A stretch of 60,269 nt of DNA, from contig JAFYWG010000039.1 in assembly GCA_017558115.1 (NCBI GenBank), positions 1-60,269 of the forward strand. The letters run 5' to 3'. The notes below the pieces were generated by a model that had not been told where the DNA came from, did no database searches, and was given only the letters and a program-made list of their open reading frames with translations. Shown here piece after piece: positions 1 through 60,269 of this stretch (position 1 is the first letter of the stretch; every line of letters starts with the position of its first letter). The stretch comes from Alistipes sp. (GTDB taxonomy: Bacteria > Bacteroidota > Bacteroidia > Bacteroidales > Rikenellaceae). The translations under genes were made by a program, and so were the position numbers.

Positions 1-2
1 AC

Positions 3-134
3 TACTTTGAAAACCGCTCTACTAATGCTTCAGCGGAGAGTTTCAATGCAAAAGTTAAGGCATTCAGAAATCAGTTCCGTGGCGTTAGCGATATACCATT
101 CTTTATTTTTAGATTAGCTACAATTTTTGCGTAA
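3..134 (+). CDS. C-terminal end of an ISL3-type transposase (partial at window edge)
   Basis: The third frame reads 43 residues to a TAA without interruption. It contains FENRSTNASAESFNAK and, further on, FRGVSDIPFFIFRLA. This is the conserved C-terminal signature of ISL3 (IS204/IS1001-like) DDE transposases common in Bacteroidota, where the last catalytic Glu lies in the SAESFN segment. The gene starts outside the window, so whether it is intact cannot be judged. The 3' flank to about position 215 holds no other gene and may carry the IS end. The family assignment is from recalled motif similarity. Confidence 0.6.
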   Translation, partial: YFENRSTNASAESFNAKVKAFRNQFRGVSDIPFFIFRLATIFA

Positions 135-250
135 CTTTTCTTCTGTCCCACCGGAATTCCGGACTGATCCTAAAATTGGCTACTGCGCAGATAGAGTCAC
201 GTATCTGATTTTGTATTGGTTGGGTATGCTTGTATACTATGGCCATTGCA

Positions 251-280
251 AAACAAAAATAGCGTAACTTTCGTTACGCT
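251..280 (-). terminator. Terminator of tRNA-Pro
   Basis: An 8-bp perfect stem (AGCGTAAC/GTTACGCT, TTTC loop) lies at 261-280. On the minus strand it is followed by ATTTTTGTTTTG. It sits 12 nt past the 3' end of tRNA-Pro and fits an intrinsic terminator. Confidence 0.75.
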
Positions 281-291
281 ATCTGCTCATT

Positions 292-369
292 TGGTCGGGA
301 TGACAAGATTCGAACTTGCGACAACACGCCCCCCAGACGTGTACTCTAACCGGGCTGAGCTACATCCCG
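292..369 (-). tRNA. tRNA-Pro(GGG), CCA encoded
   Basis: The minus strand folds as a complete cloverleaf. The acceptor stem is CGGGATG/CATCCCG with discriminator A and an encoded CCA. The anticodon stem is CACGT/GCGTG with loop CTGGGGG, giving anticodon GGG, and the T-loop is TTCGAAT. The anticodon was read by folding by hand. Confidence 0.92.
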
Positions 370-385
370 AACTGGTTTTGCGGTG

Positions 386-418
386 CAAAGATAATAATAA
401 ATTTTCTAATAATGCAAA
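386..418 (-). promoter_or_regulatory. Bacteroidota promoter of tRNA-Pro
   Basis: On the minus strand a TTTG (-33, 415-418) is followed after 21 nt by TATCTTTG (-7, 386-393). The inferred start lies about 10 nt upstream of the tRNA. Confidence 0.75.
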
Positions 419-436
419 TTTATTTCAAAAAAAATG

Positions 437-444
437 TAACTTTG
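437..444 (+). promoter_or_regulatory. -7 box of the importer operon, abutting the start codon
   Basis: TAACTTTG matches the Bacteroidota -7 consensus TAnnTTTG and ends only 4 nt before the ATG at 449. No good -33 TTTG is seen; that region overlaps the divergent tRNA-Pro promoter. If the box is used, transcription would start at about the ATG, giving a leaderless mRNA. Confidence 0.5.
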
Positions 445-448
445 TAGC

Positions 449-1579
449 ATGAAATTTTTCCTTAACATATCACTTCTTCTACTAACAATCTCATTATTCG
501 TAGGTTGTGCAGAAGAGTCAACACATGGCGCCGAGAACTTCAAAACCGTAGTTTACGACCCATTATACGCGTCTGGCTTCACCATCGACGAGGATGAGGC
601 GGGCAATAGTCTCGTTCGCGTGACACGCCCATGGCAGGGTAACGCCCTCGAGGAGCAGACACTCGCGATATTCGCTACTTCGGAGGCGGCAAAGGGTTAC
701 TCGGGTCAGCATATTGTGGGCTATGCAGAGAGAGTTGTCTGCATGTCGACAAGCCACATAGCGATGCTCGATGCCATAGAGAGAGCGGATGCCGTGGTTG
801 GTGTATCGGGAAAGCAGTATATAACAAATGAGGTGGTGACAAGCAACCCTGCGGTTAAGGATATAGGCTACGACAGCAATCTCAACTATGAGGCTCTTGT
901 GTTGCTCAAGCCAGACGTGGTACTTATGTATGGTGTATCGGCGGCGAACGATGCCGTTACAGCGAAGCTCCGCGACCTCGATATCCCCTACCTCTATCTC
1001 GGTGACTACACCGAGGAGTCGCCGCTGGGTAAGGCGGAGTGGGTGGTAGCAATAGCCGAGATTATGGGTTGCCGCGAGAGGGGCGAGGAGGCATTTCATC
1101 AGATTGTGCATCGCTACAACGAGGTGCGTAGTAGTGTGGTGCGCCAAAGTGATGCTCCCAAGGTGATGTTCAACCTCCCATATCAGGATGTGTGGTATAT
1201 GCCCTCGGATGATAGTTACATGGTGCAGCTTATCGAAGATGCTGGAGGCACCTATATATATAAAGGTAGGAACACCTCGGGTGGCTCGAAGGGTATAAGC
1301 CTCGAGGAGGCGTATATGCTTGTGTCGGAGGCCGACGTATGGCTCAATGTGGGTCAGTGCTCTACAATGAATGAGTTGCGTAGCTCCGCGCCCCACTTTG
1401 CGCATACCGATGTTGTGCTTAGTGGCGAGGTATATAACAACAATCGCCGATGCACACGTGCAGGAGGCAGCGACTTCTGGGAGTCAGCAATAGTGCGCCC
1501 CGACGTGGTATTGAGCGATCTGGCTACAATCATCGCGGGTGGTGACGCCCCAACATACTATTATCAGCAACTCAAATAA
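449..1579 (+). CDS. Substrate-binding lipoprotein of a BtuF/FecB-type ABC importer
   Basis: This 376-aa protein opens with a lipoprotein signal (MKFFLNIS... ending LFVGC, lipid-anchor Cys about residue 20). A periplasmic-binding fold of the Peripla_BP_2 class follows, with the typical segments RVVCMSTSHIAMLDAI and LKPDVVLMYG. It would capture the ligand and deliver it to the permease encoded next. The three genes overlap stop-to-start (here TAATG), so they form one operon. Family members carry cobalamin, heme or ferric siderophores. A PduO-type cobalamin adenosyltransferase is encoded in this window at 27651, which fits B12, but I see no cobalamin riboswitch upstream, so the ligand stays open. 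The start is fixed by the signal peptide. Confidence 0.85.
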   Translation: MKFFLNISLLLLTISLFVGCAEESTHGAENFKTVVYDPLYASGFTIDEDEAGNSLVRVTRPWQGNALEEQTLAIFATSEAAKGYSGQHIVGYAERVVCMSTSHIAMLDAIERADAVVGVSGKQYITNEVVTSNPAVKDIGYDSNLNYEALVLLKPDVVLMYGVSAANDAVTAKLRDLDIPYLYLGDYTEESPLGKAEWVVAIAEIMGCRERGEEAFHQIVHRYNEVRSSVVRQSDAPKVMFNLPYQDVWYMPSDDSYMVQLIEDAGGTYIYKGRNTSGGSKGISLEEAYMLVSEADVWLNVGQCSTMNELRSSAPHFAHTDVVLSGEVYNNNRRCTRAGGSDFWESAIVRPDVVLSDLATIIAGGDAPTYYYQQLK

Positions 1580-2607
1580 TGGAGCGCAGACAACTACATA
1601 GATTGAGCATCACGCTCTTTGTGCTTTTGGGCATCGCGCTTGTGGCTCTCGCCATCGCCGATATGCTCATAGGCACTGAGCCCATTCCCGTAAGCGAGAT
1701 TGTATCGTTGTTATGGGGTGATGCGAGCGAGGAGCATGCTACAATCATCTACAAACTGCGTATGCCTAAAGTTATCGTAGCCATCGTTGCGGGCATGGCG
1801 CTCTCGGCAAGTGGTCTTTTGATGCAAACGCTTTTCCGCAACCCCTTAGCAGGACCCTATGTGCTCGGCATAAACTCGGGTGCGAGTTTCGCCGTGGCGC
1901 TCTTCACGCTTGCTGTGCCCATGATGACAGCGGAGATGTCGTGGCTCTATAACATCGGTGTTACGGGTGTTGCGCTTATAGGCTCTGCGGCGATACTATT
2001 TATGGTCATGGCGCTCTCGCGTAGGATAAAGAGCATCAGTGTGATACTCATCCTCGGTATGATGCTTGGCTCGGCAATATCGGCCGTGGTGGGCATACTG
2101 CAGTATATGGGAACGGAGGAGTCGCTCAAGGCCTTTATCGTGTGGACTATGGGTTCGCTGTCGAATGTCGATACAGGTCAACTATATATCTTTGTTCCCG
2201 TTGTTGTTGTGGGTCTTGTGCTGTCGTTGGCGGCTGTTAAGCCTCTAAATATGCTACTCTTGGGTGAGAGCAACGCCCGAACTTTGGGTCTCAACATCAG
2301 GCTCTCGCGCGCCATAATCTTTGTGGCAACGACGCTGCTTGCGGGTACTGTCACGGCCTATTGCGGTCCTATCGGCTTTATAGGTCTCGCCATGCCCCAC
2401 CTTGCACGCATGACCTTCCGCACATCGGACCACCGTGTGCTTATGCCCGCGGCGATGTTGTGGGGAGGTGTGTCGATGTTGTTATGCTGTCTGCTTAGCG
2501 ATGTCATAGCGCGCTACAGCGTTATGCTCCCCGTCAATACGCTCACCGCACTACTCGGTGTGCCCATCATCATATTTGTCGTACTCCGTAATCGCAACCG
2601 CCAGTAA
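1579..2607 (+). CDS. FecCD/BtuC-type ABC importer permease
   Basis: A 342-aa polytopic membrane protein with about ten hydrophobic helices. The FecCD-family signatures are clear: LRMPKVIVAIVAGMALSASG, then LFRNPLAGPYVLGINSGA, and near the C-terminus CGPIGFIGLAMPHLAR, the region that contacts the ATPase. It would form the transmembrane channel, as a dimer, for the ligand bound by the lipoprotein encoded just upstream. The start ATG shares its A with the preceding stop codon, indicating translational coupling. Length is normal for the family. Confidence 0.92.
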   Translation: MERRQLHRLSITLFVLLGIALVALAIADMLIGTEPIPVSEIVSLLWGDASEEHATIIYKLRMPKVIVAIVAGMALSASGLLMQTLFRNPLAGPYVLGINSGASFAVALFTLAVPMMTAEMSWLYNIGVTGVALIGSAAILFMVMALSRRIKSISVILILGMMLGSAISAVVGILQYMGTEESLKAFIVWTMGSLSNVDTGQLYIFVPVVVVGLVLSLAAVKPLNMLLLGESNARTLGLNIRLSRAIIFVATTLLAGTVTAYCGPIGFIGLAMPHLARMTFRTSDHRVLMPAAMLWGGVSMLLCCLLSDVIARYSVMLPVNTLTALLGVPIIIFVVLRNRNRQ

Positions 2608-3362
2608 TGATTAAACTTCAGGATATAACCCTCGCATTTGGCAAGCGCACGCTTATCTCGCATGCCTCGGCGCACTTCAAGTGTGGTCAGATGACGGCAC
2701 TGCTGGGTCGTAATGGCACGGGTAAGAGTACGCTTCTGCGCGCTATCGCCTCGTTGGGCGCGTTGCAGGGGGGCACGATAGAGATTGGTGGTAAGGACCT
2801 CGGTGCACTCTCGAACGCGGAGCTAGCACGCAAGATAGCCTTTGTGAATACCGAGCGCGTAATGGTAGAAGCGATGACGGCATACGACTTGGTGGCTGTG
2901 GGTCGCTCACCATATACCGACTGGAGTGGTAGGCTGCGCGGTAGCGACCATGAGATTATCGAGCGCTCCATTCGCATTGCTGGTGTGGAGCACCTTGCAG
3001 AGAGATATGTAGATACGCTCTCGGATGGCGAGTGTCAGAGAGTGATGATTGCTAAGGCCTTGGCACAGGATACGCCTGCCATTCTCTTGGACGAGCCCAC
3101 TTCGTACCTCGATATGCCGAACCGCTATGAGCTATGCACACTTCTTGGGCGCTTGGCGCACGATGAGGGTAAGTGCGTCTTGTTCTCTACGCACGAACTC
3201 GACATAGCCCTCACGCTATCGGATAATATCGCCCTTGTCGACACGCCTAAGTTACTATATATGCCTACAAATGAGATGATTGCCTCGGGTAGCATCGAGC
3301 GACTTTTCGATAGTCCCTACATTAGGTTTGATGCCTCGACCCGCTCGATACACCTTAAGTAG
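2607..3362 (+). CDS. BtuD/FecE-type ABC importer ATPase
   Basis: A 251-aa ATP-binding subunit. Visible motifs are Walker A GRNGTGKST (about residues 34-42), a signature loop LSDGECQRV (a variant of LSGGQ), Walker B AILLDEPTSYLD and the switch His in STHE. It powers uptake through the permease encoded upstream, with which its start codon overlaps. About 40 residues after the H-loop form the usual C-terminal extension. Last gene of the three-gene operon; no clear terminator follows before the tRNA-Glu promoter. Confidence 0.93.
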   Translation: MIKLQDITLAFGKRTLISHASAHFKCGQMTALLGRNGTGKSTLLRAIASLGALQGGTIEIGGKDLGALSNAELARKIAFVNTERVMVEAMTAYDLVAVGRSPYTDWSGRLRGSDHEIIERSIRIAGVEHLAERYVDTLSDGECQRVMIAKALAQDTPAILLDEPTSYLDMPNRYELCTLLGRLAHDEGKCVLFSTHELDIALTLSDNIALVDTPKLLYMPTNEMIASGSIERLFDSPYIRFDASTRSIHLK

Positions 3363-3404
3363 TGTATACTTTTTGTGGAGAATTTAATTTTTTTCACAAA
3401 TTCC

Positions 3405-3435
3405 TTTGCCAAATCGAAAATTTTGCGTACCTTCG
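3405..3435 (+). promoter_or_regulatory. Promoter of the tRNA-Glu/rpsT unit
   Basis: TTTG (3405-3408), 19 nt, then TACCTTCG (3428-3435), a one-base variant of TAnnTTTG. The inferred start is about 35-40 nt upstream of tRNA-Glu. Confidence 0.65.
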
Positions 3436-3477
3436 CACCCGCTAAACTGCTCACATATACGTAGCTGTTAGTGGTAA

Positions 3478-3549
3478 GGCCCGTTCGTCTATCGGTTAGG
3501 ACACAAGATTTTCATTCTTGAAAGACGAGTTCGACTCTCGTACGGGCTA
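3478..3549 (+). tRNA. tRNA-Glu(TTC)
   Basis: A 72-nt cloverleaf. The acceptor stem is GGCCCGT/ACGGGCT (first pair G-U) with discriminator A. The anticodon stem is CAAGA/TCTTG with loop TTTTCAT, giving anticodon TTC. CCA is not encoded. It lies in the same direction as rpsT and may share its transcript. Confidence 0.93.
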
Positions 3550-3738
3550 CTCTTGGCGTGTCACACATGATGTGTGGTGCGTGCGGTTAAAACTTGTTTT
3601 AGGAGCGGGCTAAAAGCCTATCCGACAGCGACTACGGTCGTTACGATGCGCCAGCTGATTGGTGCGGGGAGGTACTCTCGAATAGATCAGCAAAACAATA
3701 AGAAACATAAAAAGTAAAAAACATAACAAAGTAAAACT
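3550..3738 (+). other. Long structured leader between tRNA-Glu and rpsT
   Basis: These 189 nt carry no ORF but have several hairpins. One is CGAC-TACG-GTCG (3631-3642), a UNCG-type tetraloop. Another pairs GCGCCA with TGGTGC (about 3649-3666). Its position directly before S20 suggests a ribosomal-protein leader or tRNA-processing spacer. No known leader family is recognised. Confidence 0.4.
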
Positions 3739-3990
3739 ATGGCAAATCACAAGTCATCGAAGAAGAGAATTCGTCAGACCGTAACAAAGCGTGCACACAA
3801 CCGTCTTTACCACAAGACTACTCGTAATGCAGTTAAGGCATTGCGTAACACTTCAGAGCGCAGCGCAGCTGAGGCACTTTTGCCTAAGGTAAGCTCTATG
3901 TTGGATAAGCTCGCAAAGCACAACATCATCCACAAGAACAAGGCTGCTAACCTTAAGAGCTCACTCGCTTTGCACGTTAACGCATTGTAA
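3739..3990 (+). CDS. rpsT: 30S ribosomal protein bS20
   Basis: An 83-aa, very basic protein starting [13 protein letters not shown], the standard N-terminus of bS20, with the usual alpha-helical composition. It binds 16S rRNA early in 30S assembly. It is preceded by a purine-rich AT leader and followed by a strong terminator, so it ends its transcript. Length is typical. Confidence 0.97.
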
Positions 3991-4012
3991 TTTGCGGTTT
4001 ACGTCAAAAAAT

Positions 4013-4047
4013 AGAGGCTACCAACCATTGGTGGCCTCTGTTTTTTT
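4013..4047 (+). terminator. rpsT terminator
   Basis: An 11-bp stem with one wobble (AGAGGCTACCA against TGGTGGCCTCT, loop ACCAT) is followed by G and seven T. The T tract plus the next G also forms the -33 TTTG of the downstream promoter. Confidence 0.9.
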
Positions 4048-4076
4048 GTATAATAGCACCATTATACCTATCTTTG
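4045..4076 (+). promoter_or_regulatory. Promoter of the acetyltransferase-msrA operon
   Basis: TTTG at 4045-4048, 20 nt, TATCTTTG at 4069-4076. The -33 box lies inside the terminator U-tract of rpsT. The inferred start leaves a leader of about 25 nt before the ATG at 4108. Confidence 0.75.
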
Positions 4077-4107
4077 TACTAATCGAATTACGTCAAACCA
4101 TACCATT

Positions 4108-4731
4108 ATGAGAGAGGTCAACCCCAAAGATACTAACCGCGCCAAAGCCTTCGAACTGTGGATGCGATCACCCATGCCCATGGTCACTATGACTAAGACC
4201 TTCGACATCACCCGCCTTAGGCGTGTTGCACGTAGCAAGGGCGTGAAGCTAAACATGCTTATGTGCTATGCTATAGGTCGTGCTGCGAGCGACTTTGGCG
4301 AGTTCTTCCTACTGCCCGTAGGAGATAAACTGATGCAGTTTGACCACCTGGCTATAAACACCATTGTGATGACCAAGAGTGGCGGTATCAACACCTGCGA
4401 CATACCATTCACCATGGATATACACCAGTTTGCGGCAGACTATTTGCGCCTAACGGACGAGGTGGCGGCGAACGAGGAGGACTACAATCTCGGTGACGAC
4501 TATATGGTTATCGGCACCTCGGCGCTCACTAAGTGCGAGCTCGACTCGGTGGTAAACCTCTATGCAGGCTTCTATAACAACCCCTTTGTTGTGTGGGGTA
4601 AATATCGCAATGGGTGGTTCCGCACAACGCTTCCCATATCGTTTCAGTTCCACCACACGCAGATGGATGGCCCCGTATCTACGGGCTTCCTAAATAGACT
4701 GCAGGAGGTGTTTGATAGTATTGAGTATTAG
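4108..4731 (+). CDS. CatA-like O-acetyltransferase
   Basis: A 207-aa protein of the chloramphenicol-acetyltransferase fold. The catalytic motif HHTQMDG (family HHxxxDG, first-strand His as general base) is near the C-terminus, where it belongs. Length is close to classical CatA (about 215 aa). Family members acetylate chloramphenicol or other hydroxylated small molecules with acetyl-CoA. Bacteroidota carry many chromosomal members whose substrates are unknown, so resistance should not be assumed. It forms an operon with msrA, 3 bp apart. Confidence 0.8.
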   Translation: MREVNPKDTNRAKAFELWMRSPMPMVTMTKTFDITRLRRVARSKGVKLNMLMCYAIGRAASDFGEFFLLPVGDKLMQFDHLAINTIVMTKSGGINTCDIPFTMDIHQFAADYLRLTDEVAANEEDYNLGDDYMVIGTSALTKCELDSVVNLYAGFYNNPFVVWGKYRNGWFRTTLPISFQFHHTQMDGPVSTGFLNRLQEVFDSIEY

Positions 4732-4734
4732 GCT

Positions 4735-5238
4735 ATGAAGGAGATATATTTTGCTGGTGGTTGCTTCTGGGGTACTGAGCACTACCTCAAGCAGATACGT
4801 GGCGTAGTAACCACTGAAGTGGGCTATGCAAATGGCAATGGCGAGAACCCCACATACGAGGAGGTATATACCGATGCTACGGGCTTTGTGGAGTGCGTGA
4901 AAGTGGTCTACGACCCCGCAATACTGCCCCTTGAAAAGGTTGTGGAGTTGTATTTCCACTCTATCGATCCGCTCTCGCTAAACCAGCAGGGTAACGACAT
5001 CGGCACGCGCTATCGCACGGGAATATACTATGTCCGCGAGAGCGATAGGGAGACCATTGAGAAGGTGTATCGCACCATGGAGAGCAAGGTGGGTGCTACG
5101 CTTGCTGTGGAGCTCGAGCCGCTACACAACTTCTACATCGCCGAGGAGTACCACCAAGACTACTTGGATAAGAACCCCGCGGGCTATTGTCATCTTCCAT
5201 ACTACCTCTTTGAATATGCGCGCATAGCGAACAAGTAA
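4735..5238 (+). CDS. msrA: Peptide-methionine (S)-S-oxide reductase MsrA
   Basis: A 167-aa cytosolic enzyme with the catalytic motif GGCFWGTEH (active-site Cys10). The conserved ATGFVECVKVVYDP and EYHQDYLDKNP segments follow. It reduces the S-epimer of methionine sulfoxide in proteins. The start lies 3 bp after the acetyltransferase stop, so the two are co-transcribed. No MsrB domain is fused. A second, different Met-sulfoxide reductase (free R-epimer) is encoded at 10300. Confidence 0.95.
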   Translation: MKEIYFAGGCFWGTEHYLKQIRGVVTTEVGYANGNGENPTYEEVYTDATGFVECVKVVYDPAILPLEKVVELYFHSIDPLSLNQQGNDIGTRYRTGIYYVRESDRETIEKVYRTMESKVGATLAVELEPLHNFYIAEEYHQDYLDKNPAGYCHLPYYLFEYARIANK

Positions 5239-5349
5239 ACGTGTTAGCAACATGTTTCACTATGCTATCATTTTCCTTTATTTCTGTTCTTTTAGAAGTA
5301 AAAATGTGAAAAAGTGGCGACACAAATAAAGTAAGACAATATTTTTCAC

Positions 5350-5357
5350 TATATTTG
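5350..5357 (+). promoter_or_regulatory. -7 box before the Stealth gene
   Basis: TATATTTG matches TAnnTTTG and lies 31 nt before the ATG at 5389. No matching -33 TTTG is visible. Confidence 0.5.
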
Positions 5358-5388
5358 CGCTCTAAACAGAGATAATGTAGTCGTAAGA

Positions 5389-6267
5389 ATGGATGTAGTA
5401 ATTACATATGTAGATGGTTTAGATCCTCTTTGGCAGAGGGATTACGAGGAGCATACCAATATCCCTATTCTCGAGAAGCGCTTCCGTGACTGGGGTACGT
5501 TGCGCTACCTTATGCGTGGCGTAGCGGTGAACATGCCCTTTATCCGCAAGGTGCACCTCGTGGTAGCGCGCGATAGCCAGGTGCCAAAGTGGGTTAACCG
5601 CAACGAGGTTAACGTGGTGTTGCACAAGGATATAATCCCTGAGAAGTTCCTTCCTACATTCAACTGCAACCCCATTGAGTTGCACCTCCACCGCATCAAG
5701 GATCTCGACGAGCAGTATGTATATTTCAACGACGACGTCTTCCCACTTAAGAAGTGCGAGCCCACAGACTTCTTTGTTGATGGCAAGGGTCAGCTCGGCA
5801 TGAGTCGCCACCTCCTATCCATCGATATGTTCAAGAAGATATGTCGCAATTCGGATGTCATGGCGCGTCGTGCTCTCGGTATGAAGCCATCGTTGTTCTT
5901 CTTGCGTCCACAGCATGTCTGCACACCCATGATTAAGAGTGAGTGTGAGGCGTTGTATGAGAGCGTTAAGGATGAACTTCACGCCTCGATAACCATGACA
6001 CGTACTGCGAAGAATGTTAGCCAGTATGTATTCCTCAACTACATGTACCTCAATGGCACATTGCAGAATAATCGTCTCTCGAAGCGTCACTTCTCACTCG
6101 GTATCACCTCTACGGAGAAACTTCGTAAGTTTATTATCAACCCCACGAAGACATTTACCTGCATAAATGATGTGCAGCTAAGCCACGAGCGTTTCGAGGA
6201 GTTGCGTAAGGTCCTAATAGACGCCTTTGAGACACTACTACCCAACAAATCGAAATACGAAATCTAA
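5389..6267 (+). CDS. Stealth-family sugar-phosphate transferase
   Basis: A 292-aa protein with the Stealth conserved regions in order: CR1 at the start (DVVITYVDGLDPLW), then RFRDWGTLRYLMRGVAVNMPFI and LPTFNCNPIELHLHRI-YFNDDVF (CR2), with CR3/CR4-like sequence after about residue 200. Stealth proteins are hexose-1-phosphoryl transferases related to GlcNAc-1-phosphotransferase and usually sit in capsule loci. Here no glycosyltransferase or polymerase gene is adjacent, so the acceptor is unknown. It is a single-gene unit: own -7 box before it, strong terminator after it. Confidence 0.85.
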   Translation: MDVVITYVDGLDPLWQRDYEEHTNIPILEKRFRDWGTLRYLMRGVAVNMPFIRKVHLVVARDSQVPKWVNRNEVNVVLHKDIIPEKFLPTFNCNPIELHLHRIKDLDEQYVYFNDDVFPLKKCEPTDFFVDGKGQLGMSRHLLSIDMFKKICRNSDVMARRALGMKPSLFFLRPQHVCTPMIKSECEALYESVKDELHASITMTRTAKNVSQYVFLNYMYLNGTLQNNRLSKRHFSLGITSTEKLRKFIINPTKTFTCINDVQLSHERFEELRKVLIDAFETLLPNKSKYEI

Positions 6268-6276
6268 CAAATATAT

Positions 6277-6303
6277 AGGACACTATGCAGTGTCCTATTT
6301 TTG
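6277..6303 (+). terminator. Terminator of the Stealth gene
   Basis: A perfect 8-bp stem AGGACACT/AGTGTCCT with loop ATGC is followed by ATTTTTG, 10 nt after the stop codon. Confidence 0.88.
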
Positions 6304-6332
6304 TCTTACATTTATAGTATATTGCAGATGCT

Positions 6333-7757
6333 ATGTTGGACTTAGATAGAACCATGCTGCACTCGCTTGTGGAAGAGTATCGTGCGAACTTCTCGAAAAA
6401 TATATCGCGCGAGATATATAAGTGGCGTATCGTGGAGTGCTTCCAGCGACATTGGGATATTGAGGCAGGGGATTTCGCCTCAATGCTATCGAAGGCCTTT
6501 TCACAAGCAGATAGACTTATCGAGTCGCGCTACCGATATCCGTGTAGGATGTTGAAGCGCTTTGCGGAGCTATATCCCGAGGATGTGCGCTCACTATTTC
6601 GTGTGCTCTACGACGAGTCGCGACCTATGGCTCTGCGTATACGTGCCTATCTTTGGGGCATGGATATGCTCCTCGAACGCGTGGAGAGTGGTAGTGCTGC
6701 GGCGCACTTTCAAACATATCATGTAGTGAGTGTAGCGCTCTGGCTACGTTATCCCGATAATCACTTCATCTATAAACATAAGGTGGCTCAAAGCCTCTTC
6801 GATGCGCTCGGAGTAAAGCAGATGCCACGAGGTGTCGGTGCCATCGTTGCCACCTACGAGTTGTATGGCGTGGTGGCAGAGGTCTTACGCAGCGATGCAG
6901 CATATCGTTCGATGCTTGATGCTGCGCTCGATGAGGGGTGTTACCCCGATAGGGCTATGGTGACTGCCGCAATCGACTTTGCAGAGTATGTAGCGCGATA
7001 TAGGGTGCGCTATCAGCCTGCAGGGCAGGGCGCAGGCCTCTATCTAACCTGGGATGATGCCATAGTGCGCGTGTTGGGCGATAGTAAGGAGGCTATGCAT
7101 AGTGCCGAAGTTGCGGAGCGAATACTGCGAGATGGGCTATATAGCACGGCGCGACGCTCGCCACAGAGGATTGTCGCTTGCTACATCAAAGAGAATGCTT
7201 TAGGGTTGTATCGTTTGGTGCGCAGGGGGTGTTATACGCTCTCGGAGTTTGGTCGCGCGAGGTATAGGGTGCTCGTTGGTAGTGTAGATTACCCGATCTT
7301 TGAGACGAACCTTGCAGTAGCTGCGGAGGTGGAGCGTAATTATGCGGCGTATACTCTAAATATTGAGGAGGAGTATAACTTAGTTTTTGACGACACGTCA
7401 GCTGACAATAAGGCGTTTGAGAGGTTTGTAAATAGATATTTCAGTTCGCAATATCCAACTCTTTATGTTGGATGTGAGCATGGCGTGTTGCTTTGCTCAA
7501 AGGGTGTTGAGGTGGTAGTTCTTCCGTACACATATGTGGAGTCGGCATCTCACTATCAGGTTATGGCAGAACTATACGAGAGGGTTAATCGAGGAGGGTG
7601 CTCGGTGGGCCTTTTGCTATATGTTGGTGGTGATGCTCCAGTATTTAATGCCGTGATTGATGGTAAGCGACTGATGGTTGCAAGCGTGGGTGCTAACGCC
7701 TCGTTTTATGAGTTCTGTCAGGCTGTAGATAGGGCTATTGAGCGCATCTTCGTGTAA
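6333..7757 (+). CDS. Protein with McrB-type N-terminal domain, no AAA+ motor
   Basis: A 474-aa cytosolic protein without signal peptide or membrane segment. Residues about 10-225 (EIYKWRIVECFQRHWDIEAGDFA, PDNHFIYKHKV, DEGCYPDRAMVTAAIDFAEY) closely resemble, from memory, the N-terminal region of McrB-like restriction GTPases of Bacteroidota. Those proteins continue into an AAA+ domain. Here no Walker A or B motif is present, and the C-terminal 250 residues match nothing I recognise. No McrC gene is nearby. A role in DNA recognition is possible but unproven. It starts 66 nt after the preceding stop; a second Met lies 21 nt downstream. Confidence 0.6.
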   Translation: MLDLDRTMLHSLVEEYRANFSKNISREIYKWRIVECFQRHWDIEAGDFASMLSKAFSQADRLIESRYRYPCRMLKRFAELYPEDVRSLFRVLYDESRPMALRIRAYLWGMDMLLERVESGSAAAHFQTYHVVSVALWLRYPDNHFIYKHKVAQSLFDALGVKQMPRGVGAIVATYELYGVVAEVLRSDAAYRSMLDAALDEGCYPDRAMVTAAIDFAEYVARYRVRYQPAGQGAGLYLTWDDAIVRVLGDSKEAMHSAEVAERILRDGLYSTARRSPQRIVACYIKENALGLYRLVRRGCYTLSEFGRARYRVLVGSVDYPIFETNLAVAAEVERNYAAYTLNIEEEYNLVFDDTSADNKAFERFVNRYFSSQYPTLYVGCEHGVLLCSKGVEVVVLPYTYVESASHYQVMAELYERVNRGGCSVGLLLYVGGDAPVFNAVIDGKRLMVASVGANASFYEFCQAVDRAIERIFV

Positions 7758-7807
7758 CTCAATTCAAATATTTTCAAGCGCATAGGCAGTTTGTCCAACT
7801 TTTTTTG

Positions 7808-7815
7808 TATCTTTG
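7808..7815 (+). promoter_or_regulatory. -7 box of the S9 peptidase gene
   Basis: TATCTTTG lies 44 nt before the ATG at 7859. The nearest upstream TTTG (7790-7793) is 14 nt away, shorter than usual. The box overlaps the first codons of a longer possible reading frame from 7805, which argues for the 7859 start. Confidence 0.6.
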
Positions 7816-7858
7816 TATACTGAAAATACTGCTATCAAGAGATCAATACTTTAATAAT

Positions 7859-10294
7859 ATGATTAAGAAACTATCAATGCTTTTCGTTGCTGTGGCTGCA
7901 ATGGTTGCTGCAACGCCCGCCTTTGGCGCTGAGCCCGAGGCTGTAAAGCCCAACTACGAGTTGGCAGAGCGATTCTCGCCTACAAAGGTGCGTCGCCTTG
8001 TTCCCCAGACCGCTGTCCACCCAGGTTGGTTCAAGAATTCATCAAAGTTCTGGTACTCATGGAGAAACATAGATGGCACCACATTCTATGTTGTAGACCC
8101 AGCATCTGGCAAGCGCACAGAGTTATGGAACATGGGTGAGCTTGCCGAGAAGGTTACGCTCGACACCAACTATCCATTTGACTGGCAGCACCTCCCCATT
8201 CGCAACATGGAGCTCAAGGAGGATAAATATGTTCTTTTCGACATCGCTCCAGCTGATGTAATGGTTGAGAACAACGACTACACACCCAAAGATGATGAGG
8301 GTATGGGTCTTGTATTCCACTACAAGTGGGACATCGCAACAAAGAGCCTCGAGCGCATCGATGAGCGTGACCCTTGGTACCCTGAGTGGGCAAATGTGTC
8401 ACCCGATGGCCGTATCGCTGTCTACCAGAAGGATAACAACCTTTGGTACATGTCTACAGAGGATGTAGAGAAGTGGGCACGCGATCCTCAGGACTCTACA
8501 ATCGTGGAGCACCAGATTACAACCGACGCTACTGAGGATACTGCATACCACTGGTTCGAGGACTGCATCGAGCAGCTCAAGGAGGGTGAGCGCTACCGCG
8601 TATACTTGCAGTGGTCGCCCGACTCAAAGCACTTCGCTACAGTGCGTTCTAACACCTCTATGCTCAAGGACTTCTGGGTGATTAACATCTTGAAGGAGCG
8701 CCCCGAGTTGTTCGAGTATAAGTATCAGATGCCAGGCGAGCAGAGCCCCGACTTCTGGTTGGAGTTGTTCAATGCCGAGACATTCGAGCGCCGTGAGGTG
8801 GATATGTCGAAGTATAAGGAGCAGATGCTCTTCATCTGTAACCGCCCCACGAAGTATGCAGACTACTACGAGCGTCCAGTGCGCATGGTATGGCAGGGTG
8901 ACAACGATAAGTTCTATGTTGTACGTCAGAGTCGCGACATTAAGCGTGCAGACCTCTGTGTGGTAGACGTGGCAACAGCTACAGCAAAGGATGTTATAGA
9001 GGAGAAGATGAATACCTCTATAGAGTGGCAGATGCCCACACTCGTAAACGGTGGCAAGGAGATTATCCAGTGGTCGGAGCGTACAGGTTGGGCACACCTA
9101 TATCGCTATTCGGCTGAGGGTGAGCTTATCAACCAGATTACTAAGGGCGAGTGGCACGTGTCTAACGTTCTCGGCGTCGATGATGCTAAGCGTGTTATCT
9201 ACTTCACCGCTACTGGCTACAACAAGGATGAGAACCCCTACTACTTGCACCTCTTCCGTGTAAACTACGACGGTACAGGCCTCAAGCAGCTCGATCCCAT
9301 GGATTTCAATGGCGACTTCTCGCTTTCGGACGATTGCCGCTACTTCGTTACTACATACTCGCGTGCTGATGCTGCTCCCGTATCGGAGCTATACACCGTT
9401 GATGGCAAGAAGATTATGACACTCGCAGAGGTAGACCTCGAGCCTCTCTTCGCTATCGGCTACCAGTATCCCGAGCCCTTCGTAGTTAAGGCTGCAGATG
9501 GCATCACCGATCTCCACGGCGTGATGTTCAAGCCCTACGACTTCGACCCCAACAAGAAGTATCCTATCATCGAGTACGTCTATCCAGGTCCTCAGACCGA
9601 GGCTGTAGAGCAGTCATGGTATCAGCCTTTGATTCGTACTGACCGCCTCGCACAAATGGGCTTCATTGTCATTACAGTAGGTAACCGCGGTGGTCATCCC
9701 GACCGCTCGAAGTGGTACCACAACTATGGCTATGGTAACTTGCGTGACTACGGTCTTAAGGATAAGGTTGTCGCAGCACAGCAGCTTGCGGCACGCCACA
9801 GCTTCATCGACATCGAGCGTGTCGGTATTCATGGTCACTCGGGTGGTGGCTTCATGTCTACAGCTGCTATTTTGATGTACCCCGACTTCTTCGACGTTGC
9901 AGTCTCATGCGCGGGTAACCACGATAATAACATCTACAACCGCTGGTGGAGCGAGAAGCACCACGGCATCATGGAGGTAGAGCAGGGTGGCGAGATTGTG
10001 TTTGAGTACCACATCTCTGCAAACCACGAGATCGCTGACCGCTTGAAGGGTAACCTCTTGCTTGTGCATGGCGACATCGACGAGAATGTACACCCCGGCT
10101 GTACTCTCCGCGTTGTGGATGCCCTTATTCGCAATAACAAACGCTTCGATATGCTCTTGTTGCCTGGCCAGCGTCACGGCTTCGGCGATATGAACGAGTA
10201 CTTCTTCTGGCGTATGGCGGACTACTTCGCTGAGCACCTCTTGGGTGAGCGCGAGACAACAACCGACATTCCTCAGCTCAATAACGACATCTAA
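7859..10294 (+). CDS. Secreted S9 family dipeptidyl/tripeptidyl peptidase
   Basis: The start at 7859 gives 811 aa with a signal peptide (MIKKLSMLFVAVAAMVAATPAFG). A DPP-IV-type beta-propeller follows over about 500 residues, then an alpha/beta-hydrolase domain. The nucleophile motif is GHSGGGFMS, the acid lies in HGDIDENVH and the base in PGQRHGFGD. Such enzymes cleave dipeptides or tripeptides from peptide N-termini, often after Pro or Ala, in the periplasm or at the surface, and feed peptide use by gut and oral Bacteroidales. DPP-IV itself normally has GWSYGG, so exact specificity is uncertain. The next gene starts 5 bp later, suggesting co-transcription. Confidence 0.88.
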   Translation: MIKKLSMLFVAVAAMVAATPAFGAEPEAVKPNYELAERFSPTKVRRLVPQTAVHPGWFKNSSKFWYSWRNIDGTTFYVVDPASGKRTELWNMGELAEKVTLDTNYPFDWQHLPIRNMELKEDKYVLFDIAPADVMVENNDYTPKDDEGMGLVFHYKWDIATKSLERIDERDPWYPEWANVSPDGRIAVYQKDNNLWYMSTEDVEKWARDPQDSTIVEHQITTDATEDTAYHWFEDCIEQLKEGERYRVYLQWSPDSKHFATVRSNTSMLKDFWVINILKERPELFEYKYQMPGEQSPDFWLELFNAETFERREVDMSKYKEQMLFICNRPTKYADYYERPVRMVWQGDNDKFYVVRQSRDIKRADLCVVDVATATAKDVIEEKMNTSIEWQMPTLVNGGKEIIQWSERTGWAHLYRYSAEGELINQITKGEWHVSNVLGVDDAKRVIYFTATGYNKDENPYYLHLFRVNYDGTGLKQLDPMDFNGDFSLSDDCRYFVTTYSRADAAPVSELYTVDGKKIMTLAEVDLEPLFAIGYQYPEPFVVKAADGITDLHGVMFKPYDFDPNKKYPIIEYVYPGPQTEAVEQSWYQPLIRTDRLAQMGFIVITVGNRGGHPDRSKWYHNYGYGNLRDYGLKDKVVAAQQLAARHSFIDIERVGIHGHSGGGFMSTAAILMYPDFFDVAVSCAGNHDNNIYNRWWSEKHHGIMEVEQGGEIVFEYHISANHEIADRLKGNLLLVHGDIDENVHPGCTLRVVDALIRNNKRFDMLLLPGQRHGFGDMNEYFFWRMADYFAEHLLGERETTTDIPQLNNDI

Positions 10295-10299
10295 TAGCG

Positions 10300-11082
10300 A
10301 TGGCTGAGGAGTTAAAGATTGCCCAGGGTGGCAAGTGTGAGCGTTACGACCTGCTTTATAGGCAGGTCGTTGCTCTTACAAAGGGTGAGTGCGACGATAT
10401 TGCCAATATGGCAAATGTCGCAGCTATGATTCACGCCACGATAGAACCGCTATGGACTGGTTTTTACCGCGTTGTGGGTGATGAGTTGGTGCTTGGTCCA
10501 TTCCAAGGCCCGCTGGCTTGTAGTCGCATTAAACGTGGCAAGGGTGTGTGTGGCATAGCGTGGGAGCGTGGCGAGACCATTGTCGTCGAGGATGTAGAGA
10601 AATTTCCCGGTCATATAGCTTGTTCTTCGCTTTCGCGTAGCGAGATTGTGGTTCCTGTATGGCGCGACAAGAGGGTAGTAGCGGTGTTGGATATAGATAG
10701 CGCAGCACTTGCCACCTTCGACCAGACAGATAGAGTGTGGTTAGAGCGCATCGTAGAGTGCTTTGGCGATAAGAGGAGCATCGTTGCCATAAAGCGTGTC
10801 ACGATGCGTGAGTTGGTAGCTGCGGTGCCATGCAGCAGCAACTATACCTTTTCTACAGCGCCAGATAGCGAGTCGCGCGACTATGATGATAATATGTGGA
10901 GTGATCTTGTGAGCAACATTATCGACTACTGTGGAGGCGATGCTGATAGGGTGGTTAAAACCTATGTCAACCACTTCGATAAGGATGACAACTATATCAT
11001 GACCTACGCCCTTGAGCTTTCGGAGAATGAATTTGAGGAGCTTAAGAGCGACTGCGAGGAGTGGCGCATGGAGGAGATATAA
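10300..11082 (+). CDS. Free methionine-R-sulfoxide reductase (GAF) with extra C-terminal domain
   Basis: Residues about 20-165 of this 260-aa protein are a GAF domain of the fRMsr (MsrC/YebR) type. The three redox cysteines sit at C74, C84 and C108 within GPLACSRI, GKGVCGIAW and GHIACSS, with the same 10- and 24-residue spacing as the E. coli enzyme. SRSEIVVPVW follows. It reduces free L-methionine-(R)-sulfoxide, probably with thioredoxin. Residues about 170-260 are an acidic extension absent from standard fRMsr (about 160 aa); I do not recognise it. The gene follows the peptidase gene by 5 bp. Confidence 0.85.
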   Translation: MAEELKIAQGGKCERYDLLYRQVVALTKGECDDIANMANVAAMIHATIEPLWTGFYRVVGDELVLGPFQGPLACSRIKRGKGVCGIAWERGETIVVEDVEKFPGHIACSSLSRSEIVVPVWRDKRVVAVLDIDSAALATFDQTDRVWLERIVECFGDKRSIVAIKRVTMRELVAAVPCSSNYTFSTAPDSESRDYDDNMWSDLVSNIIDYCGGDADRVVKTYVNHFDKDDNYIMTYALELSENEFEELKSDCEEWRMEEI

Positions 11083-11112
11083 GACAATTAGTAATTAGTA
11101 ATGTGAAATAAA

Positions 11113-11143
11113 ATTGGGACTGCCCTTTGTGGACAGTCCCAAT
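11113..11143. repeat. Terminator-like hairpin, copy 1 of cassette-1 boundary repeat
   Basis: A 10-bp perfect stem (ATTGGGACTG/CAGTCCCAAT) encloses CCCTTTGTGGA. The identical 31 bp recur at 12160-12190 in the same orientation. On the minus strand it is followed by TTTATTTCA, so it could terminate the beta-barrel gene, which ends 45 nt away. Confidence 0.8.
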
Positions 11144-11187
11144 CTCTTTCTACGTAGTTCTACATAGTCCGAACTTGTCTATTATCA

Positions 11188-11742
11188 TTAGAAGTATCGT
11201 GTTAAGCTTACGCCTATATTCATTAGTCCATATTGATTAAAGAAAGGTGTTTTCCTAGTGTCACCTAGATCTAAAAGAACTACACCGATAGAGGGTGTGT
11301 AATCAAATGATATTCCTATTGGAACCTCTTTAAATCTTAATCCCACCTTTGTCAATAGAGTAGAACCAATATAGGCTATTCCTGAATTTCCACCGGCATT
11401 ACTACCCATTCCTAAATCGAATGACCACTCTGTCTTACCGCCTGGACCATCCCAGATTACAATTTTTCGTCCATATAGAATTGTGAATTCTGCTGTAATG
11501 AAGTTGATGGATGCTAAACCAATTTCTTGTAAATTTTTGTTAACAAAAGCATACATTGATGGACCAAAGCGACCTTCTATATATGATGCATTATCGATGT
11601 AGTATTGTCCGACAACATTAAATCCAGCATCAACACGGAAACCCCAAGCCGATTTATATTCATAATCGGTTACTTCATCATTTTGACCAAATGCTACCAC
11701 GGTCGTCATTAGTGCAAAGACTAAGAATAAAAGTCTCTTCAT
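11188..11742 (-). CDS. Small outer-membrane beta-barrel protein, unknown role
   Basis: About 184 aa, with a signal peptide (MKRLLFLVFALMTTVVAFG). Alternating aromatic and glycine-rich strands follow (DLGMGSNAGGNSGIAYIG, VGLRFKEVPIGISFDYTP) and the protein ends in aromatic RYF. A terminal Phe is typical of outer-membrane barrels. The size fits an 8-strand barrel. The reading frame opens two codons earlier at 11748, but MKRLL makes the better signal start. Composition is clearly more AT-rich than the flanking housekeeping genes. It lies directly downstream of the structured RNA at 11790-12033 on the same strand, about 50 nt away, so that RNA could be its leader. Confidence 0.65.
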   Translation of the reverse strand: MKRLLFLVFALMTTVVAFGQNDEVTDYEYKSAWGFRVDAGFNVVGQYYIDNASYIEGRFGPSMYAFVNKNLQEIGLASINFITAEFTILYGRKIVIWDGPGGKTEWSFDLGMGSNAGGNSGIAYIGSTLLTKVGLRFKEVPIGISFDYTPSIGVVLLDLGDTRKTPFFNQYGLMNIGVSLTRYF

Positions 11743-11789
11743 AATCATGTGAGTTGCAACACCAGACCCCAGAAATGTTAATTATATAA

Positions 11790-12033
11790 AATAAGAAAGT
11801 GTGGAGTCTATTAGTCTATCTGAATGGAGGTTCTGGAATACCTTTGACCAAATAAACAATACCCCACACCCGTATCGAGCATGAGGCAAGAAATGTCCCA
11901 GACTATACAATACGAAGTGACGAGTGTGTTGCTCTCCTTGGTCAATTGAAATTTTCCAGATTTCCATTCAAGGGATAAAAGCTAATACACTTTCTTCAAA
12001 AAATATGTAGTATCAAAAACATAGTGCTTTTGA
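11790..12033 (-). ncRNA. Rod-shaped structured RNA, copy 1
   Basis: Six nested helices are seen on the minus strand (plus coordinates): 11987-11994/11795-11802 (GAAAGTGT), 11982-11986/11810-11814, 11963-11969/11822-11828 (GAATGGA), 11954-11960/11832-11838 (TCTGGAA), 11938-11945/11844-11851 (TTGACCAA) and 11921-11928/11865-11872 (CACACTCG, one G-U). A separate 5' hairpin, TATCAAAA/TTTTGATA, comes first. The RNA at 29662-29915 has the same plan with different bases in most helices. The innermost loop region keeps GTGTGGGGTAT. It has its own promoter and may be a free RNA or the leader of the beta-barrel gene. Ends are estimated. Confidence 0.72.
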
Positions 12034-12038
12034 TATTA

Positions 12039-12070
12039 CAAAGATAGTAGAATTTTCTTAAAATACCAAA
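12039..12070 (-). promoter_or_regulatory. Promoter of rod RNA copy 1
   Basis: Minus strand: TTTG (12067-12070), 20 nt, TATCTTTG (12039-12046). This is a full match to the Bacteroidota consensus. Confidence 0.82.
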
Positions 12071-12159
12071 TATAGAAGATTAGTTGTTTCGTTTCTGAAT
12101 ATATGTTATCTAAGATAGTATTTTATGATGGGATAAGACAGAGGTAAGTGTATAAATAA

Positions 12160-12197
12160 ATTGGGACTGCCCTTTGTGGACAGTCCCAATTTTTTTG
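12160..12197 (+). repeat. Terminator-like hairpin, copy 2 of cassette-1 boundary repeat
   Basis: The same 31-bp hairpin as 11113-11143, here followed by seven T on the plus strand, so it is a proper intrinsic terminator in that direction although no plus-strand gene precedes it closely. The two copies bracket rod RNA 1 and the beta-barrel gene. Confidence 0.8.
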
Positions 12198-12223
12198 CAT
12201 CATTACCTAATTAGATAACCTAT

Positions 12224-12256
12224 AAAAAATGGAGACTGCCCCGATGGGTAGCCTCC
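12224..12256 (-). terminator. rny terminator
   Basis: Minus strand: an imperfect stem GGAGGCTACCC / GGGCAGTCTCC with loop ATCG, followed by ATTTTTT, 24 nt past the rny stop. It shares GGCAGTC sequence with the neighbouring boundary hairpins. Confidence 0.8.
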
Positions 12257-12280
12257 AGATTTTATCTACGTGGGGGTAGA

Positions 12281-13813
12281 TTACTTTGCGTACGATACCG
12301 AACGAGTCTCGCGGATAACGGTAATCTTCACCTGACCGGGATATGTCATCTCGTCCTGAATCTTCTTTGCTATGTCGTGTGACAATGCCTCCGACTCCTG
12401 GTCTGAGAGCTTGTCGGCACCAACGATAACGCGGAGCTCACGACCTGCCTGGATAGCATAGGTCTTAACAACGCCAGGGTATGAGAGTGCGATACCCTCC
12501 ATCTCCTTAAGACGCTTGATGTATGACTCCACAACCTCGCGGCGTGCACCGGGGCGAGCACCCGAGATGGCGTCACACACCTGGATGATAGGTGCGATGA
12601 GAGATGTCATCTCTGCCTCGTCGTGGTGAGCACCGATGGCGTTGCATACGTCGGGCTTCTCCTTGTACTTCTCGGCGAGCTTCATACCGATGATTGCGTG
12701 TGGCAATTCGGGCTCATCATCGGGCACCTTGCCGATATCGTGCAAGAGACCTGCGCGGCGTGCCGCCTTGGGGTTGAGGCCAAGCTCTGCAGCCATGATG
12801 CCTGCGAGGTTTGCAGTCTCGCGAGCGTGCTGCAAGAGGTTCTGACCATATGAAGAGCGGTACTTCATCTTACCAATAAGGCGGATAAGCTCAGGGTGTA
12901 GACCATGAATACCGAGGTCGATGGTGGTGCGCTTGCCTACCTCTACGATCTCCTCCTCGATCTGCTTCTTAACCTTTGCTACAACCTCCTCGATGCGTGC
13001 GGGGTGGATACGACCATCTGTTACGAGCTGGTGCAATGCAAGGCGTGCAATCTCGCGACGTACGGGGTCGAAGCCCGAGAGGATGATAGCCTCAGGGGTA
13101 TCGTCAACGATAATCTCGATGCCAGTTGCTGCCTCCAAAGCGCGGATGTTACGACCCTCGCGACCGATGATGCGGCCCTTTACCTCGTCCGACTCGATGT
13201 TGAACACCGTAACGGCATTCTCGATAGCGGTCTCGGTAGCCACGCGCTGGATAGATGCTACGACGATGCGCTTAGCCTCCTTTGTTGCTGAGAGCTTAGC
13301 CTCCTCGATAGTCTCTGCTACGTATGCTGCGGCCTCGGCCTTAGCCTCGTTCTTCATATTCTCAATAAGAACGTTCTTTGCCTCCTCAGAGCTCATGCCC
13401 GAGATCTGCTCGAGGCGTGAGTTCTGCTCCTTGATTACCGATGCGAGCTCCTCCTTCTTTGTCTCGAGCTCCGCGGCGCGTGTCTCAAGCTGCTCCTTAC
13501 GCTTGTCGTAGTCCGAAGCTTTCTTGTCGAGGTCGCGCTCTTTGTGCTGGAGGTTTGCCTCGAGCTGCTTAGCGCGCTGCTCGCTCTGCTGCAGTTTCTG
13601 GTTGCGCTCATTCACCTGGCGATCGTGGTCGCTCTTAAGCTGGATAAACTTCTCCTTTGCCTGCAACATCTTCTCCTTTTTTATCATTTCGCCATCTGCC
13701 TCGGCCTTTGCTACGATGGCCTTGGCGCGTGATTTAGCTATGAAGTAGGCCGCGAAGCCTCCTACCAAAGCACCAACCACCAAACCGACGACTGTCAAAA
13801 TTACTGGTTCCAT
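12281..13813 (-). CDS. rny: Ribonuclease Y
   Basis: A 510-aa endoribonuclease. Domains in order: one N-terminal membrane helix (residues about 4-26), a long coiled coil (about 30-190), a KH RNA-binding domain ([17 protein letters not shown]), and an HD phosphohydrolase domain with the metal-binding HDIGK. It initiates mRNA turnover at the inner membrane. Length matches the family. It lies downstream of zapA and the probable 6S RNA. Only about 37 nt separate the RNA terminator from its ATG, so its promoter would overlap that terminator's T tract. Confidence 0.96.
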
Positions 13814-13850
13814 AGTTGTTGAATGTTATATAGTTAGTTTAATTGGTTGC

Positions 13851-13894
13851 AAAAAAAAATCCGCACGGACTCCTTAACTTGTTTGACGAATCCG
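13851..13894 (-). terminator. Terminator of the zapA-rny intergenic RNA
   Basis: Minus strand: stem CGGATTC/GAGTCCG (one wobble) with a 15-nt loop, then TGCGGA and nine T, followed by G. The T tract plus G could serve as a -33 element for rny, but no good -7 box is seen. Confidence 0.75.
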
Positions 13895-14108
13895 CAGATA
13901 AGTCATAGGTGGGGCTCCGAGGCACGCAACAGTCCACTGGTGGTATTAGCACACCCCGAAGGGTTGAGGCCTTGTTTTGTAACTTCACTCGAGAGTTGTC
14001 CCAATGTTATATAAATTGTACAGTTCGCAAAGCTTTTAAGGAATCTATGCGGGATAGATTTTTCTATATGAAAGAACGCTGACGCACTTATGGGGTGCAT
14101 CGCCCATA
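13851..14108 (-). ncRNA. ssrS: Probable 6S RNA between zapA and rny
   Basis: About 258 nt without an ORF run from a TAATATTTG-like -7 box (about 14116-14124) to a strong terminator. Several local hairpins are visible, including ATAGA-AAAA-TCTAT and ACCC-TTCG-GGGT, with the stretch GCGTGCCTCGGAGCCCC near the 3' end. A zapA-adjacent position is the classic place of 6S RNA in many bacteria. I could not draw a convincing complete 6S rod by hand, so the name rests mainly on synteny, size and terminator. Confidence 0.5.
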
Positions 14109-14184
14109 TATGTTGCAAATATTAAGCCTAAAGCCTACGGTAGAAGTGTGAATATAGATTCCACACTTAACCTTTATGCCGCAG

Positions 14185-14475
14185 TTAACCCTTCACGTAC
14201 TTACGTATGCGCTCCTCGATGGCGTGTAGCTCCTCTACATCCTCATCGCCAAGTGCCGAGCTGTGCTCGGTGGTTAGTGCGAGTATTGAGTATCGCAGTG
14301 CGGCCATGGCAATACGATCCTGCATGTCGAATTTCGGAATCTTTGAGTACTCCGTAATCTTCTCATTGAGGCGCTTTGCCGCTACGCGATATAGCTCTTC
14401 ATTTGCTGCGTCGATGGTCATCGGGTAGCTCTTGCCAGCTATTGATATGTTAACCTTTATCTTACCTTCTGCCAT
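14185..14475 (-). CDS. zapA: Cell division protein ZapA
   Basis: A 96-aa protein with the ZapA pattern: an N-terminal beta segment (KIKVNISIAGKSYPMTI), then NEELYRVAAKRLNEKI, and a C-terminal helix for dimerisation. ZapA crosslinks FtsZ protofilaments and stabilises the Z-ring. It follows the coiled-coil gene by 5 bp, so both share the promoter at 14825-14856. The structured intergenic RNA lies directly downstream. Confidence 0.9.
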   Translation of the reverse strand: MAEGKIKVNISIAGKSYPMTIDAANEELYRVAAKRLNEKITEYSKIPKFDMQDRIAMAALRYSILALTTEHSSALGDEDVEELHAIEERIRKYVKG

Positions 14476-14480
14476 CGTTG

Positions 14481-14783
14481 TTAATTATTATCCTCTTCGT
14501 GTTTTATGGCGGCTATGCAGCGGTCAACCTCCCGCAATAAATTGTTGACACGCTGTCGTGCACGCTCGACATTGCCACCTTCGCCACTCATCACGGCGCT
14601 AAGCTCGGCGCTCTTAAGGCGTGTGTCGAGGTCGCGAACCTTCTCTTCAAGGCGTCGCTTCTCCCCCTGTAGCCTGTCGCGCTCTTTGGCTAACGCTCGG
14701 CACTCGGCAGCAATACGACTATGGTCGGCAATAAGCCTCTCCACCTCGTCACGTAGTCTCTTTATGATCTCCTTCTCTGCCAT
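14481..14783 (-). CDS. Small coiled-coil protein, probable ZapA partner
   Basis: A 100-aa protein, almost entirely charged heptad sequence (RLRDEVERLIADHSRIAAEC, EKRRLEEKVRDLDTRL) with a short glycine break near residue 68. A coiled-coil gene in this place before zapA is common in Bacteroidales, and a ZapB-like division role is inferred from that context and fold only. It starts its own transcript from a strong promoter. Confidence 0.7.
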   Translation of the reverse strand: MAEKEIIKRLRDEVERLIADHSRIAAECRALAKERDRLQGEKRRLEEKVRDLDTRLKSAELSAVMSGEGGNVERARQRVNNLLREVDRCIAAIKHEEDNN

Positions 14784-14824
14784 AAAAGTGCAATGTCGCT
14801 ATTGTGCAACATGGTTTTATTGCC

Positions 14825-14856
14825 CAAAGATAATATTTTCTCAGGCAATAACCAAA
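14825..14856 (-). promoter_or_regulatory. Promoter of the coiled-coil/zapA operon
   Basis: Minus strand: TTTG (14853-14856), 20 nt, TATCTTTG (14825-14832). Full consensus; leader about 35 nt. Confidence 0.85.
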
Positions 14857-14883
14857 TTTTTAGTTAAAAACTTTTGCTCCCCG

Positions 14884-16179
14884 CTACTTGACAAGTTCAG
14901 CGTAGAGGTCGTAGTCCTCGCAGTCTGTCACGACCACATTGTAGAAGCGGCCACGCATGAGGCGCTTGCCGAAGCTCTCGATGATGAGCTCCTGGTCCAC
15001 CTCAGGTGAGTCGTACTCCGAGCGACCTATGTAGAAGTCACCCTCCTTGCGGTCGATAATGACGCGCATGGTCTGGCCTACGCGGCGTGCGTTATTCTCC
15101 AACGATACGCGCTCCTGAAGGCGCATGATGCGATCTACACGGTCGTGCTTAACCTCCTCAGGTACATTGTCTTTGAGGCGTGTAGCTGAGTATGTGCCCT
15201 CCTCCTCCGAGTAGGGGAATACGCCGAGGCGGTCGAACTTAGTGTCGCGCACAAACTCCATAAGCTCAGAGAAGTCCTCCTCCGTCTCACCAGGGTAGCC
15301 CACAAGGAGCGTGGTGCGTAGTGCGATGTCGGGAATAGAGGCACGAAGCTTCTCGATAAGGCGCAAAGCATCGGCCTTTGTATGGCGGCGCTTCATTAGC
15401 GAGAGCTGGTTGTCTGATATGTGCTGGAATGGGATGTCGAGGTATCGGCAGATCTTCTTCTGTCGTGCCATAACCTCGATGACCTCATCGGGGAAGTCGG
15501 TGGGGTAGGCATAGTGCAAACGTATCCACTCCAACTTCTCAATGGCGCAAAGGCGCTCCAACAACTCACCGAGCTTACGCTCACCATAGATGTCTACACC
15601 ATAGTATGTGGTATCCTGTGCGATAACCATAATCTCGCGCACGCCCTTTGCCACAAGAGCCTCAGCCTCGGCCACAAGAGCCTCCATGGGCACCGACTTG
15701 TGGCGACCACGGATGAGAGGTATGGCGCAGTAACCACACATCCAGTTGCAGCCCTCCGAGATCTTGAGGTAGGCGTAGTGCGAGGGTGTTGAGAGCTCGC
15801 GCTTTGTCTCATTCTCGTTGCGGTACTTTGCACCGAGACGCTCAACGATGCCTGCCCAGTCGTTGACACCGAAGAAGTCGTCAACCTCGGGTAGCTCGGG
15901 ACGTAGCTCGTCAGCATAGCGCTGCGAGAGGCAGCCCACAACGAATAGCTCCTCAATCTTACCCGCCATCTTAAGCTCAGCGGCGCGGAGGATGGTGTCG
16001 ATGGACTCCTGCTTAGCATCGCCAATAAAGCCGCAGGTGTTGATTACAACCACCTCTGCATCTGTGCGGTCGCTATCGAAGACGATGGTGTAGCCATAGT
16101 CGTGCAACTGTGCTGCGAGGTGCTCCGAGTCCACGGTATTCTTTGAGCAACCGAGGGTTATGATGTTGATTTTCTTCAT
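14884..16179 (-). CDS. rimO: Ribosomal protein S12 methylthiotransferase RimO
   Basis: A 431-aa radical-SAM enzyme. It has an N-terminal UPF0004 domain with cysteines in LGCSKNTVDSE, NTCGFI and GCLSQRY for the auxiliary [4Fe-4S] cluster. The radical-SAM motif CNWMCGYC (CxxxCxxC) follows near residue 145, and the protein ends with a TRAM domain. It adds a methylthio group to Asp88 of ribosomal protein uS12. GCSKNTVDSE favours RimO over MiaB. It follows ftsY by 9 bp in the prfB-ftsY gene train. Confidence 0.95.
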   Translation of the reverse strand: MKKINIITLGCSKNTVDSEHLAAQLHDYGYTIVFDSDRTDAEVVVINTCGFIGDAKQESIDTILRAAELKMAGKIEELFVVGCLSQRYADELRPELPEVDDFFGVNDWAGIVERLGAKYRNENETKRELSTPSHYAYLKISEGCNWMCGYCAIPLIRGRHKSVPMEALVAEAEALVAKGVREIMVIAQDTTYYGVDIYGERKLGELLERLCAIEKLEWIRLHYAYPTDFPDEVIEVMARQKKICRYLDIPFQHISDNQLSLMKRRHTKADALRLIEKLRASIPDIALRTTLLVGYPGETEEDFSELMEFVRDTKFDRLGVFPYSEEEGTYSATRLKDNVPEEVKHDRVDRIMRLQERVSLENNARRVGQTMRVIIDRKEGDFYIGRSEYDSPEVDQELIIESFGKRLMRGRFYNVVVTDCEDYDLYAELVK

Positions 16180-16188
16180 ATTACAATG

Positions 16189-17250
16189 CTATTTAGCGTC
16201 GCCAAACATGGCGCGTACAAACTCCTTGCGGTCGAACATCTTGAGCTGGTCGATGCCCTCACCGATGCCGATATAGCGCACGGGGATGTGGAACTTATCG
16301 CTGATGCCGATTACCACGCCACCCTTTGCTGTACCGTCGAGTTTGGTGATGGTAAGCGATGTAACCTGTGTAGCCTCGGTAAACTGCTTAGCCTGCTCGA
16401 AGGCGTTCTGGCCTGTAGAGCCGTCAAGCACGAGCATCACGTCGTGGGGAGCATCGGGGATGACCTTAGACATTACGTTGCGAATCTTTGTAAGCTCCTT
16501 CATTAGGCCCACCTTGTTGTGGAGTCGGCCAGCGGTGTCGATAAGCACCACGTCGGCATTGTTAGCCACTGCCGAGCGGATGGTGTCGTATGCCACAGAT
16601 GCGGGGTCTGAGCCCATCTCCTGGCGTACCATTGTAGCACCTGCACGCTCTGCCCATACGGCGAGCTGGTCGATAGCTGCGGCGCGGAACGTGTCGGCAG
16701 CACCGATATATACCTTGCGACCCGCCTTTGTAAGCTGTGCAGCAAGTTTGCCGATAGTCGTAGTCTTACCTGCGCCATTCACGCCCACAACCATAAGCAC
16801 GAAGGGTGTACCCTCCTTAACCTCAATGCCGAAGTCTTCGGTAGAGCGGTGTGACTCCTCCATGAGTTGTGCTATCTCGTCGCGGAGGATATATTGCAAC
16901 TCCTCGGTGTTGAGGTACTTGTCGCGTGCTACGCGTGCCTCGATGCGCTCGATAATCTTAACGGTGGTGTCCACGCCCACGTCCGAGGTGATAAGCACCT
17001 CCTCGAGGTCATCGAGTACGTCGGCATCAACGGTTGTGCGGCCTGCGATGGCGCGCTTGAGCTTACCGAAGAAGCCCTCTTTACTCTTCTCGAGACCAGC
17101 CTCGAGTTCCTTACGCTCGGCCTCGGCCTTAGCCTCTTCCTCACGCTTCTCCTCGAGGATCTTAGCCTCCTGCTCCTCTGCTGATATTGGAGCCGTCTCA
17201 ACCTTAGGCTCCTCTACCTTCTTCTTTTTGAATAGATCAAAAAATCCCAT
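16189..17250 (-). CDS. ftsY: Signal recognition particle receptor FtsY
   Basis: A 353-aa SRP-type GTPase. A charged N-terminal A-region (residues about 10-60, rich in Lys and Glu) is followed by the NG domain. G1 is GVNGAGKTTTIGKLA, then DTFRAAA, DTAGRLHNK (G3), TKLDGTAKGG (G4) and the closing GIGEGIDQLKMFD. It docks SRP-ribosome complexes at the membrane. It sits between the DUF1343 gene (24 bp) and rimO (9 bp). Confidence 0.96.
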   Translation of the reverse strand: MGFFDLFKKKKVEEPKVETAPISAEEQEAKILEEKREEEAKAEAERKELEAGLEKSKEGFFGKLKRAIAGRTTVDADVLDDLEEVLITSDVGVDTTVKIIERIEARVARDKYLNTEELQYILRDEIAQLMEESHRSTEDFGIEVKEGTPFVLMVVGVNGAGKTTTIGKLAAQLTKAGRKVYIGAADTFRAAAIDQLAVWAERAGATMVRQEMGSDPASVAYDTIRSAVANNADVVLIDTAGRLHNKVGLMKELTKIRNVMSKVIPDAPHDVMLVLDGSTGQNAFEQAKQFTEATQVTSLTITKLDGTAKGGVVIGISDKFHIPVRYIGIGEGIDQLKMFDRKEFVRAMFGDAK

Positions 17251-17274
17251 AGTATAAAATCGTTAATTTCTTAT

Positions 17275-18471
17275 TTATTCGTTGTATAACAAGTATTTGC
17301 GGCGTTGCTCCCTAAATTTCTCAACATCCTCGCTCCACTTTGCCTCTATCTCCTCGGCCGTAGCTCCCGCCATAATCATCTCGCGGACGTAGCTAACACC
17401 CATGAGCTTTTCGAACATCTGCGTGAAGAATTTTTCCTCTATGCCGAGGTTGTGGTACGCCCTAACAATATAGGAGAGGTCTATTCCCGCGTCCCATATC
17501 TCCTCGTTGCTAAGCGTGCGCAGGTCCTCACCATAGCAGAGTTTACCCATGTGTGGTGGCTTCGCTGAGCCAGCGTTAGGCGTGGGCGTAAAGCTAAAGT
17601 CGTAGCCCTTAAGGTCGGGGTGACCATAGATCTCGAATGGTGCCTCCGTGCCTCGTCCCATGCTTAGCACCGTGCCCTCGAAGAGGCAGGTGGTGGGATA
17701 GAGGTATATGGAGTGCTGTGTGGGTAGGTTGGGCGATGGCGCAATGGGCAGGGTGTAGTGTGTTGTGTGGTCGTAGTTCTGACACTTCACCACCGTTAGC
17801 TTAGCGGGCTTAGCCCAGCCCTCTCCTATAGCCATCGTAGCTATCTCGCCCATGGTCATGCCATGCACAACGGGTATGGGCAGCCAGCCCACGCCCGACT
17901 TATATTTCATATCGAGGATAGGGCCGTCGACATAGTGACCATTGGGGTTTGGTCTGTCGAGGACTATGACCTCCGAGCCGAAGTCGGCGCATGCATCCAC
18001 CATGCGGAGCATAGATATATAATAGGTGTAGAATCTAAGGCCCACGTCTTGCATGTCGACAACAAGCACGTCGAAGGAGCGCATCACAGCATCCGTGGGG
18101 CGCTGTGTGTTGCCGTTGTAGAGGGAGAGGATAGCGATACCCGTCTTGCTATCTGAGCCGTCCTCAATTTTTGCCCCTGCCTCTACGGCTCCTCTAAAGC
18201 CATGCTCAGGGGCGAAGATGCCCACCACGTTGATACCCTCGCGGTGCATAACGTCTACAATATGGTTCTCCGAGTCGTACATAGCCGTGTGGTTGGCAAG
18301 CACTGCAACGCGCCTATCACGCAGTAGGGGCATGTAGGTGGCGGTGTCTTGTGCTCCCACGACAACTTCGCGCGTAGGCTCCTGCGCAGCACTGTCGTCG
18401 GGTGTTGCGGCGTGGCTACTGCATGCAAGGAGCATGAGCGAGGCTAAGAGTATGTGTAGTCTTCGAAGCAT
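17275..18471 (-). CDS. DUF1343 protein, NamZ-like exo-beta-N-acetylmuramidase
   Basis: A 398-aa exported protein; the N-terminus (LHILLASLMLLACSS) is a likely lipoprotein signal. Family hallmarks are VAVLANHTAMY, FAPEHGFRG, VVDMQDVGLRFYTYYISM, LDRPNPNG and CLFEGTVLSMGRGT. The characterised members, NamZ of Bacillus subtilis and of Tannerella, release terminal MurNAc from peptidoglycan fragments, so a wall-recycling role is likely. The start overlaps the stop of prfB by one base, a coupling with no obvious functional logic. Confidence 0.85.
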   Translation of the reverse strand: MLRRLHILLASLMLLACSSHAATPDDSAAQEPTREVVVGAQDTATYMPLLRDRRVAVLANHTAMYDSENHIVDVMHREGINVVGIFAPEHGFRGAVEAGAKIEDGSDSKTGIAILSLYNGNTQRPTDAVMRSFDVLVVDMQDVGLRFYTYYISMLRMVDACADFGSEVIVLDRPNPNGHYVDGPILDMKYKSGVGWLPIPVVHGMTMGEIATMAIGEGWAKPAKLTVVKCQNYDHTTHYTLPIAPSPNLPTQHSIYLYPTTCLFEGTVLSMGRGTEAPFEIYGHPDLKGYDFSFTPTPNAGSAKPPHMGKLCYGEDLRTLSNEEIWDAGIDLSYIVRAYHNLGIEEKFFTQMFEKLMGVSYVREMIMAGATAEEIEAKWSEDVEKFREQRRKYLLYNE

Positions 18472-19571
18472 TAGTATTGTAGTAGGTACTCCTTAATAAA
18501 GTTATCCAAGTCACCATCCATCACGGCGTCTACGTTCGATGTCTGGTAGCCTGTGCGGTGGTCCTTGACGCGGCGGTCATCGAAGACATAGCTACGTATC
18601 TGCGAACCCCACTCTATGCGCTTCTTGGTGGCCTCGAGCGCCTGCTGTGTCGCCATGCGCTTGTCCAACTCGCGCTGGTAGAGCTTCGAGCGCAGGATGC
18701 GCATAGCATTCTCGCGGTTGTTGAGCTGCGAGCGTGTCTCCATATTCTCGATAAGGAACTCCACGGGCTCTCCCGTCTCAGCATCCTTGCCATGGTAGCG
18801 CAGACGAACGGCCGTCTCCACCTTGTTTACATTCTGACCACCTGCGCCACTCGAACGGAAGGTGTCCCACTCGATGTCGGCGGGTGAGATGTTAATCTCG
18901 ATGGTGTCGTCCACGGCGGGCGAGATAAATACTGAGGCGAAGGTTGTCTGGCGCTTGTTGTTGGCATTGAAGGGTGAGAGACGCACCATGCGGTGCACGC
19001 CACTCTCGCTACGTAGGTAGCCGTAGGCATACTCTCCCTCGAACTCTAAGGTGCACGACTTTACGCCCACCTCCTCACCAGCCTGGTAGTTCGCCACCTT
19101 GACGGTGTAGCCATGAGCCTCACCCCAACGCGTGTACATGCGCATGATCATCTGTGCCCAGTCGAGGGCCTCAGTGCCACCTGCACCAGCGTTGATGTCC
19201 ATGATAGCGCCCAATTTGTCCTCCTTGCCCGAGAGCATCTGCTTAAGTTCGAGCTTCTCGATGAGTTCCATAGCTGCGTCATACTGCGCCTCGGCTTCGG
19301 CCTCCGTGAGAACACCCTCTGCCACGAAGTCGGGGAGTAGGTCGAGATCATCTACGGTGCGCACGCAAGCCTCGTAGTCGTCGATAGAGGCCTTGATGTC
19401 TGCAACCTTTTTAAGCTGCTTGCGTGCCTCGTCGGGGTTATCCCAGAAGTTGGGCTCCTCGGTGCGCTCCTGCTCGTTCTGTAGGTCTATGCGGCGCTGC
19501 TCGACATCGATAGATGCCGAGAGCTTCGCCACGCGAGATTTAAGGTCGTTTATCTGGTCTATGTTAACCAT
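18471..19571 (-). CDS. prfB: Peptide chain release factor 2
   Basis: A 366-aa class-I release factor. SPF in VRLSPFNANN is the RF2 stop-codon tripeptide (UAA/UGA), and GAGGQNVNK carries the catalytic GGQ. The reading frame is continuous from ATG. The in-frame stop and +1 frameshift site used by many bacteria near codon 25 is missing; the region reads LSASIDVEQRR. So classic RF2 autoregulation by frameshifting is not used here. It starts 3 bp after cysS. Confidence 0.96.
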   Translation of the reverse strand: MVNIDQINDLKSRVAKLSASIDVEQRRIDLQNEQERTEEPNFWDNPDEARKQLKKVADIKASIDDYEACVRTVDDLDLLPDFVAEGVLTEAEAEAQYDAAMELIEKLELKQMLSGKEDKLGAIMDINAGAGGTEALDWAQMIMRMYTRWGEAHGYTVKVANYQAGEEVGVKSCTLEFEGEYAYGYLRSESGVHRMVRLSPFNANNKRQTTFASVFISPAVDDTIEINISPADIEWDTFRSSGAGGQNVNKVETAVRLRYHGKDAETGEPVEFLIENMETRSQLNNRENAMRILRSKLYQRELDKRMATQQALEATKKRIEWGSQIRSYVFDDRRVKDHRTGYQTSNVDAVMDGDLDNFIKEYLLQY

Positions 19572-19574
19572 ACG

Positions 19575-21044
19575 TTATTCAATCTCCCAGTCAAAACCAT
19601 CCTTGCGGTCCTTAACGCGGATGCCGATTGCTGTGAGGTTGTCACGAATCTTGTCCGACGTAGCCCAATCCTTGTTGGCCTTAGCCTCCATACGCATTGT
19701 GAGAAGCATATCCACCAAGGGTGATACCATATCCTTGCCGCCAGCATCTGCAGCCTTCTCATTACGCAAACCAAGAATGTCAAATACGTAGCGGTTAAAT
19801 GTGGCCTTCAACGCCTCGAGGTCCTCAGCTGTGAATGACTGCTGACCCTCTGTCGCCTGGTTGATGATGCGCACCCAATCGAAGAGTGCAGAGATAACCA
19901 TGGGCGAGTTGAGGTCATCGGCCATAGCCTCCTTGCAACGGCGCTCCAACTCCGAAACATCGGCTGTAGACTTATCAGCAGCCTTGAGCTTTGCCAATGC
20001 CTCCACGGCCTTCATCAAGCGGTCGAGACCCTTCTCTGCAGCCTGCAATGCATCGTTCGAGAAGTCGAGTGTCGAGCGGTAGTGGGCCTGGAGCACGAAG
20101 AAGCGGATGGTCATAGGCGAGTATGCCTGCTCGAGGATGGGGTGTGAACCTGTGAATAACTGCTCGAGGGTGATGAAGTTGCCGAGCGACTTACCCATCT
20201 TCTGGCCATTGATAGTAATCATGTTGTTGTGTACCCAGTAGCGTGCTGAGTCCTTGCCCATAGCGGCTGTAGACTGCGCAATCTCACACTCGTGGTGGGG
20301 GAACATGAGGTCCATGCCACCGCCGTGGATGTCGAACTGCTCACCGAGATACTTTGTGCTCATCGCTGTACACTCCATGTGCCAGCCGGGGAAGCCGTCG
20401 CTCCAGGGCGAGGGCCAGCGCATGATATGCTCGGGTGCCGCCTTCTTCCATAGGGCGAAGTCGTATGAGTGGTGCTTGTCGCTCTGGCCGTCGAGCTCGC
20501 GGGTGTTAGTCACGATGTCGTCGAGGTTGCGGCCTGAGAGACGACCATAGTGGAAGTCCTTGTTGTACTTCTCCACATCGAAGTAGATGGAACCATTAGA
20601 CTCGTAGGCATATCCCGCCTCGAGGATGCGCTTAACCATCTCAATCTGCTCGATGATGTGACCTGATGCGTGGGGCTCGATAGAGGGCGACTTAACGCCG
20701 AGCTCGCGCATAGCGTCGTGGTAGCGCTCGGTGTAGTAGTGTGCAATCTCCATGGGCTCGAGCTGCTCGAGGCGTGCCTTCTTCGCAATCTTATCCTCGC
20801 CCTCGTCGGCATCCTGCTCGAGGTGGCCTACATCGGTGATGTTACGCACGTAGCGCACCTTGTAGCCCAACGACTCGAAGTAGCGGAACATGAGGTCGAA
20901 GGTGACAGCGGGACGTGCATGACCCAAGTGTGGGTCGCCATATACGGTAGGACCGCAGACATACATGCCTACGTGCTCGGGGTTGATAGGCTCGAACGTC
21001 TCCTTGCGACGTGTGAGCGTATTGTACAGGGTAATCTTTTCCAT
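19575..21044 (-). CDS. cysS: Cysteinyl-tRNA synthetase
   Basis: A 489-aa class-I synthetase. [18 protein letters not shown] holds a zinc-binding Cys and the HIGH-like [14 protein letters not shown] supplies a further zinc ligand, and KMGKSLGN is the KMSKS loop. The C-terminal DALR-type helical region is present. Length is normal. It begins an apparent minus-strand train (cysS-prfB-DUF1343-ftsY-rimO) with short or no gaps. The 130 nt upstream hold no clear consensus promoter. Confidence 0.97.
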
Positions 21045-21174
21045 TATTGTATTGTTTTTTTGTTAATTGTCTTTTTTCTGGGTTCTATAGGTTTCTGGGG
21101 TGATTTGGGTCGGTTGTGTGCTGACCTTGAAGCACTCCCCATTCGAACCCATCGAACTGAGTCCGTGTCAATGC

Positions 21175-24100
21175 TTATATCACCTCCACAGGCTCCATGC
21201 CGTACTCGTGGGCGTAGGCTTGAATCATAGCCTTCACCTCCTTGCGGTTGAGGAACTTCACCATATCGCGGTGGTAGAGGGTCTCAGGACCATCGTAGCC
21301 GAGCTGTGGCGAGAAGTCGAGGTAGTAGTAGATAGAGTAGATGTTGAATATATGCGCCTCCAAGAGTGCCAACTTCGGATCACGCTCCGAGTTGGGTGTA
21401 ATCTTGTCGATGGCGTTTACATAGTTCTTCACCAACACCTCGAACTGCAAGGGGTTTTCCACAAGAGCATCCTCCTTGGTGGGGTTTGCAAGCCACTCGT
21501 AGCTACCTGCAACGTCTACCGCCTCCTTCATAACGTCGATGATGTCCAACATCGCGAAGTTGAGCTCACGATTGACAGTCGAAGAGAAGGTGTCGATGTT
21601 GCAGAACTGCAAGTAGTACTTAGCCCACTCGCCACGGCATGCGATATACTCTGCCGCAAGCTTATCACCACGCACAAAGGTCGCCTCATATGCCTCGGTT
21701 AAGCTAATCGCATTGTCGCCATGCTTAACAGCCTGTGAGTAGAGGGGTGAGCTATCGGCGTTAAGGCCTCGGTGCTCGGCGGTGCGTAGTAGCTCCTCGT
21801 AGGTGATAGAGGCGTTGTCCAGATACTCTATGTCGTCGTACGATGAAGCTACGGTGCGACTCATGCCGAGGGCCTCGTTGAGCATCTCTATAGCCCTTGT
21901 ATACTCCTCGATGGCGAGTACCATGCGCGATGTCGCAAGGGTGTAGTATGTCTGGATGTAGCTATAGGTGTTCTCGTAGGTGTAGTCTATCTTTTTGTTG
22001 GGTAACACCTCGAGGGCACGGTTGAGCAGCGCCTCGGCCTTATCGAAGTCATCCATAGCCTCGCGAGCGATGGTGTAGCTGTCCTCGGCATAGCGGGCAT
22101 CGTCAATAGCGTAGTTGCCATCGTTGACAAAGGCGGCAGCCACACGTACAAAGCCCTCGCGGATGCGTGTCGCTGCGATGTTGAAGCGTGTGAAGTAGTC
22201 GCAAAGGACACCCTCCTCGGCGATATTACCAAACTGCAGAGGCTTAGTGATGCTACCCTCGACGTTCTCACCCATGAAGATGGGGTAGAGAGCCTCGTGA
22301 TTGAGGTAGCCGACATTGCCGCCACGGCTCTCGGTGCGTATGGGTACGAAGGTGTAGCAGAAGCCCTCGTAGCGGGCATACTGTGAGATGCCGTAGTCCT
22401 TCATGATGTAGGGTTGTGTGAAGGCCAAGGGACGCTTCCAGTCGAAGTGCGCCAAGAGGTCGAGCATCATGAGGTAGTCCTTAGTGAGGTAGCTGCTACC
22501 GATTGATATGCTCACAGTGTCGACCATTTTGTCGCGCTCGCTCTCCGAGACGATGCCTGAGGCGATTGCTGCATCCTTATCCACGGGTATGAGGTAGTTC
22601 TTAGCCGCGAGGATGTAGTCGCACGCCGTGCCGTCGATGAAGCTGTCTGCCTTGGGGTTGAGACGACCCATAATCTCGAAGTCTGCAGCACGCTCCTCGG
22701 GTGCTATATCGCTATCGTTCTCAACAATGCGCATGATGCCGTCGTTGACAATGAGTAGTAGGGCACGATCCTCAGCCTCGGCGTTACGGTCGAGGCTTGC
22801 GCCATCATGCACAAAGAGGCGTATAGCATCCTTGAGGTAGATGTCGGCATTCGCCATCTTACGATACTTACGCTCGTAATCGTTGTATGCCTTCAAGTCG
22901 CTCAAGAACTCCTGGTTGTACTCTACCTCCTCGAGGATGAGCATAGCGAACTGGAACTCGGCGAAGTCCTGCATCTTGTTTGCGGGCACCTCTGCCTCGC
23001 CAGTGAGGTATGTGTAGAACTCATCGCTGTCGTACTCGTTGAATATCTGCTGTGCCTGGTAGTATAGGTTCTCGAGGTACTCGAATGTTACATCCTCCTC
23101 CTGGCCTGTATCGGGCATGTAGATGCGGTATGTCTTCTCGTTCAGAATGCTACGCACTGCGGCACGCATAGAGGTGTTGCCCTCGCCAAGGAGTAGGTCG
23201 ATGGGTTCAGCCACGATGACAAAGTCGTTCACGAAGCTGTACTTCGTTGCGGGGATGGTGAATGGCACGCCCTCGGCCTCGTTTGCCGCAAGTTTCATCT
23301 CGTCGACATACCACTCGCCACCGAGGTACGAGGTATTCATGATGCGTACATCGGGACGTACGCCCTCCACCTCCTGGCAGTACCACAAGGGGAAGGTGTC
23401 GTTATCGCCATAGTTGAGCAATATGGCGTTCTTGGGCGCTGTGTTGAGGTAGTTTAGACCGAGGTCACGTGTGTAGTAGCGGCCTGAGCGGTCGTGGTCG
23501 TCCCAGTTCTCCGTAGCGAGCACTACGGGGACACTCGCCGAGAGTAAGAGACCCACGGCAACAGCTGTGGTGGGGATGGCTGCGCTCTTAGCGGTATGCT
23601 TGCTAACAAGCGAACTGAGCATATGACTTATGGCCGCGGCGCCAAGACCAATCCAAATAGAGAAGGCGTAGAAGGCACCAGCATATACGTAGTCACGCTC
23701 GCGGGGCTCACCCGGTGCGGTGTTGAAGTAGACTACAAGGGCTATACCCATCATTACGTACAACAACGACACGATGATGAAGTTGCGCCAGTCGCTCGAC
23801 ATCTGGTATACGATGCCCACAAGGCCGAGCAAGAGGGGTAGGAAGAAGTAGGTGTTGCGTGCAGGGTTGTTACGTTGCTCCGCAGGGATGTTATCGGTGG
23901 GACCTGTGAAGAGCTCGTCGATGAAGTCGATACCTGAGATCCAACCGCCGTGCAAGTAGATGCCATTCTCGGCATCGGTAGTTAGCTGGATGTCGTCCTG
24001 GCGGCCTACGAAGTTCCACATGAAGTAACGGACGTACATATCACCAAGCTGGTAGTCCATGAAGTAGGCCACATCCTCGCCTGCTGTGGGCTCGTACCAT

Positions 24101-25446
24101 GTGTTGCCGTTGCCATCCGATACCTCTTTTGAGGGGTGGCCATCCTTGAGCGTTACCCACTCTGCCTCGTACTGCTTAGCACGGCTGTGGAACCACATGC
24201 GTGGGAAGAGTGAATTAGCCTCGCTTGGGTATACATAGTCGTCGAATATCTCGCGCTCCTCATACATACCAGTCTCAGGGTTGAGCCATGTCATGGTCTT
24301 TGATTTGTAGTTACCTGTGGGTAGGTACTGGTCGTCGGAGGTGACATCGCTATTTAGCTCAATCATAGACTCGGGCATTGCCGAGTAGTAGGGTCCGTAG
24401 ATGAGGGGGCGGTTACCATACTGATCGCGGTTCAAGAGGCTCAATAGCGCGTGAGGATTCGATGGGTTGTTAGAGTTCATCGGAGGGGTGGCATTGGCGC
24501 GGATGGCCACTGCGGCGTAAGAGCCGAAGCCGATGAGAATGACGGTGATGGCCAGTGCCACGCCGTTGAGGATAATGTAGCGACGGCTATGGGTGAACCA
24601 TATGAGTGCGGCGAGTGAGCCCAAGAGCAACACCACGAAGATGAGCATGCCAGCATTCACGGGCATGCCGAGGGTGTTCACTGCGAAGGTGTCGAATGCT
24701 GCGCCAAGGGCCACGGTGTAGGGTATGATGATGCCGTTTATAGCTCCAAGGATAAGGAACGACACTGCCAACGCACCGAATATCTGGAGCGTGTAGTGCC
24801 ACTTGTTTTTACACTCATAGCGGCGGAAGAACCATATCATAACCAGCGCAGGGATGGTCAAGAGGTTGAGGATGTGAACGCCGATAGAGAGGCCCATGAG
24901 GTAGGCGATGAGGATTATCCAGCGCATGGCCGTTGGCCTGTCGGCATTCTCCTCCCACTTAAGCATAAGCCACACTACAAGGGCTGTGAACATCGATGAA
25001 AGGGCATAAACCTCACCCTCTACGGCCGAGAACCAGAAGGTGTCGGTGTAGGCGTAGGCCATGGCGCCAATCGCTCCTGAGCCTATGATAAGGAGACGCT
25101 TATACAGGGGCATAGCCTCACCCTCGCGGTGTACGATGCGGCGCGCAAGGTGGGTGATGGTCCAGAAGAGGAACATGATACATAGGCTTGAGGCTATGCA
25201 GTTCATGCCGTTAATCATCATTGGTACATCCTCGGGTGATGCGGCGAAGAGCGATGCCACGCGGGCAAGGAGCATGTATAGTGGAGCTCCAGGGGGGTGA
25301 CCCACTTCGAGCTTATACGATGTGGCTATAAACTCGCTACAATCCCACATACTTGTTGTGGGCTCCATGGTTAACAGGTAGGAGATAGTTGCTGCTGCAA
25401 AAACCATCCAACCGGTAATGTTATTCCATAGTTTGAACTCTCTCAT
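21175..25446 (-). CDS. DUF2723 giant membrane protein
   Basis: Started at 25446 (MREFKLWNN) this is 1,423 aa. The N-terminal half is polytopic and matches DUF2723 (YLLTMEPTTSMWDCSEFIATSYKLEVGHPPGAP in segments), a family related to GT-C protein O-mannosyltransferases, with acidic Asp-Cys-Ser-Glu-Phe and GHPPGAP loops. The second half (about 750 residues) is mostly soluble and helical, TPR-like near the end. DUF2723 proteins in Bacteroidota are thought to glycosylate exported proteins; that role is inferred. An upstream in-frame ATG at 25527 lies before the -7 box and is unlikely. Confidence 0.85.
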   Translation of the reverse strand: MREFKLWNNITGWMVFAAATISYLLTMEPTTSMWDCSEFIATSYKLEVGHPPGAPLYMLLARVASLFAASPEDVPMMINGMNCIASSLCIMFLFWTITHLARRIVHREGEAMPLYKRLLIIGSGAIGAMAYAYTDTFWFSAVEGEVYALSSMFTALVVWLMLKWEENADRPTAMRWIILIAYLMGLSIGVHILNLLTIPALVMIWFFRRYECKNKWHYTLQIFGALAVSFLILGAINGIIIPYTVALGAAFDTFAVNTLGMPVNAGMLIFVVLLLGSLAALIWFTHSRRYIILNGVALAITVILIGFGSYAAVAIRANATPPMNSNNPSNPHALLSLLNRDQYGNRPLIYGPYYSAMPESMIELNSDVTSDDQYLPTGNYKSKTMTWLNPETGMYEEREIFDDYVYPSEANSLFPRMWFHSRAKQYEAEWVTLKDGHPSKEVSDGNGNTWYEPTAGEDVAYFMDYQLGDMYVRYFMWNFVGRQDDIQLTTDAENGIYLHGGWISGIDFIDELFTGPTDNIPAEQRNNPARNTYFFLPLLLGLVGIVYQMSSDWRNFIIVSLLYVMMGIALVVYFNTAPGEPRERDYVYAGAFYAFSIWIGLGAAAISHMLSSLVSKHTAKSAAIPTTAVAVGLLLSASVPVVLATENWDDHDRSGRYYTRDLGLNYLNTAPKNAILLNYGDNDTFPLWYCQEVEGVRPDVRIMNTSYLGGEWYVDEMKLAANEAEGVPFTIPATKYSFVNDFVIVAEPIDLLLGEGNTSMRAAVRSILNEKTYRIYMPDTGQEEDVTFEYLENLYYQAQQIFNEYDSDEFYTYLTGEAEVPANKMQDFAEFQFAMLILEEVEYNQEFLSDLKAYNDYERKYRKMANADIYLKDAIRLFVHDGASLDRNAEAEDRALLLIVNDGIMRIVENDSDIAPEERAADFEIMGRLNPKADSFIDGTACDYILAAKNYLIPVDKDAAIASGIVSESERDKMVDTVSISIGSSYLTKDYLMMLDLLAHFDWKRPLAFTQPYIMKDYGISQYARYEGFCYTFVPIRTESRGGNVGYLNHEALYPIFMGENVEGSITKPLQFGNIAEEGVLCDYFTRFNIAATRIREGFVRVAAAFVNDGNYAIDDARYAEDSYTIAREAMDDFDKAEALLNRALEVLPNKKIDYTYENTYSYIQTYYTLATSRMVLAIEEYTRAIEMLNEALGMSRTVASSYDDIEYLDNASITYEELLRTAEHRGLNADSSPLYSQAVKHGDNAISLTEAYEATFVRGDKLAAEYIACRGEWAKYYLQFCNIDTFSSTVNRELNFAMLDIIDVMKEAVDVAGSYEWLANPTKEDALVENPLQFEVLVKNYVNAIDKITPNSERDPKLALLEAHIFNIYSIYYYLDFSPQLGYDGPETLYHRDMVKFLNRKEVKAMIQAYAHEYGMEPVEVI

Positions 25447-25483
25447 ATTGCTTGTATTTTGATTACTCAGTATAATTAACCCG

Positions 25484-25491
25484 CAAATATA
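25484..25491 (-). promoter_or_regulatory. -7 box of the DUF2723 gene
   Basis: Minus strand TATATTTG, 37 nt before the ATG at 25446. No good -33 TTTG at normal spacing. Its position rules against the longer reading frame. Confidence 0.6.
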
Positions 25492-25602
25492 ATAATATTT
25501 GCCCAAGAAAACAAATCTTGCGCGCAAATTGCGGGGTATTTGGTCTTTTTAGCTCACGACCACCACAAATTCGCGGCACTCTCTATGTCATCCTGAGTGA
25601 GG

Positions 25603-25725
25603 AGCGGTTGGGGGAGCGGTTAGGGAATTTAGGGAGTTTAGGGAGTTTATGGAAATTAGGGAGGGCCGTCCTTAAATTCCTTAATCTCCTTAACTTCCTT
25701 AGCCCCCTTACGCCCCACCCAGTGC
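25603..25725. repeat. Telomere-like TTTAGGGA repeats with C-rich partner half
   Basis: The gap 25528-25804 has no gene. Its 5' half repeats TTAGGGA/TTTAGGGAG units about five times. Its 3' half reads CCTTAAATTCCTTAATCTCC and similar, roughly complementary, so the region could fold into a long imperfect hairpin. Several GGG runs could also form a quadruplex. GTCATCC motifs lie on both sides. A related C-rich version occurs near 58810-58860. Confidence 0.55.
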
Positions 25726-25804
25726 CATCTTATCACACTTTATCACCTATGCAATACTGACACCAGCAACGTCATCCCAGAGGCAATATTTGCTGCTCCA
25801 AATT

Positions 25805-25835
25805 TTTGAGCTTTACACTTTTTTTACTATCTTTG
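25805..25835 (+). promoter_or_regulatory. Promoter of the HI0933-type flavoprotein gene
   Basis: TTTG (25805-25808), 19 nt, TATCTTTG (25828-25835); the ATG follows 19 nt later. Confidence 0.85.
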
Positions 25836-25854
25836 CCTAATTAATTAGTTTTTT

Positions 25855-27105
25855 ATGGCATACGATGTTATAGTTATAGGCGCTGGTGCCGCGGGACTTA
25901 TGGCCGCGGGCACTGCAGCCATGAGCGGTCGCTCGGTGCTCCTCATGGAGAAGATGGAGAAGGCGGGTCGTAAGATTCGCATTACGGGTAAGGGTCGTTG
26001 TAACCTCACTAATGCGCGCCCCGCAGAGGAGTTCCTTGAGAAGGTGCGCGCTAATGCAGACTTCTTCTCGGTAGCCTTCGCCGAGTTCAATAATCGCGCA
26101 ACAATCAAATTCTTCGAGCGCATTGGCGTAAAGCTCGAGACGGAGCGTGGCGAGCGTGTATTCCCTAAGAGTGGTAAGGCGTGGGATATAGCAAACGCCT
26201 TGGTTGACTTCTGCGAGGATAAGGGTGTGAAAATTGTGTACAAGACGCAGGTGACTGCCATCGAGACACTTGGTGGTAAGGTTACGGGTGTGCGCTACCG
26301 CAATAACCGTGGTTTTGAGCGCCGTGAGGAGTGTGACCACGTTATCGTGGCTACGGGTGGCGTGAGCTACCCCTCGACTGGCTCTACGGGTGATGGTTAC
26401 GAGTTCGCTGCAGCCGTGGGTCATAACATCGAGCCCGTGCGTCCTTCGCTTACACCTTTGCAGACATCGCACCCACAGCGCGAGTATCTTAACGGCTTGT
26501 TACTTAAGAATGTGGGTGCTAAACTATACGTCGACAATGAGCTTGTGCAGGAGGAGTTCGGCGAGTTGGGCTTCTCGGAGCGCGGCATAGAGGGTGCTGT
26601 GGCATTGCGCATGAGCCGCGACGCTGTGGATGCTATCATCGACGAGAAGCGTGTCAAGATTATCGTAGACCTTAAGCCTGCGTTGGATGAGGAGACCCTG
26701 CTTGCGCGTATTGATCGCGAGATAGCCGAGATGCAGCCCTCGGAGTTCTTCTCGGAGTTGTTGCGTAAACTTGTGCCAAAGCAGTTGGTGGTACCTCTGG
26801 CTAAGGAGGTGGATTTCCACTCTAAGACATATGTGAGCAAACTCACCGAGGCGGAGAAGATGCGCCTCGTAAAGATATTGAAGGGCATGGCATTCCCTAT
26901 TTCGGATTATGCTCCATTCCAGTTTGCTATCGTAACGGCTGGTGGCGTGGCCTGCGACGAGGTGAATAAGTATACCATGGAGTCGTTGAAAGTCAAGGGC
27001 TTATATTTTGCGGGCGAGGTGCTCGACCTCGATGCTAACACCGGTGGCTACAACATGCAGATTGCCTTCTCTACAGGTCGCCTTGCTGGACAGCTAAAAA
27101 AGTAA
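25855..27105 (+). CDS. HI0933/YhiN-type NAD(P)/FAD-dependent oxidoreductase
   Basis: A 416-aa flavoprotein. The FAD-binding Rossmann motif GAGAAGLMAAGTAA is at the N-terminus. The family signature KAGRKIRITGKGRCNLTN follows, then VIVATGGVSYPSTGSTGDGY, and a second dinucleotide region near the C-terminus (GLYFAGEVLDLDANTGGYN). Relatives include BaiN flavoproteins of gut bacteria, but the physiological substrate is unknown for most members. First gene of a likely three-gene run. Confidence 0.9.
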   Translation: MAYDVIVIGAGAAGLMAAGTAAMSGRSVLLMEKMEKAGRKIRITGKGRCNLTNARPAEEFLEKVRANADFFSVAFAEFNNRATIKFFERIGVKLETERGERVFPKSGKAWDIANALVDFCEDKGVKIVYKTQVTAIETLGGKVTGVRYRNNRGFERREECDHVIVATGGVSYPSTGSTGDGYEFAAAVGHNIEPVRPSLTPLQTSHPQREYLNGLLLKNVGAKLYVDNELVQEEFGELGFSERGIEGAVALRMSRDAVDAIIDEKRVKIIVDLKPALDEETLLARIDREIAEMQPSEFFSELLRKLVPKQLVVPLAKEVDFHSKTYVSKLTEAEKMRLVKILKGMAFPISDYAPFQFAIVTAGGVACDEVNKYTMESLKVKGLYFAGEVLDLDANTGGYNMQIAFSTGRLAGQLKK

Positions 27106-27116
27106 AATGGGGTAGT

Positions 27117-27629
27117 ATGAAACGTTCGGGACGTACACTTAAAGCAAGGCTCTACGGACTTAAGCACCTATCGTCACGCATAAAGCGCGCGCGCTTCTTC
27201 CGTGGCCATGGCGTGCACTCACCATACGTATATAACATCGTGCGTAAGGTGTTTATGCAGTGTAAGCTCGTGGCTCAACGTGATGACCTCTACGAGGCAC
27301 TCAAGGGTTGTGGCGTCGCCGAGCGTAGATGTGTGCAGTTGCAAAACCTTGTGGAGCATTGCGGCTACGACGAGTGGAAAATTGATACTATAGAGGCGTG
27401 CGACTTCCTTGTCTGCACACTTGCTACTACCTACGACATGCTGCAGCCATATGTGGACTATGCCCGCGAGCATGGCATCACGCTCTGCATAATGGATCCC
27501 TATAACAATGCTAACCGCTGGGAGGTATGTCGCAGTATCGTGGAGAATCACCCCTCGACAACGGTAGATAACAGAGCCTACCTCTTGGTGTTTAACAACC
27601 ACTTGCCTAAGCAGGTGTTCATATTGTAA
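27117..27629 (+). CDS. Short relative of Bacteroidota methyltransferases
   Basis: A 170-aa basic protein. Residues about 28-42 (RGHGVHSPYVYNIVRKVF) match the N-terminal signature (HGVHSPFVY) of a Bacteroidota class-I methyltransferase family. Those proteins are usually about 230-260 aa and continue into a SAM-binding glycine loop. Here no GxGxG motif is present and the middle is short, so the protein is probably not an active methyltransferase. It follows the flavoprotein gene by 11 bp and precedes the adenosyltransferase gene by 21 bp. Confidence 0.6.
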   Translation: MKRSGRTLKARLYGLKHLSSRIKRARFFRGHGVHSPYVYNIVRKVFMQCKLVAQRDDLYEALKGCGVAERRCVQLQNLVEHCGYDEWKIDTIEACDFLVCTLATTYDMLQPYVDYAREHGITLCIMDPYNNANRWEVCRSIVENHPSTTVDNRAYLLVFNNHLPKQVFIL

Positions 27630-27650
27630 TTGTACTAAACACAGATTGTT

Positions 27651-28202
27651 ATGAAGATATATACAAAGACTGGAGATGCTGGCACCACCTCGCTTATTGG
27701 TGGCGAGCGCGTAGCAAAGTGTGACCCTCGTGTTGAGGCCTACGGCACGGTGGATGAGCTTATGGCCTTCGTGGCATTGCTCACCGACACGCTGACTGAG
27801 GATGCGCGCACCGCGACGCTTGTTGAGCCTCTGCAACGCATAGAGTCGCAGCTTATGACCGCCTCGGCGCTCTTTGCCGTGGGCAAGGGTGGCGAGGGTA
27901 AGGTTGCCCCGATAGCCGAGGAGTGCATTACGGAGCTCGAGGAGCTTATCGATGCCATGCAGTCGGAGATTCCCGCAATCACTAAGTTCACTATCCCTGG
28001 TGGTCACAAGGCTGTGTCGTTGTGTCATGTATGCCGCACCGTGTGCCGTAGGGCTGAGCGTGCTGCGCTGCGTGCACAGGAGGTTGCTGAGGTCGATGCA
28101 CAGGCATTGAAGTATTTGAATCGCCTCTCGGACTACCTATATACGCTTGGTCGCGTGGTTGCTGAGCGCTTGAAGGTCGAGGAGCGCCTCTGGATACCAT
28201 AG
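27651..28202 (+). CDS. PduO-type corrinoid adenosyltransferase
   Basis: A 183-aa enzyme. MKIYTKTGDAGTTSLIGG is the ATP-binding N-terminal motif of PduO-type ATP:cob(I)alamin adenosyltransferases. VCRTVCRRAER and LSDYLYTLGRVVAE supply the conserved Arg and Asn-region helices. It makes adenosylcobalamin in the cytoplasm. This fits the possible cobalamin importer at 449-3362, but the two loci are 24 kb apart. Confidence 0.93.
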   Translation: MKIYTKTGDAGTTSLIGGERVAKCDPRVEAYGTVDELMAFVALLTDTLTEDARTATLVEPLQRIESQLMTASALFAVGKGGEGKVAPIAEECITELEELIDAMQSEIPAITKFTIPGGHKAVSLCHVCRTVCRRAERAALRAQEVAEVDAQALKYLNRLSDYLYTLGRVVAERLKVEERLWIP

Positions 28203-28232
28203 CCAAAATCGGCTGACGTTCAAAGATTTTGG
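28203..28232 (+). terminator. Weak hairpin after the adenosyltransferase gene
   Basis: CCAAAATC/GATTTTGG form an 8-bp stem around a 14-nt loop directly after the stop codon. No T tract follows, so termination is uncertain. Confidence 0.35.
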
Positions 28233-28242
28233 GTGGAGACTA

Positions 28243-28271
28243 TTGCAAATATAAATTTTTTTATACATTTG
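28243..28271 (+). promoter_or_regulatory. Promoter of the DUF2795 gene
   Basis: TTG (28243-28245), 18 nt, TACATTTG (28264-28271); the leader is about 58 nt. Confidence 0.65.
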
Positions 28272-28334
28272 CATGCTAATTCGGCAAAAATGGCCGTTTA
28301 TGACAGGAAATTAACTTAAAAACAGAATAACACT

Positions 28335-28556
28335 ATGTATTGGACATTGGAGCTTGCATCGAAGTTGGAGGATGCACCATGGCCCGCAACAAAGGAGGAG
28401 CTTATCGACTACGCTGTTCGTTCGGGCGCACCACTTGAGGTATTGGAGAACCTTCAGGAGATTGAGGATGAGGGAGATATCTACGAGAGTATCGAGGACA
28501 TCTGGCCCGACTATCCCTCAAAGGATGACTTCTTCTTTAACGAGGAGGAGTATTAA
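28335..28556 (+). CDS. DUF2795 small acidic protein
   Basis: A 73-aa protein, MYWTLELASKLEDAPWPATKEELIDYAVRSG in the DUF2795 pattern, with a strongly acidic tail (DDFFFNEEEY). The family is widespread and conserved in Bacteroidota and of unknown function; the fold is small and helical. It has its own promoter and a strong terminator, so it is monocistronic. Confidence 0.88.
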   Translation: MYWTLELASKLEDAPWPATKEELIDYAVRSGAPLEVLENLQEIEDEGDIYESIEDIWPDYPSKDDFFFNEEEY

Positions 28557-28598
28557 GAGGTTGAGAAAGGTTAAAAACCTAAATATCAACAATTTACA

Positions 28599-28632
28599 AA
28601 GACCGATTGGGCAGTCCAGTCGGTCTTTTTTT
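28599..28632 (+). terminator. DUF2795 terminator; copy 1 of cassette-2 boundary hairpin
   Basis: The stem AAGACCGA/TCGGTCTT encloses a loop containing TTGGGCAGTCCAG, followed by seven T. The 25-bp core (28601-28625) recurs exactly at 31911-31935 in the same orientation. Confidence 0.88.
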
Positions 28633-28862
28633 GCCCAAAAACTACCTAAAAACTACCCAAAATTGAGCGAAAACTGCCCAAATACTGCCCTGAAACTATT
28701 ACCAAATCCCCCTAAAAATAAGAGTAGTAAGTGAGGGGTGGCACACTGCCCAAACACTGCCCAGACGCTCTGCAAGGCACTTTTTGCAAGAAAGCGAGCA
28801 ACTCTGAAAAACCGCTCTTTGAGGTCAAAAACTTACCCATAATTTCCCGCTTTCACTGCCCA
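28633..28862 (+). repeat. ACTGCCC/ACTACCC repeats downstream of the hairpin
   Basis: ACTGCCC occurs at 28673, 28684, 28745, 28756 and 28855, and ACTACC(C) twice more near 28650. Each ACTGCCC is the exact complement of GGGCAGT in the preceding hairpin loop. The wider stretch 28633-29045 has no convincing gene. Confidence 0.6.
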
Positions 28863-29045
28863 GTGAACGAAAAGACTATATGTTACTACGCTGATACTAC
28901 TATATTTAAGTGTGTAGTAGCAGGGGCGCTTGTCGAACTTTCTGCCGAGCATGTAAAATTTTTTTCGCAAAATCATTGAATATTTTAGGGTTGTTTGTTA
29001 TGTATAAGAGGGAAGTATAACAACACAATAAATTATATTAAAGTT

Positions 29046-29594
29046 ATGGAGAAAGAATTTAGATTTAGAGGTCCAGGTAATCTGCCGATTATACCACCAC
29101 TCGAAGAGAGTGATGAAATAGAAGAGCGCGACGAGCAGAGTGCAATGACAGAAGATAAGAAGCATTCAGACCGCTACTTTCTGCAATATAAGTATATCCC
29201 CGACTTGGTCGCTGATATGTTGAGTGGGAAAATCTCTGTTGATGATCTGATGGACAAAGATTGGTGGGAGTGTAGTATCCAATTGTTCAAGGATATGAAC
29301 TTTTACTTCGAGTGGGATGAGTTGCATTGCGACAAAATAAAGGTCGATGATGATTATGAGATGGTGGTTTATACATTCCCAAAACCGAGACAAACTCCTG
29401 ATGCCGCCTATGGTGCTGCGCTGATAAATATCACAAATAACAGTGCTATATATTACACATTGGAATACTCGTTCGGTGAGAAATGGATGTTGTGTAGTAT
29501 GAATCAAGGAACGCATCGCAATTACGGCGAGGTCGAGAACCTAGGGTTGGAAAACTTCATAGAATTGGTGTCAGAAAAGGCGAAAGAATTTTAA
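29046..29594 (+). CDS. Hypothetical acidic protein
   Basis: From ATG 29046 this gives 182 aa (MEKEFRFRGPGNLPIIPPLEES...), rich in Asp, Glu and aromatic residues, with no signal peptide or membrane segment. I do not recognise a family. An upstream Met at 28995 is possible but has no better context. Base composition is AT-rich compared with the core genes, in keeping with the surrounding accessory cassette. It lies just upstream of the second rod RNA. Confidence 0.6.
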   Translation: MEKEFRFRGPGNLPIIPPLEESDEIEERDEQSAMTEDKKHSDRYFLQYKYIPDLVADMLSGKISVDDLMDKDWWECSIQLFKDMNFYFEWDELHCDKIKVDDDYEMVVYTFPKPRQTPDAAYGAALINITNNSAIYYTLEYSFGEKWMLCSMNQGTHRNYGEVENLGLENFIELVSEKAKEF

Positions 29595-29625
29595 GACTAT
29601 TTTTATGCGATACCCCGATAAAGTG

Positions 29626-29656
29626 TTGTTCAAATGAAAAACATTTTGTATCTTTG
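29626..29656 (+). promoter_or_regulatory. Promoter of rod RNA copy 2
   Basis: TTG (29626-29628), 20 nt, TATCTTTG (29649-29656). Same arrangement as the promoter of rod RNA copy 1. Confidence 0.78.
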
Positions 29657-29661
29657 TTATG

Positions 29662-29915
29662 CTTAACGCCGCTATAGGCGTGGAGTAGAACATTTTTTTG
29701 AAAGTGTTTTCGTATTGTCCGAAGTAGGAAATGTGGTAGTTTCAAGACTGAGGGACGGCGAACAACACTCTTCCTTGTATAGCTATGTGGCGGTATACGT
29801 TCTGCATACCTACCTCATACTATCCAAGTGTGGGGTATCGCATCGTTTATTGTTGTTACAGGTCTTTCCACAGCCTCCTACTTGATAAACGAAAGTCAGC
29901 TCCACACTTTCTTTG
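29662..29915 (+). ncRNA. Rod-shaped structured RNA, copy 2
   Basis: After a 5' hairpin ACGCC/GGCGT come nested helices: 29700-29707/29904-29911 (GAAAGTGT), 29708-29712/29890-29894 (TTTCG), 29722-29729/29876-29883 (AAGTAGGA), 29732-29736/29868-29872 (TGTGG), 29744-29749/29861-29866 (AAGACT, one G-U), 29765-29769/29827-29831 (ACACT) and an apical GGTAT/ATACC. Layout equals that of the RNA at 11790-12033, but most helix bases differ while pairing is kept. GTGTGGGGTAT near the inner loop and GAAAGTGT at the base are identical. The nuclease gene begins about 55 nt downstream. Ends are estimated. Confidence 0.72.
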
Positions 29916-29967
29916 TATATATACTAACCATCCATCTCGGAGCTCGGTGGTCTTAATATGAAAAAGC

Positions 29968-31188
29968 ATGAATGAACCTCAGGTAGAATCATATACATAT
30001 GAGGGCATTGTTAATGATATTATTGCATTCAATAATGATCAGATAGTGCAACGCTTGCGTAATATATATTACAATCAAAATCTTCCGGAAATATTTGCAG
30101 TAAGCCGACGAGAGTTGAGTCATAGTTCGTTTTTAGCATGGTTGTTTACTAGTTCTGCGAATCATGGATTTGGTGTATTGCCTTTAAATCTTTTGCTAGA
30201 GTTATTCATCCTTAAAGGACGCCATAAAGGATTACTATCAGACAAATTGACAAATGCTATAATCACTCGCAGTTTTCATATTTCAGAATGTTCTGCCGTT
30301 ACCGAGGAGAGTGTAACTACAAAGAAGGCAAAAGGAAGAGCGGATATAGTACTGACATGTAATGTGGATTTCCCCGACCAATCTCTGGATAAACTGAAAA
30401 TCGTGATTGAAAATAAGGTTTATTCTGACGAGCATAGTAGTCAAACGCAGACATATTTCGAATACTATGAAAGCATTAGGTCGAAAAACGAGTCGGTTTT
30501 GTATGTGTTCCTCACACCACCTACTGTTACTTCTGGCGCTGAATGTGAACAGTTTGTTCATATTACATATCAGGATCTACTAGATCATATTTTTGAGCCG
30601 TTACGTCGCCAACCAGATATAAACCAACGAACAAAATTCATATTAGACGAGTATATAAATAGTCTTAGTATTCCGTCACATACAGTTGAGGAAAATAGTA
30701 GCACACATATTCAAACATCAATATTGGCAATAGGTATGGAAGAAAAAGAACTCCTACAATCATTTTGGGAAAAACATAACAGATTGATAATAGCTGCGTT
30801 GAATGCAATGTCTGGGGACAATGATGAGGCGAAAAAATTAATTAATAACTTGAGTAAGAAAGATTTTACTAAATACAAGGTCAATGGAGAAGGTCCCTAT
30901 TATAAGAGAAGAATGGTTGAAGCAGTGGTGAATCTTTATTTAAAAGAACACCAAGACTCTAGTTTAGATGACCTAAAAAGTGTATTCCCAGATGAACTCC
31001 AGGGTGGCTCGTTAGGTGTTATTCGTACCACTGAAGACACGATAAAAGATAAAACAAGATATTTTGAATCTATTCATCCAAAGACCAACGTTAAATTCTT
31101 TATTTCTAATCAATGGGGACCTAACATTGAGAACTTTGTTAATCATGTAAATACATTAAATATTGGTATTCATATAGAAAAGTGCTAA
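29968..31188 (+). CDS. PD-(D/E)XK nuclease family protein
   Basis: A 406-aa protein. SRRELSHSSFLAWLF precedes a PD-(D/E)XK core: GRADIVL (Asp) then KIVIENKVYSDEHSSQTQTYFEYY, which supplies the E-x-K and the downstream Gln typical of this family (PDDEXK_4-like). The C-terminal 200 residues are not recognised. Such proteins are scattered in Bacteroidota accessory regions and some serve in DNA defence; no methylase or partner is seen here. The upstream structured RNA may be its leader. The gene is AT-rich. Confidence 0.78.
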   Translation: MNEPQVESYTYEGIVNDIIAFNNDQIVQRLRNIYYNQNLPEIFAVSRRELSHSSFLAWLFTSSANHGFGVLPLNLLLELFILKGRHKGLLSDKLTNAIITRSFHISECSAVTEESVTTKKAKGRADIVLTCNVDFPDQSLDKLKIVIENKVYSDEHSSQTQTYFEYYESIRSKNESVLYVFLTPPTVTSGAECEQFVHITYQDLLDHIFEPLRRQPDINQRTKFILDEYINSLSIPSHTVEENSSTHIQTSILAIGMEEKELLQSFWEKHNRLIIAALNAMSGDNDEAKKLINNLSKKDFTKYKVNGEGPYYKRRMVEAVVNLYLKEHQDSSLDDLKSVFPDELQGGSLGVIRTTEDTIKDKTRYFESIHPKTNVKFFISNQWGPNIENFVNHVNTLNIGIHIEKC

Positions 31189-31333
31189 GATAAATAATGG
31201 GAGGTCTATTGAGGTCCTAGATGGTCATAAGACAGCATATTCATATAGTATGGTCGACGATGACGACGAGTGGGATGATGACGAGGAGGAAGATGTAGAG
31301 GAAGAGGAGTGCTGCGAGGATGAGGAGGAATAG
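31189..31333 (+). pseudogene. Possible remnant encoding an acidic protein tail
   Basis: Directly after the nuclease stop another frame reads RSIEVLDGHKTAYSYSMV and then a run of Asp and Glu ending ECCEDEEE before TAG at 31331. There is no start codon in good context, so it looks like the 3' end of a lost gene. It could also be chance in purine-rich sequence. Confidence 0.3.
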
Positions 31334-31362
31334 GAAGAGTTATATGTGAATTAGCAGATGAG

Positions 31363-31384
31363 ATTATCTACTTAAGTAGATAAT
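31363..31384. promoter_or_regulatory. 22-bp perfect palindrome
   Basis: ATTATCTACTT mirrored by AAGTAGATAAT is a perfect palindrome, 75 nt before the ATG at 31459. It could be an operator for a dimeric regulator, or a hairpin. Confidence 0.45.
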
Positions 31385-31458
31385 TACAAAATATATTGAA
31401 TTTTTGCGACTTTTTTTGTTATGTATACATACAGGAAAAAGTATTAATTTATCTGATT

Positions 31459-31890
31459 ATGACCACGACCATAATAATATCACAAGCAGTAGAATGGCTC
31501 AAAAAAATGGGCGTTAAGGTTGAGTTAAATACAGAACTCAATCAATACGAATTTGAGTATGGGGATGCATTTGTAATAATGCATGCTGACACTCCCGAAG
31601 GGGTATTATCGTTCACCTGTCCGTATGGTTTTGAGGATGAGACATCTACAATGAATAGAGCTATTTTCGACATGGCAAAAGGTTGGTGGAGTGAGTATAC
31701 CTCCACTGAGTATTGCTTTTGTGAGTTTGTCGATAATGATTGCGCTTTTGTATGTTGTTTATATGGCAAAAACAATGCGACTGCGCTACGAAAAAATGAG
31801 CTAATCGAGATGCTTAACGATGCAGTAAGTAAATGGGAGTTGTTAATTTTTGCTATATCTATTGCAGAAAATACTATTCAAAAGGCTTAA
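31459..31890 (+). CDS. Hypothetical protein in accessory cassette
   Basis: 143 aa from ATG 31459 (MTTTIIISQAVEWLKKMG). A longer in-frame start at 31396 exists but adds an unlikely N-terminus. It is mixed alpha/beta and acidic in the middle, with no signal peptide and no recognised family. AT-rich. The gene ends 20 nt before the second boundary hairpin, which probably terminates it. Confidence 0.55.
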   Translation: MTTTIIISQAVEWLKKMGVKVELNTELNQYEFEYGDAFVIMHADTPEGVLSFTCPYGFEDETSTMNRAIFDMAKGWWSEYTSTEYCFCEFVDNDCAFVCCLYGKNNATALRKNELIEMLNDAVSKWELLIFAISIAENTIQKA

Positions 31891-31909
31891 CGAATCATAA
31901 GGTAATGCA

Positions 31910-31942
31910 TGACCGATTGGGCAGTCCAGTCGGTCATTTTTT
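31910..31942 (+). terminator. Copy 2 of cassette-2 boundary hairpin
   Basis: Exact copy of the 25-bp core at 28601, followed by A and seven T. Downstream come ACTACCCC and ACTGCCCTG, as after copy 1, so similarity extends beyond the stem. Confidence 0.87.
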
Positions 31943-31978
31943 TGTCTAAATACTACCCCAAAAACTGCCCTGACACAA

Positions 31979-32015
31979 ACAAAAAAAGATCTGCCAGCAT
32001 TTACGCTGGCAGATC
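31979..32015 (-). terminator. Terminator of the SH3 lipoprotein gene
   Basis: A 12-bp perfect stem AGATCTGCCAGC/GCTGGCAGATCT with loop GTAAAT on the minus strand, followed by TTTTTTT. Confidence 0.9.
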
Positions 32016-32063
32016 TATTATATTGGATTGCAAAAGCAGTCCTAAAATTTTTCTTACTAATGA

Positions 32064-32846
32064 TTATTTACAGTACTTATAACCATTAATGATAATAGCA
32101 TTATCTGTTACAGTACAAACGTGAGTCTTGCCATCTTCATACTCGAGGATGATGTCGCTGCCAGAGAGATGCCATTTGCCACTTGCCTCCATGCTTAGAT
32201 AACCTGACATATAAAAATCGCCTTTGCTCTCGATTGTACATGAGTCACAATGTGCGTTTTCATCACACCATGCCCACTCGCCAACAACTGCAGAGGCATC
32301 GATATATACAGGGTCAGAAGGATATGACTGAGTATCTGCGCTCCAAATGTAGCCCTCAATACCATTTACACGTACCTTAGTCCACTTGCCCTCAATGCTA
32401 AGCAACTCGGCAGCCTCTCCGTTACGCAATATGCCTAACACCTGAGACGTAGTTGAAGCCCCTGCACGTACGTTGAGATAGCCATCGTAGCTATTTGAGT
32501 ATACCATAGGCACATCGCTCTCATAATCATAATCTTCGTAGTACTCTTCACCACATTCGTAGTATGTAGAACCTACATCATCCAAAACATAAGCACGCTC
32601 AGGGTCTTTGTCAAGCACCTCCATAAGCTCTTCACTCTGCTTCTCATCTAATGAGAGAACCCACTTCTCATAATCAATATAATGCTCTATGGCCGTTTCA
32701 TAATCATCTGCCTCAACAGCTTTGTCCATCTTTGCAACATACTCCCAAAGCTGATCCTCGATTGACTTAGGCTCCTCCTTAGCATTACCGCCACCGCATG
32801 CTACAACGAGCGATGCGACAGCCAAAATAGCAAATAATTTCTTCAT
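32064..32846 (-). CDS. SH3-domain lipoprotein
   Basis: 260 aa. The lipoprotein signal is MKKLFAILAVASLVVACGGG (lipid Cys at 17). A helical acidic segment (about 25-110) follows, then a bacterial SH3 domain (about 118-170; GYLNVRAGASTTSQVLGIL, the N-V-R-x-G-x-S signature). A C-terminal lipocalin-like strand region begins at VVGEWAWCDE. It is probably anchored in the outer or inner membrane, binding peptidoglycan or protein. The family is common in gut Bacteroidales; function unknown. Confidence 0.82.
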   Translation of the reverse strand: MKKLFAILAVASLVVACGGGNAKEEPKSIEDQLWEYVAKMDKAVEADDYETAIEHYIDYEKWVLSLDEKQSEELMEVLDKDPERAYVLDDVGSTYYECGEEYYEDYDYESDVPMVYSNSYDGYLNVRAGASTTSQVLGILRNGEAAELLSIEGKWTKVRVNGIEGYIWSADTQSYPSDPVYIDASAVVGEWAWCDENAHCDSCTIESKGDFYMSGYLSMEASGKWHLSGSDIILEYEDGKTHVCTVTDNAIIINGYKYCK

Positions 32847-32899
32847 AGTTTAATAGTGTTTAAGTTATTATTTAGTTTGTTTAGTTTTTAGAGCTAACA

Positions 32900-32907
32900 C
32901 AAATATA
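32900..32907 (-). promoter_or_regulatory. -7 box of the SH3 lipoprotein gene
   Basis: Minus strand TATATTTG, 53 nt before the ATG. No -33 TTTG at normal distance. The rest of the 320-nt divergent gap to cyd is AT-rich with no gene seen. Confidence 0.55.
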
Positions 32908-33113
32908 ATAAATTTTTTTCTATGTAGGCCATATACACACAAAAAAAGAGTGCTTTTACTGATTTTTTGACACTCGTTATATAAATGTAACTAACGCAAT
33001 GTTAATTTATCAAGGAGGGTAAGAATGCAGAAAGTGGCAGACTTTGCCCATAAGGCAAAGATGCAATTTTTTTCAAAATTTACTGCTAAGTATAAAAATT
33101 GTTATGGAAAATG

Positions 33114-33144
33114 TTTGTTTATGTGAGAAATATATGTATTTTTG
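33114..33144 (+). promoter_or_regulatory. Promoter of the cytochrome bd operon
   Basis: TTTG (33114-33117), 19 nt, TATTTTTG (33137-33144). The ATG of the small gene follows at 33169. Confidence 0.82.
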
Positions 33145-33168
33145 TTTCGAGAATTTAGGTGTTATATT

Positions 33169-33408
33169 ATGAGAAATGTTATTACCTCCGTGTGGAGATT
33201 CTACATCGACGGCTTCAAGTCGATGACTTGGGGTCGTGAACTATGGCTTTTGATACTCTTGAAAGTCATAATTCTCTTTGTCTTGTTACGCGGCTTCTTC
33301 TTCCAACCTGTGCTCGAAGGTAAGAGCGATACGCAGAAGATGGAGCATGTCGGCATGCAGCTCATTGAGAAACAAAACCAACAAACCAACATTGCACAAC
33401 CTAATTAA
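33169..33408 (+). CDS. DUF4492 small membrane protein of the cyd operon
   Basis: 79 aa from ATG 33169; the frame opens earlier at 33142, but that codon overlaps the -7 box. One hydrophobic helix (LWLLILLKVIILFVLLRGFFF) follows a basic N-terminus. DUF4492 genes stand immediately before cydA in many Bacteroidota. A CydX-like accessory role in cytochrome bd assembly is inferred from position and size. Confidence 0.85.
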   Translation: MRNVITSVWRFYIDGFKSMTWGRELWLLILLKVIILFVLLRGFFFQPVLEGKSDTQKMEHVGMQLIEKQNQQTNIAQPN

Positions 33409-33434
33409 GTAACCCAAATTAAAACTGTACTATT

Positions 33435-34922
33435 ATGGTAGAAACCGCATTAGTCGATTGGTCGAGACTGCAGTTTGCTCTTACTGCAGCCTACCACTGG
33501 ATCTTTGTGCCGCTGACGCTGGGCTTGGCCATCATCATGGCGACAATGGAGACCATATATGTTGTCAAGGGTGATGAGTTCTGGAAGAAGACTGCAAAGT
33601 TCTGGATGAAGCTCTTCGCTATCAACTTTGCCGTGGGTATCGCCACGGGTATAATCCTCGAGTTTGAGTTTGGCACTAACTGGAGCAACTACTCGTGGTT
33701 TGTGGGCGATATCTTCGGTGCGCCACTGGCCATCGAGGGCATCTTCGCCTTCTTTATGGAGGCTACCTTCTTTGCCGTGATGTTCTTCGGCTGGGAGAAG
33801 GTAAGCAAGCGCTTCCACCTCGCCTCTACATGGTTCACAGCCATAGGTGCGGCAATCTCTGCGCTATGGATTCTCGTTGCCAACTCGTGGATGCAAAACC
33901 CTGTAGGTATGGAGTTTAATCCCGATACCGTGCGCCATGAGATGGTCGACTTCTGGGCGGTGGTATTCAACCCCGTTGCTATATCTAAGTTCTTCCACGC
34001 TGTGTTTAGCGGCTGGATGACTGGTTCTATATTCGTAATCGGCATTAGCAGCTGGTATCTGTTGCGTGGTCGCGAGACCCGCTTTGCCCTTGCCAGCATA
34101 CGTGTTGCTGCCATCGTGGGCATTATAGGCACCATCGCCGTGATGTTCAGTGGCGATAGCTCGGGTGTGCAGATGGCGAAGTATCAGCCCATGAAGCTCG
34201 CTGCGGCCGAGGGTCTCGAGGAGGGTGGCACGGAGGCTCCCTTCTCTGTTGTGCCAGGTGTAGAGGTGCCTGGAGCACTATCTTTCCTCGCCACGCACGA
34301 CACGGAGGGTTATGTCCCTGGCATAGATAACATCATCGACGGCTACACCACGCCCGATGGTGAGGTGCACCCCTCTGCCGAGGAGAAGATTGAGCGCGGT
34401 AAGCTCGCTATAGATGCCTTTAAGCAGTATCGTGAGTTGTGCGACACTGACCCTGAGGCTGCGGCCGAGGCACGCGCCCTGCTCGACGAAAATATAGACT
34501 ACTTCGGCTATGGTTATATTGACTCGACTGAGGAGCTTGTGCCACCCGTTAACCTTATATATTGGGCCTTCCGCATTATGGTGGGCTTGGGAGGCTTTCT
34601 CTTCTTGCTCATCGTAGTAGTGTTGTGGGCAGAGCGTTGTCGTCGCCTTGTGGGTATGCGCTGGCTGTTGTGGCTGGCGATAGCGGCAATACCTATGGTA
34701 TATATCGCTGGTCAGGCGGGATGGATTGTTGCCGAGGTGGGACGTCAACCTTGGGTTATTGAGGGTCTGTTACCCACTAAGGCTGCGGTGTCGAGTGTCT
34801 CGGTGGAGTCTGTGCAGACCACCTTTTGGCTCTTCGTGGCCATCTTCACGCTCTTCCTTGCCATCGAGGTGCGCATCCTGCTCAAGGCCATCAAGCATGG
34901 TCCAATGATTGATAACGAATAA
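33435..34922 (+). CDS. cydA: Cytochrome bd quinol oxidase subunit I
   Basis: A 495-aa inner-membrane protein with nine or so helices. LTAAYHWIFVPLTLG contains the heme b595 ligand His. GRQPW in VAEVGRQPWVIEG is the invariant CydA motif, and WMQNPVG and GWMTGSIF are conserved. Subunit I binds hemes b558, b595 and d and oxidises quinol; the complex reduces O2 with high affinity. It sits 26 bp after the DUF4492 gene and 12 bp before cydB. Confidence 0.97.
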   Translation: MVETALVDWSRLQFALTAAYHWIFVPLTLGLAIIMATMETIYVVKGDEFWKKTAKFWMKLFAINFAVGIATGIILEFEFGTNWSNYSWFVGDIFGAPLAIEGIFAFFMEATFFAVMFFGWEKVSKRFHLASTWFTAIGAAISALWILVANSWMQNPVGMEFNPDTVRHEMVDFWAVVFNPVAISKFFHAVFSGWMTGSIFVIGISSWYLLRGRETRFALASIRVAAIVGIIGTIAVMFSGDSSGVQMAKYQPMKLAAAEGLEEGGTEAPFSVVPGVEVPGALSFLATHDTEGYVPGIDNIIDGYTTPDGEVHPSAEEKIERGKLAIDAFKQYRELCDTDPEAAAEARALLDENIDYFGYGYIDSTEELVPPVNLIYWAFRIMVGLGGFLFLLIVVVLWAERCRRLVGMRWLLWLAIAAIPMVYIAGQAGWIVAEVGRQPWVIEGLLPTKAAVSSVSVESVQTTFWLFVAIFTLFLAIEVRILLKAIKHGPMIDNE

Positions 34923-34934
34923 CCCCTTTGTACT

Positions 34935-36077
34935 ATGATAACATACGCATTTTTACAGCACTACTGGTGGTTTATTATCGCACTCTTGGGTGGTCTCTTG
35001 GTCTTTCTGCTCTTTGTGCAAGGTGGCAATGCTCTTATCTTCCTTGCGGGAAAGAGTGAGGCGGAGCGACAGCTTATAGTAAACTCTACGGGCCGTAAGT
35101 GGGAACTTACGTTTACCACACTTGTCACCTTTGGTGGCGCATTCTTCGCATCGTTCCCACTATTCTACAGCACCAGCTTTGGTGGCGCATACTGGGTGTG
35201 GATACTCATCCTCGTGACCTTCGTCTTCCAGGCTGTGTCGTACGAATTCCAGGGTAAGATGGGCAATATCCTCGGCAAGAACACATTCCGCATATTCCTT
35301 GTGTTGAATGGTTGCCTTGCACCCCTGCTCATAGGCACTGCCGTTGGAACATTCTTCACTGGCTCGGACTTCTACGTCGATAAGGGTGCCGTAACCGATA
35401 TCGCAGCACCCACCATCAGCCGATGGGGTAGTGCATGGCATGGCTTGGAGGCTGTGGCCAACCCCTTCAACGTTGAGTTTGGCCTTATGGTGCTTATGCT
35501 CACCATCTCGCTCGGTGCGCTATACCTCATCAACAACATCGATAGCGAGAGGCTCGTCGCGCAGTTGCGACGCACGCTTGGCGTTAGCTTCGTAATCTTC
35601 CTCCTACTCTTTGTGCTGGTGATGTACCAGCTGCTCACGATGGATGGCTTTGCGGTGACCGAGTCGGGAGCTGTGGTCATGGAGAGCTACAAATATTGGC
35701 ACAACCTCTTGGCTATGCCCGTGGTGTTAACGCTGCTGCTATGTGGTGCTGTATTGCTTGTTGCGGGTGTTGTAGCTACGCTTGTGCGCAAGGGCTTCAC
35801 GCGCGGTATATGGCTTGCTGGACCGGGTACTGTGTTTGCTGTGATGGCACTCTTCATGGTTGCAGGCTACAACAATACGGCCTACTACCCATCTACTGCC
35901 GACCTCGATGCCTCGCTAACCATAGCAAATAGCTCGTCGAGTGAGTTTACGCTGAGCGCCATGGCTATAGTCTCGCTTATCATACCCTTTGTGGTGGCAT
36001 ACATCGCCTACTTCTGGCGTAAGATGGATAAGCAGTCGCTAACGAGTGAGGAGCTCGAAAGAGGCGAGAAGTACTAA
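34935..36077 (+). CDS. cydB: Cytochrome bd quinol oxidase subunit II
   Basis: A 380-aa polytopic protein. It shows the CydB pattern FLQHYWWFIIALLGGLLVFLLF, WELTFTTLVTFGGAFFASFPLFY and SYEFQGKM. It pairs with CydA and supports heme and quinol binding. Third gene of the operon. Length and helix pattern are normal. Confidence 0.96.
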   Translation: MITYAFLQHYWWFIIALLGGLLVFLLFVQGGNALIFLAGKSEAERQLIVNSTGRKWELTFTTLVTFGGAFFASFPLFYSTSFGGAYWVWILILVTFVFQAVSYEFQGKMGNILGKNTFRIFLVLNGCLAPLLIGTAVGTFFTGSDFYVDKGAVTDIAAPTISRWGSAWHGLEAVANPFNVEFGLMVLMLTISLGALYLINNIDSERLVAQLRRTLGVSFVIFLLLFVLVMYQLLTMDGFAVTESGAVVMESYKYWHNLLAMPVVLTLLLCGAVLLVAGVVATLVRKGFTRGIWLAGPGTVFAVMALFMVAGYNNTAYYPSTADLDASLTIANSSSSEFTLSAMAIVSLIIPFVVAYIAYFWRKMDKQSLTSEELERGEKY

Positions 36078-36088
36078 ATAGAGGTTTT

Positions 36089-36124
36089 GAGGGGAGTGTC
36101 CACGAGTGGCACTCCTCTTGTTTA
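36089..36124 (+). terminator. cyd operon terminator
   Basis: GGAGTG/CACTCC extended by flanking G-C pairs, loop about 11 nt, followed by TCTTGTTTATT, 12 nt past the cydB stop. The T tract is weak. Confidence 0.55.
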
Positions 36125-36239
36125 TTGTGTCACGTAGTGTCACCTTAAGTGTGTCATTTTGTCAGTTGTGGGGTGGTGGCACACTGTTTGTCGTGGTGCG
36201 TGCTACAGAAAACGAACATAAAACAAAAATAATACGACA

Positions 36240-38297
36240 ATGAGAAATGGTAAAATTGGGGTGACAACAGAGAATATCTTCCCCGTAATTAAGAAGTTCC
36301 TATACTCCGACCACGAGATTTTCCTTCGCGAGTTAGTATCCAACGCTGTGGATGCTACGCAGAAGCTCAAGACCCTATCGTCGAAGGGTGAGGCTGAGGG
36401 CGAACTTGGAGACCTGACTATCCATGTGGCTGTGGATGAGGCGTCAAAAACTCTAACCATCACCGACCGAGGCATCGGCATGACAATGGAGGAGGTAGAC
36501 CGCTACATCAACCAGATTGCCTTCTCGGGTGCCGAGGAGTTTATGGCGAAGTACAAGGATCAGGCTATCATAGGTCACTTCGGCCTCGGCTTCTACTCAT
36601 CGTTCATGGTGGCAGACAAGGTGGAGATATTCACGCAGTCGTTCAAGAGCGAGGCCAAGAGTGTGCACTGGAGTTGCAACGGCTCACCCGAATTCGAGAT
36701 GGAGGAGGTCAACGAAAAGTACGACCGCGGAACCCGCATCGTGCTACACATCTCTGAGGATTGTGCCGAGTATGCCCAGCGCACCGAGATAGCTAAGCTT
36801 CTTCGCAAGTATTGTCACTTCTTGCCCATTCCCATCGCATTTGGTAAGAGGCAGGAGTGGAAGGATGGCAAATATGTCGACACCGAGGAGTGGGACATAA
36901 TCAACGACACCACACCTCTCTGGATGCGCAAGCCCGCGGAGATCAGCGAAGAGCAGTATAAGGCATTCTATGCCGACCTCTACCCCACAAGCGACGAGCC
37001 TCTATTCTATATTCACCTAAATATAGATTACCCCTTCAATCTTACGGGTATCCTCTACTTCCCTAAGATTCACTCCAATTTCGAGATTCAGAAGAACAAG
37101 ATACAGCTCTACTCGAACCAGGTGTTTGTTACTGACGAGGTTACAGGCATCGTGCCCGAGTACTTGACACTCTTGCATGGTGTTATCGACTCTCCCGACA
37201 TCCCGCTCAACGTGTCGCGTAGCTACTTGCAGAGCGATGCTAACGTTAAGAAGATTTCGGGCTACATCACACGCAAGGTTGCTGACCGCCTCCAGGAGTT
37301 GTTTAATACCATGCGCGAGGACTACGAGAAGAAGTGGGACGACCTCAAAATCTTCATTCAGTATGGCATTCTCACCGACGAGAAGTTTGCCGAGAAGGCT
37401 GCCAACTTCATGCTTGTCAAGAGCATAGAGGGTAAGTACTACACCCCCGCGGAGTATGTTGAGAAGATTAAGGAGACGCAGACCGATAAGGAGGGCTTCA
37501 CCATTGCGCTCTACGTAGACGATGTTGAGGGTAAGAACGCCTTTGTTGAGGCGGCTAAGGCTAAGGGCTACGACATCCTCGAGATGAATGGTCAGCTCGA
37601 CAGCCACTATATTCAGTACTACGAGTCGAAGAACGAGAAGGTGCGCTTCGTGCGTGTAGATAGCGATGTAGTGGAGAATCTCATTCGCAAGCAGGAGCGT
37701 GCGGCGATGTCGTTGTCGTCGGAGCAGCAGGATATCATGCGCCCCGTATTCGAGAGCCAGATGCCTACCGACGCAAAGATTCACTACCACGTCTCGTTTG
37801 AGGCTATGGCGAAGGATGCAGCACCCGTTGTCATCACGCAGAATGAGTTTATGCGCCGCATGAAGGATATGGCGGCGACAAGTGGTGGCGAGATGAGCCG
37901 CTTCTATGGCGAGATGCCCGACAACTTCACCATCACCGTGAATGGTAATCACCCCATCGTCCTCGACATCCTCGGCGAGGTGGAGCGCGAGTATGGCGAT
38001 AAGCTACGCACTATGGGTAAGAAGATTACCGCGGCAGAGCAGGAGGAGCACCGCTTCGAGGAGACCATCAAGGGTAAGAAGCGCGATGAGCTCACGGCTG
38101 AGGAGCGCGAGATGCAGGAGACATTGTCGAAGCGCATCGTGGAGCTTCGCACCGAGCGTGACAACCGCCTCGAGGAGATAGGCAAGGCTAATAATAAGGT
38201 TCGCCAGATTATAGACCTCGCATTGCTCTCCAACGGCATGCTTAAGGGCAAAAACCTCACGGATTTTATCCAGCGCAGCATCTCGCTTATTGAGTAG
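36240..38297 (+). CDS. htpG: HSP90 chaperone HtpG
   Basis: A 685-aa cytosolic chaperone. The N-terminal GHKL ATPase motifs are ELVSNAVDATQKLK, DRGIGMTMEEV and GHFGLGFYSSFMVADKV. The middle domain carries SPDIPLNVSRSYLQ and the C-terminal dimerisation domain closes the protein. ATP-driven folding and stress protection. It is longer than E. coli HtpG (624 aa), as is usual in Bacteroidota. A 162-nt gap precedes it; no convincing consensus promoter was found there. Confidence 0.96.
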   Translation: MRNGKIGVTTENIFPVIKKFLYSDHEIFLRELVSNAVDATQKLKTLSSKGEAEGELGDLTIHVAVDEASKTLTITDRGIGMTMEEVDRYINQIAFSGAEEFMAKYKDQAIIGHFGLGFYSSFMVADKVEIFTQSFKSEAKSVHWSCNGSPEFEMEEVNEKYDRGTRIVLHISEDCAEYAQRTEIAKLLRKYCHFLPIPIAFGKRQEWKDGKYVDTEEWDIINDTTPLWMRKPAEISEEQYKAFYADLYPTSDEPLFYIHLNIDYPFNLTGILYFPKIHSNFEIQKNKIQLYSNQVFVTDEVTGIVPEYLTLLHGVIDSPDIPLNVSRSYLQSDANVKKISGYITRKVADRLQELFNTMREDYEKKWDDLKIFIQYGILTDEKFAEKAANFMLVKSIEGKYYTPAEYVEKIKETQTDKEGFTIALYVDDVEGKNAFVEAAKAKGYDILEMNGQLDSHYIQYYESKNEKVRFVRVDSDVVENLIRKQERAAMSLSSEQQDIMRPVFESQMPTDAKIHYHVSFEAMAKDAAPVVITQNEFMRRMKDMAATSGGEMSRFYGEMPDNFTITVNGNHPIVLDILGEVEREYGDKLRTMGKKITAAEQEEHRFEETIKGKKRDELTAEEREMQETLSKRIVELRTERDNRLEEIGKANNKVRQIIDLALLSNGMLKGKNLTDFIQRSISLIE

Positions 38298-38314
38298 GCG
38301 GGGTATAGTAACAA

Positions 38315-38353
38315 AGAAGGCTGACATTTCGGTGTCAGCCTTTCTTGTTTTTG
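38315..38353. terminator. Bidirectional terminator between htpG and a nucleotidyltransferase gene
   Basis: Stem AAGGCTGACA/TGTCAGCCTT with loop TTTCGG. TCTTGTTTTT follows on plus and TCTTTGTT on minus, serving the convergent genes. Confidence 0.82.
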
Positions 38354-38366
38354 GCGCGGTAGGGTA

Positions 38367-39278
38367 CTACTTGCCCCAGAGGTTGTGGGGGTACTCACCC
38401 GCTGCGATAAGCTCCTCAATCTTTGCCACGAGCATAGGCTTATCCTCCTTGTAAGTCACACCAAACCAGTCGGATGTGGTCTTCAACACGCGCATAGAGG
38501 CTGTACCCTCGCTAATAACCTTGTTGACCATAAGAGGGATGAAGAACTCGGCCTTGAGGTTGTCGATGTTTGCTGGCAGGAACTCCTTGAAGTATGCCTC
38601 CGAGTGGCGGAAGTAGTCGGGAGTGAAGCCGAAGAGGTTCATCGATACGGGGGTGTCCTCAGCGAGTGGCTCGTCAGCACCACCATCGTGGAAGAGGATA
38701 GTGCCATCTACGCGCTCAATCTGTGTGCGCTCCACCATGCCGCGGAGGTTGCCCTCGTCATCTACGGTACATACACCGCGCGATACGGTGCCGTTCTCCG
38801 AGAGTGTTTTCGATACCTGGTAGCCCACCATGCAGTAGCGACCCTCGCTACCTGCCAACTCCTTGAGGTAGTTGCCAATAGTGGCGTATGCAGTGCGGCC
38901 GTAGAAGTCGTCGGCGTTGATAACGGCAAATGGCTCGTTGATGGCCTGTGCTGCCATCATAACAGCGTGGTTTGTGCCCCAAGGCTTTACGCGACCCTCG
39001 GGGAGAGTGAAGCCCTCGGGCAAGTAGTCGAGCTCCTGGAATACATACTCCACCTCTATCTTATGGCCGAAGCGCTCGGCGTTGAATACCTCCTTAAACT
39101 CAGCCTCGAAAGAGTGTCGGATGACGAATACCACCTTGCCGAAGCCTGCGCGTATAGCGTCGTACACAGAGTAGTCTATAATGGCCTCGCCGTTAGGGCC
39201 TACGCCATCCATCTGCTTGAGCGAACCGTAGCGAGAACCCATGCCCGCTGCCAATACCAAAAGTGTAGGTTTTACCAT
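38367..39278 (-). CDS. NTP_transferase-family sugar nucleotidyltransferase
   Basis: 303 aa. LLVLAAGMGSRYGSLKQMD is the G-x-G-x-R nucleotide-binding motif of sugar-1-phosphate nucleotidyltransferases. VINADDFYG supplies the metal-binding Asp and PWGTNHAV contacts the base. The sugar and nucleotide cannot be told from sequence. It is a single-gene unit with its own promoter and the shared terminator. Confidence 0.85.
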   Translation of the reverse strand: MVKPTLLVLAAGMGSRYGSLKQMDGVGPNGEAIIDYSVYDAIRAGFGKVVFVIRHSFEAEFKEVFNAERFGHKIEVEYVFQELDYLPEGFTLPEGRVKPWGTNHAVMMAAQAINEPFAVINADDFYGRTAYATIGNYLKELAGSEGRYCMVGYQVSKTLSENGTVSRGVCTVDDEGNLRGMVERTQIERVDGTILFHDGGADEPLAEDTPVSMNLFGFTPDYFRHSEAYFKEFLPANIDNLKAEFFIPLMVNKVISEGTASMRVLKTTSDWFGVTYKEDKPMLVAKIEELIAAGEYPHNLWGK

Positions 39279-39335
39279 AGTGTTATGGGATGTTCTAAAA
39301 ATTAGTTATAGTGTTTTCTATTTTTTTTCGTACGA

Positions 39336-39367
39336 CAAAGGTAAAAAAATTATCTTATATGTACCAA
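39336..39367 (-). promoter_or_regulatory. Promoter of the nucleotidyltransferase gene
   Basis: Minus strand: TTG (39365-39367), 21 nt, TACCTTTG (39336-39343). Confidence 0.7.
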
Positions 39368-39385
39368 CTATCTCGCTATTTTCGT

Positions 39386-39393
39386 TATCTTTG
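39386..39393 (+). promoter_or_regulatory. -7 box of the M23-dxr-rseP-radA run
   Basis: TATCTTTG; leader about 65 nt with GC-rich CGTCGCGTG repeats that can pair GCACG/CGTGC. No clear -33 TTTG; divergent from the neighbouring promoter. Confidence 0.6.
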
Positions 39394-39463
39394 CACGATT
39401 ATGTGCACGTCGCGTGCGTCGCGTGTGCGTGCAAGACAGGACCTAAGACTAAGTTAAGACTCT

Positions 39464-40318
39464 ATGAATAACGGATTTTGGAACTCGCTAACCAAGAAAC
39501 ATCAGATAGCGATGCGCGACCGCGATAGCAAGGAGGCGAATTGGAAGATAAACATCTCGCCCCTGGCTCTCGGAGCGGTGCTCTTTGCTGGCTTTGTGCT
39601 AATTGTGGCGGTACTTATGGTGCTCATGGCCTACACCTCGGTGCTCGACATCTTCCCCAGCTACCGCACAAAGTCGGAGCGCATGACCGATGAACTTACG
39701 GAGAGTATCATGCGCATAGATGCCATGGAGCGCACCATGGCCGACTCGTTGAAGTACAACGAGGTAGTAACGACCATCCTCATGGGTAACACCCCCACGC
39801 TACACTCTACGGTAATGACCGACACCATACGCTACGACAAGTCGACAATCATGCCTACGCGTGCCGACTCGCTTTTGCGCCGTGCATTGGAGAGCACCGA
39901 TGGTGAGTACTCGTTGGCAAATACTAAGCCTCTGCGTACCGAGGCCGCGATGTTTAGCGCACCTATGCGTGGCAGCGTGATACGCTCGTTCGATGCTCCC
40001 GAGTCGAGCTACGACATGGCACTTGTTAGCCTCACGGGTGACGATTCGGTTATGGCGGTGGAGAATGGCACGGTAGTCGGCATCCAGCATAGCGCCGAGG
40101 GTGGGTCGTCCATCACTATGCAGCATGGCGAGGGCTACGTATCGGTATACAAGCAGTTGGGCGAAGTCTTGGTGCGCAAGGGTCAGCGCGTAAATGCTGG
40201 CACGGTCATCGGACGTCTACGTAGCGCCGAGGGGCAGGAGACGGATGCCTTGGAGTTGGCATTCGAGCTATGGCGCGATGGCACAGCCGTAGACCCCGAG
40301 CGATATATTTTGTTCTAA
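39464..40318 (+). CDS. Membrane-anchored, catalytically degenerate M23 (LytM) protein
   Basis: 284 aa: a cytoplasmic basic N-terminus, one membrane helix (about residues 30-60), a short coiled coil and a C-terminal LytM fold (about 165-284). The zinc ligands are missing: the usual HxGxD position reads SSYDMALV and the HxH motif reads LAFELWRDG. FSAPMRGSVIRSF and GQRVNAGTVIG keep the fold. It is probably a regulator or scaffold like EnvC or NlpD rather than a peptidase. It starts a run with dxr, 13 bp downstream. Confidence 0.8.
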   Translation: MNNGFWNSLTKKHQIAMRDRDSKEANWKINISPLALGAVLFAGFVLIVAVLMVLMAYTSVLDIFPSYRTKSERMTDELTESIMRIDAMERTMADSLKYNEVVTTILMGNTPTLHSTVMTDTIRYDKSTIMPTRADSLLRRALESTDGEYSLANTKPLRTEAAMFSAPMRGSVIRSFDAPESSYDMALVSLTGDDSVMAVENGTVVGIQHSAEGGSSITMQHGEGYVSVYKQLGEVLVRKGQRVNAGTVIGRLRSAEGQETDALELAFELWRDGTAVDPERYILF

Positions 40319-40331
40319 CGCAAACTTACGG

Positions 40332-41495
40332 ATGTCGAAGATGGAGAGACTAAGTATATTAGGTTCAACAGGCTCTATAGGTCTGCAGACCCTCGATATT
40401 GTTAGGCGCAACCCCGAGCGTTTCAGCGTCACCTCCCTTGTAGCACACAGCCGCTGGCAGGAGCTGGCAATCGAGGCGCGTGAGTTTGGCGTAGAGAGGG
40501 TGGTTATTGGCGATAAGAGCCACTATGCCGCACTCAAAGAGGCTCTTGCAGACACCTCAGTCGAGGTGTTGGCTGGTAGCGAGGCTATCGTAGATGTGGT
40601 ACGCGACACGAATTGTGACACTGTAGTTAACGCCTTGGTTGGCTACTCTGGTCTGCACCCTACATATGCCGCGATAGAGGCTGGTAAGCGTATCGCTCTT
40701 GCTAATAAGGAGACGCTTGTCGTGGGTGGCGATGTCATCATGTCGGCAGCACGTCGCCGTGGCGTAGATATTCTACCTATCGACTCGGAGCACTCGGCAA
40801 TCATGCAGTGCTTGGAGGGCGAGAAGCGCAAAAATGTGCGCAACCTTATCATTACGTGCAGTGGTGGTGCTCTGCGCGATATTCCCGCTGAGGAGCTTAA
40901 GAGTGTTACGGCAGAGCAGGCGCTGAAGCACCCGCAGTGGAGCATGGGCGCAAAGATTACGATAGACTCTGCAACGCTGGTAAATAAGGGTTTTGAGGTT
41001 ATCGAGGCGCGCTGGTTGTTCGATGTTGAGCCCTCGAAAATCAAGGTCGTAATACACCCCCAGAGCATTGTGCACTCTATGGTGGAGTTCACCGACGGTT
41101 CGGTTAAGGCGCAGTTGGGTTCGGCCGATATGCACACGCCCATAAGCTATGCGCTTCTATACCCCGATCGTGCGAGTGAGCCTATGGAGCAGTTCTCGAT
41201 ATTGGATTACCCGACGCTGACGTTTGCAGCGCCCGATAGGGTGAAGTATCCCGCCCTCGATATAGCCTACGAGTGCTTGGAGCGTGGTGGTACGGCAGCA
41301 TGTGTCATGAATGGCTCGAATGAGGTCGCCGTGGCAGCATTCCTTAAGGGTAAATGTGGCTACCTCGATATTGTCGATGCTATACGCTACGCCCTGGATA
41401 ACGCTACCTTTGTTGCAAAGCCCACGTTGGAGGACTACACAGCCTCGAATGTTGAGGCGCGCAGGTTAGCCGAGCACTTCTTAAAGTTGAGATAG
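40332..41495 (+). CDS. dxr: 1-deoxy-D-xylulose-5-phosphate reductoisomerase
   Basis: 387 aa. It has an N-terminal NADPH-binding motif GSTGSIGLQTLDIVRRN, ALANKETLVVGG, the metal-binding PIDSEHSAIMQCL and the catalytic-loop region HPQWSMGAKITIDSATLVNKG. Second step of the MEP isoprenoid pathway in the cytoplasm. Located between the M23 protein and rseP, a common Bacteroidota order. Confidence 0.97.
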   Translation: MSKMERLSILGSTGSIGLQTLDIVRRNPERFSVTSLVAHSRWQELAIEAREFGVERVVIGDKSHYAALKEALADTSVEVLAGSEAIVDVVRDTNCDTVVNALVGYSGLHPTYAAIEAGKRIALANKETLVVGGDVIMSAARRRGVDILPIDSEHSAIMQCLEGEKRKNVRNLIITCSGGALRDIPAEELKSVTAEQALKHPQWSMGAKITIDSATLVNKGFEVIEARWLFDVEPSKIKVVIHPQSIVHSMVEFTDGSVKAQLGSADMHTPISYALLYPDRASEPMEQFSILDYPTLTFAAPDRVKYPALDIAYECLERGGTAACVMNGSNEVAVAAFLKGKCGYLDIVDAIRYALDNATFVAKPTLEDYTASNVEARRLAEHFLKLR

Positions 41496-41535
41496 AGCGA
41501 AATTATAAAACGCAGAAAGATAATAGATAAAGTAT

Positions 41536-43029
41536 ATGAGTTCAGTATTGATTCAGGCATTGCAGTTTGTGCTTGCATTGTCGTTGTTGGTGACCATCCA
41601 CGAGTTGGGTCACTTTTTGGCGGCGCGTATGTTCGGCATACGCGTTGATAAGTTCTACCTATTCTTCAACCCATGGTTCTCGCTCTACAAGCGTAAGATA
41701 GGCAATGTAGAGTTTGGTATCGGCTGGTTGCCCCTGGGTGGCTACGTCTCTATCTACGATAGCCGCGAGAAGCTATACAATGAGGAGAGCGCGCTTAAGG
41801 ATAGGCTAAAGGAGGTGAAGTCGCAGTTGCGCAAGGCTAAGCGTAGTGGTAATGAGGCAGCGGTGTCAGAGTTTGCCGATGCTGTTGCTACTATCGAGGC
41901 GGACATCGAGCGCGTAAAGGATGCACAGCGCACGCTTGCTCCCGAGCCCGATGAGTTGCGCGCGAAGCCAGCATGGAAGCGCCTTATCGTTATGGTTGCG
42001 GGTGTATTTATGAACCTCGTAGCCGCAATGGTGATATACGCAGGCATCCTCTTTGTGTGGGGTGAGGACTATCTTCTGAACAATAACGTAGTGCATGGCT
42101 ACACCTTTAGTGAGTCCGCCAAGGAGCTCGGCTTCGAGGATCGCGACTGCATCCTTAGCATCGACGGCGAGGAGATTGGCAATGCCGAGGAGATAGGTAT
42201 GAAACTTCTTCTCTCGGATGGCGACCGCAACGTTACCGTATTGCGTAATCGCGACACCGTTACTTTCACCATCCCTATGGATAAGCTTATCGCTATGCGT
42301 GAGGCACGTAGCTTCGCGGGTATGTACTCACCTATTCACGCGCCATATGTCATCGAGGGTTACAACAACGAGAGTGTTGAGGCTCTTGGCTACAGAGTGG
42401 GTGACCAGATAGTTGCCGTAGACTCTGTTTCGGCATGCAGTGGCGAGGTTATTCGACCTATGCTTGAAGAGCGCAAGGGTCAGGTGGCTCATGTACGCGT
42501 ATTGCGTTATGAGGTCGATAGCTTGAATGTTGAGCGCCCCGTATATGTGGATATTGCTACACCTATCAACGATGAGGGTATGATTGGCGTCACGCTCCAG
42601 GCGCAGCCCGCAGTTGTCTTCACGCATAACGATTATGGCTTCTTCGAGTCGATACCTCTCGGCATTAAGAGTGGCTTCAACCAGGTTAAGTCATATTGGG
42701 ACCAGCTCGTTATGATGGTGAACCCCGACACGAAGCTCTACAAGGAGGTCGGAGGCTTTCTCTCTATTGGTAGTGTCTTCCCCAGCGACTGGAACTGGTT
42801 GGCATTCTGGAATATCACAGCCCTCATCTCTATTATGCTTGCTGTGATGAACCTATTGCCCATCCCTGTTCTCGATGGAGGTCATGTGCTCTTTGCGCTA
42901 TATGAGATTATCACACGCCGCAAGCCTAGCGAGAAGTTCCTGGAGTGGGCACAGACTATAGGCTTCGCTTTGCTTATGTTCTTGCTCATCTACGCTAATG
43001 GCAACGACCTCTTCAACCTCTTCAAGTAG
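41536..43029 (+). CDS. rseP: RseP-type site-2 zinc metalloprotease
   Basis: A 497-aa inner-membrane protease. The active-site HELGH is in the first helix (about residues 23-27), and the second half-site is NLLPIPVLDGGH near the C-terminus. Two PDZ regions lie between (about 190-250 and 275-350). A charged coiled segment of about 60 residues (about 80-140) follows HEXXH, as in many Bacteroidota members. It cleaves anti-sigma factors and signal-peptide remnants within the membrane. Confidence 0.94.
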   Translation: MSSVLIQALQFVLALSLLVTIHELGHFLAARMFGIRVDKFYLFFNPWFSLYKRKIGNVEFGIGWLPLGGYVSIYDSREKLYNEESALKDRLKEVKSQLRKAKRSGNEAAVSEFADAVATIEADIERVKDAQRTLAPEPDELRAKPAWKRLIVMVAGVFMNLVAAMVIYAGILFVWGEDYLLNNNVVHGYTFSESAKELGFEDRDCILSIDGEEIGNAEEIGMKLLLSDGDRNVTVLRNRDTVTFTIPMDKLIAMREARSFAGMYSPIHAPYVIEGYNNESVEALGYRVGDQIVAVDSVSACSGEVIRPMLEERKGQVAHVRVLRYEVDSLNVERPVYVDIATPINDEGMIGVTLQAQPAVVFTHNDYGFFESIPLGIKSGFNQVKSYWDQLVMMVNPDTKLYKEVGGFLSIGSVFPSDWNWLAFWNITALISIMLAVMNLLPIPVLDGGHVLFALYEIITRRKPSEKFLEWAQTIGFALLMFLLIYANGNDLFNLFK

Positions 43030-43040
43030 GGTAGTCGGTT

Positions 43041-44399
43041 ATGGCAAAGTTGAAGCGTACGTTCTTTTGCACTTCGTGTGGCTACGAGACACCAAAGTGG
43101 TTGGGTAAGTGCCCCGCGTGTAGCGAGTGGAACACCATCACGGAGCACGTCGTGGCCAAGGAGTCCTCGTCGGTGGCCTCGCGCCTAACCTCCGTACCGA
43201 GGGTGGAGCCCCGCAAGGTGCAGGATATAGAGGAGCGCACCACGGTGCGTGTTGATGTCGGCATCGCGGAGGTCAACCGCGTGCTCGGAGGCGGCATGGT
43301 GCCCGGATCGCTCATCCTGTTGGGTGGCGAGCCTGGAATTGGCAAGTCGACACTATCGTTGCAGTTGGCACTTACGGAGAATGGTCTACGCACGCTCTAC
43401 GTGTCGGGAGAGGAGTCTGCCGAGCAGATAAAGATGCGTGCTATGCGCCTCGGCATACGTAATCAGGAGTGTACGGTATTTACCGAGACCCTGTTGGAGA
43501 ATATCGTGGCGCAGATTGAGGATATGCGCCCAGATGTCGTTATCATCGACTCCATTCAGACTATATCCACCGATCTTGTTGAGTCGTCGGCGGGTAGTGT
43601 GACACAGATACGCGAGTGTGCAGCAACGCTCCTAAAGGTGGCTAAGTCGCTCGGCATAGCGGTGTTTATCATCGGCCATATAACTAAGGAGGGCTCTATT
43701 GCGGGCCCCAAGATCTTGGAGCATATAGTGGATGTCGTCCTCCAGTTCGAGGGTGACGGCAACCACACCTACCGCATACTGCGCGGCATAAAGAACCGAT
43801 TTGGCGCTACGTACGAGATTGGCGTCTTCGAGATGCGTGAGGAGGGACTACGCGAGGTGGCAAACCCCTCGGAGATACTTCTCTCGCACTATGACGAGCC
43901 CCTTGCGGGTAGTGCCGTGGGTGCTGCAGTCGATGGCATGCGCCCCTACCTTATTGAGGTGCAGGCCTTGGTTAGTGGCGCAGCATATGGCACGCCCCAG
44001 CGCTCGACGACGGGCTTCGACCAGCGCAGACTAAATATGCTCCTCGCGGTATTGGAGAAGCGCGTGGGCATGAAGATGTTCCAGAAGGATGTCTTCCTAA
44101 ACTTCGCTGGAGGCTTCAAGATTGCTGATACGGGCATGGACTTGGCTGTGGTGGCAGCTATAATATCGTCGTACTACGACCGCGCACTCATGGAGGGTGT
44201 ATGCTGTGCTGGTGAGATAGGTCTCTCGGGAGAGGTGCGCCCCGCGCCACGTACCGAGCAGCGCATCGCCGAGGCAGCACGCTTGGGCTTTAAGCGCATC
44301 GTGGTGTCGAGCTTCGTGGCTAAGAGCATTAAGAAGCACAAGGATATCGATGTGGTGTATATCTCGAGCATTGAGGAGCTGCCCAAGGCACTCTTTTAG
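43041..44399 (+). CDS. radA: DNA repair protein RadA
   Basis: 452 aa. It has an N-terminal C4 zinc finger (CTSCGYE and CPACSEW), Walker A GGEPGIGKSTL, Walker B VVIIDSIQT, and the RadA-specific KNRFG motif followed by a Lon-like C-terminal domain. It drives branch migration during recombinational repair. It follows rseP by 11 bp and is closed by a terminator. Confidence 0.97.
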   Translation: MAKLKRTFFCTSCGYETPKWLGKCPACSEWNTITEHVVAKESSSVASRLTSVPRVEPRKVQDIEERTTVRVDVGIAEVNRVLGGGMVPGSLILLGGEPGIGKSTLSLQLALTENGLRTLYVSGEESAEQIKMRAMRLGIRNQECTVFTETLLENIVAQIEDMRPDVVIIDSIQTISTDLVESSAGSVTQIRECAATLLKVAKSLGIAVFIIGHITKEGSIAGPKILEHIVDVVLQFEGDGNHTYRILRGIKNRFGATYEIGVFEMREEGLREVANPSEILLSHYDEPLAGSAVGAAVDGMRPYLIEVQALVSGAAYGTPQRSTTGFDQRRLNMLLAVLEKRVGMKMFQKDVFLNFAGGFKIADTGMDLAVVAAIISSYYDRALMEGVCCAGEIGLSGEVRPAPRTEQRIAEAARLGFKRIVVSSFVAKSIKKHKDIDVVYISSIEELPKALF

Positions 44400-44429
44400 T
44401 GCGTTTGAAACATTAACGGTATAGAATTT

Positions 44430-44466
44430 GAGACTCCCTACGATAAATGTGGGGAGTCTCCTTATT
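44430..44466 (+). terminator. radA terminator
   Basis: GAGACTCCC/GGGGAGTCTC stem with a loop of about 12 nt, then CTTATTT. Confidence 0.75.
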
Positions 44467-44493
44467 TATATATATGTACTTAAAAGCTGTAGT

Positions 44494-44817
44494 ATGAAAC
44501 GAGCCGATTTCGATAACCTTATCTCTTCCGAGGGCCTTGTGCTCATAGATTTCTATGCCGCATGGTGTGGTGCATGTGGGGCAATAGATGATGCGCTGGA
44601 TCGTGTGGTGCTCTCCATGGGCGATGTTGTGACGCTTGTGCGCATAGATACCACCACGCCCACGAGTTTCGAACTTGTGCGACGATATAATGTCGTGGCA
44701 CTACCCACGCTCATGCTCTTCTCGCGCGGTAGGGTGCTGTGGCGCGAGTGCGGGCTAATTACGTTCGAGCGCCTCTCGGGTATTGTCCGTCGCTTCCACT
44801 CTGCAAACGTATATTGA
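44494..44817 (+). CDS. Thioredoxin-fold protein
   Basis: 107 aa from ATG 44494; the earlier in-frame ATG at 44428 lies in the radA terminator. The redox motif is WCGAC (CxxC type) after DFYAAW, with cis-Pro in VVALPTLMLF. The cytosolic size fits a small thioredoxin. It could support MsrA and fRMsr in this window, but that is only inference. Confidence 0.85.
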   Translation: MKRADFDNLISSEGLVLIDFYAAWCGACGAIDDALDRVVLSMGDVVTLVRIDTTTPTSFELVRRYNVVALPTLMLFSRGRVLWRECGLITFERLSGIVRRFHSANVY

Positions 44818-44910
44818 TTTATGTGCAAATGCAGTGCGCTGATTGGTAGTGTGTTGTGTGAATCTATGAGCTATATATGGCACAGTTACTCAAAAAAAGA
44901 GGAGCAAAAT

Positions 44911-44941
44911 TTTGCAAATTAAAAAAACTTGTGTACTTTTG
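44911..44941 (+). promoter_or_regulatory. Promoter of tRNA-Thr
   Basis: TTTG (44911-44914), 19 nt, TACTTTTG (44934-44941); the start is about 25 nt before the tRNA. Confidence 0.8.
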
Positions 44942-44973
44942 TGCACTCTTTCATAGGAGTAGGGTTTATTATT

Positions 44974-45127
<154 letters not shown>

Positions 45128-45169
45128 TTTCAAAGGAGGACTTGGGAGGATTGTATGTGTAGTCCCGTA

Positions 45170-45187
45170 CGGGTGCAAGAGCACCCG
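45170..45187. repeat. Small hairpin CGGGTGC-AAGA-GCACCCG
   Basis: A perfect 7-bp stem. Its core GGTGCAAGAGCACC occurs again at 50178-50191. It lies between the two tRNA-derived repeats next to CTCCTTTTCAAAGGAG (45123-45138). Confidence 0.6.
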
Positions 45188-45293
45188 TCAGTTCAAGCCT
45201 GATCAACAGCTCAAAACGGGATGTTTGGCCATTAGGTTAAGCATCTCGTTTTGTTTTTATACTGTTTGAACGGACGACCTCTAAAGCCCTCCT
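45186..45293 (+). repeat. 108-bp direct repeat, copy 2
   Basis: Carries only the tRNA-Thr 3' part, so it cannot make a tRNA, and a second copy of the terminator. The 430-nt gap 45046-45477 holds these repeats and the next promoter but no gene. Confidence 0.9.
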
Positions 45294-45423
45294 CGTCATG
45301 TGACGTATTCAATAAGGTGGAAAGTAAACTTTTGTATCAAGGCATTTGCCAACCTAAAATAATATCACCTGCTATGTGCTTGATAATCCGTAATATATAA
45401 CAGCGCTATTTTTATCCATCTAT

Positions 45424-45455
45424 TTTGGTGGAAAACTTTTATAAAGTTATCTTTG
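45424..45455 (+). promoter_or_regulatory. Promoter of the TPR regulator gene
   Basis: TTTG (45424-45427), 20 nt, TATCTTTG (45448-45455). The spacer contains GAAAACTTTT-ATA, also found in the promoters at 47232 and 49205. Confidence 0.82.
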
Positions 45456-45477
45456 TATTGTGAACAAACTTTTGGAT

Positions 45478-47136
45478 ATGAAACGACTACTTTTTATACT
45501 TGTTTTTGCTGCGACTTTTGTTGCTTGCGAACGCCACTCGGAGCATTGGAAGACTATAACCGATATGGAACGCATTATCGAGGAGCGTCCCGATAGTGTG
45601 CTTAATGTATTGCAGTCTATTGATACCGATGAATTGATTGGCGATGAAGAGCGAGCGAAACACGCCTTGCTCTACTCAATGGCATTAGATAAAAACTATA
45701 TTGACCGAACCGACTTTGAGGTATTGCAACCCGCTATTGATTATTATAAGGAGAACGGCACTGCGACAGATAAACTTCGCACCTACTATTATCAAGGCCG
45801 CATCTATCAGAACGCAGGCAATGATGCTGCGGCGTTAGAGTGTTTTGCAAAAGCAATCGCGGATGGCGATGAGTCGGAGGATATATTAACAAAAGCACGC
45901 ATATATTTTGCAAAGGGAAAAATTTATTACTCATTATACGAGTGGGATGTCTTTATAGAGGCTAATAAAAGTGCTGCTGAATACTTCAAACAGGCTGAAA
46001 AGTATGATAGTTATGTCAATTGTATGATTGGAATTATTAGCGGTTATACTTTAAACGATAATTTGAGTGCAGCGTTACCTTACATTGATGTATGTAAGCA
46101 GTATAAGGCGACTATGAGATTTTCTTTATTATGTAATTTCTACTCATCATATATAACATATCTCGCAGATTGTGGCACTGATGACGAAATTCAAGATGCA
46201 ATAAATGAGTATCTCGATACCATTCCCGAAGAGAACATAGATTGGCTCACACTTGCTAATGCCTACATTAAATTCGGTCAATATGAAGAGGCACTACAAG
46301 CAATTGAGCAGTACAAGAATAGTACAAATACATCAGAGGAGATAAAGTATAAGGCGTTAAAATCTAAAATATACGAAAAATTAGGCAGATATGAAGAGTC
46401 TTTGAGGGCATATAAAGAGTATATGGTCGTATCAGATAGTACCACCTGGGCAGTAATGCAACAAGACACGAAGTTTGTCGAGGAGCGTCATAACTTGGAG
46501 ATGGCAAAGGCAAGGGAGACCGAGGCAAAGAATAGACTTACAATCATTGTGTTAGGTTGTGCGGTTGCACTTATGGCATCACTCTATATCATTAATCTTA
46601 TTCGTAAGCGACTTAAGAAGAGCAGAGTTGAGAACGCACAACTATTAAGCGAGAAGGCACTCTACGAACAGATGTATAATGAGGTAGTTGCAGAGCGTGA
46701 TGCACTCAACGAGATGATTGCCAACAACACAATCAAGGAGGAGGCAATGGAGGTTATCAAGAAGCGACTTGGGGTATTGAACACTATCATCGTGTCGCAC
46801 CTATCGGCAAAAGATACTGACATCAAGCGAGCAAATGAGGAGTTGGAGCACCTAATTGCCAACCGCAACGATTTTATAAAGTCAACTCGTCTAACATTGG
46901 AGGAGAACTATCCCCACTTCTTTGCTTATCTCCACGAGAAGGGTCTCGAAGAGTTTGAGATTGACTTCTGCTGTCTGTATGCTATCGGCTTAAAGGGCAA
47001 GGAGATTAAGGCATACACCAACCTTACACGCCACTACAAGGATAGCAGCGAGGTACGCCAGAAGCTCGGACTCTCGGAGAGCGACACCAATCTCTCGAAC
47101 TTCTTGCAAAAGTTGCTTAAAAAGGAGGGTGAGTAA
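45478..47136 (+). CDS. Membrane TPR protein with C-terminal HTH-like domain
   Basis: From ATG 45478, 552 aa. A lipoprotein-like signal (MKRLLFILVFAATFVAC) is followed by TPR-type helical repeats (about 40-330) and one membrane helix (LTIIVLGCAVALMASLYIINLI, about 355). A coiled coil comes next, then a C-terminal region reading FEIDFCCLYAIGLKGKEIKAYTN and GLSESDTNLSNFLQKLL. That resembles the LuxR-like HTH ends of Bacteroidales TPR regulators. It would sense the periplasm and act on DNA from the membrane, probably on the adjacent lipoprotein genes. A GTG at 45460 is an alternative start but abuts the promoter. Confidence 0.75.
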   Translation: MKRLLFILVFAATFVACERHSEHWKTITDMERIIEERPDSVLNVLQSIDTDELIGDEERAKHALLYSMALDKNYIDRTDFEVLQPAIDYYKENGTATDKLRTYYYQGRIYQNAGNDAAALECFAKAIADGDESEDILTKARIYFAKGKIYYSLYEWDVFIEANKSAAEYFKQAEKYDSYVNCMIGIISGYTLNDNLSAALPYIDVCKQYKATMRFSLLCNFYSSYITYLADCGTDDEIQDAINEYLDTIPEENIDWLTLANAYIKFGQYEEALQAIEQYKNSTNTSEEIKYKALKSKIYEKLGRYEESLRAYKEYMVVSDSTTWAVMQQDTKFVEERHNLEMAKARETEAKNRLTIIVLGCAVALMASLYIINLIRKRLKKSRVENAQLLSEKALYEQMYNEVVAERDALNEMIANNTIKEEAMEVIKKRLGVLNTIIVSHLSAKDTDIKRANEELEHLIANRNDFIKSTRLTLEENYPHFFAYLHEKGLEEFEIDFCCLYAIGLKGKEIKAYTNLTRHYKDSSEVRQKLGLSESDTNLSNFLQKLLKKEGE

Positions 47137-47197
47137 ACTTTTTGCACTCCTACATCTCCAACAGGCAGTAAAAATTTTCTTATATATCAATTATTCA

Positions 47198-47234
47198 ACG
47201 AGTTACAGGCGCAAGTTTGTAACTCGTTTATTTT
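47198..47234 (+). terminator. Terminator of the TPR regulator gene
   Basis: A perfect 10-bp stem ACGAGTTACA/TGTAACTCGT with a 10-nt loop, then TTATTTT. The T tract overlaps the -33 box of the next promoter. Confidence 0.88.
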
Positions 47235-47262
47235 GCAGAAAACTTTTCATAGGGTAACTTTG
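47232..47262 (+). promoter_or_regulatory. Promoter of the FN3-like lipoprotein gene
   Basis: TTTG (47232-47235), 19 nt with GAAAACTTTT, TAACTTTG (47255-47262). It gives a leader of about 180 nt containing a run of eight G (47329-47336). Confidence 0.8.
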
Positions 47263-47446
47263 TGTTAGGATAAAGAAAAAAATACCCCTCCAAATGCATT
47301 TTTCTGCCCCAAAATTTGGAAAATTCAAGGGGGGGGTAAATTTGTAGTCGAATATTTAAAACGCTGTCAAAACAGACAAAACGGGCGAATAAGAACAACT
47401 ATTAGAAGTGTAATAAGATAGTATTTACTAAATAAACTTTAGGATT

Positions 47447-48964
47447 ATGAAAAACTTGATTTGCGGAATTAAGCAACGTGGTTTATCGGCGTGGGTACGT
47501 AAACCGCAACATTTCCTCCACGCACTTATTATGTGTGCTGTGATTCTATTTATTGGCTGTGATCAGTCGGAGGTTGACGGAATCAAAAAGCTTGGTGTAA
47601 AAATTGAGATTGAGGCAACAAGCGAATCTTCAATCTCTTTCAAAATTAGCTCAAGCAATGCAACCGAGGTGAGATATCTTGTTGCAAAGGCTTCCGAGGG
47701 TATGTGCGATGCTGAGGAGATATTGGCAGATGGACTCCCATCGAAGGTGAACCAGGAGTATATTGCAAAGGTGAATAACCTTGACCGCAACACCCCATAC
47801 CTCATTGCAGTAGCTGCAAAGAACAACAATGGTATTGAAGTGGCTTACGATATTGTAACAACATCGTCAAAGAGGTACGATGAGGTGACACTCGACTTTA
47901 GCCTTGTGCGTCGCTTGTTGAATGAAAGCTACTCCGAAACTGAGTTTGCACTCCTTTTTACCGATGTAGACCCCGAGTGCGAGCTCACGTTGGTTTTCAA
48001 TGCCGAACCAAACGAAATACTCCCCGAGGGTAACTATTCAACAGATGGAGGTTTCAATGCAACCATTGATGCCAAGAGGTCTTTCCTCAGCTCTACAAAT
48101 GGCGATGAACCAATCTATTTTGATAAGATTGATGCAAAAGTGCAGATTCCACACAGAGATATTAGAGATAAGTATCTCATCACTGCAGATATGTACGCAG
48201 GCGATACGCTCTACACGGTTGTCATCTATGATTATGTGGGCAATATGCCTGTCTACGACACTTCAAATATGGTTTTTGGCTATCCAGTGATTCGTGAGAA
48301 AAATCAGGGCAAATGTGCTACGATAATTTTTAATACAGAGGATGAAAAGGCAACGCTTGTCCTTGAGGCATATCTTTACAATCCCAACAGAATGTATTTA
48401 ATGCCTGGCGAGTATAAGATAAGCAGTGGTGAGAGTGATTTTGTCGCTGGAGACATTGATGCTCAAAGTTCGTGGTTTATTGCTAATGGCTATTATGGAG
48501 AGCTTGTAAGCGGTGTGGTTAATGTCTCGATAGACGATGATTATAACTATAACTTTGTCGTGGATGTCGAAGATGAGCTGGGCCGCATAGTAAAGTTCGA
48601 GTACTCAGGCTTTTTGCCCGAGATGTACTTTGTGGACCAATTTACGCTTAATTCAGCAGCTATCAGCGAGGTTGAGAGTGGCAGATACCGTATGGAGTTT
48701 GGTGGCAGCCACAACCTATCGTTTGAGGTTTGTGCAGAATCGCTTACGGAGGGTAGTTATCCTATTGCGGAGGCAAGTGAGGCTCAATCGCAATATATTG
48801 ATAAGGCAACCTTTAGTTTCAGCTCACCGTTAGGCGATATAGCCATCAAGCGTGGTGAGATGCGTATTCTCGAAATAGAAGAGGATTTTGTTGAGTTTAG
48901 CTTTGAGCTACATTCGCAGGATGACTACTGCATCTGGAAAGGGAGATACCGCGGAGTTATTTAG
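47447..48964 (+). CDS. Large lipoprotein with FN3-like N-terminal domain
   Basis: 505 aa. The N-terminus is long for a signal (MKNLICGIKQRGLSAWVRK...) but ends in a proper lipobox, LFIGC, near residue 38. Residues about 50-125 look like a fibronectin-type III domain (SISFKISSSNATEVRYLVAK, NLDRNTPYLIAVAAKNNNG). The rest is beta-rich with acidic loops and two resembling modules (LTLVFNAEPNEILPEGNYS; LVLEAYLYNPNRMYLMPGEY). Probably a surface lipoprotein; function unknown. It lies between two copies of the duplicated regulator-tail block. Confidence 0.7.
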   Translation: MKNLICGIKQRGLSAWVRKPQHFLHALIMCAVILFIGCDQSEVDGIKKLGVKIEIEATSESSISFKISSSNATEVRYLVAKASEGMCDAEEILADGLPSKVNQEYIAKVNNLDRNTPYLIAVAAKNNNGIEVAYDIVTTSSKRYDEVTLDFSLVRRLLNESYSETEFALLFTDVDPECELTLVFNAEPNEILPEGNYSTDGGFNATIDAKRSFLSSTNGDEPIYFDKIDAKVQIPHRDIRDKYLITADMYAGDTLYTVVIYDYVGNMPVYDTSNMVFGYPVIREKNQGKCATIIFNTEDEKATLVLEAYLYNPNRMYLMPGEYKISSGESDFVAGDIDAQSSWFIANGYYGELVSGVVNVSIDDDYNYNFVVDVEDELGRIVKFEYSGFLPEMYFVDQFTLNSAAISEVESGRYRMEFGGSHNLSFEVCAESLTEGSYPIAEASEAQSQYIDKATFSFSSPLGDIAIKRGEMRILEIEEDFVEFSFELHSQDDYCIWKGRYRGVI

Positions 48965-48980
48965 TAGCATTAAACCTCCT

Positions 48981-49109
48981 AAGGCATATACCAACCTTAC
49001 ACGCCACTACAAGGATAGCAGCGAGGTACGCCAGAAGTTCGGACTCTCGGAGAGCGACACCAACCTCTCGATCTTCTTGCAGAAACTGCTTAAAAAGGAG
49101 GGTGAGTAA
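48981..49109 (+). pseudogene. Detached copy of the TPR regulator C-terminus
   Basis: 42 codons matching the regulator's last residues (KAYTNLTRHYKDSSEVRQ..., ending LLKKEGE and stop), with only a few substitutions. It has no start of its own and lies just after the lipoprotein gene stop, so it is a duplication scar. Confidence 0.85.
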
Positions 49110-49170
49110 ACTTTTTATACTACGACATTGAGAAAAGAAAACAAAAATTTTCTTATATATCAATTATTCA

Positions 49171-49208
49171 ACGAGTTACATACGCAAGTTTGTAACTCGT
49201 TTATTTTG
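49171..49208 (+). terminator. Terminator in repeat copy 2
   Basis: ACGAGTTACA/TGTAACTCGT perfect stem with loop TACGCAAGTT, then TTATTTTG. It now ends transcription of the FN3-like lipoprotein gene. Confidence 0.87.
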
Positions 49209-49235
49209 CAGAAAACTTTTCATAGGGTAATTTTG
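49205..49235 (+). promoter_or_regulatory. Promoter of the lipocalin-like lipoprotein gene
   Basis: TTTG (49205-49208), 19 nt with GAAAACTTTT, TAATTTTG (49228-49235). Confidence 0.8.
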
Positions 49236-49318
49236 TGTAAAGCAAGTAACAAACTGAAAAATATTATTCACTAAAACGATGAATAATTAATATATGTCTT
49301 ACTAACAAATTTCGTATT

Positions 49319-50107
49319 ATGAAAAGGTATGCTAAATTGTTGTTGATGCTTGCGGTAGCAGGTGTGGCAGCGTCGTGCGAAAGGGAGTTTGTCAACGCGA
49401 ATAACGAGACTGGCGGACAAACAAATTCAACAGTTGTAGAGGAAAACGATGCAGAAGAGGCCAAAAAATTCGTTGGATGCTGGACACTTACTGTTGAAGC
49501 AAACCCCAATAGTCAGATGAGTAGCCATTCAGACTATATGTACTACTTCGAGGAGAATGGTAGTGGCTATAGAACAATGGATGGTTATAATAAGGAGGAG
49601 GTTATTAACCACATATCTCGTGCATCACTCTCCTATTGGGTAAAGGGAGGAAATCTATGGATACAATATAGTGACAGTGAACCAGACGAGTGGGAGTATA
49701 AATTTAGTGACAATACCCTCTCGCTTCACCGCTGTGGGTCTGAGCCAGATAATATCAAGGTTTACACAAGGGTAGAAGAGTCAGATTCACGCTTTATAGG
49801 CGACTGGAGTACAACAACACAATATGGCGAATATTACTATGACGAACATATTAAATTTGTCACTCCAATGGATGGTTTTATGTATCATAGCAAATACGAT
49901 AATCCAAATGCGGCACCAATTGAGGGCCCTTCGTATCCCCAATGGTTTAAGTACACTTTCGATGATGATGTTGTATACATATCACGTGTAGAAAATATGA
50001 ATGCAACCCCATCGAAGAAGTATTATCGCTTTGGAGGTGATAAGCTCTACTTGAGCAACACGAAGAATGGCATTGAGACTTGCTACAGCACAATCAAGAA
50101 AGAATAG
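49319..50107 (+). CDS. Lipoprotein with two lipocalin-like modules
   Basis: 262 aa. Lipoprotein signal MKRYAKLLLMLAVAGVAASC (lipid Cys 20), a Gly/Asn-rich linker, then two similar modules. One begins KFVGCWTLTVEANPNS (about 50) and the other RFIGDWSTTTQYGEYY (about 158). The GxW start is the lipocalin-like hallmark. Each module ends with a short strand set. The ligand is unknown. Its promoter is a copy of that of the preceding lipoprotein gene, so both are likely under the same control. Confidence 0.75.
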   Translation: MKRYAKLLLMLAVAGVAASCEREFVNANNETGGQTNSTVVEENDAEEAKKFVGCWTLTVEANPNSQMSSHSDYMYYFEENGSGYRTMDGYNKEEVINHISRASLSYWVKGGNLWIQYSDSEPDEWEYKFSDNTLSLHRCGSEPDNIKVYTRVEESDSRFIGDWSTTTQYGEYYYDEHIKFVTPMDGFMYHSKYDNPNAAPIEGPSYPQWFKYTFDDDVVYISRVENMNATPSKKYYRFGGDKLYLSNTKNGIETCYSTIKKE

Positions 50108-50130
50108 AAAATTTCTTATACCTATAATAA

Positions 50131-50156
50131 ATGGCGACTACTTCGGTAGTCGCCAT
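50131..50156 (+). terminator. Terminator after the lipocalin-like gene
   Basis: An 11-bp perfect stem ATGGCGACTAC/GTAGTCGCCAT with a TTCG tetraloop. Only TTGTCATAT follows, so the U-tract is weak. Confidence 0.6.
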
Positions 50157-50253
50157 TGTCATATATTAATCCAATTAGGTGCAAGAGCACCCGCTTGTGC
50201 CATTGTCGGAGCAAACTATCGGTTTTCTCTTTGCACCTTTCCCTTTTTCTCTA

Positions 50254-50284
50254 TTTGCTCATTCATCTTTTTTTACTATCTTTG
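50254..50284 (+). promoter_or_regulatory. Promoter of the YbbR-coaE-folP run
   Basis: TTTG (50254-50257), 19 nt, TATCTTTG (50277-50284); the ATG is at 50304. Confidence 0.85.
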
Positions 50285-50303
50285 CATATTATATCTATAT
50301 GCT

Positions 50304-50714
50304 ATGGAGAAGATAAAGACATTTTTTAAGTGGTTGCGCAGTTGTATCTCGCCCGTATATATCGTTATGCTTATTGCGGCATTCATATTGTGGTTCAGTA
50401 CTAAGCTCGGCCATACATACACCACCGACCACGATGTCACCGTCATCATTGACGGCGAGTCGTATGACGTAAACTGCAAAATCAAGGGTAAGGGCACCGA
50501 CCTTATCTACTACACCATATCGTCGAAGCGCAGTTGCTTCACCATACCTCTCTCGGACCTAACTATCGACCCCACAAGTGGTCACGTCACCGCAGAGTCT
50601 ATGAAGCAGGCGCTCATCCAGCGCATGAGCAACATCGAGGTCGAGGCTGTAGGCTCTGTGCCCATCATAAAGGGTGTGGTGGTAGCAGGTGAGGAACATA
50701 AAAATGTCGAGTAG
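50304..50714 (+). CDS. Short YbbR-like membrane protein
   Basis: 136 aa from ATG 50304; longer in-frame starts precede the promoter and are rejected. One N-terminal membrane helix (SPVYIVMLIAAFILWFSTKLGH) is followed by a single YbbR-like beta domain. It stands 2 bp before coaE, a typical Bacteroidota pairing. Role unknown; YbbR domains elsewhere regulate diadenylate cyclase. Confidence 0.75.
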   Translation: MEKIKTFFKWLRSCISPVYIVMLIAAFILWFSTKLGHTYTTDHDVTVIIDGESYDVNCKIKGKGTDLIYYTISSKRSCFTIPLSDLTIDPTSGHVTAESMKQALIQRMSNIEVEAVGSVPIIKGVVVAGEEHKNVE

Positions 50715-50716
50715 CT

Positions 50717-51328
50717 ATGTATAAGGTAGGTCTCACTGGCGGCATAGGCTCGGGTAAGAGCAAGGTCGCCGAACTTCTGCATGACAGGGGCGTCGCTGTC
50801 TACGACTCCGATAGTCGTGCTAAAGAGCTTATGAATGGCGATGAGGCTCTACGTCAGGCTCTTATCGCGGAGTTTGGCGCTGAGTGCTACACTGCTGAGG
50901 GGCTTAATCGCCCATGGCTTGCCCAGCGCGTATTCAACAACGAGGCGGAGCTTCAGAGGCTCAATGCCATTGTTCATCCCGCCGTTATGCACGACTTCGA
51001 GGCGTGGGCCTCAGCCCAGGAGTGCGACTATGTAGTCTTGGAGTCTGCCATACTCCTGGAGGCGGGCTTGGAGAAGCATGTAGACGTTGTGGTTGCGGTC
51101 ATGGCGCCCAAGGAGTTGCGCTTGGAGCGTGCTATGCTGCGTGATGGCGCTTCGCGCGAGCAGATAGAGGAGCGCATGCGTAACCAGATGAGCGACGACG
51201 AGCGCACGGATATGGCTAAGTATGCTATTGTAAATATAGACCTTGAAGAGTTGGAGGAGGATGTAGAGCAGCTACACCGCCGCTTGTGTTATGATTCTAA
51301 ACCCCGCGACAATAGATATACGGAGTAG
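50717..51328 (+). CDS. coaE: Dephospho-CoA kinase
   Basis: 203 aa. P-loop GLTGGIGSGKSKV at residues 5-17, the substrate-binding YDSDSRAKEL, and AILLEAGL and RMRNQMSDDER in the lid. It catalyses the last step of coenzyme A synthesis in the cytoplasm. Its 3' end overlaps folP by 38 bp. Confidence 0.96.
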   Translation: MYKVGLTGGIGSGKSKVAELLHDRGVAVYDSDSRAKELMNGDEALRQALIAEFGAECYTAEGLNRPWLAQRVFNNEAELQRLNAIVHPAVMHDFEAWASAQECDYVVLESAILLEAGLEKHVDVVVAVMAPKELRLERAMLRDGASREQIEERMRNQMSDDERTDMAKYAIVNIDLEELEEDVEQLHRRLCYDSKPRDNRYTE

Positions 51329-52142
51329 CCACGTCATGGCTATCGTAAACCTCACTCCCGACTCGTTCTATGCTTCGAGCCGTCATGCGTCGTATGAGGC
51401 GGTGAAGCAGAGCGTGGAGCGTGCTGTAATGGAGGGTGCCACAATCGTGGACCTTGGCGGTTACTCCTCGCGCCCAGGTGCTGAGGTGGTATCGGTAGAT
51501 GAGGAGTGGCGACGTGTGGAAATGGGTCTCCAGGCGGTTAGGGATGCCGATGTTGAGGTGGTGGTCTCTATCGACACCTTCCGTTCCGAGATTGTGCGCC
51601 GAGCCTACACGTGCTACGGAGCGTTCATCGTCAACGACATATCGGCTGGCGAGGCCGATGCCACAATAATAGATACGGTTGCAGAACTTGGATTGCCCTA
51701 TGTCGCCATGCACATGCGCGGCACGCCCGAGACCATGCAGGGTCTCACGGACTATAAGGAGGGTGTCACACGTGGTGTTGTCGACTACTTCAGGGAGCGA
51801 GTGAAGGTGTTGGAGGAGGCTGGCATTGCTCACGATAAAATCATCCTCGACCCAGGCTTTGGCTTTGCTAAAACATTGGAACAAAATCATGTACTTCTTG
51901 CCGAGTTGGACGAGTTGAGGGCATTGGGCTATCCTCTACTTATCGGTCTTTCGCGCAAGTCGATGATATATCGCGCCGTGGGCATCACCCCCGAGGAGTC
52001 GTTGCCGGGCTCGTTGGCTCTGGCATGGGAGGCGTTGCGTAGCGGTGAGGCGATAGTGCGTGTGCACGATGTTGCAGCCACGCATCAGGTTGTGGCGCTT
52101 GCAAAATACTATAAACAAGTATGTTATGATAAGGGTAGATAA
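51291..52142 (+). CDS. folP: Dihydropteroate synthase
   Basis: 283 aa. [13 protein letters not shown] (family NVTPDSF), [30 protein letters not shown] and the phosphate-binding [10 protein letters not shown] are all present. It joins p-aminobenzoate to the pterin in folate synthesis. The chosen start overlaps coaE by 38 bp and gives the usual N-terminal strand; a later Met at 51336 would cut into it. Confidence 0.95.
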
Positions 52143-52776
52143 CGTAGTTAAGCGTTTCGGCTCGCTCGAGGTGTTGCATGGCGTAAGCATGCATGTCGAG
52201 CGTGGCGAGATAGTCTCGATTGTTGGTGCAAGTGGTGCGGGTAAGACCACACTCCTTCAGATTATCGGCACACTCATGGATGCCGATGCGGGTAGCGTGA
52301 CCATCAACGGCGTATCGCCCAAGGGTCTCTCGGATACTAAGCTCTCGGAGTTCCGCAACAAGCATATAGGCTTCGTCTTTCAGTTCCACCACCTCCTTGC
52401 TGAGTTCACTGCCAAGGAGAATGTCATGATGCCCATGCTCATCGCCGGTGTGCCGAGGGGTGAGGCCTCGAAGCGCGCCTTGGAGCTACTGGACTTAGTT
52501 AGCATGTCGCACCGCACCGAGCATAAGCCCTCGGCACTCTCGGGTGGCGAGCAGCAGCGCGTAGCCATAGCACGTGCCTTGGCAAACAGCCCCTCTGTGG
52601 TTCTAGCTGACGAGCCTACGGGTAACCTCGATAGCGCCACACGCGAGGAGATACAATCCCTATTCTTCGACCTCCGCGACCGCTTGGGTCAGACCTTTAT
52701 CATCGTTACACACGACGAGGCCCTCGCCGAGCACTCCGACCGCAAAATAGTAATGACCGATGGCAACATTCTCTGA
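52126..52776 (+). CDS. LolD/MacB-type ABC transporter ATPase
   Basis: 216 aa from ATG 52126; an earlier frame start lies deep within folP. Walker [10 protein letters not shown], the Q-loop region [21 protein letters not shown] typical of LolD, signature [15 protein letters not shown], Walker [14 protein letters not shown]. It probably drives lipoprotein release, but no LolC/E-type permease is adjacent. It overlaps folP by 17 bp. Confidence 0.88.
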
Positions 52777-52777
52777 T

Positions 52778-53548
52778 ATGAGCCGCGAGGAGATGCGTGA
52801 TCTCCTTGAGCGACTGCACGATAGATATAATAACGAGAGTTTTATTGAGGCAGATCCCATCAGTGTGCCTCACAGCTTTACAAATACTGTAGATAGGGAG
52901 ATTGCTGGCTTCCTTGCCGCTACCATCGCGTGGGGTAATCGTCGTGCCATAGTGCAGAGCGCCCACCGCATGATGCGATATATGGATAATGCTCCCGAGG
53001 ATTTTGTGCGTAACGCTACGCAGAGCGATATGGAGTACCTACGCACATATGTACACCGCACATTTAACGGCGTTGACTTCCAGGACTTCGTGCGCGGTCT
53101 GCGCCATATCATCACCAAGTGGGGTAGTGTGGGTAACTACTTTGAGTCGCGCTATGAGGAGCATGGCGACCTACGCCCCGTATTCTCAGACTTTAGACGA
53201 GACTTCTTCGCAGTGGAGCACGATGCGCACTGCGAGAAGCACCTCTCATCAATAGATAAGGGTGCGGCATGTAAGCGCTTGTGTATGTATTTGCGCTGGT
53301 TCGTTCGCCACGATGATCGAGGCGTGGACTTCGGCCTATGGCGACGTATTCCCATGTCGGCACTATATATGCCTCTCGACATCCACACGGGACGCATGGG
53401 TCGCAACCTTGGCCTCCTTGGTCGCAAGCAGAGTGACTGGAAAGCTGTGGAGGAGCTAACAGCATCTCTACGTGAGCTCCATGTGGATGACCCCGTGCGA
53501 TATGACTATTCGCTCTTCGGCCTTGGCATCTCGGGTGATGACATTTAA
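52778..53548 (+). CDS. TIGR02757 family protein
   Basis: 256 aa from ATG 52778, two bases after the ATPase stop; an in-frame ATG at 52760 would overlap that gene. The sequence follows the family pattern: LHDRYNNESFIEADPISVPH, IAGFLAATIAWGNRR, MPLDIHTGRMGRNLGLL, YDYSLFGLGIS. The last part resembles a helix-hairpin-helix glycosylase-like fold, but activity is unknown. Cytosolic. Confidence 0.85.
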   Translation: MSREEMRDLLERLHDRYNNESFIEADPISVPHSFTNTVDREIAGFLAATIAWGNRRAIVQSAHRMMRYMDNAPEDFVRNATQSDMEYLRTYVHRTFNGVDFQDFVRGLRHIITKWGSVGNYFESRYEEHGDLRPVFSDFRRDFFAVEHDAHCEKHLSSIDKGAACKRLCMYLRWFVRHDDRGVDFGLWRRIPMSALYMPLDIHTGRMGRNLGLLGRKQSDWKAVEELTASLRELHVDDPVRYDYSLFGLGISGDDI

Positions 53549-53622
53549 TTATATGTGAGTCGCTTTTCAATTTATAGTCAGTTATTTCGTTAATTTGGGA
53601 CGCATATCTCCCTGTGGTCGAA

Positions 53623-54321
53623 ATGTTTAGGTTTAAGCAGTTTGAGATACACGACGAGTTCTCGGCGATGAAGATAGGCACCGATGGTGTCCTTTTAGGT
53701 GCGTGGGTAGATGTCGCACATGCCAAGCGCATCCTCGATGTCGGCACGGGCACGGGTCTTGTGGCTATCATGTGCGCCCAGCGTAATGCTTGTGCAAGGG
53801 TGCATGGCATCGATATAGTGGAGGCTGCAGCAACTGAGGCTCAACAGAATATGCTGCACACGGCGTGGCATAGTCGCCTTAGTGCCGAGTGTGCCGACCT
53901 GCGTAGCTACTGTCCCGAGGTGCGCTACGACCATGTCGTTAGCAACCCTCCCTTCTTCCTTACGACACTTCAATCCCCCGATGCGGCACGTGCCACGGCT
54001 CGTCATGCCGACACACTCACATACGACGACTTAGTCTCTGCTGCCGAGCAGCTTCTAACTCCAGGTGGAAGACTCAGCGTTGTGCTACCCACGGAGTGTG
54101 CCGCCACCTTCCGCCGTGTGGCCTTCGAGCGCCTATGGCTTAGTCGTATAATGGATGTTGTTACGCGCGAGGGCGAGTCTCCAAAACGCACGCTTATGGA
54201 GTTTCAACTATCGGATAAGCCCCTTATGCCCCGCGCTGAAACCCTCACCATCCAAACTAAAGATGGCTCCTACACCCCCGAATACCGCCACCTAACCGAA
54301 GAATTCTATCTCAATTTTTGA
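53623..54321 (+). CDS. TrmN6-like tRNA1(Val) adenine-37 N6-methyltransferase
   Basis: 232 aa from ATG 53623; a GTG at 53614 is possible. FRFKQFEIHDEFSAMKIGTDGVLLGAW is the N-terminal family pattern. The SAM loop is LDVGTGTGLVAI and the catalytic motif is NPPFF. Relatives methylate A37 of tRNA1(Val). Target inferred. Confidence 0.88.
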   Translation: MFRFKQFEIHDEFSAMKIGTDGVLLGAWVDVAHAKRILDVGTGTGLVAIMCAQRNACARVHGIDIVEAAATEAQQNMLHTAWHSRLSAECADLRSYCPEVRYDHVVSNPPFFLTTLQSPDAARATARHADTLTYDDLVSAAEQLLTPGGRLSVVLPTECAATFRRVAFERLWLSRIMDVVTREGESPKRTLMEFQLSDKPLMPRAETLTIQTKDGSYTPEYRHLTEEFYLNF

Positions 54322-54348
54322 TTGCTACGATAATTATAGTTATATTTG
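54317..54348 (+). promoter_or_regulatory. Promoter of the DUF4831 gene
   Basis: TTTG (54317-54320, overlapping the preceding stop), 20 nt, TATATTTG (54341-54348). Confidence 0.8.
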
Positions 54349-54371
54349 CACCTAACTAACTTTTTTGATCT

Positions 54372-55235
54372 ATGAGAAAGATTTTTACTATACTTCTTGC
54401 GGCGGCATTTGTGTCGCTTGCGTGTGAGGCTTCGGCACAGCAGGTCGTAAAGCAGCGCATCGGTACATACACCGAGAATGGTAACGTCGTGGTTAGCGAG
54501 GCTACCACAACCCTTGTCGTAGACCTCACTGTAGAGTGCGAAGAGTTCGAGGCGGGAGTATATGCTCGCTATGCGCAGAAGTACTTCGGTAAGCGTGCCT
54601 CGCTCGTTAGCCGCACATCATATACACTTGTTGGTGCCGACGTTGCTGTGCTCAACGAGCCCAGCTACTATGCTGAGTCGCTTGGTGCTAAGGCTCAGAG
54701 CGTTGCTGTTGGTGACGACATTATGGTAGACCGCCTTGAGGCAGATGAGACTGCTCAGGAGAGTGCTGCAAAGATTGCTGCAGATCGCATCTTCGAACTT
54801 CGTGCCGCACGCCAGGATCTCATCCTCGGCGAGTATGGCGATGGCGTATATGGCGCTGGTCTCGAGGCTGCACTCAAGGAGATTGAGCGCTTGGAGAGTG
54901 CCTACCTCCAGCTCTTCTACGGCACACGCATCGTCACCACTACCACACACCGCCTCTACATGCCCGTTTCGGCAGATGCCCCCACAAGTGTCGTAGCGCG
55001 CTTCAACAGCGAGGAGGGTCTCCTTGCTAAGGATAATGTGGCTGGCGACATTGTCATGGTTGCTATCACTCCCTCGGATATGAAGTACCCTGCAAGCAAT
55101 CCTAAGGGTAGTGTGGCATACCGCTATGCTAACAATGCTACCGTTGTAGTGAGCCTTGCTCAGGAGGTGCTTGCAACACGTGTATTGCCCATCTACGAGT
55201 TTGGCCAGACCATCTATTACGCAATGCCTAAGTAG
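54372..55235 (+). CDS. DUF4831 exported protein
   Basis: 287 aa with signal peptide MRKIFTILLAAAFVSLACEASAQ. The DUF4831 features are a repeated beta segment with Tyr-rich ARYAQKYFGKRA, the alternating helix AAKIAADRIFELRAAR and ALKEIERLESAYLQLFYG. The family is confined to Bacteroidota and is of unknown function, probably periplasmic. The next gene follows after 8 bp. Confidence 0.88.
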   Translation: MRKIFTILLAAAFVSLACEASAQQVVKQRIGTYTENGNVVVSEATTTLVVDLTVECEEFEAGVYARYAQKYFGKRASLVSRTSYTLVGADVAVLNEPSYYAESLGAKAQSVAVGDDIMVDRLEADETAQESAAKIAADRIFELRAARQDLILGEYGDGVYGAGLEAALKEIERLESAYLQLFYGTRIVTTTTHRLYMPVSADAPTSVVARFNSEEGLLAKDNVAGDIVMVAITPSDMKYPASNPKGSVAYRYANNATVVVSLAQEVLATRVLPIYEFGQTIYYAMPK

Positions 55236-55243
55236 TTAGCACT

Positions 55244-55891
55244 ATGGATAATACGCAGAGGATGATATCCCTTTTGGGACGTGTGCGCAAGCAGATGAAT
55301 GGCGCTGTGTCGGAGAGCATGGCAACAGATGGCGAGAACTATGGTCTAAACTATGGTGTCTCTATCGCTACGTTGCGCGAGATTGCCGCTACGGAGCAGC
55401 CCGACCACGACTTTGCGAAGTATCTCTATCAGCAGCAGGTGCGTGAGTTGCGCCTTCTCGCCTGCCACCTTGCTGAGCCCGCAATGGTCGATATTCACGA
55501 CTTCCCCTTCTGGGCACGTGGCATACGCAATGCTGAGCTTGCCGAGGAGTTGGCCTTTGCCCTGCTCTCGAAGATATACGATATCAACTCACTTATGGGC
55601 ATCTGGACCACCGAGAGCAACGAGCTTATCGCCTATGCAGCACTTATGGCTGCTGCACGCAACAAGCGCACAACCTCCGAGGTTGCCTTTATCGCTGCGG
55701 AGAAGTCCGTGCGTGCAAACCCCACCTCACGCAATATCGCACATGGCGTAGTGGCTCTGTTGTGCTATATCGCTGAGAATGATAAGTCTGTAAAGATAGG
55801 GCTACCCACACTTCTGGAGAGTATGCCCGACTGCCCAGTCAAGGCGTTTGTCGCCGAGGAGTTGAAGTGGCGACTCGAGGCCATCGAGTAA
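55244..55891 (+). CDS. AlkD-like DNA alkylation repair protein
   Basis: 215 aa of HEAT-like helical repeats (VRELRLLACHLAEPA, NAELAEELAFALLSKIYD, NELIAYAALMAAARNK). Characterised AlkD enzymes remove 3- or 7-alkylated purines from DNA. Trp and Asp residues in DFPFWARGI are in the expected area, but the catalytic residues cannot be verified by eye. It is terminated by a strong hairpin. Confidence 0.72.
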   Translation: MDNTQRMISLLGRVRKQMNGAVSESMATDGENYGLNYGVSIATLREIAATEQPDHDFAKYLYQQQVRELRLLACHLAEPAMVDIHDFPFWARGIRNAELAEELAFALLSKIYDINSLMGIWTTESNELIAYAALMAAARNKRTTSEVAFIAAEKSVRANPTSRNIAHGVVALLCYIAENDKSVKIGLPTLLESMPDCPVKAFVAEELKWRLEAIE

Positions 55892-55900
55892 GAGTAAAAT

Positions 55901-55931
55901 TATAGAGGCTATTCGGCCTCTATATTTTTTT
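55901..55931. terminator. Terminator shared by the AlkD-like gene and queG
   Basis: TATAGAGGC/GCCTCTATA with loop TATTCG, followed by TTTTTTT on plus. It overlaps the last codons of queG, which converges from the other strand. Confidence 0.82.
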
Positions 55932-56820
55932 GTATGCGTTTGAGTCCCGCGCGTGTCATTGCTGTGGTGCCCGCCATTGCCTTGAACTCCTCATCGCTCA
56001 TTCTGAGCCATGCTGAGCTATCTAACGCCGTAGGGTCGTATAGCGGGTCAAACTTAGGATTTGTGTGCAGGGGTGCCCGCTTGTTGTAGGGGCACACAAC
56101 CTGACAGCCGTCGCAACCAAATATCCAGCCGTCAAGATCAATCTTTGCCTCATTAGCTTCGCGCTCTATCGTACGACACGATATGCAGCGGCGTGTGTCT
56201 ATGGTTCTGTTTTCCAATATTGCACCGTTGGGGCACGCCTCCACGCAGCGTCTACACTCTCCGCAGCCTACGCCATCCATAGGTGTGTTGTACTGATCAA
56301 CCTCCTCGTTAATAACGAGTTCGCCGAGGTGTATCATCGAGCCATGCTCAGGTGTTACAAGCAGCGAGTTGCGACCTATCCACCCCAAGCCCGCACGCAC
56401 GGCATAGCTCTTTTCTGCCAATGGCGCAGAGTCGGTAAAGGCACGAAAGCGAAGCGTAGGGTAGTGCTCTTTCAGGCGCTCGGCAATATCGGTAAGCATC
56501 TCCTTAATCGTGAGGTGGTAGTCGCGTGCTAAGGCATATGAAGCCACCTTTGTGCGCCACCCCTCCTTGTAGCCCCTGCTGTAGTGCGATAGGTACGAAA
56601 TAGCACAAACGATCACGCTTCTCGCCCCATCGACCAAAATTGAGGCGTCAAAACGCTTATCAATGTTGCGTTTAAGGTAGTCGAGAGTCGAAGCATTTCC
56701 CTCTAACATCCACTCATTAAAGCGGTTATGTTCTGAACTTAGGTGCTCGGCGCGTGCTATACCCACAAGGTCGAAGCCCGCCTCCCTGGCTATATTTATT
56801 ATAATTTTTCGGGAAATCAT
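55909..56820 (-). CDS. queG: Epoxyqueuosine reductase
   Basis: 303 aa. Two ferredoxin-type [4Fe-4S] motifs, CGECRRCVEACP and CDGCQVVCPYN, lie near residues 185 and 240. DSAPLAEKSYAVRAGLGWIGRN carries the catalytic Asp and the cobalamin-binding region. It makes queuosine in tRNA and needs cobalamin, one more B12-dependent function in this window. Length slightly below E. coli QueG. Confidence 0.95.
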   Translation of the reverse strand: MISRKIIINIAREAGFDLVGIARAEHLSSEHNRFNEWMLEGNASTLDYLKRNIDKRFDASILVDGARSVIVCAISYLSHYSRGYKEGWRTKVASYALARDYHLTIKEMLTDIAERLKEHYPTLRFRAFTDSAPLAEKSYAVRAGLGWIGRNSLLVTPEHGSMIHLGELVINEEVDQYNTPMDGVGCGECRRCVEACPNGAILENRTIDTRRCISCRTIEREANEAKIDLDGWIFGCDGCQVVCPYNKRAPLHTNPKFDPLYDPTALDSSAWLRMSDEEFKAMAGTTAMTRAGLKRIQKNIEAE

Positions 56821-56835
56821 CGGAAATAATTTTTA

Positions 56836-56843
56836 CAAAATTA
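56836..56843 (-). promoter_or_regulatory. -7 box of queG
   Basis: Minus strand TAATTTTG, 15 nt before the ATG. No -33 match. The plus-strand gene at 56934 may use a TAACTTGC-like box in the same gap. Confidence 0.4.
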
Positions 56844-56933
56844 GCAAAATTTTCAAAAAATATTGGTAACTTGCACCCGATTTGTTGAGATATAGAACAA
56901 ATTTACATTTATTAATAACGTAAATCTCAAACA

Positions 56934-58631
56934 ATGAAGACGTTCAGTACTATATACGAGATTGTTCGCCACAGCGTAGAGAACTTCTCATCACGTATTG
57001 CATTCTCGATGCTTGGCGGCGAGGATGTGTCGTACAAGGAGGTTGGCGAGCGCATTGAGCAGGTGCAGGAGATGCTCCTCGATGCGGGTGTCGGCGCTGG
57101 CGACAAGGTAGCAATCTTGAGCAGCAGCATGCCCAACTGGGGTGTTTCATACTTCGCTGTAACAACCGCTGGCATGATTGCAGTGCCCATCCTTCCTGAC
57201 TTCACATCAAGCGAACTCGACCTTATCATCGAGCACTCTGAGGCTAAGGCCATCCTTGTTTCAGACAAATTGTATGCCAAACTCTCGAAGGAGGTCACCG
57301 AGAAGCTAAACATCGTTATCCGCACCAAGGGTCTCAAGGCCATCGTTAAGCATGTGTCGGAGCGCGCAGAGAAGCGTATTCCCCAGCCTGAGGATACCGC
57401 AGCTATCATCTACACATCTGGTACCACATCGAAGCCCAAGGGTGTGATGCTCACTCACCGAGCTATATCTATGCAGCTCACGGTCATCCCACCTCTTTTC
57501 GACTACAACCAGGACGATGTGCTTCTCTCAATTCTTCCCTTGTCGCACACATATGAGTGTACGCTCGGCATGATATACCCCTTCTCACGCGGTGCGCATA
57601 TCTACTATATGGACCGCCCACCTGTAGCCTCGGCACTCATGCCCGCATTGCAGGAGGTGCGACCAACGGTCATCGCATCTGTGCCCCTTATCATGGAGAA
57701 GGTCTATCGCGGAAAGGTACGTCCTACATTCCAGAAGAGTGCCCTCCTGCGTGCGCTCTACGGCTGGGCTCCCACCCGTAAATTGCTTCACAAGGCTGCG
57801 GGCAAGAAGCTAATGAAACTCTTTGGTGGCCGCATGCGTTTCTTCGCTATCGGTGGTGCTAAGTTCGACAGCGAGGCAGAGCGCTTCCTCAAGGAGGCTG
57901 GGTTCCCCTATGGCATCGGCTATGGCCTTACGGAGACAGCGCCCCTTCTTGCTGGTGCTGTGGGCAATATGGTGCGCATTGGCTCTACAGGTCCTGCACT
58001 CGATGGTGTTGAACTTCGCCTCGACAATGTTAACCCCTCAACTGGTCAGGGCGAGATTGTAGCGAAGACACCATGCTGCATGTCGGGCTACTACAAGAAT
58101 GAGCAGGCAACAAAGGATGCCTTCACCGCCGACGGCTGGTTCCGCACTGGCGACCTTGGCTACATCGCTAAGGATGGCTGGGTATTCATCAAGGGTCGCC
58201 TCAAGAATATGATTGTAGGTCCATCAGGTGAGAATATCTATCCCGAGGATATCGAGGAGGTACTAAATAGCAACCCCGTTGTTGCAGAGTCTGTTGTTAC
58301 CGAGGAGAATGGTAAACTTGTCGCCCTCGTGCACTTCGATATGGCGGCGCTTGAGGCACGCTATGAGGAGCTTAAGAAACTCTTGGCAGATAGTAAGGAT
58401 CAGCTTGGTCAGAAGTATGCCGAGAGCAAGGAGCAGCTCGAGAAGAAGATGGACGAGATCAAGCGCGAGCTTGTAGCATACGTTAACAACAAGGTAAACC
58501 GCTTCTCGCAGATTACCAAGGTTATTGATAATGGTTGTGAGTTTGAGAAGACTCCTACAAAGAAGATTCGCCGCTTTGTGTATGAGCAGCGTGCAAAGAA
58601 TGGTTTCATCCCCGACAGTAATTTAGCGTGA
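56934..58631 (+). CDS. AMP-binding long-chain acyl-CoA ligase
   Basis: 565 aa. ATP-binding P-loop IIYTSGTTSKPKGVM, GYGLTETAPLL, TGDLGYIAKDGWVFIKGRLKN and the C-terminal KTPTKKIRR Lys region place it among fatty acyl-CoA synthetases. A charged coiled segment (YEELKKLLADSKDQLGQ and on) is inserted in the C-terminal subdomain. No membrane helix. It activates fatty acids with CoA; substrate length unknown. Monocistronic. Confidence 0.88.
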   Translation: MKTFSTIYEIVRHSVENFSSRIAFSMLGGEDVSYKEVGERIEQVQEMLLDAGVGAGDKVAILSSSMPNWGVSYFAVTTAGMIAVPILPDFTSSELDLIIEHSEAKAILVSDKLYAKLSKEVTEKLNIVIRTKGLKAIVKHVSERAEKRIPQPEDTAAIIYTSGTTSKPKGVMLTHRAISMQLTVIPPLFDYNQDDVLLSILPLSHTYECTLGMIYPFSRGAHIYYMDRPPVASALMPALQEVRPTVIASVPLIMEKVYRGKVRPTFQKSALLRALYGWAPTRKLLHKAAGKKLMKLFGGRMRFFAIGGAKFDSEAERFLKEAGFPYGIGYGLTETAPLLAGAVGNMVRIGSTGPALDGVELRLDNVNPSTGQGEIVAKTPCCMSGYYKNEQATKDAFTADGWFRTGDLGYIAKDGWVFIKGRLKNMIVGPSGENIYPEDIEEVLNSNPVVAESVVTEENGKLVALVHFDMAALEARYEELKKLLADSKDQLGQKYAESKEQLEKKMDEIKRELVAYVNNKVNRFSQITKVIDNGCEFEKTPTKKIRRFVYEQRAKNGFIPDSNLA

Positions 58632-58663
58632 TAGTGGCGCGTTAGCGGCACATCCCTAAAAGT

Positions 58664-58713
58664 AAAACACCATAGGCTGTACGTCATGTACTATCCTATG
58701 GTGTTTTCTTTTA
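58664..58713 (+). terminator. Terminator of the acyl-CoA ligase gene
   Basis: AAAACACCATAGG/CCTATGGTGTTTT, 13-bp perfect stem with an 18-nt loop, then CTTTT. Confidence 0.85.
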
Positions 58714-58735
58714 TGATGCACCACTACCACACCAC

Positions 58736-58866
58736 TCTGACGCTAAATTGGGTCTCGCGCTTTGGAAAGCACTCGGCACTTTTCTGACGCTAAATTTGTG
58801 TTGTGCTTGGGACTCTAAACACCCTAAACACCTTAAGCCCCCTAAACAACCTTAACTCCCCTAATC
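58736..58866. repeat. CTGACGCTAAATT pair and CCCTAAACAC-type repeats
   Basis: CTGACGCTAAATT occurs twice (about 58738 and 58785). Then come about six units of CTAAACACC/CTTAAGCCC type up to the WG gene end. It resembles the complement of the TTTAGGGA repeats near 25625. No gene in 58714-58866. Confidence 0.5.
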
Positions 58867-60060
58867 TTACTCCTCTCTAATCACCTTGCCCGTGCGGTCG
58901 ATATATACCCACTTCTCCTTTCGGAAGAGACCTCCTGATTCTGTTACCCTCGCTGTGTGACCGTCCCACTCACTAATCTTTCTATAGCGGCAGGGGATGA
59001 CAACCTCTCCATTCGTATCGATAAAGCCGAGGCGTTTGTTCCAGTCTTGCACCACGGCAAGTCCCGTCTTAAATGACCACGCCTCGCGCCACTTGCAGGG
59101 GATGACTACCTTGCCACTCTTGTCAATATATCCGCACTTACCACTATCATCTCTTACGCTTATAAGCCCCTCGTTCATCTCGCCCATAGCCCTCCATATG
59201 CATGGTGTCACATACTCGCCGCTATGGTTTATAAGTCCCAAGAGCCTATTATCCTGAACCTTTGCCACACCCTTACGGAATGGCCATGCCTCCTCCCACT
59301 TACATGGTATGGCGAGGTAGCCATTGACATCCACAAAGCCCACCTTGCGGTTAGTATTCTGGACGGCCGCCATATACTCACTAAAGTGGCCCACCGAGCG
59401 CCATTCGCAGCGCACAACTTCTCTGCCGTGCCTGTCCACATAGCCCCATAACCCCGTCTTTCTATCCTCAGCCATAGCTAAGCCGTAGTTGTAGTATTTG
59501 CCCACAAACTTATACCTCTCGTTGTCGAGTATCACGTTGCCAAATTGGTCGACAACAGATACAAACCCCAAGCCGCGGATATAGTCGAAGTCCTTGCGGT
59601 AGGTGGGGTGTATGCCGTGGCGCACAACCTCGTGCTGCTCCTTGTCGGCGTGTGCCTTAGATGCTTCGCAGAGATAGTAGGCGTGGTCGGGCTTAGGCTC
59701 GGCATAGGCGCAGTTTGAGCCAAGGATAGGCTCTGCCTCGCCCTTTGCACGCATCTTGCGGTGTTTTGCTGCCATCTCCTCCATCCACTTCTCGCGGTCG
59801 GGGCCACAGTAGCGTGGGTCGTAATCGTAGTACCAATGTGCAGGGTTACACTTGTCGTCAAGCTCAGATACGAAGCTGTTGCGGCTGAACAGCGCAGATG
59901 TTGCTCTCTTCTTACTCTCTTTTTTCTCTTTGCACGGAAATATCTCGTTGGCACTATAGAGGTTGCCCTCCTCGTCCTCCACGAGGCCCGACTCTCCCAG
60001 CACTTTGTACTTCATCTCCTTCTCGCCCATACTCACAGCAATTAATTGGTTGTTACTCAT
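58867..60060 (-). CDS. WG-repeat protein
   Basis: 397 aa, no signal peptide. The C-terminal two thirds hold about seven WG repeats of about 30 residues (GLWGYVDRHGREVV, VGFVDVNGYLAIPCKW, CGYIDKSGKVVIPCKW, LGFIDTNGEVVIPCRY). The N-terminal 130 residues are charged and unrecognised. WG repeats form beta-propeller-like binding surfaces; partner unknown. If the first Met is used the mRNA would be leaderless; Met11 (60030) and Met16 are alternatives. Confidence 0.88.
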   Translation of the reverse strand: MSNNQLIAVSMGEKEMKYKVLGESGLVEDEEGNLYSANEIFPCKEKKESKKRATSALFSRNSFVSELDDKCNPAHWYYDYDPRYCGPDREKWMEEMAAKHRKMRAKGEAEPILGSNCAYAEPKPDHAYYLCEASKAHADKEQHEVVRHGIHPTYRKDFDYIRGLGFVSVVDQFGNVILDNERYKFVGKYYNYGLAMAEDRKTGLWGYVDRHGREVVRCEWRSVGHFSEYMAAVQNTNRKVGFVDVNGYLAIPCKWEEAWPFRKGVAKVQDNRLLGLINHSGEYVTPCIWRAMGEMNEGLISVRDDSGKCGYIDKSGKVVIPCKWREAWSFKTGLAVVQDWNKRLGFIDTNGEVVIPCRYRKISEWDGHTARVTESGGLFRKEKWVYIDRTGKVIREE

Positions 60061-60063
60061 TTA

Positions 60064-60094
60064 CAAAGTTAGTGAATTTCCACCAATCACGCAA
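60064..60094 (-). promoter_or_regulatory. Promoter of the WG-repeat gene
   Basis: Minus strand: TTG (60092-60094), 20 nt, TAACTTTG (60064-60071), only 3 nt before the first ATG. Confidence 0.75.
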
Positions 60095-60106
60095 GAGGGT
60101 AGCTCA

Positions 60107-60145
60107 TAAAACAAACAGAGACCGCTCCAATGGAACAGTCTCTGT
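60107..60145 (-). terminator. rpsU terminator
   Basis: Minus strand: ACAGAGAC / GTCTCTGT stem with a loop of about 15 nt, then TTGTTTT. Confidence 0.82.
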
Positions 60146-60165
60146 TATTGTTTGTTGAGTAGGGA

Positions 60166-60269
60166 TTACTCCTCCTGACGGTAAGTGTGCTCAACATAGA
60201 TTGCGCGCTGCATAGCCTCACGCTTTGCGATTGAAGGCTTTGTGAAGTACTGACGACGACGAAGCTCCT
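60166..60269 (-). CDS. rpsU: 30S ribosomal protein bS21, C-terminal part
   Basis: The minus strand reads LRRRQYFTKPSIAKREAMQ... ending YRQEE and TAA. This matches the C-terminal half of bS21 (ELRxRQ-FTKPS). The gene continues beyond the window. Confidence 0.9.
   Translation of the reverse strand, partial: ELRRRQYFTKPSIAKREAMQRAIYVEHTYRQEE

What the first reader, a model, noticed from the sequence alone, without database searches (positions are those of the whole stretch)
11790..12033. Two diverged copies of an unassigned rod-shaped RNA in one window
The minus strand at 11790-12033 and the plus strand at 29662-29915 fold into the same plan. Each has a short 5' hairpin, a T-rich link, a basal GAAAGTGT/ACACTTTC helix and five further nested helices. 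Four helices have different bases in the two copies but keep pairing (ATTAG/CTAAT vs TTTCG/CGAAA; GAATGGA vs AAGTAGGA; TCTGGAA vs TGTGG; TTGACCAA vs AAGACT). The loop-proximal GTGTGGGGTAT and the 5' TTTTTTGAA link are conserved. Both start after a TATCTTTG promoter. Such covariation is strong evidence for a selected RNA. A rod with an inner bubble recalls 6S RNA, yet a better 6S candidate lies at 13851-14108.
Basis: partly seen in the sequence, partly recalled or inferred. Interest (0 to 1): 0.85.

Follow-up and report, generated by a model that had tools for sequence, protein, structure and literature searches.

The report
New Bacteroidota switch-like leader RNA family
The two look-alike RNAs belong to a large, apparently undescribed family of folded RNA leaders that sit directly in front of many unrelated, often cell-surface, genes in Bacteroidota and probably decide whether those genes are transcribed and translated.

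Summary
Both window copies (A, minus strand 11758-12046; E, plus strand 29605-29951) belong to a multicopy family: 7 copies here, 1-28 in 22 of 24 same-genus relatives, 96 of 295 genomes of the order, 31 of 296 sampled from the phylum. No Rfam 15 family reaches its cut-off on it. It is not 6S-like and probably not free-standing: 116 of 122 distinct sequences have an ATG reading frame behind them, median 55 nt away, and a hairpin before that ATG pairs back to the RNA. Covariation is very strong, also in distant copies not used for model building, and supports helices that cannot all coexist, including a terminator-like hairpin with a U-tract. Best reading: a cis-acting two-state attenuator leader. 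Unexpectedly, 42 of 128 distinct copies (downstream control 1 of 129), E included, carry just upstream of their promoter box a stretch complementary, copy by copy, to two RNA segments flanking the apical hairpin. Either a longer transcript masks the switch or the RNA recognises its own promoter. The signal is unknown; no transcript data were available.

The parts
12039..12046 (-). copy A: TATCTTTG promoter (-7) box
   Evidence: TAnnTTTG upstream of 69 of 69 close copies and of 101 of 116 in the wider set; that this is the Bacteroidota promoter box is recalled
12012..12034 (-). copy A: variable 5' hairpin
   Evidence: fold
11987..11994 (-). copy A: strand S1 (GAAAGTGT)
11936..11971 (-). copy A: region X (5' strands of helices P3, K, P5; local hairpin P4)
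   Evidence: swap tests
11922..11931 (-). copy A: strand S2 (CAACACACTC)
11851..11869 (-). copy A: strand S3, GTGTGGGGTATTGTTTATT
11820..11852 (-). copy A: region Y (3' strands of P5, K, P3; local hairpin P6)
   Evidence: swap tests
11795..11819 (-). copy A: strand S4, followed by a U-rich tract
11758..11779 (-). copy A: hairpin P9; loop GGGGTCT complementary to AGACTCC in S4
   Evidence: sequence; family-wide swap z -9.3
11188..11748 (-). copy A: following gene, 186 aa, signal-peptide-like start, no Pfam match at E 0.01
29605..29631 (+). copy E: promoter-upstream arm complementary to S3 (29605-29616) and S2 (29622-29631)
   Evidence: score 22
29649..29656 (+). copy E: TATCTTTG promoter box
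29660..29687 (+). copy E: 5' hairpin
   Evidence: fold
29700..29707 (+). copy E: strand S1
29720..29749 (+). copy E: region X
29763..29770 (+). copy E: strand S2 (CAACACTC)
29828..29851 (+). copy E: strand S3, diverged to GTGTGGGGTATCGCATCGTTTATT
29852..29884 (+). copy E: region Y
29884..29911 (+). copy E: strand S4
29927..29951 (+). copy E: hairpin P9; loop GGAGCT complementary to AGCTCC in S4
   Evidence: sequence
29968..31188 (+). copy E: following gene, PD-(D/E)XK nuclease superfamily (PF14281), 406 aa

Best explanation
The RNA is a cis-acting 5' leader of a new family, present across Bacteroidota, that works as a two-state attenuator. Shown from sequence: it starts behind a promoter-like box, has a folded core, ends at a U-rich tract, and is usually followed about 55 nt later by a start codon. 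Shown by covariation: region X (near the 5' end) pairs with region Y (near the 3' end) through P3, K and P5, while X and Y also carry small local hairpins P4 and P6, so K can be read as a loop-loop contact. Four strands around this core can pair in exclusive ways: S2 with S3, S3 with S4, S1/P2a with P2b/S2, and, in the window's relatives, S1/P2a with S4. Inferred: S3:S4 plus the U-tract is the terminator (OFF), S2:S3 forms first and is the antiterminator (ON), and hairpin P9, whose loop pairs with the same S4 strand just before the start codon, passes the state of S4 on to translation. The signal that tips the balance (metabolite, protein, or choice of transcript start) is not known. Targets are diverse, many of them secreted or surface proteins.
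For: Leader position: 116 of 122 distinct sequences with an ATG frame of at least 50 aa within 320 nt, median 55 nt, 66 of 116 at 45-59 nt (121 of 127 entries before removing repeats). P9:S4 swap z -9.3 (69 copies) with upstream control +0.2; z -10.9 in 48 order-level copies. S3:S4: 149 of 149 distinct scorable sequences complementary at the variable Y/R position (119 T:A, 30 C:G), whereas S1:S4 had 1 mispair and 3 wobbles in 147. In 21 phylum-level copies not used for any model: hairpin I z -6.4, S3:S4 -6.4, P2b/S2:S3 -5.3, crossed controls -0.4 and -1.0. U-tract after S4 in 60 of 69 (control 0 of 69), 38 of 48 and 11 of 18 in wider sets (controls 0). P3/K/P5 covariation. The two competing helices have similar energies (-20.4 against -18.4 kcal/mol in those 21 copies).
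Against: No transcript, 3'-end or probing data. Promoter and terminator are consensus readings. The nested minimum-energy fold prefers the rod over forced S3:S4 by 17.1 kcal/mol in A and 4.1 in E, though that program cannot add the X:Y pseudoknot to the S3:S4 state. In the close set S2:S3 itself gets no support with a short S3 window (z +2.9) and S3:S4 only z -3.1, because S3 hardly varies there. E's U-tract is interrupted. The target genes share no pathway that I can see, unlike most riboswitch regulons. P9 support is weak in the most distant set (z -2.1), where several copies lie over 180 nt before the first frame or have none. Swap tests do not remove relatedness.
Confidence: 0.65

Rival explanations
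1. Transcript-start switch. A second promoter just upstream makes a longer RNA that begins with the arm complementary to S3 and S2; that arm captures S3, prevents S3:S4 and lets transcription through, while the short RNA terminates. This is a possible trigger for the attenuator rather than a full alternative.
For: 42 of 128 distinct copies carry the arm, 41 of them at -68 to -101; downstream control 1 of 129, shuffles 14 of 1290. Compensatory changes in copies with altered S3 or S2, such as L178 (11+12 nt) and L161:17641 (8+10). A TTTG box lies 4-28 nt before the arm in 24 of 39 non-redundant cases, shuffled mean 6.1, maximum 13 in 500; 10 of 63 at the same place in copies without the arm.
Against: Only 4 of 42 have a full TAnnTTTG box at -240 to -105. 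The nested fold of the long RNA pairs arm and S3 in only 5 of 42, E included. Copy A and about two thirds of copies score below the arm threshold; no signal in the distant set (0 of 8; z 0.2 and 0.0 on 22). With other copies' upstream stretches 14.7% reach the score, since S3 is shared by many.
Confidence: 0.4
2. The leader RNA recognises its own promoter DNA: S2 and S3, on either side of the apical hairpin, pair with the non-template strand just upstream of the promoter box, alone as an R-loop or with an unidentified protein, and autoregulate transcription.
For: Same complementarity statistics. The arm keeps a close distance to the promoter box (end of the S2 complement 12-22 nt before it in 39 of 42). 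With the arm defined by a simpler pattern, it also occurs behind divergent upstream genes (9 of 30 with an assigned neighbour).
Against: No protein partner was looked for. A TTTG box in front of the arm offers a simpler RNA-RNA reading. Present in a minority of copies.
Confidence: 0.25
3. Free-standing regulatory RNA (6S-like or a multicopy sRNA such as FopS) that merely lies next to genes.
For: Own promoter box and U-tract would release a ~240-nt RNA; multicopy; rod-shaped minimum-energy fold.
Against: Start codon at a nearly fixed distance and P9 pairing back to the RNA; no Rfam 6S match.
Confidence: 0.15
4. Leader-peptide attenuator: a ribosome on a short reading frame at S1 decides which helix forms.
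For: In the close set 95 of 100 copies have ATG or GTG at S1; the frames run 3 to 32 codons, most often 4-5, and usually begin MKV or VKV.
Against: Frame length and sequence vary; in the wider set only 22 of 60 have any start codon there, while the helices persist.
Confidence: 0.08

Closest known systems
Transcription-attenuating leaders and riboswitches (general kind)
   Same: 5' leader position, covarying pseudoknotted core, exclusive antiterminator/terminator-like helices, U-tract, downstream start codon.
   Different: No Rfam family reaches its cut-off; up to 28 copies per genome in front of unrelated genes; promoter-upstream arm complementary to the RNA in a third of copies; no known ligand.
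FopS/GibS multicopy sRNAs of Bacteroides (PMC11697453, passages seen)
   Same: Multicopy paralogous RNAs in Bacteroidales with canonical promoters; FopS act on susC mRNAs, and some distant copies here precede SusC-like genes (my reading of N-termini).
   Different: FopS act in trans by seed pairing near start codons (from the passages); this RNA is large, intricately folded and sits in cis. FopS sequences were not compared.
6S RNA
   Same: Rod-shaped minimum-energy fold of about 200 nt with internal loops.
   Different: No match to a 6S model; multicopy; followed by genes; a separate conserved 6S-like segment exists at 13851-14108.
DUF805 RNA (RF03081, RF02914)
   Same: Rfam calls it cis-regulatory; one lies directly behind this RNA in L196.
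   Different: A separate 68-nt element; this RNA itself does not match it.
Flavo-1 RNA (mentioned in PMC9723704, passages seen)
   Same: Widespread in part of the same phylum.
   Different: No Flavo-1 match at E up to 0.1 in 20 homologue loci.

Membership tests
6S RNA | match to an Rfam 6S covariance model | tested here: not met
   no 6S hit even at E up to 5 on either copy
6S RNA | independent RNA, not placed as leader of a gene | tested here: not met
   116 of 122 distinct sequences followed by an ATG frame, median 55 nt; co-transcription not shown
any Rfam 15 family | score at gathering cut-off | tested here: not met
   window; 20 homologue loci at E up to 0.1, no match on the RNA itself; only chance-level matches far under cut-off on E
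transcription attenuator / riboswitch-like leader | located in the 5' leader of a gene | tested here: met
   (by position only)
transcription attenuator / riboswitch-like leader | mutually exclusive helices, one followed by a U-tract | tested here: met
riboswitch | binds a small-molecule ligand | not testable with these tools
   needs binding assays
leader-peptide attenuator | conserved short reading frame overlapping the switch | tested here: not met
   present in 95 of 100 close copies but in 22 of 60 wider ones, and variable
FopS sRNA | FopS/GibS seed sequence and trans action on susC | not tested
   sequences not at hand; paper passages only
RNA-guided promoter recognition | RNA segments complementary to a DNA target in a copy-specific way | tested here: met
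   but the partner may be RNA instead of DNA, and it is absent in the distant set
RNA-guided promoter recognition | RNA-binding effector protein | not tested
   no co-occurrence search was made

The most novel reading that the evidence does not exclude
A phylum-wide class of leader RNA in which many members carry a built-in bipartite guide (S2 and S3 around the apical hairpin) for their own promoter: each such guide co-evolves with the DNA just upstream of that copy's promoter, so the nascent leader, alone or with an unknown protein, recognises the gene it came from and sets its transcription.
Probability: 0.22. Interest if true: 0.95.

Novelty: new variant of a known kind. Interest (0 to 1): 0.8.

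Why it matters
A structured RNA found in about a third of sampled Bacteroidales genomes (96 of 295) appears to have no name: it is not in Rfam 15, and none of the listings of nine paper searches showed a paper that I recognised as describing it; supplementary tables of large surveys were not open to me. It would be a shared switch over accessory surface, adhesion and restriction-like genes, a way for gut Bacteroidales to tune variable traits, and I know of no leader RNA with such copy-specific complementarity to the stretch upstream of its own promoter.

Tried and rejected
6S membership: no Rfam hit. Rod as the only fold: its basal helix has no swap support in distant copies (z -0.6).

Mobile cassette with a clean empty site: of 29 relatives' rny loci, none has copy A's RNA behind rny at a convincing score (one hit of 18 bits in L235 on the opposite strand); two of the 29 hold only about 200 and 66 nt behind rny. 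In the 8 relatives whose downstream stretch I compared, only chance-level similarity was found, so no insertion boundary could be drawn. Left open.

Read-through detector (arm needed only behind a co-directional gene): not supported, 21 of 30 against 28 of 51 co-directional, p 0.24.

Long-transcript masking by nested folding: pairs in only 5 of 42; not decisive because pseudoknots are not modelled.

Leader peptide: not general. Plasmid search: none. Phage search: two unannotated faecal phage records. A degenerate pattern over viral contigs gave none. A first regular expression for S1 was wrong and was replaced.

Genome counts are lower bounds because only 8-9 or 62 candidates per genome were scored; each tally includes the window's own genome. 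Rows dropped: two reverse-strand hits and one truncated copy before the 70-sequence set; five artefact hits before the 127; 5 repeats among those 127, 6 among the 162 and 1 among the 129, removed (near-identical copies remain); copies without a recognisable S2 or S3 or with under 140 nt upstream before the 129, which left only 8 of the distant set. One of the 23 rows (L130) is a locus used to build R2; one search repeats the tests without it. Pfam was run on 109 proteins: the 112 with a start within 200 nt less three repeats; one search listed only 25 of 65 families.

Full report
What was checked. The plus strand of A also folds better than its shuffles (z -4.3). Rfam 15 has no family for either at gathering thresholds; at E up to 5 only chance-level matches far below cut-off appear.

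The family. A DNA search of the window's own genome found further copies. An exact scan for a 19-base core hit at least 117 stretches of GTDB genomes and stopped at its limit; the 80 listed rows bear names of Alistipes, Rikenellaceae and other Bacteroidales or Bacteroidia. A covariance model R1 from 57 sequences found 6 copies in this genome at E under 1e-10, matched 27 of 41 genomes including 22 of 24 same-genus relatives, with up to 28 copies each, 96 of 295 genomes of the order in 62 of 178 genera, and 20 of 296 genomes sampled across the phylum. A broader model R2 raised this to 31 of 296 genomes and 17 of 140 genera, three genomes outside the class, and to 7 copies here plus one hit at E 0.06. 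These are lower bounds because few candidates per genome were scored; the own genome is counted in each tally.

Structure. In 70 sequences under 80% identical, own-partner pairing was compared with partners swapped among sequences: P3 z -29.4, P5 -25.4, K -18.3, P1b -9.4, P8 -8.8, P1 -7.7, P2 -6.9, P6 -6.6, P4 -4.9, S3:S4 -3.1; no support for S2:S3 with a short window (+2.9) and little for P1c (-1.3). In 23 distant copies, 22 of them outside the training sets, 93.5% of cells pair, 34 of 40 pairs have double changes, and the covariation score is 0.610 against 0.183 shuffled and at most 0.102 with slid partners (93.7% without the training row). That alignment was fitted to the model, which favours it. 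K joins the loops of the small hairpins P4 and P6, so P3, P4, P5 and P6 can be read as a four-way junction with a loop-loop contact (inference).

Two states. Strands S1-S4 flank this core. At the variable position of the GTGT/GCGT motif, S3 and S4 are complementary in 149 of 149 distinct scorable sequences; S1 and S4 in 146 of 147 if the 3 wobbles count (155 of 155 and 152 of 153 with repeats). In 21 distant copies used for no model, hairpin I (S1/P2a with P2b/S2) has z -6.4, S3:S4 -6.4, P2b/S2:S3 -5.3, but S1/P2a:S4 only -0.6; crossed controls -0.4 and -1.0. In 49 order-level copies, most of which built R2, these are -9.9, -9.9, -10.3 and -4.2, with crossed controls at +1.5 and +0.9. S3 cannot pair with S2 and S4 at once, so at least two arrangements are under selection. 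A U-rich tract follows S4 in 60 of 69 copies, control 0 of 69. I read S3:S4 as the terminator and S2:S3 as the antiterminator; that assignment is inferred. Nested energy folding prefers the rod over forced S3:S4 by 17.1 kcal/mol in A and 4.1 in E, without the X:Y pseudoknot.

Leader position. Of 122 distinct sequences, 116 have an ATG frame on the same strand, median 55 nt behind S4 and 66 of 116 at 45-59 nt. The loop of hairpin P9, between S4 and the ATG, is complementary to the 5' half of S4: z -9.3 (69 copies), -10.9 (48 copies), -2.1 (22 distant copies), with upstream controls at +0.2, -0.9 and +0.2. A crude signal-sequence rule called 86 of 121 proteins lipoprotein- or signal/TM-like (no genome background was computed). 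Pfam on 109 of them shows BspA-type leucine-rich repeats in 13, BACON and DUF4988 in 5 each, Ig-like Big_2 in 3, fimbrillin and OMP barrels in 2 each, and restriction-like nucleases REase-ARP in 4 and HSDR_N in 1. E is followed by a PD-(D/E)XK nuclease-like gene and A by a protein with no Pfam match. Some distant copies precede SusC-like genes (my reading of the N-termini); others there have no frame of 50 aa within 350 nt.

Promoter-upstream complementarity. A TAnnTTTG box lies upstream of 69 of 69 close copies and at -75 to -25 in 101 of 116 of the wider set. In 42 of 128 distinct copies a stretch upstream of S1 (41 of 42 at -68 to -101) is complementary to S3 and then, after a gap of 0-11 nt, to S2, at a summed score of 13 or more. 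Controls: 1 of 129 downstream, 14 of 1290 shuffles; with other copies' upstreams 14.7% reach the score because S3 is shared by many. Copy-specific changes argue for base pairing: L178 has 11+12 complementary bases to an S3 of altered sequence, E has 12+10 to its own diverged S3, and L161:17641 matches its altered S2. The S2 part alone, swapped within 28 arm-bearing copies, gives z -5.5, the S3 part z -3.5. Without preselection, S2 and S3 give z -5.3 and -3.5 in the close set, -3.0 and -7.5 in the order-level set, and nothing (0.2 and 0.0) in the most distant set. In 39 of 42, the arm ends 12-22 nt before the promoter box. A TTTG box precedes the arm in 24 of 39 non-redundant cases, shuffled mean 6.1, which allows a second promoter whose RNA would begin with the arm. 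Whether the partner is that RNA or the DNA is not settled: nested folding of the long RNA pairs arm and S3 in 5 of 42, and the arm does not depend on a co-directional upstream gene.

Literature. Fremin and Bhatt 2021 (PMC8040213, passages seen) list thousands of candidates; the passages seen do not describe this element, and supplements could not be opened. The Flavobacterium psychrophilum transcriptome paper (PMC9723704, passages) mentions Flavo-1 and unnamed structured leaders. FopS (PMC11697453, passages) is the nearest multicopy RNA by copy number and targets. No statement of absence from print goes beyond the listings and Rfam.

Verdict. A real, widespread, apparently unclassified RNA; best explained as a cis-acting two-state attenuator leader (0.65). 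What flips it is unknown; the promoter-upstream arm is the most surprising clue.

Noticed in passing
window 13851-14108, minus strand: Conserved RNA-like segment between rny (12281-13813) and the gene before it (14185-14475; that this is zapA is recalled, not tested); alignable in 10 of 10 same-genus relatives compared, with a well-conserved core and a T-rich end. Likely the 6S RNA, yet no Rfam 6S model matches at E up to 5.
   Followed up: partly
L196 1386-1454 minus; L152 2696-2730 plus: DUF805 RNA (RF03081) lies directly between this leader and its gene in L196; DUF805b lies behind the gene in L152, just under its gathering score. Tandem leaders are possible.
   Followed up: no
L163 6213-6415 and 6564-6764 minus; L044 5089-5308 and 5517-5711 minus: Two copies of the leader in tandem, about 150 and 210 nt apart.
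   Followed up: no
L161 5559-17852: Four leader copies within about 12 kb, each in front of genes that look accessory, set between housekeeping-like genes (gene identities read from the translations).
   Followed up: partly
S1 of the close family members: 95 of 100 carry ATG or GTG at S1, giving MKV/VKV micro-frames; 22 of 60 wider copies have any start codon there.
   Followed up: partly
MT838511.1, MT836914.1, L007: Copies in two unannotated faecal phage records and one viral contig.
   Followed up: no
window 12160-12200: Strong, roughly symmetric terminator-like hairpin between rny and copy A (sequence).
   Followed up: no
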